Positions 1 to 46,627 of a stretch of DNA of 46,627 bases are shown piece after piece. Each line of letters starts with the position of its first letter. Position 1 is the first letter of the stretch. Both the position numbers and the translations under genes were made by a program. Where the stretch lies: NCBI GenBank assembly GCA_947626265.1, contig CANQRM010000005.1:1-46627 (forward strand), read 5' to 3'. Below the pieces are notes generated by a model that saw only the letters and a list, made by a program, of their open reading frames with translations, made no database searches and was not told the DNA's origin. The DNA comes from an uncultured Oscillospiraceae bacterium (GTDB lineage: Bacteria; Bacillota; Clostridia; Oscillospirales; Oscillospiraceae).

Positions 1-65
1 GTTCAATGGCAGAACATCAGCTTCCCAAGCTGAATACGAGGGTTCGATTCCCTTCACCTGCTCCA
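1..65 (+). tRNA. tRNA-Gly(CCC), 5' end outside the window
   Basis: The D-arm remnant, a complete anticodon arm, a T-arm (GGTTCGATTCC) and the acceptor 3' strand ending in an encoded CCA at 63-65 are visible. The anticodon loop TTCCCAA, closed by TCAGC/GCTGA, gives anticodon CCC and therefore glycine. The first part of the molecule (acceptor 5' strand and start of the D-arm) lies before base 1. A nested hairpin follows directly. Confidence 0.85.
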
Positions 66-69
66 CGTC

Positions 70-133
70 GGAAGTTTTTTGGAGATGCCGCGGCCTCGCA
101 AGCGAGGCCGCAGACATCGGTCAAAAAACTTCC
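70..133 (+). terminator. Nested hairpin following tRNA-Gly
   Basis: An outer 12-bp stem (GGAAGTTTTTTG at 70-81 with CAAAAAACTTCC at 122-133) encloses a second GC-rich hairpin (90-111, GCGGCCTCGC with GCGAGGCCGC). It begins four bases after the tRNA CCA. The same architecture, with shared CCACGTCG and CATCGGTC words, follows tRNA-Pro. The inference is a terminator or 3'-processing structure; a long T tract is lacking. Confidence 0.55.
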
Positions 134-140
134 TCCTTCT

Positions 141-186
141 CCCCATGAAACCCACTTCGTTGGGCTTTCATGGGGGCCCCAGAGGG
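141..186 (+). repeat. Dispersed palindromic repeat, copy A
   Basis: Arms CCCCATGAAA (141-150) and TTTCATGGGG (166-175) enclose CCCA/TGGG. One C at 165 is unpaired, and GGCCCCAGAGGGGG trails. Three further copies (199, 11353, 19477) keep the fold and the bulged C while the arm sequence changes on both sides. Confidence 0.8.
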
Positions 187-198
187 GGTTTTCCTTCT

Positions 199-244
199 CC
201 CCGCGAAACCCATTGCATTGGGCTTTCGCGGGGGCCCCAGAGGG
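199..244 (+). repeat. Dispersed palindromic repeat, copy B
   Basis: Arms CCCCGCGAAA (199-208) and TTTCGCGGGG (224-233) enclose CCCA/TGGG with the same bulged C (223) and the same trailing GGCCCCAGAGGGGG as copy A. Relative to copy A, ATG/CAT in the arms is replaced by GCG/CGC, so both sides changed together. Confidence 0.8.
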
Positions 245-267
245 GGAACGACGGGAGAATAAGGTAT

Positions 268-343
268 CGGGGTGTAGCGCAGTTGGTAGCGCGCTTGGTT
301 CGGGACCAAGAGGCCGGGTGTTCAAGTCACCTCACTCCGACCA
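268..343 (+). tRNA. tRNA-Pro(CGG)
   Basis: A full cloverleaf can be drawn. The acceptor stem is CGGGGTG with CACTCCG, the D-arm is GCGCAGTTGGTAGCGC, the anticodon stem CTTGG/CCAAG closes loop TTCGGGA (anticodon CGG), the T-arm contains GTTCAAGTC, discriminator A is followed by an encoded CCA at 341-343. It is the second tRNA of a small cluster and marks the left edge of the accessory DNA. Confidence 0.95.
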
Positions 344-347
344 CGTC

Positions 348-418
348 GAAAGAGTTCTGAAGATTCGAGGTTCTGGCAAACCAGACCCCCTCATCGGTCA
401 GAACTCTTTCTCCTTTTT
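348..418 (+). terminator. Nested hairpin and T-rich tail after tRNA-Pro
   Basis: The outer stem GAAAGAGTTCTGA (348-360) pairs with TCAGAACTCTTTC (398-410). The inner hairpin is GGTTCTGG/CCAGACC (369-387). CTCCTTTTTCC follows, so a Rho-independent terminator is plausible. The layout mirrors the structure after tRNA-Gly. Confidence 0.65.
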
Positions 419-463
419 CCCAAGAGAGCAGTTGTCAAGGGTAATTTTAAAGGCAAGAGGAAC

Positions 464-1819
464 GGTAATGTCAAGGATTATGCGCAAAAACAGTTTGCAG
501 TCTTTGGTAGGTAAGCTCAGCAAGCAATAGCGGAGGTTTCCTCCATGGCCTCCAGGTGCTTCATGTTCATGTATTTCTTATTTCCCCATTGGGTGCCGGC
601 AACATGACGCAGGCGGGCACAGACCAGCATGAGAGCAGAGTTCCCGTCCGGGAAGCAGCCAACCACTCTCGTCCTCCGGCGGATCTCGCGATTGAGCCGC
701 TCCAGGACGTTGTTCGTTCGGATGCGTGTCCAATGTTCCGAGGGAAAGTCGGTGTAAGTCAACGTTTCCTCCACGCCGTCCTCTATTTTCTTGGCTGCCT
801 CAGGCAGCCGCATGGCCCGGAGCATTTCTGCCACCTCTTTCGCCTTCTTCCGGCAGGCGGCCTTGCTCTCCTGGGCGTGGATCGCTTTGAGCATCCTGGC
901 TACCGTTTTCATCTTGGACCTGGGAATGACAGAGAAAACGTTCCGGTAAAAGTGGACGGTGCAGCGCTGGTACTTGGCATCCGGGTATACTTCGCCCACT
1001 GCCTCCAGCATCCCCAGGCACTTGTCCCCAACAATGAGTTTCACACCGTCCAGCCCACGGCCGCGGAGCCACTGGAAGAAACTCACCCAACTGGATTTGT
1101 CCTCTTTCATGCCCTCGGCAGCGCCCAGAATCTCACGGTAGCCGTCTTCGTTGACTGCAATAGCGACCAGAATGGCTACGTTTTCATATTCTCCGCCCCA
1201 GTTGCGGCGCAGATAGATCCCATCCACATAGACATATGGATACTTCCCGCCCCGCAGCGGACGATTCCGCCAGTCCTCGATATGCACATATGCCTTCTTA
1301 TTCAGCTCACTGATCGTGGACGGCGAGACCTTCGTTCCCCAGAGAGCTTCCGTTATATCCTCCACCCGACGTACAGAGACGCCTGCCAGATACATCTCTA
1401 TGAGCGCTTCCTCCACACTGCTCTCCCGCCGGCGGTACCGCTCTATGATGGCTGTCTCGAAGGAAACGCCCTTGAGGCGCGGCACATGCAAGGTGACATT
1501 GCCGGAGGTCGTGGTAAGATTCCTGTCATAATGGCCGCTGCGGTAGCCCTGGCGGGCCTCGCTGCGCTCATACCGGGCCGCCTGGGTCAGCTTCTCGGCT
1601 TCCGCCTCCAGCAGCTCATTGAGCGTTTCTTCCACGCTCCCGCGGACCAATTCTTTGATCTGGCCCTTGATTACTTCCTCGTTCAGCTGTACAATCTTCT
1701 CGGACATGGTTTGCTTTCTCCTTTCAAGAATGGTGTGTGGTAACCTCATTCTACCAGAGACTGCAAACCTTGTCTCTTTTTCTGCCTATCCCTTTTTGCG
1801 CATTTTATTCTACACTACC
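464..1819 (-). mobile_element. IS256-family insertion sequence, complete
   Basis: Imperfect terminal inverted repeats of about 27 bp are present at 464-490 (starting GGTAATGTCAAGG, ending ATGCGCAAAAA) and 1793-1819 (on the other strand starting GGTAGTGTAG, ending ATGCGCAAAAA). The element is flanked by a perfect 8-bp direct repeat AGAGGAAC at 456-463 and 1820-1827, the target-duplication size expected for IS256-family elements. A second shared word (TTTGCAGTCT, then TGGTAG) lies inside each end, next to the transposase gene. The single gene is intact, so the element could be active. Confidence 0.93.
517..1707 (-). CDS. IS256-family (Mutator-type) transposase
   Basis: This is a 396-residue DDE transposase that cuts and inserts the surrounding insertion sequence. 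The catalytic triad fits Asp162 (YVDGIYL), Asp228 (VGDKC) and Glu336 (NNVLERLNREI), and the family signature CTVHFYRN lies at 249-256. The N-terminal part carries the RYERSEARQGYRSGHYDR region typical of the family. The ATG at 1707 has GAAAGGAG in front of it; an upstream in-frame ATG at 1749 has no ribosome site. Length is normal for the family and no frameshift is seen. The 228-230 segment reads D-K-C where many relatives have D-x-H. Confidence 0.97.
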   Translation of the reverse strand: MSEKIVQLNEEVIKGQIKELVRGSVEETLNELLEAEAEKLTQAARYERSEARQGYRSGHYDRNLTTTSGNVTLHVPRLKGVSFETAIIERYRRRESSVEEALIEMYLAGVSVRRVEDITEALWGTKVSPSTISELNKKAYVHIEDWRNRPLRGGKYPYVYVDGIYLRRNWGGEYENVAILVAIAVNEDGYREILGAAEGMKEDKSSWVSFFQWLRGRGLDGVKLIVGDKCLGMLEAVGEVYPDAKYQRCTVHFYRNVFSVIPRSKMKTVARMLKAIHAQESKAACRKKAKEVAEMLRAMRLPEAAKKIEDGVEETLTYTDFPSEHWTRIRTNNVLERLNREIRRRTRVVGCFPDGNSALMLVCARLRHVAGTQWGNKKYMNMKHLEAMEETSAIAC

Positions 1820-1827
1820 AGAGGAAC

Positions 1828-2181
1828 GACGGTGATTGTTCGTTGTTCCTCTTGCCTTATTCATACGTTATATCGCTTACGCCCGACGGCGCCTGTATCA
1901 TCCGCCGCTTTACGGCGTTTTGTTCCGTTTCCAAGTGAAGGGGGTACCAATTTGCAAGTGATCCCATCCAAAAGCGCCCATCATTTTGACAGGATTATAT
2001 TAACAGTTCCCTAGCTAGAAACCGGGGATGGTTTCCTATGGGGCTTTTGTGCAGACGTTTAATATTTTCGCACCGCTTCGAGCAGGAACAAGGTCAGGCA
2101 GGTGCCTTTTGCCCTTATGAGGACTTAATGGACGCCCAAGGTTTTCGGTTGAATAAATGCTTATTTGTGATTGTTCCGGCC
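1828..2181. other. Non-coding stretch between the insertion sequence and the envelope locus
   Basis: About 350 bases hold no ORF with a ribosome site and a recognisable protein. The short open frames here are unconvincing; the one at 2038-2289 runs into the 3' end of the minus-strand gene. It is probably remnant DNA from the site into which the IS256 element inserted. Confidence 0.5.
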
Positions 2182-3045
2182 TTAATCGCCAAAGACTTTA
2201 CTAAAAAAAGGTTCATTTTGAAGCATGCCTGGTACTTTGCTCTCCAAGTGATCCAAAAGCCTTTTCACAATGTCACGATACTGCTGTAAGTTTTCATCAT
2301 TTACGCCACCCAGTTCTCTGGCTTCCTGTTCTAGCATTTTGATGTCCACCTCTAAACCGCTATAATCGCCAGCTTTGACCGAGGCTTTACAAACGATGGG
2401 GAGAATGCGCTCTAGTTCCCAAAAGAGATCCGGATTATCATCGCTTGGATTGGTCCTCGTCAAAGAAATTACATCATTCTCAATAACACTCCTACTTTCA
2501 GATGCATCGAAGTCGCCCAAAACATGCAAGTAATATAATAATGCAGCAAAAGCATCGCATTGTTCTTTATAGCCAAAATCTTTCGGGATGCCAAACAACG
2601 TCCACTTCCCAGCCATTAGTTTAAAACTAAAGACATCATTTACTGTCTGAAGAAGAATCGTTTTGCGTTCTTCCCAATGGGCATCTTCTGGATAAACGGC
2701 ATTCCAGCCTTTATGAGTCTTTCTACGGTGGTGTTGATTTCCTTTAAACTTTATTTCATCAATGCTTTCAGGAAGTCCATGAATACCACAGTCATTAAGA
2801 TCCTGAAGTTCATTTATATATCGTTCATCATATTGATCAAGGCAAATCGCCACAGCTTTTTCTAAGTTGTCGAGGCACTTATATTCCTCGCTGTTCTCGT
2901 CTAAGCCTTTCTTGTAATGCTTATTTCCAAACAATACATATTCTATTATTTCATCATGTTTGGCCTTATCATGGGCAAAAGCCGGAACAGCGAATGATAC
3001 CAACGAGATGATGACCAACACCCAGCAGACAAGCCGCTTTTTCAT
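2182..3045 (-). CDS. Exported all-helical protein with possible metal-binding histidines, function unknown
   Basis: The product has 287 residues. Residues 1-24 are a clear signal peptide ending AFA, so the mature protein would begin His25-Asp26 and carry His30 close by. Other conserved-looking positions are a His cluster at 105-111 followed by GW (HKGW, 111-114) and YYLHVLGD (171-178). A mature N-terminal metal ligand plus HxxxD-type helices is reminiscent of the zinc-dependent phospholipase C/S1-P1 nuclease fold, but this is only a resemblance. The start overlaps the stop of the upstream lipoprotein gene by ATGA, so the two are translationally coupled and probably act together at the cell surface. 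Confidence 0.75.
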   Translation of the reverse strand: MKKRLVCWVLVIISLVSFAVPAFAHDKAKHDEIIEYVLFGNKHYKKGLDENSEEYKCLDNLEKAVAICLDQYDERYINELQDLNDCGIHGLPESIDEIKFKGNQHHRRKTHKGWNAVYPEDAHWEERKTILLQTVNDVFSFKLMAGKWTLFGIPKDFGYKEQCDAFAALLYYLHVLGDFDASESRSVIENDVISLTRTNPSDDNPDLFWELERILPIVCKASVKAGDYSGLEVDIKMLEQEARELGGVNDENLQQYRDIVKRLLDHLESKVPGMLQNEPFFSKVFGD

Positions 3046-4973
3046 GCTTCGACCCTTTCAAACTCCGTGGACGAGATGCCCAGGAAGCCCGATTCTTTGT
3101 GCACCTTGAACTGGATGCTGATAGCCTGCACATCCTCCTGTCCTTCCGGTGGCAGAACCGACACCGTGATAATATCGCCGTCCGCAAATGTGGCATGCTT
3201 GGCATCGCCGCTGCTGAAAGTGGCAGTAAAGTCTTGAGGGTCTTCGGACTTGTGCCGATTCACATCGTCAAGAGACCAATCCTCATATGTCTGCGTCTCA
3301 CCCTCGCCGGTAACGGTCATCGTAACAGAAGCACCATTTGGAACATACAGAGCCGGAATGGTGATCTCCGAATCAGAGAGCTTACTACCATCATACTTTG
3401 CCGATACATCGTTCATACTGAACGAGGAATCTGCAGCAAAATAGGACTGTTCATCCAGCGGCACATTCAGGAACAACCGCTCACCGTTCGGGTGCAGGAT
3501 CTTATCGATATCCTCCCTCTGGGTTCGGCTGATATCCAGTTGGTCGGCCAACGCGCTCAGCAACTCACAATTCAGGCGAAGCGGCTCATATACCGGCGGC
3601 AACTCGGTCTTGCGTGTCTCCTTCAGGAGCTTGTTATAGGCCTTGATGGTCTCCTTCTCCTCTTTGTCGGCGCCTTTCTCTGCCGTAGCTTCCACCACAT
3701 CCGCGAGGTAGGTACTGTTCAGCTCATGCTGCTTAGGGACGAGCTCATTTACATTGTCATAGGCCAGGTCATACGCACTTTGAAGATATGCACGGTCAGA
3801 AGTCACCGCATACAGGTCCGCATAGGTCTGCGCCGCAAAATAGCGAAGGGACCAGTCGCTGTTATTCGTGTTCTCTACGATCAGCCGGGCAAAGTGGTCG
3901 GCAATCTCAACATATGTGTCACCGTCAAGTGTTTCTTGGGCTGAAACGATGGCGTAAGGAAGTGTCTGTGCGAAACGGATATCCCGACGGAATATGCTGT
4001 TGTCCAGCGCGTCATAAGATGCTATAGCATTGAGGCATTTTTCATAGTTTTCGTTTTCAAAATAGCTGTCGGCCAGAACGAGCCAGTATTCGCCGAAGAA
4101 CCGATATGTAGCCTGGTTCGACTCCAGCCAGCGGATACGGCTTGTGACATTGTCCTTGTTTTTCCATTCCACAAAGTCGTTGACAGCCTCTTCACTCAGT
4201 GTGATGCCGGTAGGCAGGTCCCGGGAGACTCTGACCATATAGCTGAACATGCTGGTCCTGCTGTCATGCAGGTTGGCAGCCTCCTTGTCATCAAGTGCCC
4301 AACCATCCTGCAGATATTGCAGATCCAGCTGCTGCGTATATGAATTGTAGCTGTTCACTGAGTCTACGGCCGCATAAGCCAGCGAGACGATCGCTTTCAG
4401 CGGATTCCCAGACTGCGCGACACCCAGCACCGCAAGCGAGTTCGGAAGTGCGGAACGAATAGCAGATGCGCTGTTCTGCTCATATATGTATTGCAAGCGC
4501 TCACGCTGCACAGTCGTCATGCGGTAGTTCTCAATGACCGTGAGGATCTTCTCATACTCATCCAACGTCAACTCATCCACGATACTTGGCTCCGTGTTGT
4601 TGATGAGCTCAGAATAGGCAGATTCAAGGTATAGCCGGCTATTCTTGGATTCCTGTATCTCCTGGACCAGGACGGTGAGGTAGTTCAGCATATTGATAGA
4701 GTTCTGCTGCTCTTGGGTCATGATCACGGCTGGCAAAGAGGGCATGGGTGAAGCTGAGTCTGGAGCAGTAACCAAGGAGGAATCTGCCCTCTTTGTAGGT
4801 TCGTCATTTTGACTGACGGCAATATCCGTTATTGCTGATGGTTTGCCATTATCCTGCACAGCAGATACTGATGAATCGGCATCATTAGAGGCGTTACACG
4901 ATGAGAGAGCCGTCGTGATTAGGGTACATACCAGTACCACACATAATAGTCTGCTAATAATAACACCTTTCAT
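3042..4973 (-). CDS. Putative lipoprotein, function unknown
   Basis: The 643-residue protein starts with a hydrophobic signal and the lipobox LSSC, predicting lipidation at Cys26 and anchoring on the outer face of the membrane. A Ser/Asp-rich tether (about 27-75) leads into a long helical region, with repeated YFxxxxYADLY-like stretches suggesting TPR-like helices around 300-430. A beta-rich C-terminal domain of about 130 residues follows. The ATG at 4973 was chosen because GAGGGAG precedes it and the signal peptide begins there; an upstream in-frame ATG lacks both. I recognise no enzymatic motif. Its stop overlaps the next gene. Confidence 0.8.
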   Translation of the reverse strand: MKGVIISRLLCVVLVCTLITTALSSCNASNDADSSVSAVQDNGKPSAITDIAVSQNDEPTKRADSSLVTAPDSASPMPSLPAVIMTQEQQNSINMLNYLTVLVQEIQESKNSRLYLESAYSELINNTEPSIVDELTLDEYEKILTVIENYRMTTVQRERLQYIYEQNSASAIRSALPNSLAVLGVAQSGNPLKAIVSLAYAAVDSVNSYNSYTQQLDLQYLQDGWALDDKEAANLHDSRTSMFSYMVRVSRDLPTGITLSEEAVNDFVEWKNKDNVTSRIRWLESNQATYRFFGEYWLVLADSYFENENYEKCLNAIASYDALDNSIFRRDIRFAQTLPYAIVSAQETLDGDTYVEIADHFARLIVENTNNSDWSLRYFAAQTYADLYAVTSDRAYLQSAYDLAYDNVNELVPKQHELNSTYLADVVEATAEKGADKEEKETIKAYNKLLKETRKTELPPVYEPLRLNCELLSALADQLDISRTQREDIDKILHPNGERLFLNVPLDEQSYFAADSSFSMNDVSAKYDGSKLSDSEITIPALYVPNGASVTMTVTGEGETQTYEDWSLDDVNRHKSEDPQDFTATFSSGDAKHATFADGDIITVSVLPPEGQEDVQAISIQFKVHKESGFLGISSTEFERVEA

Positions 4974-5050
4974 GAGCGTTTCTCCCTCTCTATCAACTGA
5001 TGAAAGCCTGTGTGGAGCAAGTTTAATTGGTATTGCCACTACAATTCAAA

Positions 5051-5056
5051 AGTATA
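5051..5056 (-). promoter_or_regulatory. Possible -10 element for the lipoprotein gene pair
   Basis: On the minus strand a TATACT hexamer sits about 80 bases upstream of the lipoprotein start. No good -35 is evident. It lies beyond the hairpin at 5107-5147, so the last two genes of the locus may have their own transcript. Confidence 0.4.
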
Positions 5057-5106
5057 ACACGCAGCACAAGAAAAAGCTACAATTGAATCGCAGTTGAGAC
5101 TCTGTC

Positions 5107-5147
5107 GAAACAGACTGCCTCCCAAAGATGGGAGAGCAGTCTGTTTC
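5107..5147 (-). terminator. Long stem-loop between the repeat protein and lipoprotein genes
   Basis: GAAACAGACTGC (5107-5118) plus CTCCCA (5119-5124) pair with TGGGAG (5129-5134) and GCAGTCTGTTTC (5136-5147), with one bulged A and loop AAGA. The 18-bp stem is very stable but lacks a strong T tract on either strand. It may be a weak terminator, or a processing signal separating the hendecad-repeat gene from the lipoprotein gene. Confidence 0.6.
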
Positions 5148-5178
5148 GCTATTGGAAGTTCCTCTATTGGCTTGATGT

Positions 5179-6909
5179 TCATCCAGCGGCATCGACCAAC
5201 ATTTTCATAACGCGATTGCTGACATCAAGGTAGTATTTCAATTCCTCGCTGTTCATTTCATCCTCGTCCCATTCGTCAAATGCTTCATCCATTTCACTTA
5301 CCTTCGCCATCATCTCACCATATTTTGCGAGAAGTCCCAAGTCAGTCGGGTTTTCTTTGTATTGCGCCAGCAAATTGCAGTATTCGGTGTAGAATGCCTC
5401 ATAGCTGTCCATCGCGGCCTTGAATTCAGGCCGTATGCCCTCCGCAGAAGCAGGGGCCTCGGTGGCCTCCTCAACCGGCTCTTCGGCAGGCGCGGGGACA
5501 TCGGTTGGCGCAGGAGCCTCCGCCTCATTGGTCTGTGTTGCGGCGGCTTCCGGAACCAGCTCTGCATAGTCGGCATAGAAGTCTGCGGCCTTTTCCTGGG
5601 CCCTGTCTATATCGCCTCTGAATACAGCCGTCCGCAGATCGGAACAGAATCTGTAAATATCCGAGCGCATATCGGACCACTGCCGGTAAGCGTCGGACCG
5701 GGCATCAGACCAAGTTCTGTAAGCGTCGGAACGGATACCGGACCAGTCGGCATAGGGTATGTCGTCATCTCTGTCTTCCAGCACACCGCTATAAAAGGCG
5801 TCGTTCATATCTTCCAGGAGCCCGTCATAGATGCCGTCATAAATGTCGTCCGCGGCGTCGTCATAGATGCAGTCTTTTATCTCCTCAAGCTCGTCGTACA
5901 TATCATTCTTGTCCATATCGGCGGCCAGAATGATGTTAGCTATGTCTACGCTAAATACGCACATAGAAGCGCAGAGAGATTCGGAAGTGGCGAGCACCTT
6001 GTCATAGAACGCTTCTATAGCCTCCCGATTGTCCACATATTCCTGGTATGTGTCTATGTCACTGGCCATCGTCTCGAACTCGGCATTCAGAGCCGACAAC
6101 GTACTCTCAATACCCTGCGACGCCAGCTCCTCGATCTCCTCAACGGTGGAAGCGGAAGCGGCGCTCAGGAGCGCAGCATCCATTTCTATACCGGTGCTTT
6201 CAGAAGTACCGCTCTCTTTATTGAGCCGGAGGATATCATCCACGTCAGTCTTGCCCCTATAAAAGGCGCTCCACACATCCGAATGGTCTCCATAGAGGTC
6301 ACTCCAGGCATCGGAATGCTCTCCGTATATATCAGACCAGGCGTCGGAATAGGCGTCATACATATCCGACCACACATCGGAATACTCCGAATAATCAAGC
6401 TGATCAGAAGCGCTCTCGATGGCGTCATCACACCGGTCGTAAACATCCTCGTAGACGCCATCCCAAACTTCATAGAAATCGTCCATTCCGTCATCCCAGG
6501 CTTCATAGAAATCATCCATTGCGCCGTTCCAGGCATCGTAATCATCGAGTCCCTGCGCGGCAAGGCACTTATAGTAATCGATAGAAATGGTCCGCAGTGT
6601 GGCATAGAGCTGGCAGGCTATATTCAGAGTGTCGGTATAAAAGCCTTCTACTGCTGCGATATTCGCGCTGTAGCCATCGTATGTGTCACCAATTGCCGTC
6701 AGCAGCGCATCGGTCGCTGTGGTGACTGCGTCAGACCCGGCGTTTACAGCGGACTCGACCGCCTCCATCATGCTCTCCGGGTCCTGGTTGTCATAGGTGA
6801 CTTCAATAGCCGAGGTGCCCTCGGCGTTCGCGCCGCTCTCGCAGAACCCGACGGCCGACGCCGAAAGGATGATGGTCGCTGCCATCAGAAGTGATAACGC
6901 CTTTTTCAT
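5179..6909 (-). CDS. Exported protein with three arrays of 11-residue repeats
   Basis: The 576-residue product has a signal peptide (about 1-23). Three arrays with an 11-residue period are visible: 127-159 (WDDGMDDFYEV type), 176-219 (YSDAWSDIYGE type, four units) and 386-429 (YRQWSDMRSDI type, four units). An 11-residue period is the hallmark of right-handed, hendecad coiled coils. The segments about 85-220 and 295-430 look like an ancient duplication: each has a VEGFY/IEAFY helix, then an Asp/Tyr-rich stretch, then the WSD array ending AFYRG or AVFRG. A Pro/Ala/Glu linker (about 450-490) leads to a C-terminal helical domain (KAAMDSYEAFYTEY) resembling the DUF6591 type of clostridial exported proteins. 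GAGGAGG precedes the start. Confidence 0.85.
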   Translation of the reverse strand: MKKALSLLMAATIILSASAVGFCESGANAEGTSAIEVTYDNQDPESMMEAVESAVNAGSDAVTTATDALLTAIGDTYDGYSANIAAVEGFYTDTLNIACQLYATLRTISIDYYKCLAAQGLDDYDAWNGAMDDFYEAWDDGMDDFYEVWDGVYEDVYDRCDDAIESASDQLDYSEYSDVWSDMYDAYSDAWSDIYGEHSDAWSDLYGDHSDVWSAFYRGKTDVDDILRLNKESGTSESTGIEMDAALLSAASASTVEEIEELASQGIESTLSALNAEFETMASDIDTYQEYVDNREAIEAFYDKVLATSESLCASMCVFSVDIANIILAADMDKNDMYDELEEIKDCIYDDAADDIYDGIYDGLLEDMNDAFYSGVLEDRDDDIPYADWSGIRSDAYRTWSDARSDAYRQWSDMRSDIYRFCSDLRTAVFRGDIDRAQEKAADFYADYAELVPEAAATQTNEAEAPAPTDVPAPAEEPVEEATEAPASAEGIRPEFKAAMDSYEAFYTEYCNLLAQYKENPTDLGLLAKYGEMMAKVSEMDEAFDEWDEDEMNSEELKYYLDVSNRVMKMLVDAAG

Positions 6910-6986
6910 AATGTTCCTCCTCTTATTCTTTTCTTTGGTATGGTTTTGCGTTTCAGGTTGCTACACATTGCCCGCATAAGGAAGAA

Positions 6987-7754
6987 TTAATAAAATGAGA
7001 TGAGGCTTTGATCATTGACAGATATACGCTCATTGTTGGTATCTGGGACTGGCAGCACTTGTGCTGTGCCGGTAGCCTGTTGTTCCATTGTCTGTAGTCT
7101 TGTCTCACTATGCCCTATTTTGTTTAGTTCATCACTTTCTTCTGAAGCATAGTATAGGTATGGGAAAAACAGCATGATCACCAGAATTATAAGTACGATA
7201 CTTAGTCCTCGTCCCCCTTTGATCGACTTATACCCGCTTAAAATAGACAACAAGCAAAACACGATTCCGATTATACTGATAACAGTGGGAGTAACGACTT
7301 TAAGGAACAAAGCTAGACATAGAAGGATCCCATAAAATATAATTAGGAGAATGGTGAAAAAGAGCAGCCCACAATATGAGCGAACTTCTTTACTATCTCT
7401 TTGGTATGCAGCCTCTAAATTTTGAGCATCGATCTCTTTTTCCCGAATTCTCTGCCAACCAGTTTGAACGTCTCTGTATGTTTGGTTTTCTTCTCTCTTG
7501 GCACGGCTACGGATCCTCTCCACGGTTACATCAGTATCCTCCAGGATCAGCTCGTTGGACCCGCAGACAGAGCACCGCAGGACGGGGCTGTCCGGGTCTA
7601 TCTCCATCACATGCCCGCAGCCCTTGCATCGGAATTGGACCGTTTTTACTTCTTTCTTTCCTGGCCAGCCTTTCGTCCGGCTGACCGGCGCGCCGCAGTT
7701 GGGGCAGAAATTGGCCCCATCAGGCAAAGTGGCCCCGCACTTCACACAAAACAT
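6987..7754 (-). CDS. Zinc-ribbon membrane protein (YdjG/YdjH-like context)
   Basis: The protein has 255 residues. A first zinc ribbon uses Cys3/Cys6 and Cys17/Cys20, a second uses Cys43/Cys46 and Cys61/Cys64. A charged helical segment (about 75-120) follows, then three hydrophobic stretches (about 127-148, 150-172 and 178-196) that should cross the membrane, and a polar tail. In Bacillus subtilis zinc-ribbon proteins are encoded next to the SPFH protein YdjI; the same pairing occurs here, with only 12 bases separating this gene from the SPFH gene. An adaptor role at the membrane is inferred. The exact family is not certain. Confidence 0.8.
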   Translation of the reverse strand: MFCVKCGATLPDGANFCPNCGAPVSRTKGWPGKKEVKTVQFRCKGCGHVMEIDPDSPVLRCSVCGSNELILEDTDVTVERIRSRAKREENQTYRDVQTGWQRIREKEIDAQNLEAAYQRDSKEVRSYCGLLFFTILLIIFYGILLCLALFLKVVTPTVISIIGIVFCLLSILSGYKSIKGGRGLSIVLIILVIMLFFPYLYYASEESDELNKIGHSETRLQTMEQQATGTAQVLPVPDTNNERISVNDQSLISFY

Positions 7755-7766
7755 CGTCTTCTCTCC

Positions 7767-8836
7767 TTACAGCTTTTCTCCGCACTCCGGGCAGAATTTA
7801 GGCGTACCGGTGAGAGCCGTACCGCATTTGGGGCACCGGGCGCCAAGGGCGTTGCCGCACTCCGGGCAGAACTTGGCAGTGTCGGGAACGGGGCTCCCGC
7901 AGCTGGGACATTTTGCGGAGGATTCGGCAGACGTTTCGGGTGTGCTCTGCCCTGTCACATCAAGGCCCTTTGCCAAGTCACCGAACGCAGACCCGAAGGC
8001 GCCGGCCGCGCCGAGGCCCATACCCAGGCCCATGCCAGCCCCCATGAAAGAGGCCGCGCCGGAGCTCTCGTTCTTCGCCGCGCTGTCCAGCACGTCAAAG
8101 GTGCGCTCCTGTTGGTAGTTGTACCCTATGACGTTCATCTCTGCGCGCTTGGCAAGAGCGGCCTTCAACTGCTGTACCGCCTCGTCATCCTCAGGGACGC
8201 TGATGTCGTTCACAAAACACGAAACGAGTTCCACCCGTAGGGGGCCATACCTGGCGCGATACTTTGGTGAAGGCTCTCGGATAACTCATTGAGGTAGGAG
8301 TTCACCTCAAGTACGCTTACCTTCTTCTGTACCAAGTAGGACGAGATGGCGTCCTTTATCTGCGACACATACAGGCCACGAAAGTATTTGCTAGTCGTAT
8401 CATGGTCGAAGGACGAGAGAGTGGCGACCAGTTTTACCAGGAACTTCTTTGAGTCGTTGACGCGGATACCAAACGTACCGTTGGCCCGGACGGGCATGAA
8501 CACAGAATACTTGGGGTCTTGAAGCTGGATGGGCGTGGGCGTTCCCCATGGTATGTCCAGCTTGTAGGCCTTGTTTATGTACCACACCTCGGCGGTGAAC
8601 GGCGACCGGCCGCCAAAAGGAAGGTTGACCACGTGCCGCAGCAGGGGGATGTTCGCGGTGGACAGGGTATGCCTTCCCGGGCCAAATACGTCATAGACCT
8701 GCCCGCCCTTCACCAGCACGGCCTCCTGAGCCTCGTTGACGATCAGCTGGGACCATGTGCCCAGTTCCTCGGTCGGGTATTTCCACGCCAGTACGTCAGG
8801 TCCGCCGTTATATTTGATCACATCAAACAGCGCCAT
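7767..8836 (-). pseudogene. SPFH/Band-7 protein with C-terminal zinc ribbons (YdjI-like), split by a one-base frameshift
   Basis: Two overlapping frames encode one known architecture. Bases 8836-8210 give the SPFH (stomatin/flotillin-like) domain up to APYG. The second frame, readable from 8234 to 7767, continues with VELVSCFVNDISVPEDDEA, a Gly/Ala-rich linker and two or three zinc ribbons (CPSCG, CPECG, CPKCG, CPECG). Joining them needs one extra G in the minus-strand run at 8234-8236 (three C on the plus strand). YdjI-type proteins form membrane-associated oligomers and are linked to envelope stress. The ATG at 8836 has GGGAGGC upstream. It could be a true mutation, a sequencing error in a G run, or recoding. 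Confidence 0.85.
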
Positions 8837-8859
8837 ACCTTTGCCTCCCAAATATGTGT

Positions 8860-9381
8860 TTATTTTTTTCGCTGGATATTACGCTCCTGTATCAACGCCT
8901 GCATCTCGATCCTGATCTCCGCCAGGCCGTTCACCTCGCTGGAATGGATATCGACCAGGTTGTCCACCTCCGCCGCCATACGGCTGGCCAGGGAGAGCAG
9001 GTGGGCGTCAATATCGCGGGTATCCTTTTTCGACTTTCCCAGGGCGGAGAATTTCAGGTCATCCAACAGCGCGTCCAGCGCCGCTTTTTCCCGGCTGCTG
9101 TCACCGGGGAGCAGGGCCAGCTTCGCCTTTACTTGTTCCACGATGATGCGGACCATATCCAGTTCCGCCTGCCCGCCATCCGGCCCGGCTTCGTCGTTAT
9201 CGTCTTCCATATTGTCGATAGCATATTCAAGGCACAGCTGTATCACTTCATTTCGTGACCGCCCCGTCTTATGGCTCAGATCATCCAGAAGGGAAATAAG
9301 TTCAACGGGGAGCCGCGACGCAACGACGGCCGTTTCTCCCCGGAACCGCCGTGGAGGTATTGAAAACCGTTCCTTGCTCAT
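8860..9381 (-). CDS. Ribbon-helix-helix protein with coiled-coil C-terminus
   Basis: The 173-residue product has an N-terminal CopG/Arc-like domain (about 17-55: VVASRLPVELISLLDDL, then GRSRNEVIQLCLEYAI). A long charged helical region predicted to form a coiled coil fills the rest. Such domains bind short palindromes as dimers. It is the first gene of the minus-strand envelope locus, 23 bases upstream of the SPFH gene, and a palindrome sits inside its own promoter, so autoregulation is a reasonable inference. AGGGGG precedes the ATG. The second half could instead contact the SPFH oligomer. Confidence 0.75.
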   Translation of the reverse strand: MSKERFSIPPRRFRGETAVVASRLPVELISLLDDLSHKTGRSRNEVIQLCLEYAIDNMEDDNDEAGPDGGQAELDMVRIIVEQVKAKLALLPGDSSREKAALDALLDDLKFSALGKSKKDTRDIDAHLLSLASRMAAEVDNLVDIHSSEVNGLAEIRIEMQALIQERNIQRKK

Positions 9382-9414
9382 GTCCAGCCCCCTTTCATAG
9401 AATCCTTTTTTACC

Positions 9415-9443
9415 AGTGTATTACATTTGTAAACTTGTGTCAA
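9415..9443 (-). promoter_or_regulatory. Promoter of the envelope locus with a palindrome in the spacer
   Basis: On the minus strand TTGACA (9443-9438) and TACACT (9420-9415) are separated by exactly 17 bases. The spacer carries TTACAAATGTAA, a TTACA/TGTAA inverted repeat, where a dimeric repressor would block polymerase. The first gene downstream encodes a ribbon-helix-helix protein. Confidence 0.75.
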
Positions 9444-9527
9444 TGAGAAGTTTCACTTCGATGAAAACTACTGGTATCATTCTTTCTCATGTAGCATCAA
9501 ACCCTATCTCTATATTTAGGAATTACC

Positions 9528-9792
9528 TTATCGCTCCCATTCTCTATGCTTTGTCCCTCGTTTCTGTTGGCGGTCCACTGTTTTCCTCGGCCGCTGCGCT
9601 CTCTCGCCCAGCATATCCCGCACATCCAGCTTGCTGTCATACAGTGTGACGGCCTTGAACTCATCGCCATAGGCGGCTTGCAGGCGGGCTGCGGCGGAGC
9701 GTTCCATCTCCGGGCGCAGAGCCAGACGGGCGGCGGCGCTGTTTGGAGCATTCCTCCGGCGTCAGCGGTATTTTTTCGCGTTCCTGATTCAT
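9528..9792 (-). pseudogene. Small charged protein gene, frameshifted
   Basis: A start at 9792 with GGAGGTG opens MNQEREKIPLTPEEC. Coding then continues convincingly in another frame (RLALRPEMERSAAARLQ, then AYGDEFKAVTLYDSKLDVRDMLGER) to a TAA at 9528-9530. The two frames meet within the CGCCGCCGCCC run around 9735. The intact protein would be about 87 residues and highly charged. Small proteins of this kind travel with clostridial mobile elements, but I cannot name the family. Confidence 0.55.
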
Positions 9793-10136
9793 TTCTTCAC
9801 CTCCCAAAAGATAACTGTTCGCGTTATATTTATACAATATATTTGTATGCAATTTTCCTAATAAGTCAACACAATTTTGATTACTCACTGTCAATACAAA
9901 CTGCAAAATTTGGTGCATACACTTGAAAAGGCCCGTATTTACTAGCTTTTTAGCGTTGGTGCTTTTGTAAATTTTCAAGAAAAATTTTATTTAAATATGC
10001 ACAGTACACTACAACGCCCGAAATTTGCAAAAATATGCGCCTGCTATTGCCGCACCTCTGCTTGTATGTTATAATCGGCGCAAGGGCCTGCCCCCTGCCA
10101 GCCCAATACATACAGAACAAAAGGAGAGCGTGGAAC
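9793..10136. other. AT-rich spacer between divergent small genes
   Basis: About 340 bases contain no convincing gene. The left part is AT-rich with TATA-like words that could drive the minus-strand broken gene. The right part holds a strong plus-strand promoter (10047-10075). Confidence 0.5.
10047..10075 (+). promoter_or_regulatory. Sigma-A type promoter for the 10137 gene
   Basis: TTGCCG (10047-10052) and a perfect TATAAT (10070-10075) are separated by 17 bases. The small gene starts about 60 bases downstream. Confidence 0.75.
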
Positions 10137-10364
10137 ATGGCTTACAAGGTAATTATCACTTTCCCGGATGGCGAAACCTTTGACTCGGAAGAAGAAGACG
10201 GCCCGCTTGGCATCTTCGATACTGAAGAGGAGGCACAGGAATACTTTAACGAATGGCTGAACGGCTACGAAACCGGCGGGGAAGTCCTGCATATGTCTAA
10301 TCCCGGCGATTATCCGATGGAGATAGTCGGGCAAGAGCCAGAATACGAAATAGTCGAGGCCTAA
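10137..10364 (+). CDS. Small acidic protein, function unknown
   Basis: The 75-residue, strongly acidic, cytoplasmic protein starts MAYKVIITFPDGE and contains DTEEEAQEYFNEWLNGY and VLHMSNPGDYP. The ATG at 10137 has AAGGAGAG eight bases upstream, and a consensus-like promoter lies just before it. The acidic composition and the mobile-element setting would suit a DNA-mimic or an accessory plasmid-type protein, but nothing in the sequence proves this. A second small gene follows 82 bases later. Confidence 0.75.
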   Translation: MAYKVIITFPDGETFDSEEEDGPLGIFDTEEEAQEYFNEWLNGYETGGEVLHMSNPGDYPMEIVGQEPEYEIVEA

Positions 10365-10446
10365 TTTCATACGTATACACATAGATAATTAAAAAAGCGC
10401 CGGCCCGGTAAAGCATGGTATTATATGGGCTAAGGAGGGATAAATC

Positions 10447-10893
10447 ATGAAAAAAGTCGCTATCATTCTTTTAACCGTATTTCTGTTTACTTCTATATTT
10501 GCTGTTGTCGTGCTTGCTGAAGAATCACAAGTTATTGATTTGAGCGAATACGACGACGAAACATTTATCAAGCTATACGAACAGGTGAAAGATGAACTTG
10601 TCGCAAGGCATATTGAAAAGACTGCACATTTAAAGGCAAGCCCCACACCGTATGTTATCGGGCGAGACATTCCGGCCGGTGATTATCTGCTCCAAAAAAG
10701 TGCCCCGGATGGAGAGGGTGGTGTAGGTCTTGCTACTCTAAATGAAGACTTCACCCCCGATAAAGTAAAGATTGATACGTATATTGACGCAGATGAGGAT
10801 TTTTCAATATACATAACAGCAGAAGAAGGGGAAGTTTTGATTGTCGAGTTAGATTGTGACCTGACAATTTCCACCGGCGTAAAGTTTGAGTAA
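10447..10893 (+). CDS. Small exported protein with a YxxGxDIPAGDY motif
   Basis: The 148-residue product has a signal peptide (about 1-24, ending VVLAEE). After a helical spacer it carries YVIGRDIPAGDYLL (about 74-87). This motif begins a small beta-rich domain seen in many exported Firmicute proteins of unknown role. The ATG is preceded by AAGGAGGG. A terminator follows at once. It is less GC-rich than the chromosomal genes to the right, in keeping with acquired DNA. Confidence 0.8.
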   Translation: MKKVAIILLTVFLFTSIFAVVVLAEESQVIDLSEYDDETFIKLYEQVKDELVARHIEKTAHLKASPTPYVIGRDIPAGDYLLQKSAPDGEGGVGLATLNEDFTPDKVKIDTYIDADEDFSIYITAEEGEVLIVELDCDLTISTGVKFE

Positions 10894-10912
10894 CCTACCA
10901 TATAAAACAGTA

Positions 10913-10955
10913 AGCACCCCACCCGGCCAGTAACGGCCGGATGGGGTGCTTTTTC
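10913..10955 (+). terminator. Rho-independent terminator
   Basis: AGCACCCCA (10913-10921) pairs with TGGGGTGCT (10942-10950). An inner CCGGCC/GGCCGG stem and a T tract follow the exported-protein gene by about 20 bases. Confidence 0.9.
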
Positions 10956-11508
10956 TATGGGGTTACAGATGAGGAATGGCCTAATTTTTAAGTTGTACGC
11001 GCAAAAGTGTTCGCACTGGTCAATTTTTGCCCCCCTGCCGCGGTATTTCCGGGTGCCTATGTAAATGCCGCAGATGCCCGCACCGCGGGGATTTGCGGGG
11101 ATTCGGCCCGATTCTTCGGGCCAGCTTTTGGGCGATTTTGTTTCTTCCGCCAAAAAGAAGATGGGCGGCAGGGGTTGCCGCCCATAAAGCGTGAAAGCTG
11201 CCAGTGGCAGGTTTCGCGCACACAGGGGGGAAAGATGGCGGGGAGCCATGTTTCACCCCTGTGCAGCCGATGCCGCGCACGGCGTTGGCTGGCCCTCCGC
11301 AGGAGCGCACGGTGCAAGGCGCAAGCCGCAGCATACCACCGCCGATCGGGGCCCCCACGCGAGCCCAGCGTAGCGGGTCGCGTGGGGAGAGGAGGCGCCG
11401 CGGGCTATCCGGGGTTTGCCGCTTGCGGTGAACCCCGGCCTAGCCCAGCGAGCGACGACGAAGTGGTGAGTAAGTGCGCCCTTCGGGAGAAAAAAGAGGG
11501 CGTCCCGG
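10956..11508. other. Hairpin-rich non-coding stretch
   Basis: About 550 bases have no credible gene. Perfect or near-perfect hairpins include GGCCCGA/TCGGGCC at about 11105-11122, GGGCGGCA/TTGCCGCCC at about 11164-11183, palindrome copy C at 11353-11387 and CCGGGGTT/AACCCCGG around 11411-11440. It lies directly downstream of DUF3847, where related mobilizable elements keep oriT and a relaxase gene; no relaxase is seen, so this may be a remnant transfer origin. Confidence 0.45.
11347..11387 (-). repeat. Dispersed palindromic repeat, copy C
   Basis: Read on the minus strand, arms CCCCACGCGA and TCGCGTGGGG enclose CCCGCTACGCTGGG. The same unpaired C precedes the 3' arm and GGCCCC trails, as in copies A and B. 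The arm sequence is different but still fully paired. Confidence 0.75.
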
Positions 11509-11718
11509 TCAGCCGGAACGCCCAAGGTTTTGATGGAGAAGATAATCCTCCAAATCGGTCAAAGGCATAGATGCAGCCTGCGGACAGGCTTTCTCCAGGA
11601 TCGCACCCTCCTGGATGAGCCGCCTCGTCCGGGCTTTTCGCTCTTTTTGGCGGTTTCTGGCCTGGGCTTCCTCCAGTCGGTGCTTTGCCTGTAACAGCTT
11701 TTTCTCATTTTCGGTCAT
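11509..11718 (-). CDS. DUF3847-like small protein of mobile elements
   Basis: The 69-residue basic helical protein (MTENEKKLLQAKHRLEEAQ, then RKARTRRLIQEGAILE) matches the DUF3847 pattern with its conserved R-x-x-R-L-I-x-x-G-A-I-L-E core. In related elements it sits just before the mobilization relaxase gene. Here no relaxase follows; the next 550 bases are non-coding and hairpin-rich. The ATG at 11718 has AGGGAGAGGG in front; an upstream ATG at 11757 has no ribosome site. It lies 134 bases downstream of parR. Confidence 0.8.
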   Translation of the reverse strand: MTENEKKLLQAKHRLEEAQARNRQKERKARTRRLIQEGAILEKACPQAASMPLTDLEDYLLHQNLGRSG

Positions 11719-11852
11719 TTCCCTCTCCCTTTCGACAAGATACGCCCGCTTTTTCATTGGGCAGGATATATAGTGGTATCAAATTCCGGCTGTTTTGATG
11801 TCATGCTGTCTTGCTCATAGGGAAGCGGCATCAAACCGGGGCGGACCTGGTA

Positions 11853-12152
11853 TCAAAAGCTGTCCGCGAAATCCAGCGCGGCGGAGATGTCTTCCTCGCT
11901 GTCCCGTTCTATCGCGGGTCCGGGAGCGGGGGCGGGCTGGGAGCGCAGACCGCGCTCCACAGCCTTTTCCACTGCCCGAAGAAGGGCAGCCTCCTTTTCC
12001 TGCCGGTCAAAGTATTCATTGACCGCCGCCGCGATCAGCTTGCCGTAGGAGTGGAACTGCCGCTTGTCCATCTGCCGCAGCCGTTCCCATGCCCGCCGCT
12101 CGTCCGCGTTGTCCAGGTCCAGCCGGAGCGTGGCGGCAAAGATGTGTTTCAT
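11853..12152 (-). CDS. ParR-like partner of the ParM actin
   Basis: The 99-residue protein begins MKHIFAATLRLDLDNADERRAWERL and continues with a helical region (YGKLIAAAVNEYF), as expected for a small ribbon-helix-helix adaptor that links an actin-like filament to centromere repeats. The start overlaps the parM stop by four bases (ATGA). The position immediately after a ParM gene is the strongest argument. No clear centromere iterons were seen next to it. Confidence 0.7.
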   Translation of the reverse strand: MKHIFAATLRLDLDNADERRAWERLRQMDKRQFHSYGKLIAAAVNEYFDRQEKEAALLRAVEKAVERGLRSQPAPAPGPAIERDSEEDISAALDFADSF

Positions 12153-13075
12153 ACCACGCCTTCCCGCTTTTGCCGTTTCTGGGCTGCAAGGAACTCATAG
12201 CCCTTGGCGGTGGCGCAGATGTCGTCTATGATGAGCACCCGGTCCGGGTCATACCGGCCAAAGTGCTTTATCATGCAGCCTCCGCCGCCTACCACGAACA
12301 GGCGCATCAGCTCCGGGTCATATTCATGCTCCCGCAGATGGCGGAAGATGCCGGACACATAGGCCGACGCCGCCTCCCGGATGGCCGTGAGATACCGCTC
12401 GCTTATATCTGCCGTACCAGTACGGATGACGCGCTCAATGACAGTTTCACCCACCGACGCGCCGAACTGCCGCAGCAGGCTCTCCCGCACGGCGAGCATA
12501 CACTGATTCGTTCCATACTTCTCGGTGAAGCACAGCTTTTGTACGGGCCGGCGCTCATTGATATACATGACGTTCATGGTGCCGTTTCCGATGTCGCAGA
12601 GCATATTGGTCCCGGAAAACTCCCGGAGCCGGTCTGCCACGGCGGAAAAGCCCTGGGGAAACACGTCAGCGCCGGTGAACTCCACATGGTAGTCAACGCC
12701 CCGGAAGGTGAAGTCCACGCTGTCGTTTTGGAGCAGATACGCCTTGAACCGCTCCTTCTGATCGCTTACCCAGGTGAGGGGCAGGCCTGCCGCCAGATGT
12801 ACACGGGCTGAGGTCATATCCCGCATGTTCAGTTCCCGCGCTATGGCGGCCAAGGTCAGCACATAGTAGTCCAGATCGCCCATCTTGTCGGCGGCGAACT
12901 CCTTGTGTTCCTCTCCGATGAGGTAATAGCGCCCGTTCCAGACGAGCAGACTGCTCTTGAAAGTGGGTTCCGTGTCATATTCGGTCACGCCGGTCTTAAA
13001 GCAACAATGGGCGGTCTTGATATTCCCATAGCCGTGGTCTATGCCGATGATGATGGGTGTATTGATAAAACTCAT
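12149..13075 (-). CDS. parM: ParM/StbA-family plasmid segregation actin
   Basis: The 308-residue product has the actin-type ATPase signature: phosphate-1 loop GIDHGYGNIKTA near the N-terminus, phosphate-2 LCDIGNGTMNVMYI in the middle and the adenosine motif VVGGGGCMI near the C-terminus. Such proteins polymerize to push apart plasmid copies, or the circular form of integrative elements. The ATG at 13075 has AGAAAGGAAAC upstream. It overlaps parR. Presence next to a large serine recombinase suggests an integrative element with a plasmid-like phase. Confidence 0.88.
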   Translation of the reverse strand: MSFINTPIIIGIDHGYGNIKTAHCCFKTGVTEYDTEPTFKSSLLVWNGRYYLIGEEHKEFAADKMGDLDYYVLTLAAIARELNMRDMTSARVHLAAGLPLTWVSDQKERFKAYLLQNDSVDFTFRGVDYHVEFTGADVFPQGFSAVADRLREFSGTNMLCDIGNGTMNVMYINERRPVQKLCFTEKYGTNQCMLAVRESLLRQFGASVGETVIERVIRTGTADISERYLTAIREAASAYVSGIFRHLREHEYDPELMRLFVVGGGGCMIKHFGRYDPDRVLIIDDICATAKGYEFLAAQKRQKREGVV

Positions 13076-13118
13076 ATTGTTTCCTTTCTGCCGCGGTGCG
13101 GCGGGTAAAATGGGCAGC

Positions 13119-13149
13119 AAAAAGCGGCCCGCGATCTCTCACGGGCCGC
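13119..13149 (-). terminator. Rho-independent terminator after fic
   Basis: On the minus strand GCGGCCCG (13149-13142) pairs with CGGGCCGC (13131-13124) and is followed by TTTTTGC. It separates the recombinase-fic transcript from the parM-parR pair. Confidence 0.8.
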
Positions 13150-13179
13150 CGCTGCGGTGTCTATGATTTGTTGGGGCTG

Positions 13180-13962
13180 TTATTGGCTGGCCTTGCCGGG
13201 AAGCTGGATCTTGAACATCCTGCAATAATCCTTTTGCGCCTCCAGTTCACACTCTGCGATCAAACGGACAAACGCCTCGTCGGAGGGGTTCTCGCTCCTT
13301 TGTGCAAGCTGCAGAGCGGCGATATAATCATGCCGGAGAATGGGCGGGATGGAGACCACACAATAGCCTTGCCGGATCAGGAGCAGATTCATCAGCAGCC
13401 GTGCCGTCCGCCCGTTGCCATCCTGAAATGGGTGGATGTCAACGAGCCGCCGATGGGCATAGGCGGCATATTCCACGGGATGAAGAGCAGCCTGTTTCTG
13501 CTTCAAATCCTGTATCAGTCCGGCCATTTGGACCGGTACGTCCGCGGCAGTCGGCGGCACATACTCCGTGCCGGAAATGAACACCTGCCCTTTGCGGTAC
13601 TGTCCGGCTTCCTCGGCGTCTATGCCGCTGTAGAACAGAAAGTGCAGCCGTTTTATAACATCCTCCGTAAGCTGAAAATCCTTGCTTCGGGCCAGCGAGA
13701 CCATGTGATCATACGCTCTCCCGTGGCCCGCCGCCTCGTAGCAGTCGCGCAGAGGCTTTCCGCCTACGGTAATGCCGTCCTCCAGAAGCACTTTCGTCTC
13801 AGAGAGAGTGAGGGAGTTTCCCTCCAGGGCGTTGGAACTGTACGTCGTTCCTATCTTATAGTAGGCGTCCAGATGCTTGATCTCTGCCTCAGAAAGCGGG
13901 CGGTGTTCCCGGATATAAGCGGCATTTCGGTCGATCCGATCCAGCAATTCACGATTCGTCAT
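13180..13962 (-). CDS. Fic-family AMP transferase
   Basis: The 260-residue protein carries the complete Fic motif HPFQDGNGRTAR (177-188), so it should be catalytically competent; most Fic enzymes transfer AMP to hydroxyl groups of target proteins. An N-terminal inhibitory helix motif fits Ser43-xxx-Glu47-Gly48 (SNALEGN), the class with self-inhibition in the same chain. The start overlaps the recombinase stop (ATGA), with AGGAGG nine bases upstream, so it is co-translated with the recombinase. No separate antitoxin is visible. Roles in element maintenance or host modulation are inferences. Confidence 0.92.
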   Translation of the reverse strand: MTNRELLDRIDRNAAYIREHRPLSEAEIKHLDAYYKIGTTYSSNALEGNSLTLSETKVLLEDGITVGGKPLRDCYEAAGHGRAYDHMVSLARSKDFQLTEDVIKRLHFLFYSGIDAEEAGQYRKGQVFISGTEYVPPTAADVPVQMAGLIQDLKQKQAALHPVEYAAYAHRRLVDIHPFQDGNGRTARLLMNLLLIRQGYCVVSIPPILRHDYIAALQLAQRSENPSDEAFVRLIAECELEAQKDYCRMFKIQLPGKASQ

Positions 13963-15755
13963 ACTGCCGCAGCCTCCTGTCTCTGCTTTTTCCGCTGGGT
14001 ACAGCGGCGGGATTTCTCCCGGTTATATGCCCTGCGCTGCCTGTCCTTTTCCATCCTCTCCAGCTCCTCCGCCGTAGGTTCGGGCTGGGGAATGTCGAAC
14101 TTGCCAATGAACTTCAGGTAAATGTCCACTTCCTGGACCCGCTCCCCGGTGGAGCGGTCCGGCGCGTGGACGACGATCTTGTCCACGAACTCGTAGATCA
14201 TGGGCGTCGTCAGTTCGGTGAAGTCCGTGTACTTCCGCGCCAGCGCCAAAAACTGCTCCGCCCGGTCGGTGTCGCTGTCATAGACGGCCAGTTTCTTTTC
14301 CGTTTCCTCAATGGACGCCTCCAGCTCCGCCTGCTCCCGTTCATAATCGGCGGACAGCATCTCATATCGCTTCTCAGGCATCTTTCCGGTGGCGTATGCC
14401 TCATACAGCTTCTTGATGAGGCTGTCCAATTCGGCGCAGCGCCGCTTGGCCTGGGACACCTGCCGCTTCAGGTCACGGGCTGCCTCCTTCTGCCGTATCT
14501 CGGAGGCCTCCCGCACCTGGCGGGTGAACGCTTCCTGGTCAGAGAGGGCATAGGCGCTCGCCTCGCGGATGGCGTCCAGCACCAGCGCCCGGAGCGCACG
14601 GGTCGTGATATAGTGGCTGGAACATTTTCTTTCCGTGTGGGTGATGGTCCGGGAATAGGTAGCGCAGTCGTAGTGGTCATAAGGGTAGAGGCCCGTAACC
14701 GGGTCCAGTCCGCGCTTTTCCCTGTCCGCCCGTGAGCGGTTCCGATGGTTGAACATCTTCCCGCCGCACTCCGCGCAGTATACAAGACCGGTCAAAGGGT
14801 TAGCCGCGTCCACATTATCTGTGCGCTTCACTGTTCTGCGTATCTGTTGGGCCAGCTTCCAGGTCTCCGGGTCCACGATGGCCTCATGCGTGTCCTCAAA
14901 GACCATCCATTCCTCCGGCGGGCGCTTTCGCGCGTGCTTGTCCTTGTAGGATTCCTTATAGGAACGGAAGTTGACCGTGTGGCCCATATACTCCGGCTTG
15001 GCGATGATCTCTGCGACCGTGTTGTTTGCCCAGTCATAGGGACGGGCAGCGTCCACATTCTTCTGATGCGTACCGCTGCCATGCCTTGCCAGATAGTAGG
15101 AGGGCCGCTCCACCTTGTCATCCCGGAGGATGCGGGCGATCTCGCCCGGTCCCCGCCCCTCAATGCTCAAACGAAAGATGCGCCGGACGACAGCCGCCGC
15201 TTCCTCATCGACGAGCCAGTGGTGTTTGTCCTCGGGGTCCTTGCGGTAGCCGTACAGCGCGTTGGCGGTGTTGGGTTTTCCGGCCCTGCCCCGTATCTGA
15301 TACGCGGCGACCTGTTTCCGACTGCAATCCCGCAGATACCACTCGTTCATGATGTTGAGGAACGGGGTGAACTCGCCGCTGGCCTTGTCCGCGCTGTCCA
15401 CGCCATTGGCAACCGCGATGAAACGGACGCCACGCTCCCGGAACAGCACCTCCGTATAAAAGCCGGTCTGCAAATAGTCACGGCCTATGCGGGACATGTC
15501 CTTTGCCAGCACCGTGCCCACTTTCCCGGCGTCGATGTCCGCCAGCAGCCGTTTCCAGCTGGGGCGGTCAAAGGTGCCGCCGGAGTAGCCGTCGTCCGTG
15601 TAATGGACGCAGTTGGTGAAACCGTGCTGGGCGGCGTAGTCCTCCAGCATCTGCTTTTGTCCTATGATGGAGTTGCTGTCGCCCAACAGCTCATCGTCAC
15701 GGGACAGCCGCTCATATAGGGCGGTGATGGTTTGGTCCGTCTGCCTGCTGTTCAT
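13959..15755 (-). CDS. Large serine recombinase (TnpX-like)
   Basis: The 598-residue protein has an N-terminal resolvase domain with nucleophile Ser18 (YERLSRDDE) and AKDMSRIGRDYLQTGFY. A recombinase domain follows (ANALYGYRKDPEDKHHW), then a zinc ribbon (CAECGGKMF, with a later Cys) and a C-terminal coiled coil with DUF4368-like end (VHAPDRSTGERVQEVDIYLKF). Such enzymes excise and integrate clostridial transposons such as Tn4451. The ATG at 15755 overlaps the tnpW stop and has AAAGGAG upstream. The full length and intact serine suggest activity. The attachment sites could not be located by eye. Confidence 0.95.
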   Translation of the reverse strand: MNSRQTDQTITALYERLSRDDELLGDSNSIIGQKQMLEDYAAQHGFTNCVHYTDDGYSGGTFDRPSWKRLLADIDAGKVGTVLAKDMSRIGRDYLQTGFYTEVLFRERGVRFIAVANGVDSADKASGEFTPFLNIMNEWYLRDCSRKQVAAYQIRGRAGKPNTANALYGYRKDPEDKHHWLVDEEAAAVVRRIFRLSIEGRGPGEIARILRDDKVERPSYYLARHGSGTHQKNVDAARPYDWANNTVAEIIAKPEYMGHTVNFRSYKESYKDKHARKRPPEEWMVFEDTHEAIVDPETWKLAQQIRRTVKRTDNVDAANPLTGLVYCAECGGKMFNHRNRSRADREKRGLDPVTGLYPYDHYDCATYSRTITHTERKCSSHYITTRALRALVLDAIREASAYALSDQEAFTRQVREASEIRQKEAARDLKRQVSQAKRRCAELDSLIKKLYEAYATGKMPEKRYEMLSADYEREQAELEASIEETEKKLAVYDSDTDRAEQFLALARKYTDFTELTTPMIYEFVDKIVVHAPDRSTGERVQEVDIYLKFIGKFDIPQPEPTAEELERMEKDRQRRAYNREKSRRCTQRKKQRQEAAAV

Positions 15756-16048
15756 TGCTGAACTCCTTTCAGGCCGGACGGCTCATCTGTGGCGTATCCA
15801 TTGTACCATGCCGCGCGGTTTCGCGCAAGCGGGAGCGCGACTGGTATCTTTCTGGTACAACAGCGCGCAGCGTCTGTTGTACCACACTTTGGCTCATTTG
15901 TGTCAGCTTCATTGCGGATCAGGCGCAAAATTTTGTCCTCCATGGTCTCCGTGGCATCACTGCTGAAATGCACCTTTACCTTAAAGGTGGTGTTGCCGAT
16001 GCGCCGGGTGATGGGGTTATAGGTCCTGCAGGTCAGTTCTTTGCTCAA
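15752..16048 (-). CDS. tnpW: TnpW-family small transposon protein
   Basis: The N-terminal half (CRTYNPITRRIGNTTFKVKV, then HFSSDATETMEDKILRLI) matches TnpW proteins of Tn4451-like elements; their function is unknown. The protein has 98 residues, longer than the conserved part requires, and the extra C-terminal 45 residues look unconserved. Translation most likely begins at TTG 16048, because AAGGAGGAG lies just upstream and no ATG is in frame. The stop overlaps the recombinase start by ATGA, giving a tnpW-recombinase-fic operon. Confidence 0.85.
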   Translation of the reverse strand: MSKELTCRTYNPITRRIGNTTFKVKVHFSSDATETMEDKILRLIRNEADTNEPKCGTTDAARCCTRKIPVALPLARNRAAWYNGYATDEPSGLKGVQQ

Positions 16049-16076
16049 TACATACTCCTCCTTAACGATTGATTCT

Positions 16077-16135
16077 CACGTTCAAAACGTGTAAAATGGT
16101 TCCGCGCCATGTAACCCATTTGGCACATGGCGCGG
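16077..16135. promoter_or_regulatory. Palindromes upstream of tnpW
   Basis: CACGTTCAAAACGTG (16077-16091) is an inverted repeat that could be an operator. A strong hairpin follows: CCGCGCCATGT (16102-16112) with ACATGGCGCGG (16125-16135). Both lie in the untranslated region between tnpW and the divergent gene. Confidence 0.55.
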
Positions 16136-16195
16136 CGACAACGGCTTTCTGTCTTGATGTGTGAATGTCTCCGCCCTCCTCGGCAGGGGAATATT

Positions 16196-16223
16196 GTAAT
16201 CCAAATCTGGAAAGTTGGATTAC
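16196..16223. repeat. Inverted repeat in the divergent control region
   Basis: GTAATCCAA (16196-16204) and TTGGATTAC (16215-16223) form a perfect 9-bp inverted repeat with a 10-base centre. Flanking AGGGGA and TCCCCT extend the symmetry imperfectly. It lies about 90 bases upstream of the plus-strand gene and 150 from tnpW. Confidence 0.65.
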
Positions 16224-16312
16224 TCCCCTACACTAAAAGGAGAACTGAGGGTACGTTTGCGGAACTGTTTTAAAAAGAAATTTAAAAAAATATGAAGGGA
16301 GGAAGCGGGCAG

Positions 16313-17110
16313 GTGCGTAATAAGCGGGATATTGGCTTGTTCAAAAAAGAGATAGCGGCTATCCATGTGGTCAGCAGGCAGTATCAATACAATGTACGCG
16401 ATGCTGCGGCGGCCTCCAGGGAACGGAGAGAACGGGAGCTTGCCGAAGAACGGCGGGCCAGCCTGGAATTACAGATCGAATGGGACGAACAGGCGCGCAA
16501 AACCAAAGCAGCGGCAGATGAACAGCCTGAAAAGAAGAAACTGAAGAGGGAACTGGAGCGGGAGGCCCTGGTGCGTCTGGAGGACGCTGCCCGGACCCCG
16601 GCACAGTTTCAGCAGATCATCGAATGGTGGGACAGACTGGACAGGAACCGGGAACGCCGGGAGCGTTACTATGAAATATCCCGCAGCGGTGACGATGTGC
16701 CGCTGGATTACGGTGCATCACGAAATGGCGTATACGTTCCCCGCGCTTTAAGCGGTGTGCTTACGCGGCAGATACGGAAGGGGGATTTTCTGGACGCCAT
16801 CTTCTACTGTCCCTTTGAAGTGTCCGAGCTGGTGACGGAGGAATACATATCCACGATCCTGGCTGGGTTGAAAGATACGCAGAAAGAGGTGCTGTTTCTT
16901 CATGATGTGTGCCAATTCAGCACCAAACTGATCGGGCAGATCCGGGGGCAGACCGACAGAAATATCCGCAAGGTCTATATGACGATCATCAAGAGCATAG
17001 ACAAAAAGCTCATCCCCATCCTGAAACAACGGGCAGCCGATGGGGAGCCGCTGACGCTGGAGGAGCGACATTTCCTGGAGGGACTGCTTGACGAAAGCAT
17101 GATGGATTAG
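16313..17110 (+). CDS. Sigma-factor-like helix-turn-helix protein of the element
   Basis: The 265-residue protein has a long charged N-terminal coiled coil (RERRERELAEERR). A C-terminal segment reads KDTQKEVLFLHDVCQFSTKL and then IGQIRGQTDRNIRKVYMTI, resembling a sigma region 4 or similar helix-turn-helix in which QTDRNIRK would be the recognition helix. GTG at 16313 is preferred because AAGGGAGGAA lies ten bases before it; an ATG at 16292 sits upstream of that ribosome site. A role as transcription activator of the element is an inference. It is divergent from the tnpW operon. Confidence 0.65.
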   Translation: MRNKRDIGLFKKEIAAIHVVSRQYQYNVRDAAAASRERRERELAEERRASLELQIEWDEQARKTKAAADEQPEKKKLKRELEREALVRLEDAARTPAQFQQIIEWWDRLDRNRERRERYYEISRSGDDVPLDYGASRNGVYVPRALSGVLTRQIRKGDFLDAIFYCPFEVSELVTEEYISTILAGLKDTQKEVLFLHDVCQFSTKLIGQIRGQTDRNIRKVYMTIIKSIDKKLIPILKQRAADGEPLTLEERHFLEGLLDESMMD

Positions 17111-17164
17111 TATAATGGTAATACGTTTTTGAACTTATAGATTACAAAAACCAAAGGTGCCGCT

Positions 17165-18076
17165 ATGAAAGACCTGTTTAAGCACACAAACTCCACATGG
17201 GTCCGCTATTCCGACTATGAATGGAAGAAGGCGAAAGACGGACAATTATATCTGCGCCCGAAGCCCAAGGCTATGCCAGATATATATGACCCGCTGACCG
17301 AGAGGGACCAGCTCGTTTTGGAGGCTGTCCGCATCGGACGGATGGGTTTGAGCCATAAGCCGGATACACAAATCCAAGATGCCATCCTTCAGTTCGCAAA
17401 GAGATATGGCTTGCTGGGGTTTATGACTGCCTTGCCGACAACGCCGAAATTCATGGATTACGAAACGGTTTATTTCCCGACGAACCATTTTCTCCGGGGT
17501 GGGGAGATGGCGTCATTGGAGTATCTGGATCATTTCTATCCCTTTGAAAAACTGGACATCATCCATCGCGGCCCGAATGTCAGTTGGAGCGTTGAGGGCG
17601 ATAACACTATGATAGCCTTGGTGATGACTATGGGCGATAGGCCGATGGCAGTCCAAATGTGTTTTCACCGTTACTATTCAGAGCCGTATGAATGGCTGAG
17701 ACAACAATTTGTTGATTGGGCGTTTACAGCCTGCACCAGTTTCTTTTTCTATCATGAGCATGATATGCTCGACGATGAGTCACAGATCCGTATGCGTCAG
17801 AGCATGGCGGCTTTCGGAGGGAATGTGCCGACATACCACATTGAATTGCACGATAAGCCGACCATTGTATGGGATTTCAACTCATTGCTGCTAGGCATCC
17901 AGATGATGTTCAGCTTCATGCTGACGGATGATAAAGAGCCGCTCCGCCTGTGCAAGCAGTGCATGAGCCCCTTTATCGCCAGCCGTCCCAGCGCCGTCTT
18001 TTGCAGTCTGAAATGCAAGAATCAGTATAACGTCTATAAGAGCCGGGCGAAGGGGAAACAAAAAGAGGGCGATTGA
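17165..18076 (+). CDS. Protein with C-terminal CxxC...CxxxC zinc finger, function unknown
   Basis: The 303-residue protein is recognisable only at its C-terminus: CKQCMSPFIASRPSAVFCS followed by LKCKNQYNVYKSRAK, a four-cysteine finger resembling CGNR-type zinc fingers that bind nucleic acid. The remaining 250 residues are rich in aromatic residues and show no catalytic motif that I recognise. It lies 54 bases after the sigma-like gene on the same strand. The start has AAAGGTG upstream. It may be a regulator carried with the element. Confidence 0.7.
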   Translation: MKDLFKHTNSTWVRYSDYEWKKAKDGQLYLRPKPKAMPDIYDPLTERDQLVLEAVRIGRMGLSHKPDTQIQDAILQFAKRYGLLGFMTALPTTPKFMDYETVYFPTNHFLRGGEMASLEYLDHFYPFEKLDIIHRGPNVSWSVEGDNTMIALVMTMGDRPMAVQMCFHRYYSEPYEWLRQQFVDWAFTACTSFFFYHEHDMLDDESQIRMRQSMAAFGGNVPTYHIELHDKPTIVWDFNSLLLGIQMMFSFMLTDDKEPLRLCKQCMSPFIASRPSAVFCSLKCKNQYNVYKSRAKGKQKEGD

Positions 18077-18117
18077 CTTGTGGATATACAAACAAATGAC
18101 TTTTGAGGACGAGAATA

Positions 18118-18903
18118 ATGGCGCGAAAGAAGAAAATAATAGGCACCTGCTGTATTTGCGGACGAACTGCCGAGCTTACATATGAGCATATTCCTCCAGA
18201 ATCCGCTTTTAATCACTTTAGCTTAAAGTTATACGACTTTTATGGTTATATACTTCAGAACAATAGCAAGTATACACAGTATCAGTAAGGTGCCGGAGGA
18301 TATACGTTATGCGAATCTTGTAATAACCTGACTGGCACATGGTACGGTACGGCATATGCGGAGTTTGCTCGTCAAGGGATGCGATATTATCATGGGAACG
18401 CCCAAGGGGTTCTTCGTGTTCCATATCGTATTTATCCATTACGGGTCTTAAAACAAATCGTATCGTGTTTTGCAAGTGTAAATGGACCATCTTGGTGCCA
18501 ACAAAACCCATCGATCAGAGAATTTATCTTAAACCCTGAAGAACGACGCTTTCCAAAGGAAATTGACATCCGAATGTATATGCAAACTCGCCCAATAATA
18601 AAGCACAGTGGTATTTCTGGCGTCATGAGCATATCGGGAGAACGCTTTGTTGGGAGTGAATGGGCGTATCCTCCATTTTCATTCTTGAATGTATGCGATA
18701 TTACCAAAACTAGGTCTTGGGCGTTGAATGAACTTTATTCCGTTAAATCTTTTCTCAATTATAGATATGGTGACTATGATATTGTGTACTTAAAATTACC
18801 TCGGAAGCCTTGCAATCCAATAATGCTCGATTTCAGGGAGAATGTACCCGACCTCGAAACACTTATCCGAACTGAACGACACCAGAACAGCTCAAATGGA
18901 TGA
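18118..18903 (+). pseudogene. HNH-like nuclease gene interrupted by an in-frame stop
   Basis: Starting at ATG 18118, the frame gives MARKKKIIGTCCICGR and AELTYEHIPPESAF, a treble-clef CxxC plus EHIPP as in HNH-type proteins. TAA at 18286-18288 stops it. The same frame continues without shift as GAGGYTLCESCNN, supplying the second CxxC pair, and remains open to TGA at 18901-18903 (261 codons plus the stop). Because the second metal-binding pair lies after the stop, the truncated product should be inactive. A nonsense mutation is the simplest reading; readthrough or sequencing error are alternatives. Confidence 0.7.
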
Positions 18904-18905
18904 TA

Positions 18906-18944
18906 CCCCCCGCCCTTGGCTCCTTGCCAAAGGCGGGGGTTCGG
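18906..18944. terminator. Hairpin between convergent genes
   Basis: CCCCCGCCCTTGGC (18906-18920) pairs with GCCAAAGGCGGGGG (18926-18939), with one mismatch. It lies between the broken HNH-like gene and the convergent tnpV. A weak T-containing tail suggests a bidirectional terminator. Confidence 0.7.
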
Positions 18945-18957
18945 GTTATACTGTTTG

Positions 18958-19329
18958 TCAGTCGTAGACCAGTTCCTGAAGGACGATCTCCTCCGCGCGG
19001 TCCTTGATGCTGTTCATTCTGCGGACCCATTCCATCTGGTCTGCCGCTTTGAGCTGCTCTGTGACGCCCTCCTGTTTGGCCATGACGGGGATCAGGACCT
19101 CCAGCCGTTCGCGGCAGGCGGCGTCGATGTCCGCGACGTGCTTGGCAAGGGTCTCGTTGGTAAGCATGATGGTAAACAGCACTTTGCGGTGTTCCTTTAG
19201 GTAGCGGTGGCGCATGCGTCCATATTTGCCTACATGATAGTCAGTGGTGTCTGACAGGACCAAGTCGGGGATACGGACATCGCCCTCCCAATGGTAGGTG
19301 ACACCCATACGTTCAAGTAATGATTCCAT
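18958..19329 (-). CDS. tnpV: TnpV-family transposon protein
   Basis: The 123-residue protein matches TnpV of clostridial mobilizable transposons: DVRIPDLVL, YGRMRHRYLKEHRKVLFTIML, then EGVTEQLKAADQMEWVRRMN and an acidic end (AEEIVLQELVYD). Its biochemical function is unknown. AAAGGAGCC precedes the ATG at 19329. With tnpW and the TnpX-like recombinase it shows that a Tn4451/Tn1549-like element contributed to this region. It is the last mobile gene before the chromosomal section. Confidence 0.88.
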   Translation of the reverse strand: MESLLERMGVTYHWEGDVRIPDLVLSDTTDYHVGKYGRMRHRYLKEHRKVLFTIMLTNETLAKHVADIDAACRERLEVLIPVMAKQEGVTEQLKAADQMEWVRRMNSIKDRAEEIVLQELVYD

Positions 19330-19476
19330 AGTTGGCTCCTTTCATAGCGATAGTGTTTGCAGCTTCCGGGGATCGCGTGTTTCGCTCCTTTCCCATAGCT
19401 GCACTTACATTCGCCACAAATGAGCCGTCCAGCTATGATGTATTAGGTGAGGTCAATCTCACCCTTTACATCATAT

Positions 19477-19524
19477 CTCCCACGGAACCCACTTCGTTGG
19501 GCTTCCGTGGGAGCCCTGGGGGCA
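19477..19524 (+). repeat. Dispersed palindromic repeat, copy D
   Basis: Arms CTCCCACGGAA (19477-19487) and TTCCGTGGGAG (19503-19513) enclose CCCA/TGGG with loop CTTCGT as in copy A. The same bulged C (19502) is present and CCCTGGGGGC trails. It lies close to the point where the mobile region ends. Confidence 0.8.
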
Positions 19525-19586
19525 AAGTCCTGCGACCCCATCTTCAGGGATCGCGGGACTTTTGTATGCCCTGACAAGTGGTCAGG

Positions 19587-20753
19587 TCATAACTCCTTTT
19601 CCGTTTCCAGCCGCGGCGTCATAGGAACATAAGCGAAAAGAAGCGCGCCCAGCAGAAAAAGGACCCGCCTCAGCCCCAGCCGGACGGCCAGTGCGCCGGT
19701 CAGCGGGAACAGGACGATCATGCAGGCGGAAAAACACATGCTGCTCACGGAGATGAGGGTCGCCCGTCGGTCGGATGGGATGCGGCGGTTCAGCGCCGCC
19801 GAGTGGAGCGGGCCCAGCAGAGCATTGGCAAAGCTGGCCAGGCCGAAGCCCGCCACGGATTCCCAGACAGGGCCGGCGGCCATGAGCGCCAATCCCACAG
19901 CCAGAGCGGCGCCCTCAACGTATGCGGCATGTTTTCCGAGCCTCCCGGCCGCCCACCGGCTCAAGAGAGCGCCCACGCTGGCGGCAAGGCCCATGCACAG
20001 AAGTATCATGCTCACGCCCAGCGTGTCGAAGCCCCGGTCTTGATAGAGCCGCTGGGCGTAGAAAAAGGCCGTGGTGTAGCCGGCGAACACCACACCGCAG
20101 CGCAGCAGCATGCGCCGCAGAGGTCTGTCCTTCAGCAGGGCGAAGCTGGCGGCAAAGTGGACCCGGACTGTGACACGATCGCCGGCAGCCGGGCTGTGAG
20201 GTTCCGTCAGGAAAACGCCCACGAAGAAGGCGGCGGCCTCTATGCCCGCGCTGACAAGATAGCACAGCGCGAAAGACCGTCTTGCCAGTATCCCGCCCGC
20301 CAGCACGCCGACGGCCTGGGCGATCTCCGCCGCGAGACCCATGCGGCCGGCGGCGTGAAAGTACTGCCCTTCCCGGCCCAGACGCAGAAAGCTGTCATAT
20401 AAAAGCGCCTCGTCCGAGCCGGACAGCAGGTTATAGCTCCACGCGTTGAGCACGAACGCCGCGGCCAGGAGCCCCATGCTGTCGGCGTATATGGTCACCA
20501 GCGTGGAGACAACGGCCAGGACCCGGCTGGCCAGCATGGCGCTTTTCCGGCCGAACAGGTCCGCCAGCGCCCCGGATGGCACTTCGGCCGCCAGTCCCGC
20601 CCCGTGAAATATACCCTCCAAAAGCCCGATCTGCCACAGCGTCAATCCTTTCCGGAGCAGATACATCACCCATATCCCATCCCCGAGAGCAAGGGAGGAA
20701 AGAAAGCGAAAAAGATAGCTCACCGCTACATTGCGGTGCAGTTTTTTGTCCAT
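19587..20753 (-). CDS. MFS transporter behind a leader-peptide attenuator
   Basis: The 388-residue protein has about twelve hydrophobic segments and the MFS loop signature GALADLFGRKSAM between helices 2 and 3. A drug or metabolite exporter is likely, but the substrate cannot be read from the sequence. The ATG at 20753 has AGGAG eight bases upstream. That ribosome site and start codon can pair with a segment upstream (20822-20835), and a terminator plus a 32-codon leader peptide lie in the transcript leader. Such control is typical of genes protecting against ribosome-targeting antibiotics. The gene belongs to the GC-rich section. Confidence 0.88.
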   Translation of the reverse strand: MDKKLHRNVAVSYLFRFLSSLALGDGIWVMYLLRKGLTLWQIGLLEGIFHGAGLAAEVPSGALADLFGRKSAMLASRVLAVVSTLVTIYADSMGLLAAAFVLNAWSYNLLSGSDEALLYDSFLRLGREGQYFHAAGRMGLAAEIAQAVGVLAGGILARRSFALCYLVSAGIEAAAFFVGVFLTEPHSPAAGDRVTVRVHFAASFALLKDRPLRRMLLRCGVVFAGYTTAFFYAQRLYQDRGFDTLGVSMILLCMGLAASVGALLSRWAAGRLGKHAAYVEGAALAVGLALMAAGPVWESVAGFGLASFANALLGPLHSAALNRRIPSDRRATLISVSSMCFSACMIVLFPLTGALAVRLGLRRVLFLLGALLFAYVPMTPRLETEKEL

Positions 20754-20783
20754 TGCAGTGACTCCTGATCTGGATTTGGGCAC

Positions 20784-20820
20784 AAAAAAGACCCCTTCCA
20801 CCGCCGGTGGAACGAGTCTT
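20784..20820 (-). terminator. Intrinsic terminator in the MFS leader (attenuator)
   Basis: On the minus strand AAGACTCGTTCCACC pairs with GGTGGAAGGGGTCTT with two internal mismatches, followed by TTTTTTG. It stands between the leader peptide and the MFS gene, so transcription of the exporter requires readthrough. Confidence 0.85.
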
Positions 20821-20851
20821 TGGGATCACTGCAATAGAGAACGGTCTGCCC

Positions 20852-20950
20852 TTATGACCTGAAAATGGGCGCAGTGATCCCCTGACGGCGCCGATCATAG
20901 GCGATCAGGCCGCTGCTGGTGAAGATGATGTACCCATAGCCAGGCATCAT
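20852..20950 (-). CDS. Leader peptide of the MFS attenuator
   Basis: A 32-codon frame starts MMPGYGYIIFTSSGLIAYD and ends RRRQGITAPIFRS. It has an excellent ribosome site (AAAGGAGGG, five bases before the ATG) and a promoter just upstream. Codons near the 3' end include GGGATCACTGC (20881-20871), exactly complementary to GCAGTGATCCC in the following leader (20832-20822). A ribosome stalled or slowed there would change the downstream fold. The role is inferred from this architecture. Confidence 0.75.
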   Translation of the reverse strand: MMPGYGYIIFTSSGLIAYDRRRQGITAPIFRS

Positions 20951-20980
20951 GCGCCCTCCTTTCCATTCATAAGTACAGCC

Positions 20981-21010
20981 AGTATAACTTGGATATCCCA
21001 CTCCTGTCAA
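20981..21010 (-). promoter_or_regulatory. Promoter of the leader peptide and MFS gene
   Basis: On the minus strand TTGACA (21010-21005) is followed after 18 bases by TATACT (20986-20981), or after 17 by TTATAC. The leader peptide start lies about 30 bases downstream. Confidence 0.8.
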
Positions 21011-21037
21011 GAACGAAAAACCAATAGCCGCCGAGCC

Positions 21038-21066
21038 TTGACGGGAACGACTGCGGCCGGTAAAAT
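21038..21066 (+). promoter_or_regulatory. Promoter of the P-loop protein gene
   Basis: TTGACG (21038-21043) and TAAAAT (21061-21066) are separated by 17 bases. It is arranged back to back with the minus-strand promoter; the two -35 elements are 27 bases apart. Confidence 0.7.
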
Positions 21067-21097
21067 GGGCCCAAGCAAATTCAGGGGAGGGCTTCCT

Positions 21098-21763
21098 GTG
21101 CAGATAGAGAACAACATTATAAGGTACTATCTTAGAAACTGCTATTTCATCAACGGCACCGCCTATGCGGGGAAGTCCACCATGTGCGCCATGCTGGCCC
21201 AGCGCTACGGCATGGTCCATTGCGGGGAGAATTACAACCTGGACACCATACTGTCCATCGCCGAGCCGGACCGGCAGCCCAATCTCTGCTATCGCCACAC
21301 CATGCCCTCCTGGCAGCATTTCGTGAGCCGGACGCCGGAGGAATACGAGGCCTGGGTAGACGGAAACCAGCGGGAGCTTGCGGGATTCGAGGTCGCGGAG
21401 CTCATACGCCTGTCCGGCGGCAGAAAGGTCATCGTGGATACAAATATCCCCTGCGACGTGCTGTGGCAGATATCGGACTATGACCATGTGGCCGTCATGC
21501 TGTCCCCGCAGACTCTGTCCGTGGACCGCTTCTTTGACCGGGACGACCCGGACAAGCAATTCCTTCTCTCCGTGATACGCTCCTGCCCCGACCCGGAGGC
21601 CGCGTCGGAAAACTTCAAGGCCTGCATTGCCCGGGTCAACAGCCCGGAACGGTACGCCGCCCTTCAAAACAGCGGCTTCTTCACCATTGTCCGCCCCGCC
21701 GGCGACGGGGACACAAGAGAGGAAGTCCTCTCCGCCTTGGCAGAACACTTCAAACTAAAATAA
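21098..21763 (+). CDS. P-loop NTPase/kinase-like protein, function unknown
   Basis: The 221-residue protein has a Walker A motif GTAYAGKST at 20-28, preceded by the beta strand CYFIN. A later strand VIVDTN (about 118-123) could supply the Walker B or base region. The size and single compact domain suggest a small-molecule or nucleotide kinase, or a phosphotransferase. GTG at 21098 is the likely start, with GGGGAGGG seven bases upstream. It is divergent from the MFS gene with adjoining promoters, so a shared role in resistance or detoxification is possible but unproven. Confidence 0.75.
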   Translation: MQIENNIIRYYLRNCYFINGTAYAGKSTMCAMLAQRYGMVHCGENYNLDTILSIAEPDRQPNLCYRHTMPSWQHFVSRTPEEYEAWVDGNQRELAGFEVAELIRLSGGRKVIVDTNIPCDVLWQISDYDHVAVMLSPQTLSVDRFFDRDDPDKQFLLSVIRSCPDPEAASENFKACIARVNSPERYAALQNSGFFTIVRPAGDGDTREEVLSALAEHFKLK

Positions 21764-21765
21764 CA

Positions 21766-21796
21766 GCACGGCGCATTCAGCGCCGTGCCTTATTTT
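21766..21796. terminator. Terminator between convergent genes
   Basis: GCACGGCGC (21766-21774) pairs with GCGCCGTGC (21780-21788), followed by CTTATTTTAG. An A-rich run on the left makes it usable from both strands, for the P-loop gene and tmk. Confidence 0.85.
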
Positions 21797-21807
21797 AGTT
21801 TTCTCCC

Positions 21808-22464
21808 TTATATCAGCCCCATGATCTCCTGATGTATATCCTCCACCGTGCGCATAGCACCATCCCTTGTGCATTGCACCGTGGTCCAGCCGAGGCGCTG
21901 GGCACAGTAGGCCGCGGCGGCGCGGGAGCGGGCCATGTAGGCCCGGTCGGCCTCGTGGATATCCTCCCGGCTGGCGTCGCCGTGGTAGCGCTTTAAAAGC
22001 AGCCCCTCCGTTATGGCGGCCTCGGTCTGGAGAAACAGCACCTTGTCCGGGGCGGGGATGCCCAGAAGGTCATATTCATAGTGGAACAGCCAGTCCAAAA
22101 ACGCCGGCCACTGGTCCTCCGGCAGCTTGGAGCACTGGTGCACCGCGTTGGAGGTGGTGTACCGGTCCGCCACCACCACGCCGCCGGAGAGGTAGAATCC
22201 CTGCCAGTCTTTTTTATAGCTGGCGTACCGGTCCACGGCGTAGAAGCTGGAGGCGGCGTAGGCGTTCACGTCCCCGGGCTGGCTGCCGAACTGCCCGGCC
22301 AGGTACATCTTCACCAGGGCGGAGGAATCGCTGTCATAGTCTGGGAAGGACACCTTCATGGCCCTCTCCCCCCGGGCCAGCAGCGCCTCATAGAGCAGCC
22401 TGGCCTGGGTGGCCTTGCCGCTGCCGTCCACGCCCTCGATGACGATGAGTTTTCCCTTTTCCAT
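21808..22464 (-). CDS. tmk: Thymidylate kinase family protein
   Basis: The 218-residue protein has the P-loop GVDGSGKATQ (11-20), FPDYDSDSSALVK, and DRYTTSNAVHQ, matching dTMP kinases that convert dTMP to dTDP in the cytoplasm. The lid region is short and lacks the usual Arg-rich run; KATQ replaces the common KSTQ, as in several clostridial Tmk-like proteins. GAGGCGGGAAGC precedes the ATG. A second tmk copy could exist elsewhere in the genome, which would make this a paralogue. Confidence 0.88.
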   Translation of the reverse strand: MEKGKLIVIEGVDGSGKATQARLLYEALLARGERAMKVSFPDYDSDSSALVKMYLAGQFGSQPGDVNAYAASSFYAVDRYASYKKDWQGFYLSGGVVVADRYTTSNAVHQCSKLPEDQWPAFLDWLFHYEYDLLGIPAPDKVLFLQTEAAITEGLLLKRYHGDASREDIHEADRAYMARSRAAAAYCAQRLGWTTVQCTRDGAMRTVEDIHQEIMGLI

Positions 22465-22520
22465 GCTTCCCGCCTCTCTTTCCTCCGCAGTATACCACAG
22501 CCCTCACGTGCCGCGCAAGC

Positions 22521-23216
22521 TCACATGGTCTCCACCACGCTGGCCACGCCGGGCACCTGACCCACCTCCGCCGTCACGGCGTCGGCCTTATTGTGCTGGT
22601 CCAGCTGCAGGGTGAACACCACGCTGGAGCTCTTCTTTTCCCCGTCCTGGGACCGGGTGACCACCATATTCCGTACCCGCACGCCCTTCCGGGCGAACAG
22701 GGCCAGCACATTCTCCAGAGCGTCGCGGCCCTCATATTCCAGCAGCAGCTTCAATTCTTCCGAGTTTTCCAGCATCCAGTGCTCCAGCCTGGAGAATATG
22801 GACTCCGCCGCCAGCACCAGGATGGTCCCGGCCACGCCCGCCTCATAGTAGCCCGCGCCCAGGCACAGGCCGATGACCGCCGCCACCCAGAGGCCCGCCG
22901 CGGTGGTGAGGCCCCGTATCCGCTGCCGGCGGGTGACCATGATGCAGCCCGCGCCTATAAAGCCCACGCCGGCCACCACCTGGGCGCCCATGCGGGTGAT
23001 GTCGGTGTTGAGCTGCATGACCCGGTAAAGATACTCCCCCGTGAGCATGGTCACCGCGGCACCAAGGCAGATGAGGATGTGGGTGCGGAAGCCCGCCGCC
23101 CGGCGCTTATACTCCCGCTCCAGGCCGATGCAGCCGCCGCAGAGCACCGCCAGCACCAGCCGCAGGGTCACGGAGGCCATGGTGACCTCCCGCAGGCCGT
23201 CAAATATATGCAGCAT
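22521..23216 (-). CDS. MgtC/SapB-family membrane protein (second copy)
   Basis: The 231-residue product has about five hydrophobic helices with the family core GGCIGLEREYKRRAAGFRTH and GAGCIMV. A cytoplasmic C-terminal domain of about 80 residues ends in a regulatory-type beta-alpha fold. Family members are linked to magnesium limitation and membrane potential; the exact activity is unsettled. It lies 15 bases downstream of a paralogue and shares the opening MLH(I/A)xDGLRE. The start has GAGGAGGGG upstream. Confidence 0.9.
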   Translation of the reverse strand: MLHIFDGLREVTMASVTLRLVLAVLCGGCIGLEREYKRRAAGFRTHILICLGAAVTMLTGEYLYRVMQLNTDITRMGAQVVAGVGFIGAGCIMVTRRQRIRGLTTAAGLWVAAVIGLCLGAGYYEAGVAGTILVLAAESIFSRLEHWMLENSEELKLLLEYEGRDALENVLALFARKGVRVRNMVVTRSQDGEKKSSSVVFTLQLDQHNKADAVTAEVGQVPGVASVVETM

Positions 23217-23231
23217 GTCTCTCCCCCCTCC

Positions 23232-23948
23232 TCATATCTCCACGGCGGACACGCTCTCCAGCTCGGAGAGGGCCGTCATGATCTGGGTGTGGTGCTGTCC
23301 CCGGTTGAGGCGCAGGTACACGATGGCGTTGGGATTGCCCCCGTTCCGGCCCCGGTCGATATCCACCGCGTGGATGTGCACGCCCTGGGCCCGGATGCAG
23401 GCCAGCACGTCGCTGAAGTTCTCCAGGCTCTGGACCTCCACGTAGAGGTTCAGGTTCCGCCCCCGCTCCATGAGCATCGTCTCCACCCGCCGCAGCAGGT
23501 GCATGCTGAGGAAGATGAGCGCAAACGCCACGATCACGCACTCATAAAACCCCGCCCCCACGGCCAGGCCCACGCAGGCCGTGGCCCAAAGGCCCGCCGC
23601 CGTGGTCAGGCCCTTCACCTCCTGGTGGCCGGTGACGAGGATGACCCCCGCGCCCAGAAAGCCGATGCCATTGACCACCTTGGAGCCGATGCGGGTGATG
23701 TCGGTGCGAAAGCCCACGGCCGCCGCCTCCGCCGCCCACTCGTGGGTGGCGAGATGATAGAGATACTGGCCCAGCAGGATGGTCAATGCCGAGCCCAGGC
23801 ACACCAGCATATAGGTGCGGAACCCCGCCGCCCGGTGGCGCCGGGCCCGCTCGATGCCGATGAGCCCGCCGCACATCATGGCGAGCAGCATCCGCAGGAG
23901 CATCGACGCAACGGTCAGCTCCCGCAGGCCGTCCAGCGCGTGGAGCAT
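23232..23948 (-). CDS. MgtC/SapB-family membrane protein (first copy)
   Basis: The 238-residue paralogue of the next gene contains GGLIGIERARRHRAAGFRTY and GFLGAGVILVTGHQEVKGLTTAA. Hydrophobic helices are followed by a soluble domain (SLENFSDVLACIRAQGVHIH). Divergence from the second copy is substantial, so this is an old duplication and not an assembly artefact. The two are presumably co-transcribed, and may form hetero-oligomers. Confidence 0.9.
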   Translation of the reverse strand: MLHALDGLRELTVASMLLRMLLAMMCGGLIGIERARRHRAAGFRTYMLVCLGSALTILLGQYLYHLATHEWAAEAAAVGFRTDITRIGSKVVNGIGFLGAGVILVTGHQEVKGLTTAAGLWATACVGLAVGAGFYECVIVAFALIFLSMHLLRRVETMLMERGRNLNLYVEVQSLENFSDVLACIRAQGVHIHAVDIDRGRNGGNPNAIVYLRLNRGQHHTQIMTALSELESVSAVEI

Positions 23949-23987
23949 ATGCCTCTCCCCTTTCTTCCCCGCTTTTTACAATGGTCA

Positions 23988-24012
23988 GAAGGGCGTGCCA
24001 GGCACGCCCTTC
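23988..24012. terminator. Perfect hairpin after tctA
   Basis: GAAGGGCGTGCC pairs with GGCACGCCCTTC around a single central base. It sits between the end of tctA and the first mgtC-like gene. No T tract follows directly, so termination strength is uncertain. Confidence 0.6.
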
Positions 24013-24040
24013 GTCATGTCTATTGGTCTATAGGTATGTC

Positions 24041-25591
24041 TCAGTCCGACACCGGCGCGTCCCCGGTCCCGGCCTCAGAATCGTTCTCGTCCGCCAGGGC
24101 CTGGCTCTTCTTCTCCATCTTGTTCATGAAGAAGGGGCTCAAAACGCCCACGATGCAGAGCGCGATGAGCACCCAGTCCACCACGCTGGAGAAAAGCACG
24201 CTGATGCTGCCCTGGGATACCCGCAGGGCGTTTCGAAGGCCCTTCTCGCCGATGGGCCCCAGTATCAGCGCCAGCACCACCGCGGCGGTATTCAGGTCGA
24301 ACTTCCGCATGGCGTAGCCGATGACGCCGAAGATGAGCATGACCACCACGTCCAGGATGTTCTTGTGGATGGCATAGGAGCCCACCACGCAGAGCACCGT
24401 CACGCAGGGAATGAGGATGGCGTCACTGAGCCGCGCGATGTTGGCGAAGCCCTTGCAGCCTATGAGGCCCACAGCCAGCATAAAGAACTGCACCAGCACG
24501 AACCCCGCGAAGAAAGTATATGTCATGGGGGCGTACTTCGTGAACAGCTCCGGGCCGGGGGTCAGGCCCTGGATGATGAGCCCGCCCATGAGCACCGCCG
24601 TCACGCTCTCGCCGGGGATGCCCAGGGTCAGGGTCGGTATCAGGGAGCCGCCGGTGACGGCGTTGTTGGCCGCCTCGGAGCCCGCCACGCCCTCAATGGC
24701 GCCGTGGCCGAAATCTTCCTTGTGCCGGGAAAACTGTTTGGCGGTATTGTAGCCCACGAAGCAGGCGATGGAGGCGCCCGCGCCGGGCAGGATGCCGGTC
24801 AGGTTGCCGATGATCCAGGAGCGGATGATGGTGGGCCAGAGCAAGCGTATCTCCTTCTTGGACAGGCTCATCTTGTCGGTGACCTTGGACGCCTTGGCCC
24901 GCTTGACGATCTTCTTCTCCGCCAGAATGAACACCTGGCTCATGGAGAACAGGCCGATGAGCGCACAGGTGGTGTTCACGCCCTCCGCCAGGAAGGACTG
25001 GCCGAACATGAACCGCTTCACGCCGGTGATGGGGTCCAGACCGATGGTGGAAAGCATCAGGCCGAAGGCGCCGGACATGAGGCCCTTTATAAGGCTCTTG
25101 CTGGACACGCCCGCGATGATGGTGAGGCCGAAGATGGATAGCCAGAAATACTCCGCGCTCATGAATTTCAGCGCCAGCTGGGCCAGCAGGGGCGCGAAGA
25201 AGTAGAGGGAGATGCAGCTCAAAAGCCCGCCCCAGAAGGAGCTCCAGCAGGCGGTGAACAGCGCCTTGCCCGCCTGGCCCTTCAAGGTCATCTGGTAGCC
25301 CTCGATGGCCGTGGCCGCGGAGGCCGGCGTGCCGGGGGTGTGGATGAGGATGGCGGAGATGGAGCCGCCGAAGATGGCGCCGCAGTAGATGGCGCCCAGG
25401 ACGATGAGGCCCGTCTCCGGCTCCATGGTGAAGGTCATGGGCAGCATCAGCGCCACGCCCATGGCCGCGGACAGGCCGGGCATGCAGCCGATGACGATGC
25501 CCATGGCCACGCCGCCGATCATCATAAGAAGGTTGATGGGAGTGAGGGCGTTGATAAAGCCCGCGCCCATCAGGGATAAAGTATCAAGCAT
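24041..25591 (-). CDS. tctA: Tripartite tricarboxylate transporter, TctA large permease
   Basis: The 516-residue protein has about eleven to twelve membrane segments and the TctA signatures GVAMGIVIGCMPGLSAAMGVAL, GAIFGGSISAILIHTPGTPAS and IPGESVTAVLMGG. It is the large membrane subunit that, with TctB and the binding protein TctC, takes up citrate or other carboxylates using an ion gradient. It begins 15 bases after tctB, with AAGGAGGGG upstream. The C-terminal 40 residues are charged and cytoplasmic. Confidence 0.95.
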   Translation of the reverse strand: MLDTLSLMGAGFINALTPINLLMMIGGVAMGIVIGCMPGLSAAMGVALMLPMTFTMEPETGLIVLGAIYCGAIFGGSISAILIHTPGTPASAATAIEGYQMTLKGQAGKALFTACWSSFWGGLLSCISLYFFAPLLAQLALKFMSAEYFWLSIFGLTIIAGVSSKSLIKGLMSGAFGLMLSTIGLDPITGVKRFMFGQSFLAEGVNTTCALIGLFSMSQVFILAEKKIVKRAKASKVTDKMSLSKKEIRLLWPTIIRSWIIGNLTGILPGAGASIACFVGYNTAKQFSRHKEDFGHGAIEGVAGSEAANNAVTGGSLIPTLTLGIPGESVTAVLMGGLIIQGLTPGPELFTKYAPMTYTFFAGFVLVQFFMLAVGLIGCKGFANIARLSDAILIPCVTVLCVVGSYAIHKNILDVVVMLIFGVIGYAMRKFDLNTAAVVLALILGPIGEKGLRNALRVSQGSISVLFSSVVDWVLIALCIVGVLSPFFMNKMEKKSQALADENDSEAGTGDAPVSD

Positions 25592-25606
25592 TGTTCCCGC
25601 CCCTCC

Positions 25607-26056
25607 TTATATCAGAATACCGGTGGGCAGCTTCACGCCCAGGAACCGGACGAAGGCGAAGTATATGAGCACGGTCAGCACCACCACCGCGATGCTCATG
25701 TGCAGCACCGGCACCTTCAGGTACAGCATCACCGCCACCATGAACACCACCGTGGACACGAAAAAGCCCACCGTGCTCACCAGCACCACGTACACGATGA
25801 CGCAGGCCAGGCACACGAAAAACTGGGCGGGCTGGAAGTCCTTGAACACCTCGCTCACGCCGCTCTCCACACCGTGCTTTTTCGCCGCCACCAGCATCTG
25901 CAAAAGGTACAGGGTGGTCAGGCCAAACAGCAACGCCACGGTGAAGTAGGGGTAAGTCCGGCTGGACTCCTTCAGCTGGGTCGTGCCGTAATACCAGTAG
26001 GCGCACACGGCGTACATGAATACCACCACGCCGATGTCCGTCTTTTTCATTTTCAC
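25607..26056 (-). CDS. tctB: Tripartite tricarboxylate transporter, TctB small permease
   Basis: The 149-residue membrane protein has four hydrophobic helices, the size and pattern of TctB: MKMKKTDIGVVVFMYAVCAY at the N-terminus and RFLGVKLPTGILI at the C-terminus. It lies between tctC and tctA, the usual gene order. GAGGGATAG lies upstream of the ATG. Confidence 0.88.
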   Translation of the reverse strand: MKMKKTDIGVVVFMYAVCAYWYYGTTQLKESSRTYPYFTVALLFGLTTLYLLQMLVAAKKHGVESGVSEVFKDFQPAQFFVCLACVIVYVVLVSTVGFFVSTVVFMVAVMLYLKVPVLHMSIAVVVLTVLIYFAFVRFLGVKLPTGILI

Positions 26057-26086
26057 GCTCTATCCCTCCTCTGCGGTCGGAATGGG

Positions 26087-26116
26087 GGAAAAGGGCAGGT
26101 CACCCCGCCCTTTTCC
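26087..26116 (-). terminator. Stem-loop between tctC and tctB
   Basis: GGAAAAGGGC (26087-26096) pairs with GCCCTTTTCC (26107-26116). Intercistronic hairpins after binding-protein genes commonly protect or partially terminate the transcript, so that binding protein is made in excess over permease; that role is inferred here. Confidence 0.65.
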
Positions 26117-26152
26117 GTTACGTTTCAGTTCAAATGACGCGGGGGATAAAAA

Positions 26153-27130
26153 TTACTCGAACCAGAAGTTCTCGCTCAGGCTCTCGGTGAACTCCTGCTG
26201 CTGCTCGATGAGGGCGGCGGTAGCCTCGGCGTCCTGATAGTCGGTGGCGACGCCGGCGTCGGCCGCGGCGGCCAGATACTCCTCGTCCTCCATGGCCTTC
26301 TTGAAGGCCTCCTCATAGAAGGCGATCACGTCCTCGCTGACACCCGCGGGAGCGCAGATGCAGCGGGAGGAGCCCAGCCAGTCCTCATAGTAGCCCAGGC
26401 TGCCCAGGGTGGGCACGTCGGGATACTCGGGCACGGGCTCAGCGGCGAAGGCGCCCAGGATCTTCAGGTCGGCGTCCTGGCCGGCGATGTCGGCCACCTT
26501 GGCCACGCAGAAGTCGGCCTCTTTGCCGCGGAGGCTCAAAAGCTCATCGGCGGTGCCGCCCTGGGGGATGTCGATATACTTGAAGCCGGCGGACACGGCA
26601 AAGGCCTGCGCGCCGATGTGGTTGGAGGCCTGGGGACCGTTGGTGGAGGCCTTCAGCATATCCTTGTCGCCGTCCTCGGAGTGCTCCTTGCCGTAGGCGA
26701 CCAGGTCGTCCAGGGTCTCGAAGCGGTCGTCATCGGCGCGGACGATGACCAGAGAAGTCTCGGTCACGTGGTTGCAGATGGCGGCGAAGCTGTCGGTGGT
26801 GTAGGTGCCCATCTCGTTGACGATGGAGCTGTTGAAGTTGGGCAGGTTGACAAAGCCGATGGTCAGGCCGTCGGGCTCGGCGTCAGCCAGCTGGGACCAG
26901 CCGATGGAGCCGGAGCCGCCGGGGACGTTGTCGATGACCAGGGTCTGGCCGATGTACTTCTCGGCGTACTGGGCCAGCAGACGGGCGGTGATGTCGGTGC
27001 CGTTGCCGGCGTCATAGGCCACGATGATGTGCACGGGGCCGTCGGGAGCCCACTTATCCGCGGCAAAGGCGGTGGAGCCCAGGGCCACGACCATTACGAG
27101 GGCCATCAGCAGAGCGATCAGTTTCTTCAT
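26153..27130 (-). CDS. tctC: Tripartite tricarboxylate transporter, TctC substrate-binding protein
   Basis: The 325-residue exported protein has a signal peptide (about 1-23, ending STAFAA). A Bug/TctC fold follows: HIIVAYDAGNGTDITARLLA near the mature N-terminus, NVPGGSGSIGWSQL, and a Gly/Ser-rich PQGGTADELLSLRG. It binds the carboxylate outside the membrane and delivers it to TctAB. Unlike many relatives it lacks an obvious lipobox cysteine. AAAGGACG lies upstream of the ATG. Confidence 0.93.
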   Translation of the reverse strand: MKKLIALLMALVMVVALGSTAFAADKWAPDGPVHIIVAYDAGNGTDITARLLAQYAEKYIGQTLVIDNVPGGSGSIGWSQLADAEPDGLTIGFVNLPNFNSSIVNEMGTYTTDSFAAICNHVTETSLVIVRADDDRFETLDDLVAYGKEHSEDGDKDMLKASTNGPQASNHIGAQAFAVSAGFKYIDIPQGGTADELLSLRGKEADFCVAKVADIAGQDADLKILGAFAAEPVPEYPDVPTLGSLGYYEDWLGSSRCICAPAGVSEDVIAFYEEAFKKAMEDEEYLAAAADAGVATDYQDAEATAALIEQQQEFTESLSENFWFE

Positions 27131-27405
27131 GATGCGTTCGTCCTTTCAGCATTGTAGTACCGCTTGGGTCTGTGCTAAAAATATCACATATCCACAAGAA
27201 AAGCAACGATAAAATGCCGGTTTTTCCGAATATTTTACAAAAAGCGAGAGTAAAATTTACCTTCTTCCCCCCTGGCCGCGCACCGCCGTTTTCAGAAATG
27301 ACACCAATTTTAACTTGTTTGGTCCAGGCTGGTAGTGTAGTATATATTTGAGGGAATAAGCGCAGTCTTTGATAGCATCCAATAGAGTTGACAGAAAGGC
27401 ACGAT

Positions 27406-29238
27406 ATGGACCTGTTTTATAAACTGATCGCCATGCTGGGCGGCCTGGCCATGTTCCTGTACGGCATGCGCATCATGGGCGACGGGCTCAAGAGCTGCTC
27501 CGGCAGCGCCATGAAGGCGGCCCTGGCCAAGGTCACCAGCCGCCCGGCCCTGGGCTTTCTGCTGGGCATGCTGGTCACCTGCATGATCCAGAGCTCCACC
27601 GCCACCATCGTGCTGACGGTGGGTCTGGTGGGCGCGGGCTTCCTCACCTTCCGCCAGTCCATCGGCATCGTGCTGGGCGCCAACGTGGGCACCGCCATCA
27701 CCGCCCAGATCATCCGCCTCATGGACGTGCAGGCGGGCTCCACCAGCATCCTCTACCTCTTCAACGCCGAGAACCTGGCCCCCATCGCCCTGATTATCGG
27801 CATCGTGCTCATCATGTTCGTGAAGCGCAGCTCCATGCAGAACGTGGGCACCATCGCCATGGGCTTCGGCATCCTGTTCATGGGCCTCATCTTTATGAGC
27901 GACGCGGTCAGCGCCTTTGGAAGCGGCCTGAGCGGCCTTCTCACCGCCTTTGAGGACAACTATATCCTGGGCTTCCTGGCCGGCACGGCGGTCACCGGCG
28001 TCATCCAGAGCTCCTCCGCCGTCATCGGCATCCTCCAGTCCTTCGCAAGCTCCGTGGGCGTGCGCTTCTGCGGCGTGTTTGCGGTGATCATCGGCGTGAA
28101 TATCGGCGACTGCCTGACCACCTTCCTGGTCTGCCGCATCGGCGCCAAGCCCGAACAGATACGCACCGTCACCGTCCACGTGATGTACAACATCTGCGCG
28201 GCGCTATTGATCGCCGGGGCCTTGGCCATCTGCCGGAGCATGGGGGTCATAGGCGACGGTCTCTGGTACGCCACGCTGGACTCCGGCGGCGTGGCCAACG
28301 TCCACGGCCTGTTCCGGCTCATCCCCGCGGTGCTGCTGCTGCCCCTGTCCGGGGTGTTTGCCAATCTCGCCGAGAAGATGATACCGGACAAGCCCATGGA
28401 CAGCGAGGACCAGGACATCGCGGAGAACCTGCGGGAACTGGACAGCCACCTTGTCACCAACCCCCGCATCGCCCTGGACCAGTCCGGCCACCTCATCGGC
28501 CACATGGCCTCCGTGGCCCTGGAGAACTACGACAACGCCACCAAGCAGATATTCGATTACGACGAGAAGCTGGCGGAGCGGGTAAACCAGCGGGAGGCCC
28601 TGCTGGACCGGATGGCGGACGCCACCAACCAGTTCATCATCAGCCTCTCCCCCTATGTCACCCGTACCGCCGACAACCGGGACCAGAACTTCCAGATCAA
28701 AGCCCTCACCTGCTTCGAGCGCATGGGCGACCTGGCCCAGAACATCCAGCACGACACCCAGCACCTCCGGGAGACCGGCACGCCCCTTTCCAAGGAGGCC
28801 CAGACCGACCTCACCGGCACCATCTCCGTGGTCAAGGACATCCTCACCCTCACGGTGGAGGCCTTCAAGTCCAACGACCTGCAGCGGGCCCGGGCGGTGG
28901 AACCCCTGGAGGAGGTCATCGACGACATCATCGAGGTCATGAAGGCCCGCCATGTGAACCGGATGACCCACGGCGTGTGCGACGTGGTCAACGGCATCCA
29001 GTATCAGAACATCCTCCAGAACCTGGAGCGCGTGTCCGACCAGTGCTCGGACCTGGCGGTGTACATGCTCAGCCGGGCCGACGCCTCCATCACCGGCCAG
29101 GAGCACCGGTACATCCACGACCTGCACCACTCCGACAACGAGGCCTACCGGCGCATGTTCCGGGAGAACTACCGCAAGTATTTCCGCGAGCTTCACTTGG
29201 AGGCGGCAAAGGAACAGGCGGAGAACGCCAATAAATAA
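27406..29238 (+). CDS. Na/Pi cotransporter family protein with PhoU-like tail
   Basis: The 610-residue protein has two homologous membrane halves, each with the QSS signature: MIQSSTATIVLTVGLVG and VIQSSSAVIGILQSF. A C-terminal cytoplasmic PhoU-like helical domain (about 350-550: ALENYDNATKQIFDYDEKL, CFERMGDLAQNIQ) follows. It is expected to import phosphate with sodium. The ATG at 27406 is chosen because AGAAAGG precedes it; an upstream TTG has no ribosome site. It is divergent from tctC. Confidence 0.93.
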   Translation: MDLFYKLIAMLGGLAMFLYGMRIMGDGLKSCSGSAMKAALAKVTSRPALGFLLGMLVTCMIQSSTATIVLTVGLVGAGFLTFRQSIGIVLGANVGTAITAQIIRLMDVQAGSTSILYLFNAENLAPIALIIGIVLIMFVKRSSMQNVGTIAMGFGILFMGLIFMSDAVSAFGSGLSGLLTAFEDNYILGFLAGTAVTGVIQSSSAVIGILQSFASSVGVRFCGVFAVIIGVNIGDCLTTFLVCRIGAKPEQIRTVTVHVMYNICAALLIAGALAICRSMGVIGDGLWYATLDSGGVANVHGLFRLIPAVLLLPLSGVFANLAEKMIPDKPMDSEDQDIAENLRELDSHLVTNPRIALDQSGHLIGHMASVALENYDNATKQIFDYDEKLAERVNQREALLDRMADATNQFIISLSPYVTRTADNRDQNFQIKALTCFERMGDLAQNIQHDTQHLRETGTPLSKEAQTDLTGTISVVKDILTLTVEAFKSNDLQRARAVEPLEEVIDDIIEVMKARHVNRMTHGVCDVVNGIQYQNILQNLERVSDQCSDLAVYMLSRADASITGQEHRYIHDLHHSDNEAYRRMFRENYRKYFRELHLEAAKEQAENANK

Positions 29239-29241
29239 TAC

Positions 29242-29270
29242 TTGACAAAATCAGAAGTTTCCCTTATAAT
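29242..29270 (+). promoter_or_regulatory. Perfect consensus promoter
   Basis: TTGACA (29242-29247), a 17-base spacer and TATAAT (29265-29270) match the sigma-A consensus at all twelve positions. A terminator starts about a dozen bases downstream. Confidence 0.9.
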
Positions 29271-29281
29271 GGCCCTCAGCA

Positions 29282-29323
29282 AGAGCAAAGACGTTCTTTT
29301 TGGACGGCTTTGCTCTTTTTTTG
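29282..29323 (+). terminator. Intrinsic terminator just downstream of the consensus promoter
   Basis: AGAGCAAAG (29282-29290) pairs with CTTTGCTCT (29308-29316), followed by seven or more T. It may end the Na/Pi transcript, but as the promoter lies before it, it also stands between that promoter and the synthetase gene. Confidence 0.88.
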
Positions 29324-29345
29324 TTTTGGACAAGGAGAGAGCATC

Positions 29346-30926
29346 ATGTGCGCGATCATGGGATTTACGAAACGGACCCTCTCCCGGGAGGAACTGGAAC
29401 CCTTCTTTGAGAAGACTCACTCCCGGGGGCCGGATATGAGCCGCGTGGAGCAGGCGGGCTCCGGGTGGCTGTGCTTCCACCGCCTGGCCATCATGGGCCT
29501 GCACCCCGAGGGGATGCAGCCGTTCCACCTGGACGGGGACATGGCGGTGTGCAACGGGGAGCTGTATCTGTTCCGGCCTTTGAAGGCGGAGCTTGCCAAG
29601 GAATACGACTTTATCAGCGAGTCGGACTGCGAGATCATCCTGCCGCTGTATCATAAATACGGCCTGGACATGTTCAAGATGCTGGATGCGGAATTCGCCA
29701 TGCTCATCTACGACAGCAAGCGGGACGAGCTCATCGCCGCCCGGGACCCCATCGGCATCCGGCCGCTCTATTACGGCTATCTCGCCGACGGGTCCATGGC
29801 CTTCGCCAGCGAGGCGAAGAACCTGGTGGGCCTGTGTGAGGAGGTCCTCCCCTTCCCGCCCGGCCACTACTACGCCGGCGGCAAATTTGTCCGCTACGCG
29901 GACCTGACCACGGTAGACACCTATCTGCCCGACGATGTGGAGACGGTGTGCAGAAATATCCGCGAAAAACTCATCCTCGCCGTGGATAAGCGGCTGGACG
30001 CGGACGCGCCGCTGGGTTTTCTCCTCTCCGGCGGGCTGGACAGCAGCTTAGTCTGTGCCATATCCGCCCGCATATTGGGCAAGCACATCCGCTCCTTCGC
30101 CATCGGCATGGACACGGACGCCATCGACCTCAAATATGCCCGCCAGGTGGCGGACTACATAGGCGCCGAGCACACGGAGGTATACATGACCCGGGAGCAG
30201 GTGCTGGCGAGCCTGGAGGAGGTCATCGCCATGCTGGGCACCTGGGACATCACCACCATCCGGGCCAGCATGGGAATGTATCTGTGCTGCAAGGCCATCC
30301 ATGAGCGCACGGACGTGCGGGTGCTGCTCACGGGCGAGATATCCGACGAGCTCTTCGGCTACAAGTATACCGACTTCGCCCCCTCCCCGGAGGCTTTCCA
30401 GCAGGAGGCGAAAAAGCGCATCGACGAGCTTCACATGTACGACGTGCTCCGGGCGGACCGGTGCATATCCGTCAACTCCATCGAGGCCCGTGTGCCCTTC
30501 GGGGACCTGGAATTCGTAAAATACGTCATGAGCGTGGACCCGAAGCTGAAGGTGAACACCTACAACATGGGCAAGTACCTTCTCCGCCACGCCTTTGAAA
30601 AGGACCACATCCTCCCCGACTCCATCCTCTGGCGGCAAAAGGCGGCCTTCTCCGACGCGGTGGGCCACTCCATGGTGGACGACCTCAAAGAATACGCGGC
30701 GGAAAAGTACACCGACGAGGAATTTGAGGCGAAGCGCATGAAATACGACTTCGCCCGGCCCTTCACCAAGGAGAGCCTCCTCTACCGGGAGATTTTCGAG
30801 AAGTATTACCCCGGCCAGGCGGGGATGATCGCGGACTTCTGGATGCCCAACAAGACCTGGGAGGGCTGCGACGTGGACGACCCCAGCGCCCGGGTGCTGG
30901 CAAACTACGGGGCCAGCGGCGAATGA
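29346..30926 (+). CDS. asnB: Asparagine synthetase B (glutamine-hydrolysing)
   Basis: The 526-residue enzyme has an N-terminal class II glutaminase domain with Cys2 as nucleophile (MCAIMGF), RLAIMG and VCNGELY. A synthetase domain follows with the PP-loop FLLSGGLDSSL. It makes asparagine from aspartate, glutamine and ATP. The ATG at 29346 is required to expose Cys2, and AAGGAGAG lies upstream. The transcript leader contains an intrinsic terminator just after a consensus promoter. Related amidotransferases exist, but the length and motifs fit asparagine synthetase well. Confidence 0.92.
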   Translation: MCAIMGFTKRTLSREELEPFFEKTHSRGPDMSRVEQAGSGWLCFHRLAIMGLHPEGMQPFHLDGDMAVCNGELYLFRPLKAELAKEYDFISESDCEIILPLYHKYGLDMFKMLDAEFAMLIYDSKRDELIAARDPIGIRPLYYGYLADGSMAFASEAKNLVGLCEEVLPFPPGHYYAGGKFVRYADLTTVDTYLPDDVETVCRNIREKLILAVDKRLDADAPLGFLLSGGLDSSLVCAISARILGKHIRSFAIGMDTDAIDLKYARQVADYIGAEHTEVYMTREQVLASLEEVIAMLGTWDITTIRASMGMYLCCKAIHERTDVRVLLTGEISDELFGYKYTDFAPSPEAFQQEAKKRIDELHMYDVLRADRCISVNSIEARVPFGDLEFVKYVMSVDPKLKVNTYNMGKYLLRHAFEKDHILPDSILWRQKAAFSDAVGHSMVDDLKEYAAEKYTDEEFEAKRMKYDFARPFTKESLLYREIFEKYYPGQAGMIADFWMPNKTWEGCDVDDPSARVLANYGASGE

Positions 30927-30940
30927 GAACATATGCAAAA

Positions 30941-30971
30941 ACACCGCCGGAGCGAACTGCTCCGGCGGTGT
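30941..30971. terminator. Bidirectional terminator
   Basis: ACACCGCCGGAGC (30941-30953) pairs with GCTCCGGCGGTGT (30959-30971). AAAAA on the left gives a T tract for the minus-strand gene. It lies between convergent asnB and the glutamate-synthase-like gene. Confidence 0.88.
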
Positions 30972-30983
30972 TGCTATGTATTC

Positions 30984-32378
30984 TTATAGGCTCTTGATGT
31001 ACCGGTCGATGCCCGCGGCGGCGGTCTTGCCCGCGCCCATGGCCTTGATGACCGTGGCCGCGCCGGTCACCGCGTCGCCTCCGGCGAACACGCCGGCACG
31101 GCTGGTGGCGCCGGTGGCGTCATCCGCGGCGATGCCGCCCTTCTTCGTGGCCTCCAGGCCCGGGGTGGTGGAGAGGATGAGCGGGTTGGGGCTGGTGCCG
31201 ATGGCGATGATGACCGTGTCCACGTCGATGACGTACTCGCTGCCGGGCACCTCCACGGGGCGGCGGCGGCCGGTGGCGTCCGGCTCGCCCAGCTCCATTT
31301 TTACCACCTTTATCCCCGTCACGTGATCGCCCTCGTCCCCCACGATCTCCACGGGGTTATTCAGCAGCTTGAAGGTGATCTCCTCCGCCTGGGCGTGCTC
31401 CACCTCTTCCTTCCGGGCGGGCAGCTCGTCCATGCCCCGGCGGTAGATGATATACACCTCGTCGGCGCCCAGGCGCTTGGCGCTGCGGGCCGCGTCCATG
31501 GCCACGTTGCCGCCGCCCACCACGGCCACCTTTTTGCCGATCCTGATGGGCGTGTCGTACTCGGGCAGATAGGCCTTCATGAGATTCACCCGGGTCAGTA
31601 TCTCGTTGGCGGAGAACACGCCCAGCAGGTTCTCCCCGGGGATGTGCAGAAACTGGGGCAGGCCCGCGCCGGAGCCCACGAACACGGCCTCAAAGCCCTG
31701 CTCAAAGAGCTCGTCTATGCTCTCAGCCCGGCCGATGACCGCGTCGGTGACGATCTTCACGCCGAAGTATTCCAGTTTCTTGATCTCCTTTGCCACGATG
31801 GCCTTGGGCAGCCGGAACTCCGGGATGCCGTAGACCAGCACGCCGCCGGGCTTGTGGAAGGCCTCGAACACCGTCACATCATAGCCCTTGCGGGCAAGGT
31901 CGCTGGCGCAGGTGAGGCCCGCCGGACCGGAGCCGATGATGGCGATCTTATGGCCGTTGGCCTCGGGGATGGCCGGGGGCCCGTCCTGGTGGCCGTGCTC
32001 CATGTGCCAGTCCGCCACGAACCGCTCAAGCCGGCCAATACCCACGCTCTCGCCCTTGATGCCACGGATGCACTTGCCCTCGCACTGGTTCTCCTGGGGG
32101 CACACCCGGCCGCAGATGCCGGGCAGGGCGTTTGTCTGGGTGATGACCTCGCAGGCCTCGTCGAACTTCCCCTCCGCCACCAGGGCGATGAAGTCAGGGA
32201 TGTGTACGGCCACGGGGCAGCCCTCCATGCACTTGGGCTCCTTGCAGTGCAGGCACCGCTTTGCCTCGTCCATGGCCATCTCGGGGGTATACCCCAGGGC
32301 CACCTCGTCAAAATTCTTGTTCCGTACCAGAGGCTCCTGCTCCGGCATGGGGTTTTTGTCCATGCGCATATTAGCCAT
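30984..32378 (-). CDS. gltA: NADPH-dependent glutamate synthase small-subunit-type / NfnB-like flavoprotein
   Basis: The 464-residue protein has N-terminal iron-sulfur cysteines (CLHCKEPKCMEGCP and CGRVCPQENQCEGKC). An FAD-binding GSGPAGLTCASDLARKG and an NADPH-binding VVGGGNVAMDAARSAKRLGA follow. This is the homotetrameric GltA architecture, also used by NfnB, the large subunit of the electron-bifurcating NADH-dependent ferredoxin:NADP oxidoreductase. The overlapping upstream gene encodes the NfnA-type partner, which favours an NfnAB complex over a free glutamate synthase. Sequence alone does not settle it. Confidence 0.93.
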   Translation of the reverse strand: MANMRMDKNPMPEQEPLVRNKNFDEVALGYTPEMAMDEAKRCLHCKEPKCMEGCPVAVHIPDFIALVAEGKFDEACEVITQTNALPGICGRVCPQENQCEGKCIRGIKGESVGIGRLERFVADWHMEHGHQDGPPAIPEANGHKIAIIGSGPAGLTCASDLARKGYDVTVFEAFHKPGGVLVYGIPEFRLPKAIVAKEIKKLEYFGVKIVTDAVIGRAESIDELFEQGFEAVFVGSGAGLPQFLHIPGENLLGVFSANEILTRVNLMKAYLPEYDTPIRIGKKVAVVGGGNVAMDAARSAKRLGADEVYIIYRRGMDELPARKEEVEHAQAEEITFKLLNNPVEIVGDEGDHVTGIKVVKMELGEPDATGRRRPVEVPGSEYVIDVDTVIIAIGTSPNPLILSTTPGLEATKKGGIAADDATGATSRAGVFAGGDAVTGAATVIKAMGAGKTAAAGIDRYIKSL

Positions 32379-33225
32379 GCTCTCTCACCCCTCCCGTGAT
32401 GCGGCAGATATGCGTTGCCGCTTCCTTCTCCTCCGCCTCGTAGTAGGTGCTGCGGGCGATGACCCCGTCCCAGTCCACCTGGTGGCCGTCGAACTCCGGC
32501 CCGTCCACGCAGGCGAACTTCGTCTCGCCGCCCACCGTCAGCCGGCAGGCGCCGCACATGCCCGTGCCGTCCAGCATGATGGGGGCCAGGGACGCGATGG
32601 TCTTGATCTTATAGGGGCGGGTGGCGTCGCAGACCATCTTCATCATGCGAAGGGGTCCGAAGCATATGACCTCGTCGTAGGTCTCCCCCCCGTCCAGGAG
32701 CTTGCGTAGCTTATCCACGTTGAAGCCCTTTTCGCCGTATGTACCGTCGTCGGTGGTGGGATAGAAGTTCACCGAGCAGGCCCGGAGCTCGTCCTCCAAT
32801 ATGACGTACTTCTTCGAGCGGAACCCGGCCACCATGTCCACGGCGATGCCCCTGTCCCGCATGCCCTTGGCCACGGGATAGGCGATGGCGGTACCCACGC
32901 CGCCCACGACGATGCACACCCGCTTTAAGCCCTCCATGGGCGTGGGATGGCCCAGGGGGCCGACCACATCCGCCAGGCAGTCGCCCACCTCCATCAGATG
33001 GAGCATCCGGGTGGACTTCCCCGCCCGCTTCACCATGATGGTAATGGTGCCCTTTTCCGGGTCCGTGGCGGAGATGGTCACGGGGACGCGCTCGCCGTAT
33101 TCGTCCAGCCGGAAGATGATGAACTGGCCGGGCCTGGCCTTTTTGGCCACCAGCGGCGCCTCGATCACGAATTCGATCTCCAGCCCCGACTCGTTCAAGG
33201 GCCGTTTGCTCACGATCTTGAACAT
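32371..33225 (-). CDS. nfnA: Sulfide/dihydroorotate-dehydrogenase-like FAD/NAD-binding subunit (NfnA type)
   Basis: The 284-residue protein has a ferredoxin-reductase-like FAD domain (GQFIIFRLDEYGERVPVTI), an NAD domain (VCIVVGGVGTAIAYPVAKGM) and a C-terminal 2Fe-2S cysteine cluster (GTGMCGACRLTV plus later Cys). It resembles PyrK and NfnA. The stop end overlaps the start of the gltA/nfnB-like gene by eight bases, implying one complex. The ATG at 33225 has GAGGGGGAAG upstream. In anaerobes the pair couples NADH, ferredoxin and NADPH pools. Confidence 0.9.
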   Translation of the reverse strand: MFKIVSKRPLNESGLEIEFVIEAPLVAKKARPGQFIIFRLDEYGERVPVTISATDPEKGTITIMVKRAGKSTRMLHLMEVGDCLADVVGPLGHPTPMEGLKRVCIVVGGVGTAIAYPVAKGMRDRGIAVDMVAGFRSKKYVILEDELRACSVNFYPTTDDGTYGEKGFNVDKLRKLLDGGETYDEVICFGPLRMMKMVCDATRPYKIKTIASLAPIMLDGTGMCGACRLTVGGETKFACVDGPEFDGHQVDWDGVIARSTYYEAEEKEAATHICRITGGVREHG

Positions 33226-33288
33226 ATTCTTCCCCCTCGTCCTGTGTCGGTAAGACTCCGTTATCATGGACGAAATCTTTTCTTATAT

Positions 33289-33294
33289 ATTATA
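33289..33294 (-). promoter_or_regulatory. -10 element of the nfnA transcript
   Basis: On the minus strand TATAAT lies about 65 bases upstream of the nfnA-type start. A weak TTCACA-like -35 lies at 15 bases, so the upstream half is uncertain. Confidence 0.5.
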
Positions 33295-33345
33295 CCACAA
33301 GGAACGATTTGTGAAGTGTTTTTTCGGCAATTTTACGAGTTTTGT

Positions 33346-34692
33346 TTATTGTTTGTCAATCTTTTCCAGCCGCTCCACCACGGCCTCGAAACCCATGGCC
33401 CGGCTGGCCTTCACCAGCACCGCGTCCCCGGGCCGGATATGCCCCGGCAGGGCCTCCAAGAGCTCCTCCAGCGCAGGGTACCAGCGGGTATCCCTCCCCG
33501 CCCCGGCGGCGATGGGCTCCGACTCCGGGCCGCAGGCCACCACCTCGTCGCAGAGGGAGGCGGCGTATGCCCCCGTCACACGGTGCAGCTCCGGGCTCTT
33601 TTCCCCCAGCTCCCGCATGTCGCCCAATATGGCCACGTGCCGGCCCGGCAGGCGCACAAGGCTCTCCAGGGCGCTCTTCACGCTGGTGGGGTTGGCGTTG
33701 TAGCAGTCGTCCAGGATGAGGATGCTGCCGGTGTCCACCAGCCGGCCCCGGCTGCCCACGGTCTCGTAGGCCGCCACGCCCGCGGCGATCTCCTCCTCCG
33801 TCAGACCAAGCTCCAGGCCCACGGCGGCCCCCATCAGGGCGGCGTATACCATGTGGTCCCCGAAGGCGGGGATGCGCACGGGGATGCGCCTGCCACCTGA
33901 AAGGATAGTGCAGCTCATGGCCCCGGTGCCCTCGGGCCTTACATCCACGGCCCGGACAGCGCAGTGCTCCCCCAGACCGAACAGCACCGTGCGCCGGCCA
34001 AAGTCATGGGCTTTCAGAAGCTCGTCGTCCCCGTTGGCGATGATGACGCCGCTTTCGGGCATGCCCTTCACCATCTCCCCCTTGGCCCGCAGGACACCGG
34101 GCCGGTCGCCCAGAAATTCCAGATGCGCGTCGCCGATGAGGGTATAGACACCGATATCCGGCCGCACCATCTCTGTGAGGCGGGTCATCTCCCCGAAGCC
34201 GGAGATGCCCATCTCCACCACGGCGGCCTCGTGCTCCTCCCCCAGTCGGAAGAGGGTGAAGGGTACGCCCAGCTCGTTGTTGAAATTCTTCTCGGTCCGC
34301 AGGGTGTGAAACCTCGCGGACAGCACCGCCGCGATCATCTCCTTGGCGGTGGTCTTGCCCACGGAGCCGGTGACGCCTATAAAGGGAATATCGAACTGCC
34401 GCCGGTACCAAGCCGCAACGGCCTGCAGGGCCGACTGGGTGTCGGGCACCACGATATGGGCCACGGGCGCGTCGGTGACATGATTGCACAGCACGCATGC
34501 CGCGCCCTTTTGGGCCGCTATGGGGATGAAGTCGTGGCCGTCCACCCGGGCGCCGGGGATGGCGGCGAACAGACAGCCGGGTACTACGGCCCGGCTGTCG
34601 GTGGTGACGGCGGTGATCTCCCCCGCCGGGAGCGTCCCGGAGGCGGCGCCGCCCGTCACGGTCAGTATAACGGATGGTGTGAGATGGCGCAT
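33346..34692 (-). CDS. murF: UDP-MurNAc-tripeptide:D-Ala-D-Ala ligase
   Basis: The 448-residue enzyme has the Mur-ligase ATP site GVTGSVGKTTAKEMI, the EKNFNNELGVP substrate segment and ILDDCYNANPTSVKSAL. It adds D-Ala-D-Ala to the tripeptide precursor of peptidoglycan in the cytoplasm. The gene starts three bases after ddl, which makes the dipeptide it uses, so product and consumer are co-transcribed. Confidence 0.95.
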   Translation of the reverse strand: MRHLTPSVILTVTGGAASGTLPAGEITAVTTDSRAVVPGCLFAAIPGARVDGHDFIPIAAQKGAACVLCNHVTDAPVAHIVVPDTQSALQAVAAWYRRQFDIPFIGVTGSVGKTTAKEMIAAVLSARFHTLRTEKNFNNELGVPFTLFRLGEEHEAAVVEMGISGFGEMTRLTEMVRPDIGVYTLIGDAHLEFLGDRPGVLRAKGEMVKGMPESGVIIANGDDELLKAHDFGRRTVLFGLGEHCAVRAVDVRPEGTGAMSCTILSGGRRIPVRIPAFGDHMVYAALMGAAVGLELGLTEEEIAAGVAAYETVGSRGRLVDTGSILILDDCYNANPTSVKSALESLVRLPGRHVAILGDMRELGEKSPELHRVTGAYAASLCDEVVACGPESEPIAAGAGRDTRWYPALEELLEALPGHIRPGDAVLVKASRAMGFEAVVERLEKIDKQ

Positions 34693-34695
34693 AGC

Positions 34696-35724
34696 TTACC
34701 TCCCGTATTTTTTCAAAGAGGCCTCGATGAGCCTGTCGCAGAGCTCGCCGTAGGATAGCCCCATGGCCCGGCCCATCCGGGGGATGAGGCTGGTGGGGGT
34801 CATGCCGGGCAGGGTGTTGGCCTCCAGGCAGTAGAAGACCCCGTCCTCGCCCATGATGAAGTCCACCCGGCCGTATGCCTGCAGCCGCAGGGCCTTGTAT
34901 ACCCGCTCCGCCATGGCCTGGATGGCCGCGGTCTCGTCCGCCGTGATGGGGGCGGGACAGGGCTCGTCGGTCATGCCGGGCTGGTACTTGTTCTTATAGT
35001 CATAAAACCCCGACTTGGGGATGATCTCCGTCACGGGCATAGCCTTTCCGTCCAGCACGCCCACGGTCAGCTCCCGGCCCTTGATGAACTTCTCCACCAT
35101 GACCCGGTCCTCGTACTTGAAGGCCAGGGCCAGGGCGGCGTCATACTCCGCGGGGCCATTCACGATGGTGGTGCCCACGCTGCTGCCGCCGGAGCAGGGC
35201 TTCACCACGCAGGGAAAGCCTATATCCGCCTTTTCACTGCCCTTTTCCACTACCACGCACTCCGCCACGGGCACGCCCGCCGCCCGGAGCACGGTCTTTG
35301 AAAGGTCCTTGTCCATGGCGATGGCGCTGCCCAGATAGCCGCTGCCGGTGTAGCGCACGCCGCTGATGTCGAAATAGGCCTGGAGCTTGCCGTTCTCCCC
35401 GTCCTCGCCGTGCAGGGCGAGGAACGCGATGTCCGCCGCCCGGCAGATATCCAGCACGTGGGGGCCCACCAGCCCCTGGCCGGGGCGCATGGCCCGCACG
35501 GCGGCAAGGTCCGGGGCGTCCTCCCCAACGGCAAAGGACGCGCCCGCGTCCTCCCGGGTGAATACGTCCTCTATATGTTCAAAGGGCTCCGTCCAGCCCA
35601 GAAACAGGTCCAGCAGCGCCACCGAGTGGCCCTGGCCCCGCAGCGCCCGGGCGATGCCCACGCCCCCGGACAGGGACACGTCCCGCTCGTTGGAAAGTCC
35701 TCCGCACAGCACCGCTATCTTCAT
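34696..35724 (-). CDS. ddl: D-alanine-D-alanine ligase
   Basis: The 342-residue ATP-grasp enzyme contains VLCGGLSNERDVSLSGG at the N-terminus, FPCVVKPCSGGSSVGTTIV, and a C-terminal metal-binding segment FYCLEANTLPGMTPTSLIP. It joins two D-alanines for MurF. AGGAGGAGCC lies upstream. It is divergent from the exonuclease gene across about 230 bases. Confidence 0.95.
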   Translation of the reverse strand: MKIAVLCGGLSNERDVSLSGGVGIARALRGQGHSVALLDLFLGWTEPFEHIEDVFTREDAGASFAVGEDAPDLAAVRAMRPGQGLVGPHVLDICRAADIAFLALHGEDGENGKLQAYFDISGVRYTGSGYLGSAIAMDKDLSKTVLRAAGVPVAECVVVEKGSEKADIGFPCVVKPCSGGSSVGTTIVNGPAEYDAALALAFKYEDRVMVEKFIKGRELTVGVLDGKAMPVTEIIPKSGFYDYKNKYQPGMTDEPCPAPITADETAAIQAMAERVYKALRLQAYGRVDFIMGEDGVFYCLEANTLPGMTPTSLIPRMGRAMGLSYGELCDRLIEASLKKYGR

Positions 35725-35885
35725 ATCAGGCTCCTCCTGGATCTTTCAATTTTTGCCGGTCATTCCTATTTTATCCGCTGCGAACCGCAAGCAACATTGT
35801 GCTTCGTGCCTGAAACAATGCAAAAAATGCTATTTTATGATTCATCGAATTATTTTAGCATATAAGGAAGATTCGTGCAATTGTA

Positions 35886-35914
35886 TTGTCATGTTTTCAA
35901 AAATATGCTACAAT
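35886..35914 (+). promoter_or_regulatory. Promoter of the exonuclease gene
   Basis: TTGTCA (35886-35891) and TACAAT (35909-35914) are separated by 17 bases, about 40 bases before the ATG. Confidence 0.75.
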
Positions 35915-35953
35915 ATCCGCCGGCGTGTTTTCTCGCCAGGAAGGATACCCGTC

Positions 35954-36928
35954 ATGCCATATATTGTCCTCGACCTGGAATGGAACCAGGCCATGAGCGC
36001 GAAATCCTCCGTATTCAATCATCTTCCCATCCACCTGCGGGGCGAGATCATCCAGATCGGCGCCGTGAAGCTGAACGCCGACTTCACCCCCGGCGAGGAG
36101 TTTCAGTGCGACGTGAGCCCCGTGTGGTTCAAAAAGATGCACTATAAAGTCAAGAAGCTCACCGGCTTCGACAACGACCGCCTGGCCCATGGGCTCCCCT
36201 TCCCTCAGGCGCTGGAGCAGTTCCTGGCCTGGTGCGGGCCCGGGTGCACCTTCATGACCTGGGGCTATGACGACAGCGGCATCATGGAGCAGAACTGCAT
36301 CATCCACGACCTGGACATCGACTGGATGGGCCAGTGGGTGAACCTGCAGGTGGTGTACAACATCCTGACGGAGGACACCGACCACAACCAGAAATCCCTG
36401 GAGACCGCCATGGAGCACTTCGGCATCGAGCAGACCCGGGTGGCCCATGACGCCCTGGGCGACGCTTACAATACCGCCCTGGTGTGCTCCCGGCTGGACC
36501 TACCCGAGGGCCTGGCCCGGTACGCGGAGCGGGCCGGCCAGCTCACACGCAAGACCCATGGCAGCCTTGACAACGGCGGCAATGGCCCGGACCCCATCGA
36601 GCACACCGTCTCCCCCGCCTACCCCACCCGGGAGGCCCTGTGGCAGGCCGCGGAGCAGGCGAAGGCCGTCTGTCCCGTGTGCGGAAAGGAGCTGGACCGG
36701 ACCGGCTGGGTAAGCCAGGGGGACCACCGGTACATGTCCCTGGCCAAGTGCCCGGAGCACGGGGCCTATCTTTGCCGCATCCGCTTAAAGCAGGAGGATG
36801 TGGGCTGCTGGGTGGCAAACCGGCTGCTCTATGAGGCCGACGGGGAGATGGAAGCGAACTTTCTCGCCCGGCAGGCAAAGCCCCGCCGCCGCAGAAGACG
36901 GGGCGGCCGGAGGCCTGAACAGTCATAA
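35954..36928 (+). CDS. DEDDh 3'-5' exonuclease with C-terminal zinc-binding region and Arg-rich tail
   Basis: The 324-residue protein starts with an RNase T/KapD-like exonuclease domain: YIVLDLEWNQ (DxE, motif I), TWGYDDSGIMEQN, and HDALGDAYNTALV (motif III, His and Asp). After a linker it has CPVCGKELD and a later CPEHGAYLC, suggesting a zinc-binding module. It ends in a run of arginines (RRRRRRGGRRP), a likely nucleic-acid tether. The ATG at 35954 has AGGAAGGAT upstream. The substrate, DNA or RNA, cannot be told. Confidence 0.88.
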   Translation: MPYIVLDLEWNQAMSAKSSVFNHLPIHLRGEIIQIGAVKLNADFTPGEEFQCDVSPVWFKKMHYKVKKLTGFDNDRLAHGLPFPQALEQFLAWCGPGCTFMTWGYDDSGIMEQNCIIHDLDIDWMGQWVNLQVVYNILTEDTDHNQKSLETAMEHFGIEQTRVAHDALGDAYNTALVCSRLDLPEGLARYAERAGQLTRKTHGSLDNGGNGPDPIEHTVSPAYPTREALWQAAEQAKAVCPVCGKELDRTGWVSQGDHRYMSLAKCPEHGAYLCRIRLKQEDVGCWVANRLLYEADGEMEANFLARQAKPRRRRRRGGRRPEQS

Positions 36929-36933
36929 AAAAC

Positions 36934-36962
36934 GCCCGGACCTCGCGGTCCGGGCATTTTCA
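36934..36962. terminator. Bidirectional terminator
   Basis: GCCCGGACC (36934-36942) pairs with GGTCCGGGC (36947-36955), with AAAAAA on the left and ATTTTC on the right. It serves the convergent exonuclease and xerD genes. Confidence 0.88.
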
Positions 36963-36969
36963 TGCTCAT

Positions 36970-37860
36970 TTACGCCCTGGGATGGGCCTTGTTGTACACG
37001 TCCTTCAGCTGCTTTTTCACCAGCTGGGAGTAGATCTGAGTGGAGCTTATGTCCGCGTGGCCCAGCATCTCCTGGATGGAGTGCAGGTCCGCGCCGTTTT
37101 CCAGAAGGTGGGTGGCGAAGCTGTGGCGCAGGGTGTGGGGCGTGATGTCCTTCTCGATGCCCGCCTTCTGCTGGTAGCTCTTGACGATCTTCCAGAAGCC
37201 CTGGCGGCTCATGCGCTCCCCGCCCACATTCACGAACAGGGCCCGCTCGTTGGGCGAGGCGATCATCTCCGGGCGGATGAAGTCCACGTAGTCTTTGAGG
37301 GCCTTCACCGCCTTGGGATACAGGGGGATGGAACGGACCTTGTCCCGGCCCCGGCAGTTGATGATGCCGGCGGACAGGTTCACGTCCGTCACGTCAAGGC
37401 CTATGAGCTCGCTGACCCGGATGCCCGTGGCGTAGAGAAGTTCCAGCATGGCCCGGTCCCGGTAGCCCTTGCGGTCGGTGCACTCCGGCTGGCTCAAAAG
37501 CAGTTCCACTTCCTCGGCGGTGAGGATCTCCGGCAGCTTGTGCATGGCCTTGTCCGGCACCAGCTTCCCGGTGGGGTTGGCCTCCACATAGCCGTGGAGT
37601 TTCATCCACACGTAGAAGTTTTTGAGCGACGCTATATTACGGGAAACCGTGGCGACCGATTTGCCCGCCGTGCGGAGGTGGTCTATGTAGCCGTTCAGTT
37701 CCTCCTCCCCGGCAGTAACATAATCGACGTCCGTGTTGGCGTCCAGATAGTCGCCGAACTGGCGGATGTCCCGCAGGTAGGAACTGAGGGTATTGCGGGA
37801 GGCCTTCTTCTCATCGGCCAGATACCGCTCATATTTCGACAGGCACTCGGAATTTGTCAC
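36970..37860 (-). CDS. xerD: Tyrosine recombinase XerD
   Basis: The 296-residue protein has an N-terminal SAM-like domain and a catalytic domain with Arg148 (ATGIRVSE), Lys174, His242-Thr-Leu-Arg245 (HTLRHSFATHLL), His268 and Tyr277 (STQIYSQL). All six catalytic positions are present. With XerC it resolves chromosome dimers at dif. GTG at 37860 is preferred because GAGGAG lies ten bases upstream; GTG at 37869 would be only one base from it. No mobile gene adjoins, so this is likely the housekeeping copy. Confidence 0.93.
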   Translation of the reverse strand: MTNSECLSKYERYLADEKKASRNTLSSYLRDIRQFGDYLDANTDVDYVTAGEEELNGYIDHLRTAGKSVATVSRNIASLKNFYVWMKLHGYVEANPTGKLVPDKAMHKLPEILTAEEVELLLSQPECTDRKGYRDRAMLELLYATGIRVSELIGLDVTDVNLSAGIINCRGRDKVRSIPLYPKAVKALKDYVDFIRPEMIASPNERALFVNVGGERMSRQGFWKIVKSYQQKAGIEKDITPHTLRHSFATHLLENGADLHSIQEMLGHADISSTQIYSQLVKKQLKDVYNKAHPRA

Positions 37861-37876
37861 CGTGACCACGCTCCTC

Positions 37877-37892
37877 TATGTCATTTGACATA
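37877..37892. promoter_or_regulatory. Palindrome directly upstream of xerD
   Basis: TATGTCATTTGACATA is a 7-bp inverted repeat around TT. It touches the xerD ribosome site and could be an operator or a translational hairpin. A possible minus-strand promoter (TTGATT, 17 bases, TATAGT) lies slightly further upstream. Confidence 0.5.
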
Positions 37893-38148
37893 ATTATCGT
37901 ATGCTCACTATATAACAAATTCAGACAGTAATCAAGCGTTTTTCAAGAAAAATGTAAATTTTGTAACTTTTAACCACGATTACGTCAACAAAATTATTAA
38001 TTAAGTTACGTTTTGTAATTTATTTTCCCCTATCCCCCAAAATATCACCCTATACATTGTGCCGTTAGTAACATTTAATAACGATAATTTGTGTTAGTGT
38101 TACTTTTTGTTACTTTTTAATAATTTTACAATTTGTTATCAAAAATGC
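37893..38148. other. AT-rich intergenic region with repeated GTTAC/GTAAC words
   Basis: About 250 bases with no gene are strikingly AT-rich against GC-rich neighbours. GTAAC or GTTAC occurs at least five times on the plus strand (for example GTAACTTTTAA, AAGTTACGTTTT, GTAACATTTAATAACG, GTTACTTTTTGTTACTTTTTAA). Spacing is irregular, so it is not a CRISPR. It could be a protein-binding or promoter region. Confidence 0.5.
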
Positions 38149-38550
38149 CTAACACCGGCGGCGTTTATGGCCGGAACGGCCCACGGCCAGCACCGCGCCG
38201 GCGAGACCGCCCGCCAAAAGGGCCGCTCCCAGGGCCCCCAGCCAGGGGCCGAAGGCATATCCCTCCCCGCCCAGCGCGCAGCCCAGGGCCGCCAGTGCCA
38301 GGCAGCACCCGCCGATGGCGGCGCCGGTGGCCACGGCCTGCCGCCGCCGGACGCGGCATATGACCGCGGCGGGGATGAGCGCGCCCAGCCCGGCGCACAG
38401 GGCGGCGCACAGCCACTGGGCGCTCTCCGGGATGAGCTCCCGCCGGATGGCCCAGGCGAAGGGCAGGAGCAGCAGCGCTGTAAGCAGGACCGCGCAGCCG
38501 GTACCCGCCCCTATGCAGAACAGCAGCGACTTCTTTTTCAAAAAGGACAT
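38149..38550 (-). CDS. Small membrane protein, TIGR04086-like
   Basis: The 133-residue protein has four hydrophobic segments separated by short basic loops (CRVRRRQ, GRSGHKRRRC), the size and layout of the TIGR04086 family found next to yajC in clostridia. Its function is unknown. The ATG at 38550 is used because GGGGGG lies upstream. It lies 72 bases downstream of yajC. Confidence 0.75.
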   Translation of the reverse strand: MSFLKKKSLLFCIGAGTGCAVLLTALLLLPFAWAIRRELIPESAQWLCAALCAGLGALIPAAVICRVRRRQAVATGAAIGGCCLALAALGCALGGEGYAFGPWLGALGAALLAGGLAGAVLAVGRSGHKRRRC

Positions 38551-38622
38551 AGAAATACCCCCCATGGATCAGACTGGTACAGCCTATTCACGGGGGGATG
38601 GATTTATTTGTCTTTTCGGGGC

Positions 38623-39036
38623 TTACTTGGCCTCTTCCTCGGTCTGCTTGCCCACGCTGGACACGGACCACTTTGTAAGCTGCATGCGCACCCGGTCGTC
38701 GCTGGTCTCAATGACGATGGTGTTGTCCCGCACGGCGACGATCTTGCCGATGATGCCGCCGATGGTGGTGATGGTGTCGCCCACAGACAGGTTGTCCCGC
38801 ATCTCCTGAGCCTTCTTCTTCCGCTTGTTCTCCGGGCGGATCATGAAGAAGTAGAACACGGCGATGAGCACGACCATCATGAGGATCATGCTCAGTCCAC
38901 CGCCTGCGGCGGAGCCGGTGGCGGTAGCGGCGTCGCCGGTAGTGGCGGCGGCGGGAGCACAGCCGGACACGGCCAGCGCGCCCACGGCGACTATAAGAGC
39001 AAGGGCCAGGACCCTGATAAGACGGGAAAGTTTCAT
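38623..39036 (-). CDS. yajC: Preprotein translocase accessory protein YajC, with lipoprotein-like N-terminus
   Basis: The 137-residue protein contains the YajC core: a membrane helix (MILMMVVLIAVFYFFMIRP), PENKRKKKAQEMRDNLSVGD, TITTIGGIIGKIVAV. It assists the SecYEG-SecDF complex. Unlike typical YajC it also carries an N-terminal signal ending AVSGCAPA, a possible lipobox, with an Ala/Thr/Gly linker. GGAGG six bases before the ATG at 39036 supports that start. It lies downstream of tgt, as in many Firmicutes. secDF is not in the window. Confidence 0.93.
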   Translation of the reverse strand: MKLSRLIRVLALALIVAVGALAVSGCAPAAATTGDAATATGSAAGGGLSMILMMVVLIAVFYFFMIRPENKRKKKAQEMRDNLSVGDTITTIGGIIGKIVAVRDNTIVIETSDDRVRMQLTKWSVSSVGKQTEEEAK

Positions 39037-39076
39037 CTGATTACCTCCAAATGTATTACCGTTATTATAATGTGTA

Positions 39077-40210
39077 TCAGATACGGGTGTCAAGCAGTTT
39101 TGCGTATTTTGCCCGATAAGCGGCGAAGGTCCCCTCCTCCAGGGCGGCGCGTATCTCCTCCATGAGGTGATTGTAAAACCAGAGATTGTGCATCACCGCG
39201 AGCCGCAGGCCCAATGCCTCCCCGGCCTTGAAGAGGTGGCGCACATAGGCCCGGCTGTACCGCCGGCACACAGGGCACCCACAGGCCGGGTCGATGGGGC
39301 TTTCGTCCCGGGCGTACTTTTCGTTTTTCAGGTTGATGATGCCCTCCTTGGTGAAGAGGTGGGCGTGGCGGCCGTTCCGGGCGGGCATGACGCAGTCGAA
39401 CAGGTCCACGCCCCTCCAGACGCCCTCGATGATGTTCCCCGGCGTGCCCACACCCATGAGGTACCGGGGCCGGTCTGCGGGCATGTGCTCCTGCACAAGC
39501 TCGATGGTGTCATACATTTCCTGGTGGGTCTCCCCTACCGCGAGGCCGCCGATGGCGTAACCGGGCAGGTCCAGCTCCGCGATGGCCTTCATGTGCTCCA
39601 CCCGCAGATCGGGATATATGCCCCCCTGGTTGATGCCGAAGAGCATCTGCCCGGGATTGACCGCGCCGGGGGCGGCGTTATACTCCGCCAGGGCCTTTTT
39701 GCACCGCACCAGCCACCGGGTCGTCCGGGCGCAGGACTGCTCAAAATACTCCCGGGGCGAGGGTATCTTCACGCACTCGTCGAAGGCCATGGCGATATCG
39801 CTGCCCAGATTGGCCTGGATGCGCATGCTTTGCTCCGGGCCGATGAAGAGGTGCCGGCCGTCCACATGGCTCTGGAAGGCCACGCCCTCCTCGGTGATCT
39901 TCCGCAGGCCCGCCAGGGAGAAGACCTGAAACCCGCCGCTGTCCGTGAGGATGGGCCCGTGCCAGCCCATGAACCTGTGCAGGCCCCCCATGTCCCGGAT
40001 GAGCTCGTCCCCGGGCCGGACATGCAGGTGGTAGGTGTTGGAAAGCTCCACCTGGCAGCCCAGGTCCTCCAGATCTTTGGCGGAGAGCCCGCCCTTAATG
40101 GCGGCCGCGGTGCCCACGTTCATAAAGGCCGGGGTCTGGACCACCCCGTGGGGCGTGGCGAATTCCCCCCGCCGGGCATGTCCCTCGTCCTGTTTCAGCA
40201 GCTTATACAT
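39077..40210 (-). CDS. tgt: tRNA-guanine transglycosylase
   Basis: The 377-residue enzyme has DSGGFQVFS (nucleophilic Asp region), AMAFDECV, GGLAVGET and the zinc site CGCPVCRRYSRAYVRHL with a later His. It exchanges guanine 34 for preQ1 in queuosine tRNAs. The ATG at 40210 has GGAGCGAGG upstream. It follows queA, which acts next on the same tRNA position. Confidence 0.96.
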   Translation of the reverse strand: MYKLLKQDEGHARRGEFATPHGVVQTPAFMNVGTAAAIKGGLSAKDLEDLGCQVELSNTYHLHVRPGDELIRDMGGLHRFMGWHGPILTDSGGFQVFSLAGLRKITEEGVAFQSHVDGRHLFIGPEQSMRIQANLGSDIAMAFDECVKIPSPREYFEQSCARTTRWLVRCKKALAEYNAAPGAVNPGQMLFGINQGGIYPDLRVEHMKAIAELDLPGYAIGGLAVGETHQEMYDTIELVQEHMPADRPRYLMGVGTPGNIIEGVWRGVDLFDCVMPARNGRHAHLFTKEGIINLKNEKYARDESPIDPACGCPVCRRYSRAYVRHLFKAGEALGLRLAVMHNLWFYNHLMEEIRAALEEGTFAAYRAKYAKLLDTRI

Positions 40211-40242
40211 GGCGTCCTCGCTCCAATTTAGTCGCAAGGGGT

Positions 40243-40270
40243 ATTGTAACAGATTTTCCCCATATGTCAA
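40243..40270 (-). promoter_or_regulatory. Promoter of tgt
   Basis: On the minus strand TTGACA (40270-40265) and TACAAT (40248-40243) are separated by 16 bases. tgt thus has its own promoter after the hairpin that follows queA. Confidence 0.7.
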
Positions 40271-40272
40271 AT

Positions 40273-40300
40273 AAAAGGCCGGGAGCGCTCCCGGCCTTTT
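40273..40300. terminator. Perfect 28-base palindrome between queA and tgt
   Basis: AAAAGGCCGGGAGC pairs with GCTCCCGGCCTTTT over its full length. As a terminator for the minus strand it would end queA transcripts just before the tgt promoter. Confidence 0.85.
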
Positions 40301-40331
40301 GTAACGAACGGGGCCTATGCCCGTCTAACTG

Positions 40332-41354
40332 TCAGTGGATGAACATGGCGTCGCCAAAGCTGAAAAAGCGGTACTCCCGCTCCACGGCCTCGGCGTAGGC
40401 AGCAAGGATGTTCTCCCGCCCCGCCAGGGCGGACACCAGCATCACCAGCGTGGAGCCCGGCAGGTGGAAGTTGGTCACCAGCGCGTCCATGCACTTGAAC
40501 TTATACCCCGGATAGATGAAGATATTGGTCCAGCCGCTGTCGGCCCGGAGGACGCCGTCCTCCCCCGTAAAGCTCTCCAGGGTGCGGCAACTGGTGGTGC
40601 CCACGGCCACGACGCGGCCGCCCGCGGCCTTGGCCCTGTTCACCGCCTCTGCCGTGTCCGCCGGGACGGTGCAGAACTCCGAGTGCATCTCGTGGTCCTC
40701 GATGTCCTCCGCCTTCACAGGCCGGAAGGTACCCAGGCCCACGTGGAGCGTCACGAACCGCACGTCCACGCCCATAGCCCGTATCTTATCCAGCAGCTCC
40801 GGCGTGAAGTGGAGCCCCGCCGTGGGGGCGGCGGCGCTGCCGGGGTGCTTGGAATAGACGGTCTGGTACCGCTCCGGGTCCGCCAGCTGCTCCTTGATAT
40901 AGGGCGGCAGGGGCATACGGCCCAGGCGCTCCAGTATCTCCAGGAAGATGCCCTCGTACCGGAACCGGACGATGCGGTTGCCTCCCTCGGACACGGACTC
41001 AACCTCCCCGGTGAGCTCTCCGTCCCCGAAGACCACCTGATGGCCGGGGCGCATCTTCTTCCCCGGGCGGACCAGGCACTCCCAGCGCTTGTCCCCCAGG
41101 TCTTTTAAGAGCATCACCTCGATGGCCCCGCCGGTGGGCCGGGCGCCGATGAGCCGGGCGGGGATGACCCGGGAGTCGTTCAGGACCATGCAGTCCCCGG
41201 GCCGCAGGTATTCCGGCAGGTCGTAAAAGTGGCGGTGCTCGGTCTGGCCCGTTATCTTGTCCAGCACCAAGAGCCTGGACCCGTCCCGGCGCTCCAGGGG
41301 CGTCTGGGCGATGAGCCGCTGGGGCAGGTCGTACATAAAGTCGGATGTCTTCAA
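40332..41354 (-). CDS. queA: S-adenosylmethionine:tRNA ribosyltransferase-isomerase
   Basis: The 340-residue enzyme begins [20 protein letters not shown] and contains [32 protein letters not shown] and [16 protein letters not shown]. It turns preQ1 in tRNA into epoxyqueuosine. It starts four bases after the SpoIID-domain gene, so the two are co-transcribed although functionally unrelated. Confidence 0.96.
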
Positions 41355-41358
41355 ATCG

Positions 41359-43251
41359 TTACGCTCCGTATTGCAGATGGGTCCCCGTGTAGTAGAAGCC
41401 CAGAATGGTCAGATAGTCCTTGTGGTAGTACTTGCCCATGGCGTAGGCGCCCCACTGGCTCAGGCCCACCCGGTGGCTGGCCCGGACCAGGGCGTCGTAG
41501 TTTCCGATCTCCCCCTTGATGGCCGTCTCGTAGGGGTCAAGCTTGGAGATGAGATAGGGGTAGTTGACGTTGAACACCTGCTGGGCGCTGAGGGTCTGGC
41601 CGCCGTCGCAGGCGGAGAAGGAGCACAGGCAGATGTCGCCGCCATAGGTGAGGTACTGGCCCGCGGTGGCGTCCACCGCCGCGTCGGTGTCGGCAAAGCT
41701 GCTCTCGCTCCAGCCATTCTTCCGGCCCTGATAGAGCTGTGTGCCGTCCTTGGCCACGATGTCTATGCCGTAGTTCAAGTACGCCAGGTCCGTCTTCATA
41801 ATGTGGCTGCGGGAGGCCACCGCCGCCGCCTTCAGCGTCTCGGCGGGCCAGTGGGGGCCGAACTCATAGGGTATCACGCCCCGGACATAGTCCTCGATGT
41901 CCACGAAGTTGATGACAGTGATCTTCCCGGCGGCATAGGCCGCGGGCCGCAGCTCGAAGTCTCCGTAGTAACGGTCCTGGCCGTTCACCTGGGTGAGGCC
42001 CTTCCCGCTGCCCGCGGGATGGATGGCCAGGGCCCCGCCGGTGGAGTATACCGCCCTGCCGGCGCTGTCCCATATGGTGAAGGTATTGCCGCTGATGGTG
42101 ACGGATATGGACCTGTCGTCCACCGTGCCGGACCAGATGAACCGCCGGTCCGAGCCCATGACGCCGTAGTCAAAGCCGGTGCCGTTGGTGTTATAGAACT
42201 TCGCCTCGGAAAGGCAGGTATCATAGCTCTTGGTGCTCACATAGAGCCCCACCCGGACGATGGTGTACCGGGGATGGACCGTGCCGCTGATGAAGGTGGC
42301 GGGGGTGTCCGCGGGGAAGCCGGGTTCCGGCGTGGTGGTGCCGGTCCAGGGAGTGGGCGTGGGCCGCTGGGGCGTGGGGCTGGGCCGCTGGGTAGGCGTG
42401 GGCGAGGGCCGGGTGGTCGCCTGGCCGGAGCAGGCTTTGTCGAAGCGCATGAGCATCGTGGCGCACTGGGCCCGGGTGGCGGAGCCGTTGGGCTCAAAAT
42501 TGCCGTTGCCCATGCCCTCGATGACCCCCGCCCGCTGCATGGCGGTGACGCCGTCCTTTGCCCAGGAGCTGATGGAGGCGCTGTCCTTAAAGGTGACCGC
42601 CGCCGTGGTCTGGGAGAGCTTCAGCCCCATGAAAGAGGCGAACCTGTTCAGAAGCGTGCACACCTGCTGACGGGTCACGTTCCCGTTGGGGGAGAATATA
42701 TTGGCGGAGCCCACGCCCTCCACGATGTTCTTCTCGTAGGCCCATACCGCGTAGCCGGCGTAATACTGGCCATAGTCCACGTCGGAGAAGGCGTGGTACC
42801 GGGGAGACACATAGGCGGCGTTCACATAGCCCTCCTGATTGCCCCGGCGGACCTTGTACCAGTCCCCCGTCCGGCCCGCCAGCGTCACCGCGGCGCCCTG
42901 GCTGAGAACGGCGACGACGCCGGAGCCGGTGGTGGGACCACTTCGCATATTGACGCCGGAGCCGGTGATCTGCCCGGCCAGCCATGTGTCCGGGTCCACC
43001 TTGGCGTACCGGCCCAGGACCGTGATGAACATGGCCCGGGTCATGACCCCATTGGGGGTAAACTGGGTGGAGGAGGTGCCGTTGAATAAGCCCTTGCTCG
43101 TCACGAAATTCACCGCGTCGTAATACCATGCGGAGGAGGACACGTCGGTGAAGCTGGCCGCCCAGGCCACCGTGCCCACGCTGACCCCGGCCAGGGCCGC
43201 GATCAGAAGCACCGCCGCCAGCACCCGGCATGACGTTTTTGACAGCTTCAT
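41359..43251 (-). CDS. Cell-surface protein with SLH, SH3 and SpoIID/LytB domains
   Basis: The 630-residue exported protein has, in order: a signal peptide (1-31), an SLH repeat (about 34-80), an SH3-like domain (about 95-150, [13 protein letters not shown]), two more SLH repeats (about 155-210 and 220-272), a Pro/Thr linker (about 277-312), a beta-rich region, and a SpoIID/LytB domain (about 450-630, [34 protein letters not shown]). SpoIID domains cut denuded glycan strands; SLH repeats bind wall polymers. It is thus a wall-anchored enzyme, probably not the sporulation SpoIID itself. Confidence 0.9.
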
Positions 43252-43281
43252 TTTCCTGCCTCCCTTCCCCGTTTTAAACGA

Positions 43282-43310
43282 TTGACGCGGAAAATGTGGT
43301 ATGCTATACT
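43282..43310 (+). promoter_or_regulatory. Promoter of asd-dapA
   Basis: TTGACG (43282-43287), a 17-base spacer with TATGC before the -10, and TATACT (43305-43310). The ATG of asd lies about 100 bases downstream. Confidence 0.75.
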
Positions 43311-43411
43311 TATCGAGACTACTATATACAAGAAATTACAAAATGTCAACAATTATGTAACTTTTCACATCCAAACCCAAAACACATACAATGACTCAGG
43401 AGGTCAACGAC

Positions 43412-44497
43412 ATGAAAAAGCTGAAAGTCGGCGTGATCGGCGGCACCGGAATGGTGGGCCAGCGCTTTGTTTCCCTGCTGGCGGACCACCCCTGGTTTGA
43501 GCTGACCGTGATCGCGGCCAGCGCCCGCAGCGCGGGCAAGACCTATGCCGAGGCGGTGGGCTCCCGCTGGGCCATCGAGGTGCCCATGCCGGAGAAGGCA
43601 AAGACCATCGTGGTGAAAAACGCGGTGGAGGACGCCGAGGCCATCGCCGCGGAAGTGGACATGGTGTTCTCCGCGGTGGATATGAAGAAGGAGGAGATCA
43701 AGGCTCTCGAGGAGCGGTACGCGAAGCTGGAGTGCCCCGTGGTCTCCAACAACAGCGCCCACCGCTGGACGCCCGACGTGCCCATGGTGGTGCCGGAGAT
43801 CAACCCGGAGCACCTGGCCGTCATCCCCGCCCAGAGAAAGCGCCTGGGCACCAAGCGGGGCTTCATCGCCGTGAAGAGCAACTGCTCCCTGCAGAGCTAT
43901 GTGCCCGCGCTGCACCCCTTGAAGGACGAGTTCGGCCTCAACAAGGTGCTGGTGTGCACCTACCAGGCCATATCCGGCGCCGGCAAGACCTTTGACACCT
44001 GGCCCGAGATGGTGGACAACGTGATACCCTTCATCGGCGGCGAGGAGGAGAAGAGCGAGCAGGAGCCCATGAAGCTCTGGGGCAAGGTCGCGGACGACCA
44101 TATCGAGACCGCAGTCGCCCCGTCCGTCACCGCCCAGTGCCTGCGGGTGCCCTGCTCCAACGGCCACATGGCCGCCGTATTCGCCAGCTTTGACAAAAAG
44201 CCCACCGAGGAGCAGATCCTGGAGCGCTGGGAGAAGTTCTCCGGCCGGCCCCAGGAGCTGAACCTCCCCTCCGCCCCCAAGCAGTTCATCCACTATTTTT
44301 CTGAGGACAACCGTCCCCAGACGAAGCTGGACCGGAACCTGGAGGGCGGCATGGCGGTGAGCGTGGGCCGTCTTCGTCCCGACACCCAGTACGACTATAA
44401 GTTCGTCTGCCTCAGCCACAACACCCTGCGTGGCGCTGCCGGCGGGGCGGTGCTGCTGGCGGAACTTCTCTGCGCCGAGGGCTGGCTGGACCGCTGA
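43412..44497 (+). CDS. asd: Aspartate-semialdehyde dehydrogenase (archaeal/fungal type)
   Basis: The 361-residue enzyme has an NADP site [13 protein letters not shown] and the active cysteine in KSNCSLQSY, with [13 protein letters not shown] downstream. Ser-Leu-Gln after the cysteine, and the overall length, fit the archaeal/fungal-type Asd also found in several Firmicutes. It reduces aspartyl phosphate to the semialdehyde used by DapA. The ATG at 43412 has AGGAGGTC upstream. It is followed by dapA after 74 bases. Confidence 0.93.
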
Positions 44498-44520
44498 CCT
44501 CCCGAACAAAATACGCAAAG

Positions 44521-44557
44521 GACGCCGTAGGCCGATCGCCCGCGGCGTCTTCTGTTT
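44521..44557 (+). terminator. Hairpin between asd and dapA
   Basis: GACGCCG (44521-44527) pairs with CGGCGTC (44543-44549), followed by TTCTGTTTTG. It may partially terminate transcription between the two genes of the pathway. Confidence 0.55.
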
Positions 44558-44571
44558 TGGAGGGAATCTTT

Positions 44572-45462
44572 TTGAAATCGCCTATATTTGAAGGCTCCGG
44601 CACCGCGCTGGTGACGCCCATGCATGACGGCGCCATAGACTACGCAGCCCTGGAGAAACTCATTGAGCAGCAGGCCGCCGGCGGCACCGCCGCCCTCATC
44701 GTCTGCGGCACCACCGGCGAGGGAGCCACCCTCACTGCCCGGGAGCACGAGGACCTGTTCCGGTTCGCGGCGGAAAAGAGCGCGGGCCGCATGAAGATCG
44801 TGGCCGGCATCGGCTCCAACGACACCGCCGGGGCCCTGGAGATGGCCAAGCGGGCGGAGGCCGCCGGGGCGGACGGCCTTCTGATGGTCACGCCCTACTA
44901 CAACAAGACCACCCAGGCGGGCCTCATCAAGCACTTCACCTACGTAGCGGACCGCTCCGCCCTGCCGGTCATTCTCTACAACGTGCCCAGCCGCACCGGC
45001 GTGGGCGTGACGCCGGAGACATACGCCATCCTGGCCGGCCATGACAACATCGCCGGCGTGAAGGAGGCCTCCGGCAGCATCGGGGAATTCGCCCGCACCG
45101 TGGCCCTCTGCGGCGACCGGGTCACCTTCTACAGCGGCAACGACTCCGACACGGTGGCCATGATGGCCCTGGGAGCCCGCGGCGTCATATCCGTGGCGTC
45201 CAACCTGGTCCCGGATGTGGTGGCGAAGCTCTGCGAGCTGTGCCTTGCCGGGGACTATGCCGCCGCGTCGGCGCTCAACCGGCAGTACATGGACCTGTTC
45301 GCGGGGCTCTTCACCGAGGTGAACCCCATCCCTGTGAAGACGGCCATGGCCCTGATGGGCCTATGCTCCGACGAGATGCGCCTGCCCCTGATCCCCATGG
45401 GCAAGGCCCATAAAAAGGCCCTGGAGGAAGTGCTCATAAGGCACGGACTTCTGAAAGCGTGA
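44572..45462 (+). CDS. dapA: 4-hydroxy-tetrahydrodipicolinate synthase
   Basis: The 296-residue TIM-barrel enzyme has CGTTGEGATLT, the tyrosine pair region TPYYNK, VPSRTGV and the Schiff-base lysine in AGVKEASG. It condenses pyruvate with aspartate semialdehyde, the product of the preceding gene. The likely start is TTG at 44572, with GGAGGG seven bases upstream; no ATG is suitably placed. The weak start codon plus the hairpin upstream may keep expression below that of asd. Confidence 0.95.
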   Translation: MKSPIFEGSGTALVTPMHDGAIDYAALEKLIEQQAAGGTAALIVCGTTGEGATLTAREHEDLFRFAAEKSAGRMKIVAGIGSNDTAGALEMAKRAEAAGADGLLMVTPYYNKTTQAGLIKHFTYVADRSALPVILYNVPSRTGVGVTPETYAILAGHDNIAGVKEASGSIGEFARTVALCGDRVTFYSGNDSDTVAMMALGARGVISVASNLVPDVVAKLCELCLAGDYAAASALNRQYMDLFAGLFTEVNPIPVKTAMALMGLCSDEMRLPLIPMGKAHKKALEEVLIRHGLLKA

Positions 45463-45471
45463 CACAAAAAG

Positions 45472-45498
45472 GCGGCCCGGAAAACCGGGCCGCTCTTC
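45472..45498. terminator. Bidirectional terminator
   Basis: GCGGCCCGG (45472-45480) pairs with CCGGGCCGC (45485-45493) around AAAA. AAAAA on the left gives a T tract for the minus-strand gene. It lies between convergent dapA and the InlB-repeat gene. Confidence 0.85.
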
Positions 45499-45876
45499 CT
45501 ATGCTGTTTTCTCCCACCCGGCATAGAGGGTGAGGTTGTCGGTGACGGGACCCATCGGGTCCCAGGGCTCGGTGCAGCCGTCGTCGGTGTACCAGCCCGT
45601 GAAGGCATATCCCTCCCGGGACGGGTCCTCCGGCAGGGGCACAGTCTCGCCGTACTGCACCTGACAGGGTGCCGCGTCCGTGCCCCCGTTGGGGTCGAAG
45701 GAGACGGTGAAGCCGCCGCGGCCGAAGAGAAGCACCAGGGCCAGGACCACCGCCAGCAGCGCGATGGCGCCCAGGGCCAGAAGGTCCGCCTGCCGCCGGG
45801 TCATGTGCACGCTGTCGTAAAGCCCGCCGGGCTTTCCCAGCACCCCGGGCGGCTCCGGCTTTTTCTCCCCGCTCAC
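45499..45876 (-). CDS. Membrane-anchored protein with one InlB-type (Listeria-Bacteroides) repeat
   Basis: The 125-residue protein has a short polar N-terminus, one membrane helix (about 31-49, LLALGAIALLAVVLALVLL) and an outside domain with a single B-repeat: TVSFDPNGGTDAAP, GYAFTGWYTDDGCTEPW and LTLYAGWEKTA. It most likely starts at GTG 45876, which overlaps the permease stop as GTGA, so it is translated with the sugar transporter. These repeats usually occur in large adhesins; a tiny one coupled to a permease is unusual. Function unknown. Confidence 0.8.
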   Translation of the reverse strand: MSGEKKPEPPGVLGKPGGLYDSVHMTRRQADLLALGAIALLAVVLALVLLFGRGGFTVSFDPNGGTDAAPCQVQYGETVPLPEDPSREGYAFTGWYTDDGCTEPWDPMGPVTDNLTLYAGWEKTA

Positions 45877-46627
45877 TTCCGCACCAGGTACTTGCGCATA
45901 TCCAGCGAGCAGGCCGCCAGGATGATGGCGCCCTTGATGATGAACTGCAGGTTGGGGTTGATGCCCAGCATATTCAGCGCCACGAAGATGATCCTCAGCA
46001 CGAACACGCCCACCACGATGCCGCCGATGTTGCCGGTGCCGCCGACAAAGGATACGCCGCCGATGACGCAGGCCGCGATGGCGTCGCACTCGTTATTGAG
46101 GCCCGTGGCCGCGGTGATGGAGCCCAGGCGGGCCGCCTCCACGAAGCCGGCAAAGCCATACAGGGCGCCGGCCAAGGTGTGGACCATGACGGTGGTCTTG
46201 AACACGTTGACGCCGGAGACCCGGGCCGCCTCGGCATTGGAACCCACGGCGAACATGTTCTTGCCGAAGGTGGTCTTGTTCCACACGAACCACATGACGA
46301 TCACCAGCAGGAACGCGTAGATCACGTACCACGGTATGGACACGTTCTTCGACGCGATGCGGATGACCGGTCCGGAGACAACGTTTTTGAACTCCTGGGC
46401 CACGTTGCTGATGGGGCCGCCGCCGTTGCCGTTGATCTGGAAGAACATGAGGATGATGCCATAGGTGATGAGCTGGGTGGCCAGGGTGACGATGAAGGGA
46501 TGCAGGCTGAACTTGGCCACGAAGAAGCCGTTCACCAGGCCTATGACTGCGCCCGCCAGCATCACGATCACCAGCACCGCGAATATCCACGCCCCCGTGG
46601 TGTTGGGCAGGTGCTCAAAGATGAGCT
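45873..46627 (-). CDS. mglC: Sugar ABC transporter permease, MglC/RbsC type (partial)
   Basis: The reading frame is open to the window edge, so the N-terminus is missing. The visible 251 residues contain the family core GAVIGLVNGFFVAKFSLHPF, FIVTLATQLITYGI and the C-terminal NPNLQFIIKGAIILAACSLD. This is the membrane channel of a galactose/ribose-type ABC importer. The ATPase (MglA) and binding protein (MglB) genes would be expected upstream, outside the window. The stop overlaps the start of the InlB-repeat gene. Confidence 0.93.
   Translation of the reverse strand, partial: LIFEHLPNTTGAWIFAVLVIVMLAGAVIGLVNGFFVAKFSLHPFIVTLATQLITYGIILMFFQINGNGGGPISNVAQEFKNVVSGPVIRIASKNVSIPWYVIYAFLLVIVMWFVWNKTTFGKNMFAVGSNAEAARVSGVNVFKTTVMVHTLAGALYGFAGFVEAARLGSITAATGLNNECDAIAACVIGGVSFVGGTGNIGGIVVGVFVLRIIFVALNMLGINPNLQFIIKGAIILAACSLDMRKYLVRK

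Follow-up and report, generated by a model that had tools for sequence, protein, structure and literature searches.

An MFS transporter gene of an uncultured Oscillospiraceae bacterium is likely to be controlled by a four-segment RNA switch gated by translation of a leader peptide, and the transporter, whose direction of transport we infer, is probably an exporter. The unit lies on the minus strand of the stretch of DNA analysed here (46,627 nt, hereafter the window), where an earlier note made from the sequence alone had described a promoter, a ribosome site, a 32-codon leader, a terminator-like hairpin and the MFS gene, each of which was found where that note had placed it (Table 1). The leader ribosome site is strong (AGGAGGGCGC, 20960-20951), an alternative leader ATG is possible at 20947 and the MFS ATG occupies 20753-20751. 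Two complementarities had also been claimed, one between the leader end and the intergenic region and one between the same intergenic segment and the MFS start, and both are perfect: GGGATCACTGC (20881-20871) matches GCAGTGATCCC (20832-20822) over 11 nt (pairing 2:3), which 1 of 5000 dinucleotide shuffles reached, and ATTGCAGTGA (20835-20826) matches TCACTGCAAT (20761-20752) over 10 nt (pairing 3:4), reached in 4 of 5000. A further arm had been missed, the pairing (1:2) of GGGCGC, part of the leader ribosome site, with GCGCCC (20872-20867) in the codons at and beyond the end of GGGATCACTGC. Against chance alone this 6-nt match is weak (242 of 5000 shuffles reach it), and the relatives lend it support. 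Pairings 1:2 and 3:4 are compatible, 2:3 excludes both, and since the missed arm is the leader's own ribosome site the whole becomes a four-segment switch of the ErmC/vmlR kind. The RNA from 20975 to 20740 folds 5.7 sd below its own shuffles, with 0 of 200 as low.

Table 1. Features of the leader and transporter unit, in positions of the window
Feature	Coordinates	Strand	Evidence
Sigma-70-type promoter	20981..21010	-	TTGACA 21010-21005, TATACT 20986-20981; 11 of 12 consensus positions
Segment 1, leader Shine-Dalgarno region GGAAAGGAGGGCGC	20951..20964	-	pairs with segment 2 in the fold; relatives
Leader peptide ORF, 32 codons and stop, MMPGYGYIIFTSSGLIAYDRRRQGITAPIFRS	20852..20950	-	in-frame dN/dS
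Segment 2 GGGATCACTGCGCCC, within the last leader codons	20867..20881	-	complementarity; relatives
Segment 3 ATTGCAGTGATCCC	20822..20835	-	complementarity; masked folding; relatives
Intrinsic-terminator-like hairpin and U-run	about 20784..20821	-	within the 3:4 loop; formed in every modelled state
Segment 4, MFS ribosome site AGGAG (20766-20762) and start region TCACTGCAATG	20751..20766	-	complementarity; folding; relatives
MFS transporter gene, 388 aa	19587..20753	-	Pfam superfamily MFS_1, E 1.3e-21

In the mechanism we propose, a leader free of ribosomes would pair segment 1 with 2 and segment 3 with 4, keeping the MFS gene off; a ribosome at the start codon or first codons would cover segment 1 and leave segment 2 free, 2:3 would form, segment 4 would open and the gene would be on; and a ribosome in the last third of the leader would cover segment 2, restoring 3:4 and the off state. 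The switching itself was followed in silico only, by masked folding in which a ribosome was represented by a 30-nt footprint barred from pairing at successive leader positions. In the free window RNA (transcript 20974-20700) 1:2 and 3:4 both stand at 0.99, with the P site on codons 1-7 of this transcript 2:3 stands at 0.87-1.00, over codons 9-21 (every second one) 1:2 returns (lowest 0.81), over codons 23-31 (every second one) 3:4 is at 0.99-1.00, and on codons 32-33 2:3 forms again in the model. The earlier claim that the competing segments respond to ribosome position is borne out by this folding, which gives the off state for the free RNA and the on state with a ribosome at the start codon.

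A contig scan returned five relatives with an MFS 80-98% identical to that of the window, and the window type is present in 6 of 35 genus genomes, the window's included. Homologous genes lacking the complementary segments had been named as evidence against the switch; all five relatives checked keep the 11-bp pairing 2:3 (10-11 of 11 pairs) together with the promoter hexamers, leader, segments and hairpin, both hexamers being invariant across the six aligned sequences. Pairing 1:2 retains 5-6 of 6 pairs in window-type sequences, and 3:4 is perfect in two of the six (the window and L004) with 7-8 of 10 pairs in the other four. Identity to the window reaches 91-100% in segment 3 and 94-100% in the leader end, as compared with 74-95% in the intervening spacer, 81-98% in MFS codons 2-20 and 86-98% in leader codons 1-22. 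Just after the terminator, at 20784-20771, GTGCCC (GCGCCC in four relatives) resembles the end of segment 2; no role was found for it.

The earlier note had also suggested looking for conserved leaders upstream of homologues, and similar leaders with other peptides were found, at 10 loci of the same genus and at all 41 loci of another genus (g66). A single locus from another family of the order, L015, has an MFS 49% identical to the window's and a leader ending in ...GITAPFFSL. The L016 type, found in 10 of 35 genus genomes, precedes a distant MFS (33-35% identical to the window's, and split over two frames in G396); its leaders have 21-28 residues and end in RISAPFFR or close variants, and its 3:4 hairpin is followed by AUUUUU and then directly by the MFS AUG. 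In g66 a related MFS, about 31% identical to the window's, occurs in 41 of 59 genomes, and a leader fitting the motif M-[YHF]-W-I-T-x-N-x-[QH]-L-M-x-G (typical form) is present at 41 of 41 loci, the same 41 from which the motif was drawn; the leader stop lies 62-78 nt before the MFS start in 40 of them and 109 nt before it in L131.

The extent of modelled switching depends on the transcript ends chosen. A second folding run, with 24 nt at the 5' end and the 3' end moved closer, applied strict and lenient marks of a switch with the ribosome on the start codon; the strict mark was reached by 5 of 6 window-type sequences (the window included), 1 of 1 L015, 10 of 10 L016-type and 2 of 41 g66 sequences, and in shuffles by 1/30 (window), 0/50 (L016) and 0/205 (g66). 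The lenient mark was reached by 15 of 41 g66 leaders (21 of 41 with a queued ribosome) and by 3/30, 0/50 and 3/205 shuffles of the window, L016 and g66 types. The window switches fully at the start codon only in this run. Comparing a ribosome at codon 1 with one near the leader end, 2:3 is higher in 6/6 window-type, 1/1 L015, 10/10 L016-type and 32/41 g66 sequences, and 3:4 is lower in 6/6, 1/1, 10/10 and 25/41. In a third run, with 35 nt upstream and thus part of the -10 box included, the window falls short of the strict mark (2:3 at 5.1 pairs and 3:4 still at 10.5 with the ribosome at the start), which was reached by 4/6 window-type, 0/1 L015, 9/10 L016-type and 3/41 g66 sequences and by 0/400 window shuffles. 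A ribosome stalled at codons 11-15 with another at the start raises 2:3 on average in the window, L016 and g66 types; in L015 2:3 forms in this queued-ribosome folding even without a ribosome, and the window alone gives mixed results by footprint (24-nt run). In the window group the opening energy of the MFS ribosome site differs between states by small, irregular amounts, which weighs against a large effect at equilibrium, and in the L016 type late codons open the site as much as early ones. The models predict, for the window and L016 types and more weakly for g66, mutually exclusive pairings that would hide or free the MFS ribosome site.

The 41 aligned g66 leaders (alignment A4) allowed the pairings to be compared with 500 shuffles and with slid registers. 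For 2:3, 85.2% of cells pair and 49 are changed on both sides against a shuffled mean of 18.3 (0/500), slid registers giving at most 22, and an RNAalifold consensus of the alignment contains the 2:3 helix alone. For 3:4, 76.4% of cells pair, with 48 doubly changed against 28.8 shuffled and at most 37 when slid; for 1:2 the figures are 66.3% and 24 against 11.7, slid registers reaching 23, and a slide of +2 scores higher (0.189 vs 0.169), segment 1 being shifted by indels. If one counts instead the pairs that show at least one double change, a measure that relatedness inflates less than the others, none of the three beats its shuffles in g66: 7 vs 5.6 for 2:3 (67/500 reach it), 6 vs 6.6 for 3:4 (469/500) and 5 vs 4.4 for 1:2 (233/500). 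Further pair types stand clearly above shuffles for 2:3 alone (15/500). In an alignment-free comparison, cognate g66 segments pair better than swapped ones both for 1:2 (-18.1 vs -14.4 kcal/mol, 0/5000 permutations) and for 2:3 (-24.1 vs -18.9 kcal/mol, 0/5000), and when partners are drawn from other motif types, the cognate 1:2 pairing is the better one in 37 of 41 sequences and in 12 of 14 types (p 0.0009). On these comparisons pairing 2:3 is well supported in g66, and 1:2 and 3:4 moderately so.

The leader peptide proposed in the earlier note carries amino-acid selection: across the six window-type sequences codons 2-22 have a dN/dS of 0.23 when read in frame and of 0.92 and 1.54 when the frame is shifted, ratios which, like those below, are descriptive because the sequence pairs are not independent, and the window leader looks translated. 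Among 39 g66 leaders of 27-28 codons, dN/dS is 0.18 over codons 2-14 (shifted frames 1.75 and 0.81), 0.62 over codons 15-20 and 0.94 over codons 21-26, which suggests that the leader start is selected as peptide and its end, it seems, kept as RNA. In two g66 loci, L048 and L131, the leader stops after 18 codons, before segment 2, and the segment-2 nucleotides are nonetheless kept. A leader ending I-[ST]-A-P-[FI]-F was considered as an arrest motif and rejected in g66, since codons 21-26 stand at 0.94 and the leaders of L048 and L131 end before it while the nucleotides stay; the ending is also altered in L008 and L020. The leader end of the window group is highly invariant (0.25 in its own frame as against 0.21 and 0.46 in the two others). 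For the L016 type, split by leader length, early codons give 0.75 in one set of five leaders and 0.23 in a second set of four, a leader of odd length being excluded. Amino-acid-starvation attenuation was judged unlikely by eye because no leader inspected repeats one amino acid. At the level of sequence, these comparisons demonstrate the segments, their conservation and the amino-acid selection on the leader.

We infer that antibiotics induce the window switch, and the natural inducer would probably be an inhibitor, exported by the pump, that slows ribosomes at or soon after initiation. A translation-attenuation switch might instead sense starvation or a general loss of translation, irrespective of any particular drug or peptide: in the model the switch should respond to whatever holds a ribosome at the start codon, and expression of the closely analogous vmlR goes up in stationary phase and when ribosome assembly is defective, according to excerpts of PMC9226507. 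We regard this as unlikely, since a sensor of initiation only needs no peptide selection and the window-type and g66 leaders are selected as amino-acid sequences, which is less evident in part of the L016 type (0.75).

The earlier note had put the drug-stalled ribosome on the last leader codons, freeing segment 3 to control termination and translation together. Pairings 2:3 and 3:4 are real and exclusive, as this requires, and 2:3 does form in the model once the ribosome sits at codons 32-33, the final codon and the stop; on codons 23-31, however, the model gives 3:4 and the off state, the hairpin is unaffected in all states, and peptide selection in g66 falls on codons 2-14 (0.18), not 21-26 (0.94). 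With a ribosome on the late codons segment 2 is covered and the MFS start stays hidden, so that a last-codon stall should repress the gene and not induce it, which makes this version quite unlikely. The folding with and without a ribosome that the note had proposed as a check did change the fold; it left 3:4 in place on codons 23-31 and the terminator-like hairpin as it was. Of the joint control, the translational part is supported by the modelled exchange of 3:4 for 2:3, and the termination part is not, since the window hairpin has a probability of 0.96-0.97 in every modelled state; control of this terminator by the segment pairings was rejected on the same ground, the masked folding yielding no antiterminator exclusive with the terminator, as a transcription attenuator would need. 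Transcripts would have to pass this terminator in every modelled state, which counts against the gated switch that we favour. In the L016 and g66 types a U-run follows the 3:4 hairpin just before the MFS ATG, termination control by 3:4 is plausible in these sister groups, and there a single element may both terminate transcription and hide the ribosome site. Constitutive low expression, with terminator and sequestered start limiting a costly pump and the leader incidental, agrees with the window terminator being predicted to form in all states and is very unlikely, as a fixed repressing hairpin needs neither the amino-acid selection seen in the leader nor the maintained alternative pairing 2:3.

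The logic of such a switch is known from ErmC, vmlR and mef(E), by analogy with which this leader family would be a fresh variant; a text search of the open-licence literature found no published description of a leader-switch family before this MFS clade. In the ermC translational attenuator 1:2 and 3:4 stand against 2:3 with a stalled ribosome, and the window has the same arrangement, differing in that its segment 1 is the leader's own ribosome site, its segment 2 lies in the last codons and its target is a transporter instead of a methylase. The leader-peptide attenuators treated in excerpts of a review (PMC5418344), the stalled-ribosome attenuator of ermC among them, mostly concern known resistance genes in well-studied bacteria; they include fexA, like the window a translation attenuator before a drug exporter, which differs as a Staphylococcus chloramphenicol/florfenicol exporter and is likened here by description, not by sequence. 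The closest known logic, by analogy, is that of vmlR in B. subtilis, for which excerpts of PMC9226507 describe a uORF within an anti-antiterminator, an alternative antiterminator, a terminator and a hairpin partly hiding the target ribosome site, stalling at uORF initiation freeing the antiterminator and the ribosome site and inducing the gene; it differs in its three-codon uORF and ABC-F target, whereas the leaders here have at least 18 codons with conserved peptide parts and precede an MFS gene. mef(E)/mel shares a leader-peptide attenuator before an MFS efflux gene and an alternative pairing that frees expression, and differs in its leader MTASMRLR and in distant repeats that disrupt the terminator, hiding of the MFS start not being described in the excerpts of PMC4335068. 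In the E. coli toiL uORF, as excerpted from PMC12121999, stalling likewise opens a hidden ribosome site and several drug classes act at different positions; the target there is a toxin-antitoxin system and termination is Rho-dependent. The window places a known attenuator logic in uncultured Clostridia before an unnamed transporter clade, with a partly peptide-selected leader and a maintained RNA switch, and if the switch works such leaders would be ready-made reporters naming pump substrates and revealing new stalling peptides.

A leader-peptide profile built from 15 leaders and run on 391 class genomes gave at least 12 strong matches (E 3.7e-7 or better; the next among the matches listed 0.0017), seven of them profile members and the other five from G135, G058, G085, G311 and G349. 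All 12 genomes carry the MFS, and the leader is directly upstream in 11; in G349 (L142 1501-1700) an M-x-W leader and attenuator lie about 1.7 kb from it with an opposite-strand transposase-like ORF between. An MFS profile marked 42 places in 38 of the 391 genomes, 41 of which were inspected (the fragment G223 was left out, and L118 fell outside the automated parse). By inspection 22 of these 41 loci have a recognisable leader, of which one is window-type, 12 are M-x-W leaders (one of them displaced) and nine belong to f25; in the remaining 19 no leader, or only unlike candidates, could be recognised. The f25-type leaders share an EYLAxAHAIT core and a long terminator-like hairpin before related MFS genes (L049, L051, L053, L056, L058, L059, L060, L061 and L063); in L061 the frame appears shifted with the nucleotides kept. 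In five f25 loci the strong pre-MFS hairpin stays folded whether or not a ribosome occupies the start codon, leaving no obvious switch and a lead only.

The window leader peptide as query matched, among the 391 genomes, the window and one other (L009, E 0.0098), which was rejected as its site is not before an MFS gene. A pattern search with the segment-2 motif, one mismatch allowed, matched 8 of 391 genomes (none with the reversed control), three of the matches being MFS leaders (the window, L031 and L032). Set aside were the remaining five: by inspection L027 and L033 have neither a leader nor an MFS gene nearby, the L026 match falls where a transposase-like ORF ends, that in L030 belongs to a short ORF with no gene close by, and in L028 (around 1500, minus strand) a similar motif precedes an ABC-F-like gene and shares a frame with no start codon.

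Taken together, the leader types allow the tentative reading that one exporter clade across Clostridia uses one ribosome-gated switch with exchanged nascent-peptide sensors, the leaders making up a natural collection of arrest peptides that answer to gut antibiotics. The candidate sensors, read from the sequences, would be YGYxIFTSSGLIxYD in the window, M-x-W-x-T-x-N-x-[QH]-L-M-x-G in g66 and relatives and MRW... in the L016 type, possibly with the f25 core as a further one; if this reading is true, some of these gut antibiotics are perhaps not yet known.

The MFS protein itself reached no cut-off of a named drug-resistance family among the NCBIfam models: HP1165 scored 39 bits (cut-off 700), TetA(P) 24.9 (cut-off 750), and multidrug and efflux models matched weakly, far under their cut-offs. 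Solved structures gave no match at E 0.001, a plasmid search gave no DNA match and 13 Lactococcus records at about 27% protein identity, a phage search gave one partial match, and Rfam at gathering score found only two tRNAs in the window, the leader RNA matching no family. A freshly moved promoter-leader-MFS cassette is unsupported, the upstream neighbours being common to the window, L004, L005 and L008; those of L006 and L007 differ. A TnpV transposon protein gene (18958-19329) lies near the MFS gene end, and adjoining genes for a serine recombinase, a Fic-family protein and an actin-like protein (12149-15755) likely form a mobile element. The opposite-strand neighbour at 21038-21763 has no Pfam or NCBIfam match at E 0.001, and its product carries what we take to be a P-loop-like motif. 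Beyond it, at 22521-23948, are tandem MgtC-like genes, the first identified by Pfam and the second by its likeness to the first alone. Elsewhere in the window's own genome (contig C3, L003) an MFS paralogue of 28% identity is closely preceded by a five-codon ORF (MALLA) and a terminator-like hairpin, which may be a further attenuator.
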